A stretch of DNA of 5,617 bases from an uncultured Eggerthellaceae bacterium. GTDB taxonomy: Bacteria > Actinomycetota > Coriobacteriia > Coriobacteriales > Eggerthellaceae. Positions 1 through 5,617 of the stretch are shown here, piece by piece. The stretch lies in assembly GCA_902497215.1 (NCBI GenBank), contig CABVEH010000091.1, positions 1 through 5,617 of the forward strand, given 5' to 3'. The position numbers were made by a program, and so were the translations under genes. Within the stretch, counting starts at the first letter, position 1. Every line of letters starts with the position of its first letter. The notes beneath the pieces were generated by a model. That model was given only the letters and a program-made list of their open reading frames with translations. It did not search any database and was not told where the DNA came from.

Positions 1-746
1 GGCCTCGGAGAAGCCGCCGTTGCTCAACCCCCATATACGACTCGGTCATTCCCACCATGCTGTCCACGCTGCCCGACGTGCTGATCGGCCTGGTCATAGT
101 GCTGGTGCTGTCGGCGTCCATGTCCACGCTAAGCTCGCTGGTGCTCACGTCCTCGTCGACGCTGACCATCGACCTCATCAAGGGCAACATCGTGAAGAAG
201 ATGGACGACAAGCAGCAGATCGTGTCCATGCGCGTGCTGCTGGTGGTGTTCATCGTGATATCGGCGGCAATAGCGCTGGTGCAGTACCATTCGTCGATCG
301 TGTTCATCGCGCAGCTGATGGGCTACTCGTGGGGCGCGCTGGCCGGCGCGTTTCTGGGGCCGTTCCTTTGGGGCCTGTACAAGAAGAAGGTCTCGAAGGC
401 CGCCGTGTGGTGCTCGTTCGTGTTCGGCGTGGGCCTGACCGCCGTGAACATGTGCATGGGCTTCGCCGGAACGCCGCTCATCGCCAGCCCGATCAACTGC
501 GGCGCCCTGTGCATGCTGGTGTCGCTGGTGATAGTGCCGGTGGTCAGCCTGTTCACTCCCGCCAAGGAATTCCCAATCGAGCCGCCTTCCGCCAAGTCGG
601 AAAGCGACCGCGCCTACGAGCGCATGGTCGAGGCCGAAGAGGCGGCGGGCGAGCCTGCGCCTGGAACGGTGGAGTTCTCCGAGGAGCATGGCGAGGCCAT
701 CGCGCCCAAGGTGCAGGAGGCAATAGACACAGTGAAGAGCAGTTAA
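1..746 (+). CDS. Sodium:solute symporter (SSS family), C-terminal part, 5' end outside window
   Basis: This is the C-terminal ~235 residues of a Na+-coupled inner-membrane importer of the SSS/PutP-like family; the substrate cannot be told. The diagnostic stretch is SASMSTLSSLVLTSSSTLT (from about 114), which matches the PutP/vSGLT segment whose Ser/Thr residues line the second sodium site. It is followed by a charged cytoplasmic loop (DLIKGNIVKK), then hydrophobic segments near 230-290, 300-375, 395-465 and 490-555. An acidic, Glu/Ala-rich cytoplasmic tail of about 55 residues ends at TAA 744-746. The ATG at 57 lies inside the conserved fold (YDSVIPTML precedes and overlaps it), so it is not the real start. 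Upstream of about 30 the downstream frame reads an un-transporter-like, Arg-rich peptide with an AGA codon, whereas the frame starting at base 2 has all G/C third positions (ASEKPPLLNP). A one-base frameshift in the C5 tract 28-32 is therefore likely. No terminator is visible before the promoter at 771. Confidence 0.85.
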   Translation, partial: PRRSRRCSTPIYDSVIPTMLSTLPDVLIGLVIVLVLSASMSTLSSLVLTSSSTLTIDLIKGNIVKKMDDKQQIVSMRVLLVVFIVISAAIALVQYHSSIVFIAQLMGYSWGALAGAFLGPFLWGLYKKKVSKAAVWCSFVFGVGLTAVNMCMGFAGTPLIASPINCGALCMLVSLVIVPVVSLFTPAKEFPIEPPSAKSESDRAYERMVEAEEAAGEPAPGTVEFSEEHGEAIAPKVQEAIDTVKSS

Positions 747-770
747 GTGATACTTCGTCCAAAAAACAGG

Positions 771-800
771 TTGACGGGTTGCGCTTTATTGCGCTAAAGT
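771..800 (+). promoter_or_regulatory. Sigma-70-type promoter for the T-box leader and ECF operon
   Basis: The -35 element TTGACG (771-776, 5 of 6 consensus) is separated by 18 bp from the -10 element TAAAGT (795-800, 4 of 6). Transcription would begin near 806-808, just before stem I of the T-box leader, which is where a T-box promoter is expected. No competing promoter is seen between 800 and the start codon at 1197. Confidence 0.65.
779..795 (+). repeat. 7-bp direct repeat inside the promoter spacer (possible operator)
   Basis: TTGCGCT occurs at 779-785 and again at 789-795, exactly 10 bp apart, so both copies lie on the same face of the helix between the -35 and -10 boxes; the second touches the -10. 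The arrangement would suit a repressor bound in tandem, but no regulator is in the window and a chance repeat of this size is possible. Confidence 0.3.
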
Positions 801-1035
801 GCATCAACAATCAAATAGCTCGAAACCGTTGAGGCGAAAGTAAAGCTTGTCGGGCACTTACAGAGAGCGGGCGTTGCTGAGAGTCCCGTAGAATGCCAAC
901 AAGCAAATGGGTCGCCGAGGGAAAGGGGAAAGGGCCGCAACTTGGCCTGAGTATCTGGACCGTGAGCCCGCGTCAGAGGCAGGATGGGTGATGGCCCGTC
1001 CACGAGTGGGTCGAAAGCGCAAGCTTCGGCCAATC

Positions 1036-1071
1036 AAAGGTGGCACCGCAGGTTTACAAGGCCTGTCCTTT
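1036..1071 (+). promoter_or_regulatory. T-box antiterminator helix
   Basis: AAAGG 1036-1040 pairs with CCTTT 1067-1071. The 7-nt bulge TGGCACC spans 1041-1047 and is the tRNA acceptor-end binding site. GCAGG 1048-1052 then pairs with CCTGT 1062-1066 (one G-U pair). This two-helix, 7-nt-bulge geometry is the textbook antiterminator. It uses bases 1062-1071, which the terminator also needs, so the two folds exclude each other. Confidence 0.9.
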
Positions 1072-1112
1072 GAGGTCTCGAGAAATCGAGGCTCCAAAGG
1101 ACGGGCCTTTTT
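1059..1112 (+). terminator. Intrinsic terminator of the T-box leader
   Basis: Bases 1059-1072 pair with 1095-1108 (14 bp, one T-G wobble). The hairpin is capped by a second helix CTCGA 1077-1081/TCGAG 1086-1090 around a GAAA tetraloop. A run of five T follows at 1108-1112, then GTTT. The long stable stem and T-run indicate transcriptional rather than translational control. Confidence 0.92.
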
Positions 1113-1121
1113 GTTTGCAGC

Positions 1122-1177
1122 AAGTCGATGCGACTTCGAGCGGATTTGAGAAGGCGAGCGGCCAGGCACAGCCTGGC
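1122..1177 (+). other. Two perfect small hairpins between terminator and start codon
   Basis: AAGTCG 1122-1127 pairs with CGACTT 1131-1136 over a 3-nt loop, and GCCAGGC 1161-1167 pairs with GCCTGGC 1171-1177 over the loop ACA. The second ends 10 nt before the AAAGGAAG ribosome binding site of trpP. Neither has a T-run, so they are not terminators. They may protect the read-through mRNA's 5' end or space the ribosome binding site; function is unknown. Confidence 0.5.
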
Positions 1178-1196
1178 AGGCGAGAAAGGAAGAACG

Positions 1197-1847
1197 ATGG
1201 AAGAAACAACGAAGAACCGCACGCCCCGCACGGTCGTGGGACAAGGGGATGCTGCGCCTAAGGCGAATGCGGCCACGCAGAAACCGGCGAGAGAGCCCAA
1301 GAAGAGGGCCGTCGCCGGAACGGAAGGCAAGAAGGGGCTGACCACCCAGGACCTCATACTGATCGCCGTGCTGCTTGCGGCCGGCGCAGTGTTGAAGCTC
1401 ACGGTTGCAAGCTTCCTCTCGTTCGCGGGGATGAAGCCCAACTTCGTGATCGCCATGTACTGCCTGGCCATCATCCTCACGCGTCCGAACGTCGGCCAGT
1501 CGCTGGTGATAGGCCTTTTGGCCGGCATCATGTGCCAGATCCCCATGCTGAACGCCACGCCACTGGTGAACATCCCGTCCGAGATGCTGGGCGCGCTTGC
1601 ATGCGGGCTGCTGATTCACGTGCCAATGAAGATCGCAGGCAAGGCGGACGTCAACCCGTTCGTCAACACGTTCCTGTCCACCGTGGTGTCGGGCTACACG
1701 TTCGCCATCATCGTGGGCCTGATGAACGGGCTCGCGCTGCCGGTGATCTTTGCCACCTATGCAGTAATGGTGTTCGGCACGGCGCTGTTCAACTCGGTGC
1801 TCGTGCAGATACTCGTCCCGCTGCTGCGCAAGGTGCTTAAGCGCTAG
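1197..1847 (+). CDS. trpP: ECF transporter S component, probable tryptophan-specific (TrpP-like)
   Basis: This 216-residue inner-membrane protein is the probable substrate-binding subunit of an energy-coupling factor importer. The ATG at 1197 is chosen because AAAGGAAG (1185-1192) sits just upstream; a longer open frame starting at 1128 lacks such a site and would run through leader hairpins. Residues 1-50 form a polar Lys/Arg/Pro-rich cytoplasmic tail. From residue 51 (QDLILIAVLLAAGAVLK) hydrophobic helices follow at about 53-76, 82-95, 100-118, 126-147, 155-178 and 180-210, as in S components. The segment FAGMKPNF (76-83) resembles the GMKP-type motif I associate with the TrpP family, from memory. 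The Trp T-box directly upstream and the ATPase and EcfT genes directly downstream support the substrate assignment; the fold alone would only say ECF S component. Family members usually lack such a long N-terminal tail. The gap to the next gene is 39 bp. Confidence 0.8.
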   Translation: MEETTKNRTPRTVVGQGDAAPKANAATQKPAREPKKRAVAGTEGKKGLTTQDLILIAVLLAAGAVLKLTVASFLSFAGMKPNFVIAMYCLAIILTRPNVGQSLVIGLLAGIMCQIPMLNATPLVNIPSEMLGALACGLLIHVPMKIAGKADVNPFVNTFLSTVVSGYTFAIIVGLMNGLALPVIFATYAVMVFGTALFNSVLVQILVPLLRKVLKR

Positions 1848-1886
1848 CGGCTGGCGGCTGGTTTCGACGAGAAAAGGAGCAACGTC

Positions 1887-2726
1887 ATGATCGAAATCGA
1901 AGACCTGACGTTCCAGTATCGGGAGGGCGATTCGCCGGTCGTGGAAGACGTGAGCCTTACGATCGAGTCGGGCGCGTTCGTGGGCATCATCGGGGCTGCA
2001 GGGTCGGGGAAGTCGACGCTCACCTATGCCATGAACGGCATCGTTCCGCATTGCTACCCCGGCGACTTCTACGGCGCGGTGCGCATCGACGGGCACGACA
2101 CATGCGAAACCACGCTTACCGACCTTTCGCAGATCGTCGGAAGCGTGTGCCAGGACATCGACTCGCAGTTCGTGTCGTCGGTGGTGGAAGACGAGATGCT
2201 GTATGGCCTCGAGAACTACGGCGTGCCGCACGACAGAATCGAGGAGCGCCTGCAGGAGGCGTTGGACGCCATGGGCATCGCCGACCTTCGGCACCGGCTC
2301 ATCGCCAGCCTTTCAGGCGGTCAGAAGCAGAAGGTGGCCATCGCGTCCATCCTAGCTCTTCGGCCGTCGGTGCTGGTGCTGGACGAGCCCACGGCCGAAC
2401 TCGACCCCGCCAGCTCGCGAAACGTGTTCACCCTGCTGGCTTGCTACGCGAAGGACCACGGGACCATCGTCGTGGTGGTGGAGCAGAAGATCGCGCTTCT
2501 GGCGGAATTCGCCGACATGCTGGTGGTGGTTGACGGCGGCCGCATTCGGTTCGCCGACGCGCCCGCCGAGGTGCTGTCGCATTCCGAAGAGCTGCTGCAG
2601 ATCGGCGTGAACTGCCCGCGTGCCACCACGCTGATGAACAGGCTTTCAATGCGCGGCCTTTACGAGGGGCCGGTGTGCACCGACGTGGCGTCGGCATGCC
2701 GCGCGATAAGCGAGGTGGTCGCATGA
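1887..2726 (+). CDS. ecfA: ECF transporter ATP-binding protein 1 (EcfA type), H-loop His replaced by Gln
   Basis: This 279-residue ABC ATPase drives the importer from the cytoplasmic side. The start at 1887 has a strong AAAGGAG site (1873-1879). Motifs in order: Walker A GAAGSGKST (36-44), Q-loop Gln89 in SVCQDIDSQF, a perfect signature LSGGQKQ (142-148), and Walker B VLVLDEP with Asp166 and catalytic Glu167. At the switch position, where ABC ATPases carry His (ECF types typically VEHK or THD), this protein reads VVVVEQK: Gln200, codon CAG at 2484-2486, one base from a His codon. The C-terminal ~80 residues match the usual ECF ATPase tail in length. It overlaps the next gene by 4 bp (ATGA, 2723-2726), so translation is coupled and the two ATPases are expected to form a heterodimer. 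The Gln could be a trait of this subfamily rather than a defect. Confidence 0.92.
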   Translation: MIEIEDLTFQYREGDSPVVEDVSLTIESGAFVGIIGAAGSGKSTLTYAMNGIVPHCYPGDFYGAVRIDGHDTCETTLTDLSQIVGSVCQDIDSQFVSSVVEDEMLYGLENYGVPHDRIEERLQEALDAMGIADLRHRLIASLSGGQKQKVAIASILALRPSVLVLDEPTAELDPASSRNVFTLLACYAKDHGTIVVVVEQKIALLAEFADMLVVVDGGRIRFADAPAEVLSHSEELLQIGVNCPRATTLMNRLSMRGLYEGPVCTDVASACRAISEVVA

Positions 2727-3589
2727 TCGAGTTCCGCGACGTGCACGCGTCCTACGACGCCGAGACGCCCATTCTGAAGGGGATGGACCTGACAATTAAC
2801 GACGGCGACTTCGTGGCGTTCGTGGGAACGAACGGCGCCGGGAAGTCGACGGCCATGCGGCTGATGAACGGGCTGTTGAAGCCCGACCGCGGCGAGGTGC
2901 TGATCGACGGCGTGCCCACCACGCAGCTGAAGACCAGCGACCTGGCGCGCCGCGTCGGGTTCCTCTTCCAGAACCCCGACAGGCAGATCTGCTCGAACAC
3001 CGTCCGCGAAGAGCTGCTGTTCGGCTTCCGCGCATTGGGCCGGCTTGACGACGAGGCCGAGCACCGGGTGGACGCAATCATCGAGGAGTTCCACTTCGAC
3101 GGCGATGCCGACCCGTTCCTGCTGAACCGGGGAACTCGCCAGCTGCTGGCGCTGGCCTCCATCGTGGTGCTGGAGCCTCCGGTAGTCGTGCTCGACGAGC
3201 CCACCACCGGGCTCGACTTCCGCGAATGCATGAAGGTGATGGACGTCATCGCGAACCTGCACCTGCAGGGCACCACGGTGGTGATGGTGTGCCACGACAT
3301 GGAGGTTGTGGCCGACTTCGCCGAGCGCGTGGTGGTGATGACCGACGGGCGCGTGGTGGACCAGGGGCCGACTTTCGAGGTGCTGCGCAACCGGCAGACG
3401 CTTGTCGAGGCAGACCTGGTTCCGCCCCAGATGGTGGACGTGTCGATGGCGCTTCCGATGATAGACCCGCGCTTCGCTGCGACCCCCGTCGCCGAGGCGA
3501 ACACGCTTGACGAGATGCAGACGGCCATCGAGGTCATGGCGACCGATGGCGAGGGCGCACTAGGCCTCAAGGAAGAGGGGGACTGCTAG
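2723..3589 (+). CDS. ecfA: ECF transporter ATP-binding protein 2 (EcfA type), degenerate signature motif
   Basis: This 288-residue ABC ATPase is the partner of the preceding one. The ATG at 2723 overlaps the upstream TGA and has GAGGTGG at 2712-2718 five to ten bases before it; the first conserved residues (MIEFRDVHASYD) begin right there, so in-frame starts further upstream at 2675 are rejected. Motifs: Walker A GTNGAGKST (35-43), Q-loop FQNPDRQ (Gln83), Walker B VVVLDEPTTGLD (Asp158, Glu159), and switch His191 in MVCHDME. The signature, normally LSGGQ or LSKGERQ, reads LNRGTRQ (134-140): the Ser that contacts ATP gamma-phosphate is Asn135. The C-terminal tail (about 245-288) is rich in Met, Ala and acidic residues. 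The stop TAG is followed immediately by the ATG of ecfT with no gap, which again points to coupled translation. Confidence 0.92.
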   Translation: MIEFRDVHASYDAETPILKGMDLTINDGDFVAFVGTNGAGKSTAMRLMNGLLKPDRGEVLIDGVPTTQLKTSDLARRVGFLFQNPDRQICSNTVREELLFGFRALGRLDDEAEHRVDAIIEEFHFDGDADPFLLNRGTRQLLALASIVVLEPPVVVLDEPTTGLDFRECMKVMDVIANLHLQGTTVVMVCHDMEVVADFAERVVVMTDGRVVDQGPTFEVLRNRQTLVEADLVPPQMVDVSMALPMIDPRFAATPVAEANTLDEMQTAIEVMATDGEGALGLKEEGDC

Positions 3590-4357
3590 ATGAACGGATT
3601 TCTGGAATACGTGCCGGGGGATTCCTTCCTGCACAAGCTGAACCCCGTCACAAAGGTCGTGTTCGCGATGGTGTTCGCCATTGCGTGCTTCTGCACGGGC
3701 AACCTGGTGTTCCTGTGCCTGATGCTGGCATTCGGGATCGCCATGGCGGCATCGTGCTCGATGATGCGGCAGACCATCGGGCTGATGAAGGCGGTGCTCG
3801 TCTTCTCGCTGGTGCTGGCGGTGCTGCTTCTGCTGACCACGCCCAAGGGCGACATGCTGGTGCAGCTGCCGTGGGGATACATAGGCACCGGGTCGGTGCT
3901 TGCGGCCGTCACGACGGTGGTGCGCCTTGAGGCGGCCGCCATCCCGCTGTTCCTCACCTTCTACGTGACGAAGATGACCGACATGTCGAACTCGTTCGTG
4001 AAGGTCCTGCACGTGCCTTACAAGTACGCGTTCACGTTCGCGTCAACGGTGCACTTCATCCCCGTGTTCATGAACGACATGAAGGGGATAATGGAGGCCC
4101 AGACCGCCCGCGGCGTGGAGTTCGACCAAGGCGGCCTGGCGAAGAAGGTGCGCTTGATGGTGCCGCTGTGCGTGCCGCTCCTGGTGAGCTCGGTGCGCAA
4201 GACGAACAGCTCGGCCATCGCAGCGGAGGTGCGGGGGTTCAACCTGCGCACGCGCGAAAGCGGCTACAAGCAATACCCCATGACTGGCGCCGACTGGGGA
4301 GTGCTGGCCCTGGGCGTGGCGCTTCTGGCCATCGCGATCGCCATCAACTTCATATAG
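3590..4357 (+). CDS. ecfT: ECF transporter transmembrane protein EcfT
   Basis: This 255-residue membrane protein joins the S component to the two ATPases. The ATG directly abuts the upstream stop, with an AAGGAAGAGGGGG ribosome binding tract at 3569-3581 inside the end of the upstream gene. The N-terminus (SFLHKLNPVTK, 12-22) is the usual EcfT opening. Hydrophobic segments follow at about 23-60, 69-88, 102-130 and a final one at 234-254. The two coupling-helix signatures are visible: ARG at 173-175 (AQTARGVEF) and a variant VRG at 214-216 (AAEVRGFNLR), the second normally ARG. Length and layout are normal for the family. As the last gene of the operon it ends 31 bp from the stop of the convergent ddl; that gap holds only a weak 4-bp hairpin without a T-run, so no terminator is called. 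Confidence 0.93.
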   Translation: MNGFLEYVPGDSFLHKLNPVTKVVFAMVFAIACFCTGNLVFLCLMLAFGIAMAASCSMMRQTIGLMKAVLVFSLVLAVLLLLTTPKGDMLVQLPWGYIGTGSVLAAVTTVVRLEAAAIPLFLTFYVTKMTDMSNSFVKVLHVPYKYAFTFASTVHFIPVFMNDMKGIMEAQTARGVEFDQGGLAKKVRLMVPLCVPLLVSSVRKTNSSAIAAEVRGFNLRTRESGYKQYPMTGADWGVLALGVALLAIAIAINFI

Positions 4358-4388
4358 AGGATAAATGTGCGCCCCGCGCGGCGAGTTG

Positions 4389-5324
4389 CTACAGCTCGAA
4401 GGCGGCGCGGCCGGCGGCCACCTGCACCAGCTCGTCGAGCACGGCCGACATGGAAAGCCCGGCCGTTTCGCACGATAGCGGGAACAGCGAATGGGGGGTC
4501 ATGCCGGGGGACACGTCGACCTCGAAGCATTTGGCCTGCGCGCCGTCCCAGATCATGTCGATGCGTCCAAGGTCGCGCACGCTGTAAGCGCGGTACACCT
4601 CGAGTGCCGCGCGCTCTATCTCGGCGCGGATGCCCTCGGCCTGCACCGGGTCGTCGGAAAGCGATTCTGGGCGCGGCGGGCAGCGGAATTCCACCAACTC
4701 GGCGTCGAGGCGTGCGGCGGCGTCGAAGAACTGCCCCTGCGGGACTATCTCCACAGGTGGAAGCGCATGCGCGTCCCATCCGGTGCCGAGGATCGAAACG
4801 GAAAGCTCGACGCCTTCGATCCACTGCTCGATGTTCACGGCGTCGTCGTACGACAGTGCGTCAAGGATAGCCTCGCCCAGGTCGTCCTCGGACTCCACCT
4901 TGTGGACGCCCAGGGCGCTGCCGCCGTGGGCGGGCTTTACGGCCACGGGATAGCCGCCGGCAACGCGCTCCTTCACCAGGTCCAAAGCCGTGGCGGCGCC
5001 CATCTCCTTGAAGGCGTCGCGTGCGAGGAAGACGCCTTGGGGCCACGAGGCCACGCCGTCTTCGCTCGTGAGGTCGCGGTATTTCGCCAGGCTGGAATGC
5101 AGGGCATCCTTGTTGTAGGCGCGATGGCACACGCTGGCCGGGGAGCCCACGAAGGGGATGCCTAGGAACTCCAGCAGGCTCTGGATGGTGCCATCTTCGC
5201 CGTGCTTTCCGTGCAGTGCGCTGTACACGACGTCGGGCTTCTCGCTTCGAAGCGTGGGGACCAGTTCCAGATTGGTGTCCAGCGGCACAACCTTGTGCCC
5301 GGCCTCTTCCAGCGCCTCGCACAC
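4389..5324 (-). CDS. ddl: D-alanine--D-alanine ligase, 5'-truncated copy (lacks first 22 codons)
   Basis: Ddl is a cytoplasmic ATP-grasp ligase that makes the D-Ala-D-Ala dipeptide for peptidoglycan. Ligase homology runs from the Gly codon at 5333-5331 (GKRVCEALEEAGHKV) to TAG at 4391-4389; GTG 5324 is only the first formal start codon. The frame is open up to a TGA at 5354-5352, but 5336-5351 encodes an unrelated GCSNVG, with no ATG or ribosome binding site. Visible motifs: ALHGKHGEDG, ATP-grasp lysine PVAVKPAHGGSALG, GRIDMIWD, and FEVDVSPGMTPHSL near the C-terminus. The usual E-V-N metal-binding triplet reads E-V-D, and the omega-loop (usually YDYxAKY) reads FFDAAARL. The body is otherwise undamaged, without internal stops; joined to the 22 codons at 5508-5571 it would make 336 residues, a normal length. 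As drawn this copy should not give active enzyme, because the GGxSxEREVSL substrate-binding N-terminus is missing. Confidence 0.88.
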   Translation of the reverse strand: MCEALEEAGHKVVPLDTNLELVPTLRSEKPDVVYSALHGKHGEDGTIQSLLEFLGIPFVGSPASVCHRAYNKDALHSSLAKYRDLTSEDGVASWPQGVFLARDAFKEMGAATALDLVKERVAGGYPVAVKPAHGGSALGVHKVESEDDLGEAILDALSYDDAVNIEQWIEGVELSVSILGTGWDAHALPPVEIVPQGQFFDAAARLDAELVEFRCPPRPESLSDDPVQAEGIRAEIERAALEVYRAYSVRDLGRIDMIWDGAQAKCFEVDVSPGMTPHSLFPLSCETAGLSMSAVLDELVQVAAGRAAFEL

Positions 5325-5335
5325 GCGCTTTCCGC
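5290..5335. repeat. Inverted repeat, left arm (inside ddl codons 22-37)
   Basis: These 46 bp are the exact reverse complement of 5572-5617, without a mismatch. They encode GKRVCEALEEAGHKV on the minus strand; the identity stops sharply at 5335/5336. The left limit is set only by the window edge cutting the partner arm, so the true repeat may be much longer, up to the whole ddl gene. Confidence 0.95.
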
Positions 5336-5378
5336 CGACGTTGGAGCATCCTCAAGGCAGGCGGAAGTAGTAGGTGCA

Positions 5379-5450
5379 GTGTGTCGGGGGACGTTCACTT
5401 TTGACACGCCCTCGGAAGGGTGTGTCAAAAGTGAACGTCCCCCGACACAC
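5379..5450. repeat. Long near-perfect palindrome (34-bp stem, 4-nt loop), REP-like hairpin
   Basis: Bases 5379-5412 pair with 5417-5450 with a single G-T wobble (5408/5421) and a CGGA loop. The arm begins GTGTGTCGGGGGACG and continues TTCACTTTTGACAC. The palindrome axis (5414.5) differs from the axis of the flanking ddl repeat (5453.5), so it is a separate element. There is no T-run on either side, so it is a poor intrinsic terminator; a REP/BIME-type dispersed palindrome or a small non-autonomous mobile element is more likely. Copy number in the genome cannot be seen here. Confidence 0.85.
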
Positions 5451-5507
5451 CAACTCCTGCAGCAGCAAGAAAACGGGCGCGTCCCGTATGACAGACAAGG
5501 AGAGGAA

Positions 5508-5617
5508 ATGGGTCTGAAGGTTGCCGTCCTGATGGGCGGGTCGTCGTTCGAGCGCGAGTTCTCGCTGGAAAGCGGAAAGCGCGTGTGCGAGGCGCTGGAA
5601 GAGGCCGGGCACAAGGT
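5508..5617 (+). CDS. ddl: D-alanine--D-alanine ligase N-terminus, runs off right edge
   Basis: The ATG at 5508 has a strong AAGGAGAGG ribosome binding site (5497-5505). The 36 visible codons begin MGLKVAVLMGGSSFER, the classic Ddl opening; Glu15, the residue that positions the first D-Ala in E. coli DdlB, is present. Codons 22-36 (from 5572) are identical, base for base, to the start of the minus-strand ddl body. A 5-bp hairpin (ACGGG 5473-5477, CCCGT 5483-5487) lies in the leader just upstream; no clear promoter is seen between the large palindrome and the start. Whether a full ligase follows on this strand is outside the window. Confidence 0.85.
   Translation, partial: MGLKVAVLMGGSSFEREFSLESGKRVCEALEEAGHK
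5572..5617. repeat. Inverted repeat, right arm (cut by window end)
   Basis: This is the partner of 5290-5335: 46 of 46 bases match in reverse complement, reaching the last base of the window. It encodes ddl codons 22-36 on the plus strand. The 236 bp between the arms (5336-5571) contain the large palindrome and the ddl start. Confidence 0.95.

Follow-up and report, generated by a model that had tools for sequence, protein, structure and literature searches.

A D-alanine–D-alanine ligase gene split across an inverted repeat in an Eggerthellaceae contig, very probably a technical fold-back rather than a genetic switch

In invertible DNA switches, an invertase controls the inversion of a segment that carries the start or the promoter of a gene. 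A layout of this kind is seen at the right end of the stretch of DNA analysed here (5,617 nt; hereafter, the window), where the gene for D-alanine–D-alanine ligase (ddl) lies in two pieces on opposite strands and, as in such switches, inverted repeats flank the segment with the gene start. Nevertheless, no recombinase was recognised among the main frames of the window, no partner body or alternative orientation was seen in the sequences searched, and the split ddl is very probably no genetic switch.

Inverted joins between neighbouring sequences may also be technical. Palindromic reads have reportedly been obtained after whole-genome amplification, and in another study inverted-repeat chimeras are said to have appeared in nanopore ligation libraries.

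More detailed figures exist for MDA. In the passages of Lasken and Stockwell 2007 that deal with single-cell E. coli MDA, 406 of 475 chimeras (85%) are inverted; these mostly joined segments less than 10 kb apart and, below 10 kb, became rarer with distance, while hairpin self-priming is excluded there as a major route (PMC1855051). The window resembles the inverted chimeras of MDA (phi29) described in those passages in that it brings together, inverted and with an interval in between, two segments that lie near each other, within the favoured range of less than 10 kb (PMC1855051). Unlike these chimeras, the window derives from a sample that may or may not have been amplified. Chimeras that arise at inverted and palindromic repeats during library preparation have been described as well, together with a model for them, PDSM; these also consist of inverted native stretches tied to inverted or palindromic repeats, although there the joint is made by a native repeat, whereas the palindrome of the window is internal to the spacer and a native repeat is not known at the joint (PMC10908179). 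Finally, when the locus is compared with the Ddl of other Eggerthellaceae, its pieces match a homologue of 336 aa, and the difference is the split layout, which is present in the contig only.

Layout of ddl in the window

The beginning of ddl is found on the forward strand. By inspection of the sequence, an ATG at 5508 has the ribosome-binding site AAGGAGAGGAA just 5′ of it, and translation rightward from this ATG gives a Ddl N-terminus of 36 residues that runs to the end of the window. A preliminary description of this DNA had reported 22 codons with a ribosome-binding site at 5508-5571; the start and the binding site stand, but the count has to be corrected, as this interval holds 21 full codons plus one base.

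The rest of ddl reads leftward, as had also been proposed. It corresponds in the list of open reading frames to 4389-5324 on the minus strand, which encodes 311 aa from a GTG, and Pfam identifies it as Ddl, with PF07478 at 124.9 bits (cut-off 24) and PF01820 at 46 bits (cut-off 34.6). The match to PF01820, the N-domain, covers positions 87-121 of the profile only. The NCBIfam Ddl models listed match the body below their curated cut-offs (185.2 versus 243 bits for the best), which is expected of a Ddl body that is without its start. An in-frame TGA is read a few codons 5′ of the GTG, inside the spacer. Thus, as laid out in the window, the body lacks a native start.

The codons shared by the two pieces make up two inverted arms, 5290-5335 and 5572-5617, which are complementary at 46/46 positions with 236 nt between them (Table 1). 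This bears out the perfect 46-bp inverted repeat, open-ended at the window edge, that had been described earlier, since the second arm stops at the very last base. The spacer, which is present once, is therefore bordered by flanks that are exact inverted copies of each other; of the second flank, the window contains 46 nt only. The identity of the arms includes third codon positions, so that there is zero divergence between the copies, and a perfect match over 46 nt excludes chance. In a scan for exact inverted 16-mers, the window contained the arm pair and a palindrome at 5379-5450, and no other.

The window opens with a frame that lacks its 5′ end, that of a sodium:solute symporter (to 746), and closes with the final base of arm 2; it is therefore probably a short contig in full. 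A 26-mer across the junction had 0 matches in a collection of viral contigs that is not expected to contain such a chromosome, positions 4300-5617 had no match in plasmid records, and Rfam returned 0 matches for the whole window.

Table 1. Features of the split ddl region, with positions in the window
Feature	Positions	Strand	Evidence
ddl body lacking the initial codons; frame open over 4389-5324, GTG start	4389..5335	-	296/311 to P0001 residues 26-336
Arm 1: ddl codons 22 onward, at the inner end of the leftward body	5290..5335	-	100% complementary to 5572-5617
Chimeric junction (inferred) between ddl codon 22 and inverted upstream DNA	5335..5336		Arms; collinear ddl in 34/35 loci, the 35th cut by the contig edge
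Stretch of 43 nt between junction and palindrome, presumed ddl upstream region	5336..5378		Short-query blastn, 73 loci: no match
Near-perfect palindrome, REP-like: 72 nt, 34-nt arms, 4-nt loop, 97%	5379..5450		Similar stretches in few relatives
True 5′ end of ddl, ATG and codons 1-36	5508..5617	+	36/36 to P0001 residues 1-36; ribosome-binding site just upstream
Arm 2: the ddl codons of arm 1 again, following on from the rightward start; stops where the window stops	5572..5617	+	Complementarity; translation

The ddl locus in relatives

When proteins were searched with the ddl body, 7998 candidates were scored and 2413 of them proved to be homologues, of which the best 120 were compared. Among these 120, the closest homologues are 95% identical to the body and have 336 aa; P0001-P0004, all of 336 aa, range from 91 to 95% over the body. 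The preliminary description had predicted that an inversion would rebuild a Ddl of about 336 residues, a length with which the closest homologues agree. One homologue, P0001, takes both pieces when they are compared separately, with 95% identity for the body and 100% for the 36 residues of the start. In the alignment, moreover, the offset of 25 residues that an intact gene has between start and body was found in 120/120 of the best 120 of 2413 homologues.

At the DNA level, a scan of genome contigs yielded 35 ddl loci, the best of which is 84% identical. Start and body are co-directional, with an open frame, in 34 of the 35; in the other one, L033, the contig edge truncates the locus. The spacing between start and body is exactly 75 nt in 33 of the 34 co-directional loci; in the remaining one, which was counted as open and co-directional, the offset is -8 instead of 75, and our guess is that its best body segment falls in another frame. 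The collinear form is consequently the only orientation of ddl observed in relatives (34/35 loci), and no split ddl occurs among the 34 that permit a judgement. Judged by the nearest loci, the source is an Eggerthellaceae bacterium close to Adlercreutzia and, with the best locus at 84%, probably a species that differs from all the genomes found.

The surroundings of ddl vary among these loci. In many of 28 loci, the frame 5′ of ddl, which lies at a variable distance, is what we take to be an aminotransferase. Two loci have a second ddl-like gene upstream of ddl (L003:3151-4065 and L005:525-1430), which is co-directional with it and 34% identical over the body. This gene was considered as a possible switch partner and rejected, since it has the same direction and the two 5′ ends share an exact run of at most 8 nt. 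Native inverted repeats near ddl also differ between loci: in seven control loci examined for exact 16-mers, there were 28 inverted pairs in L003, 3 in L004, 1 in L010 and 0 in the other four. The pairs of L003, of up to 76 nt, lie on both sides of ddl, at about 1829-1960, 4166-4339, 5645-5859 and 6957-7159. The palindrome of the window had no blastn-short match in L003, whose repeats are probably of another type.

Given the native inverted repeats around ddl in L003, an inverted repeat near this gene is by itself no proof of an artefact, and a real rearrangement has to be weighed. For instance, a recent head-to-head inverted duplication could have left an intact rightward ddl past 5617 and, as a 5′-truncated relic, the leftward copy. 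Repeats as numerous as those flanking ddl in L003 could promote such an event, and a true repeat would end the contig inside arm 2 just as is observed. Nevertheless, a duplication is unlikely: 0/34 assessable loci show this arrangement, the copies are without divergence over 46 nt, and a repeat of limited length should break the contig at its far end too, whereas the contig runs on for 5.3 kb.

Spacer, palindrome and origin of the split

The palindrome in the spacer is predicted, with DNA parameters, to form a strong hairpin (-43.9 kcal/mol). It is not centred between the arms, as its distance is 43 nt to one of them and 121 nt to the other. Of 138 genomes searched in the family, only G078 contains an exact 22-mer of the palindrome, with 7 matches, and both palindrome arms are present there at 2 of 5 sites. 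When the whole spacer was used as the query, palindrome-like matches were obtained in G127 (10), G078 (9), G080 (2) and G132 (1), although a palindrome can match both strands and the number of places is thus smaller than that of matches. The exact 22-mer is missing from G127, G080 and G132. In a class-level sample, 3 of 296 genomes had a match to the palindrome, and among the relatives searched several copies per genome were seen in G078 and G127 only. Palindrome-like stretches of REP type are carried by the G078 loci L057-L063 and by the G127 locus L067. From these comparisons of sequence, the most fitting interpretation of the palindrome is a dispersed, REP-like element, rare among the relatives searched.

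Other queries from this region gave no matches. A 27-mer of the palindrome had 0 matches in the 35 ddl loci, and its 22-mer had 0 in the viral contigs, where such a chromosome is not expected. Similarly, short-query blastn of 5336-5378 and 5451-5507 against 73 loci gave no match; in consequence, the native neighbour sequence was not recovered.

The likeness of the palindrome to multi-copy elements of two relatives is relevant to a further explanation, namely, a pure assembly error in which a dispersed palindromic repeat collapsed and no chimeric molecule existed. However, the junction at 5335/5336 lies 43 nt outside the palindrome, and the only repeat there is the arm itself, so that a read or molecule joining both sides would still be needed. 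An error of this kind is extremely improbable.

The headline reading of the preliminary description was that of an invertible switch of an essential ligase. In such a switch, inversion of 5336-5571 would toggle ddl, or shift a single start from one ligase body to another. Formally, inverted repeats that flank a start-carrying segment do have the geometry of an invertible segment. Still, the arms are plain ddl coding sequence, and Pfam and NCBIfam recognised no dedicated recombinase when applied to the six main frames in these 5.6 kb, although for one frame (1128-1847) they returned no family at all. Within the window there is no second ddl body either, and the second ddl-like gene of L003 and L005 offers, with its common direction and short exact run, no such partner; a split gene, as noted above, was met in none of the assessable loci. 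In addition, a phase in which the cell is without the ligase would be expected to be harmful. The headline was thus not supported. Within one literature collection, no paper that combines a D-alanine–D-alanine ligase with phase variation and inversion was found. It is highly doubtful that the segment is invertible in this sense, and just as doubtful that the start was flipped by recombination between inverted ddl codons beside the REP-like palindrome to give a reversible on/off switch of ddl. If it were a true switch, it would make an essential cell-wall enzyme phase-variable.

In all likelihood, the split ddl is instead a technical fold-back chimera of one ordinary intact gene. Of the three meanings that had been offered at the outset, an assembly or amplification chimera is the one best supported, by the homologues and by the collinear loci. 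It had been argued against a fold-back that the palindrome and the arms have different axes. This argument fails, because the axis of the arms is set by the site where a 3′ end re-anneals and does not depend on the place of a native repeat in the spacer; the palindrome itself may be native.

The events may be pictured as follows. The organism would have a single ordinary and intact ddl. In amplification or library preparation, a strand extending through ddl would switch templates, to the complementary strand at a distance of 236 nt, and copy back, and the chimeric molecules would then enter the assembly. As a result, the true start region would come to lie inverted beside the body, and identical ddl codons would flank it left and right. 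The assembler would halt after 46 nt of arm 2, since the sequence onward would repeat the contig in reverse complement and a graph assembler stops at such a point; an arm of this length would correspond to a k-1 overlap if k were 47. The hairpin-forming repeat of 72 nt in the spacer may promote the fold-back. Alternatively, it may be incidental to the formation of the chimera, because hairpin self-priming is excluded as a major MDA route in the relevant passages of PMC1855051. MDA is, in any case, only one candidate origin of the chimera. One point against a fold-back is that, for the assembler to prefer the chimeric path, low coverage or many chimeric molecules are needed.

A short contig that ends in the reverse complement of its own interior should therefore be regarded first as a possible fold-back product. 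This caution holds even when a palindrome in the spacer lies on another axis.

Other genes of the window

According to Pfam and NCBIfam, the six main frames comprise the symporter, one frame with no family match, three genes of an ECF transporter, and ddl. The frame that has no match in either collection (1128-1847, 239 aa) lies directly before the ECF ATPase genes and, by its position, probably encodes the substrate-binding (S) component. The T gene of the ECF transporter and ddl are convergent and 31 nt apart (4358-4388). In at least 11 genomes among the matches listed, a T gene and ddl are found on one contig, at a distance of at least about 376 kb. Their adjacency in the window may represent a lineage-specific gene order or a second artificial join.
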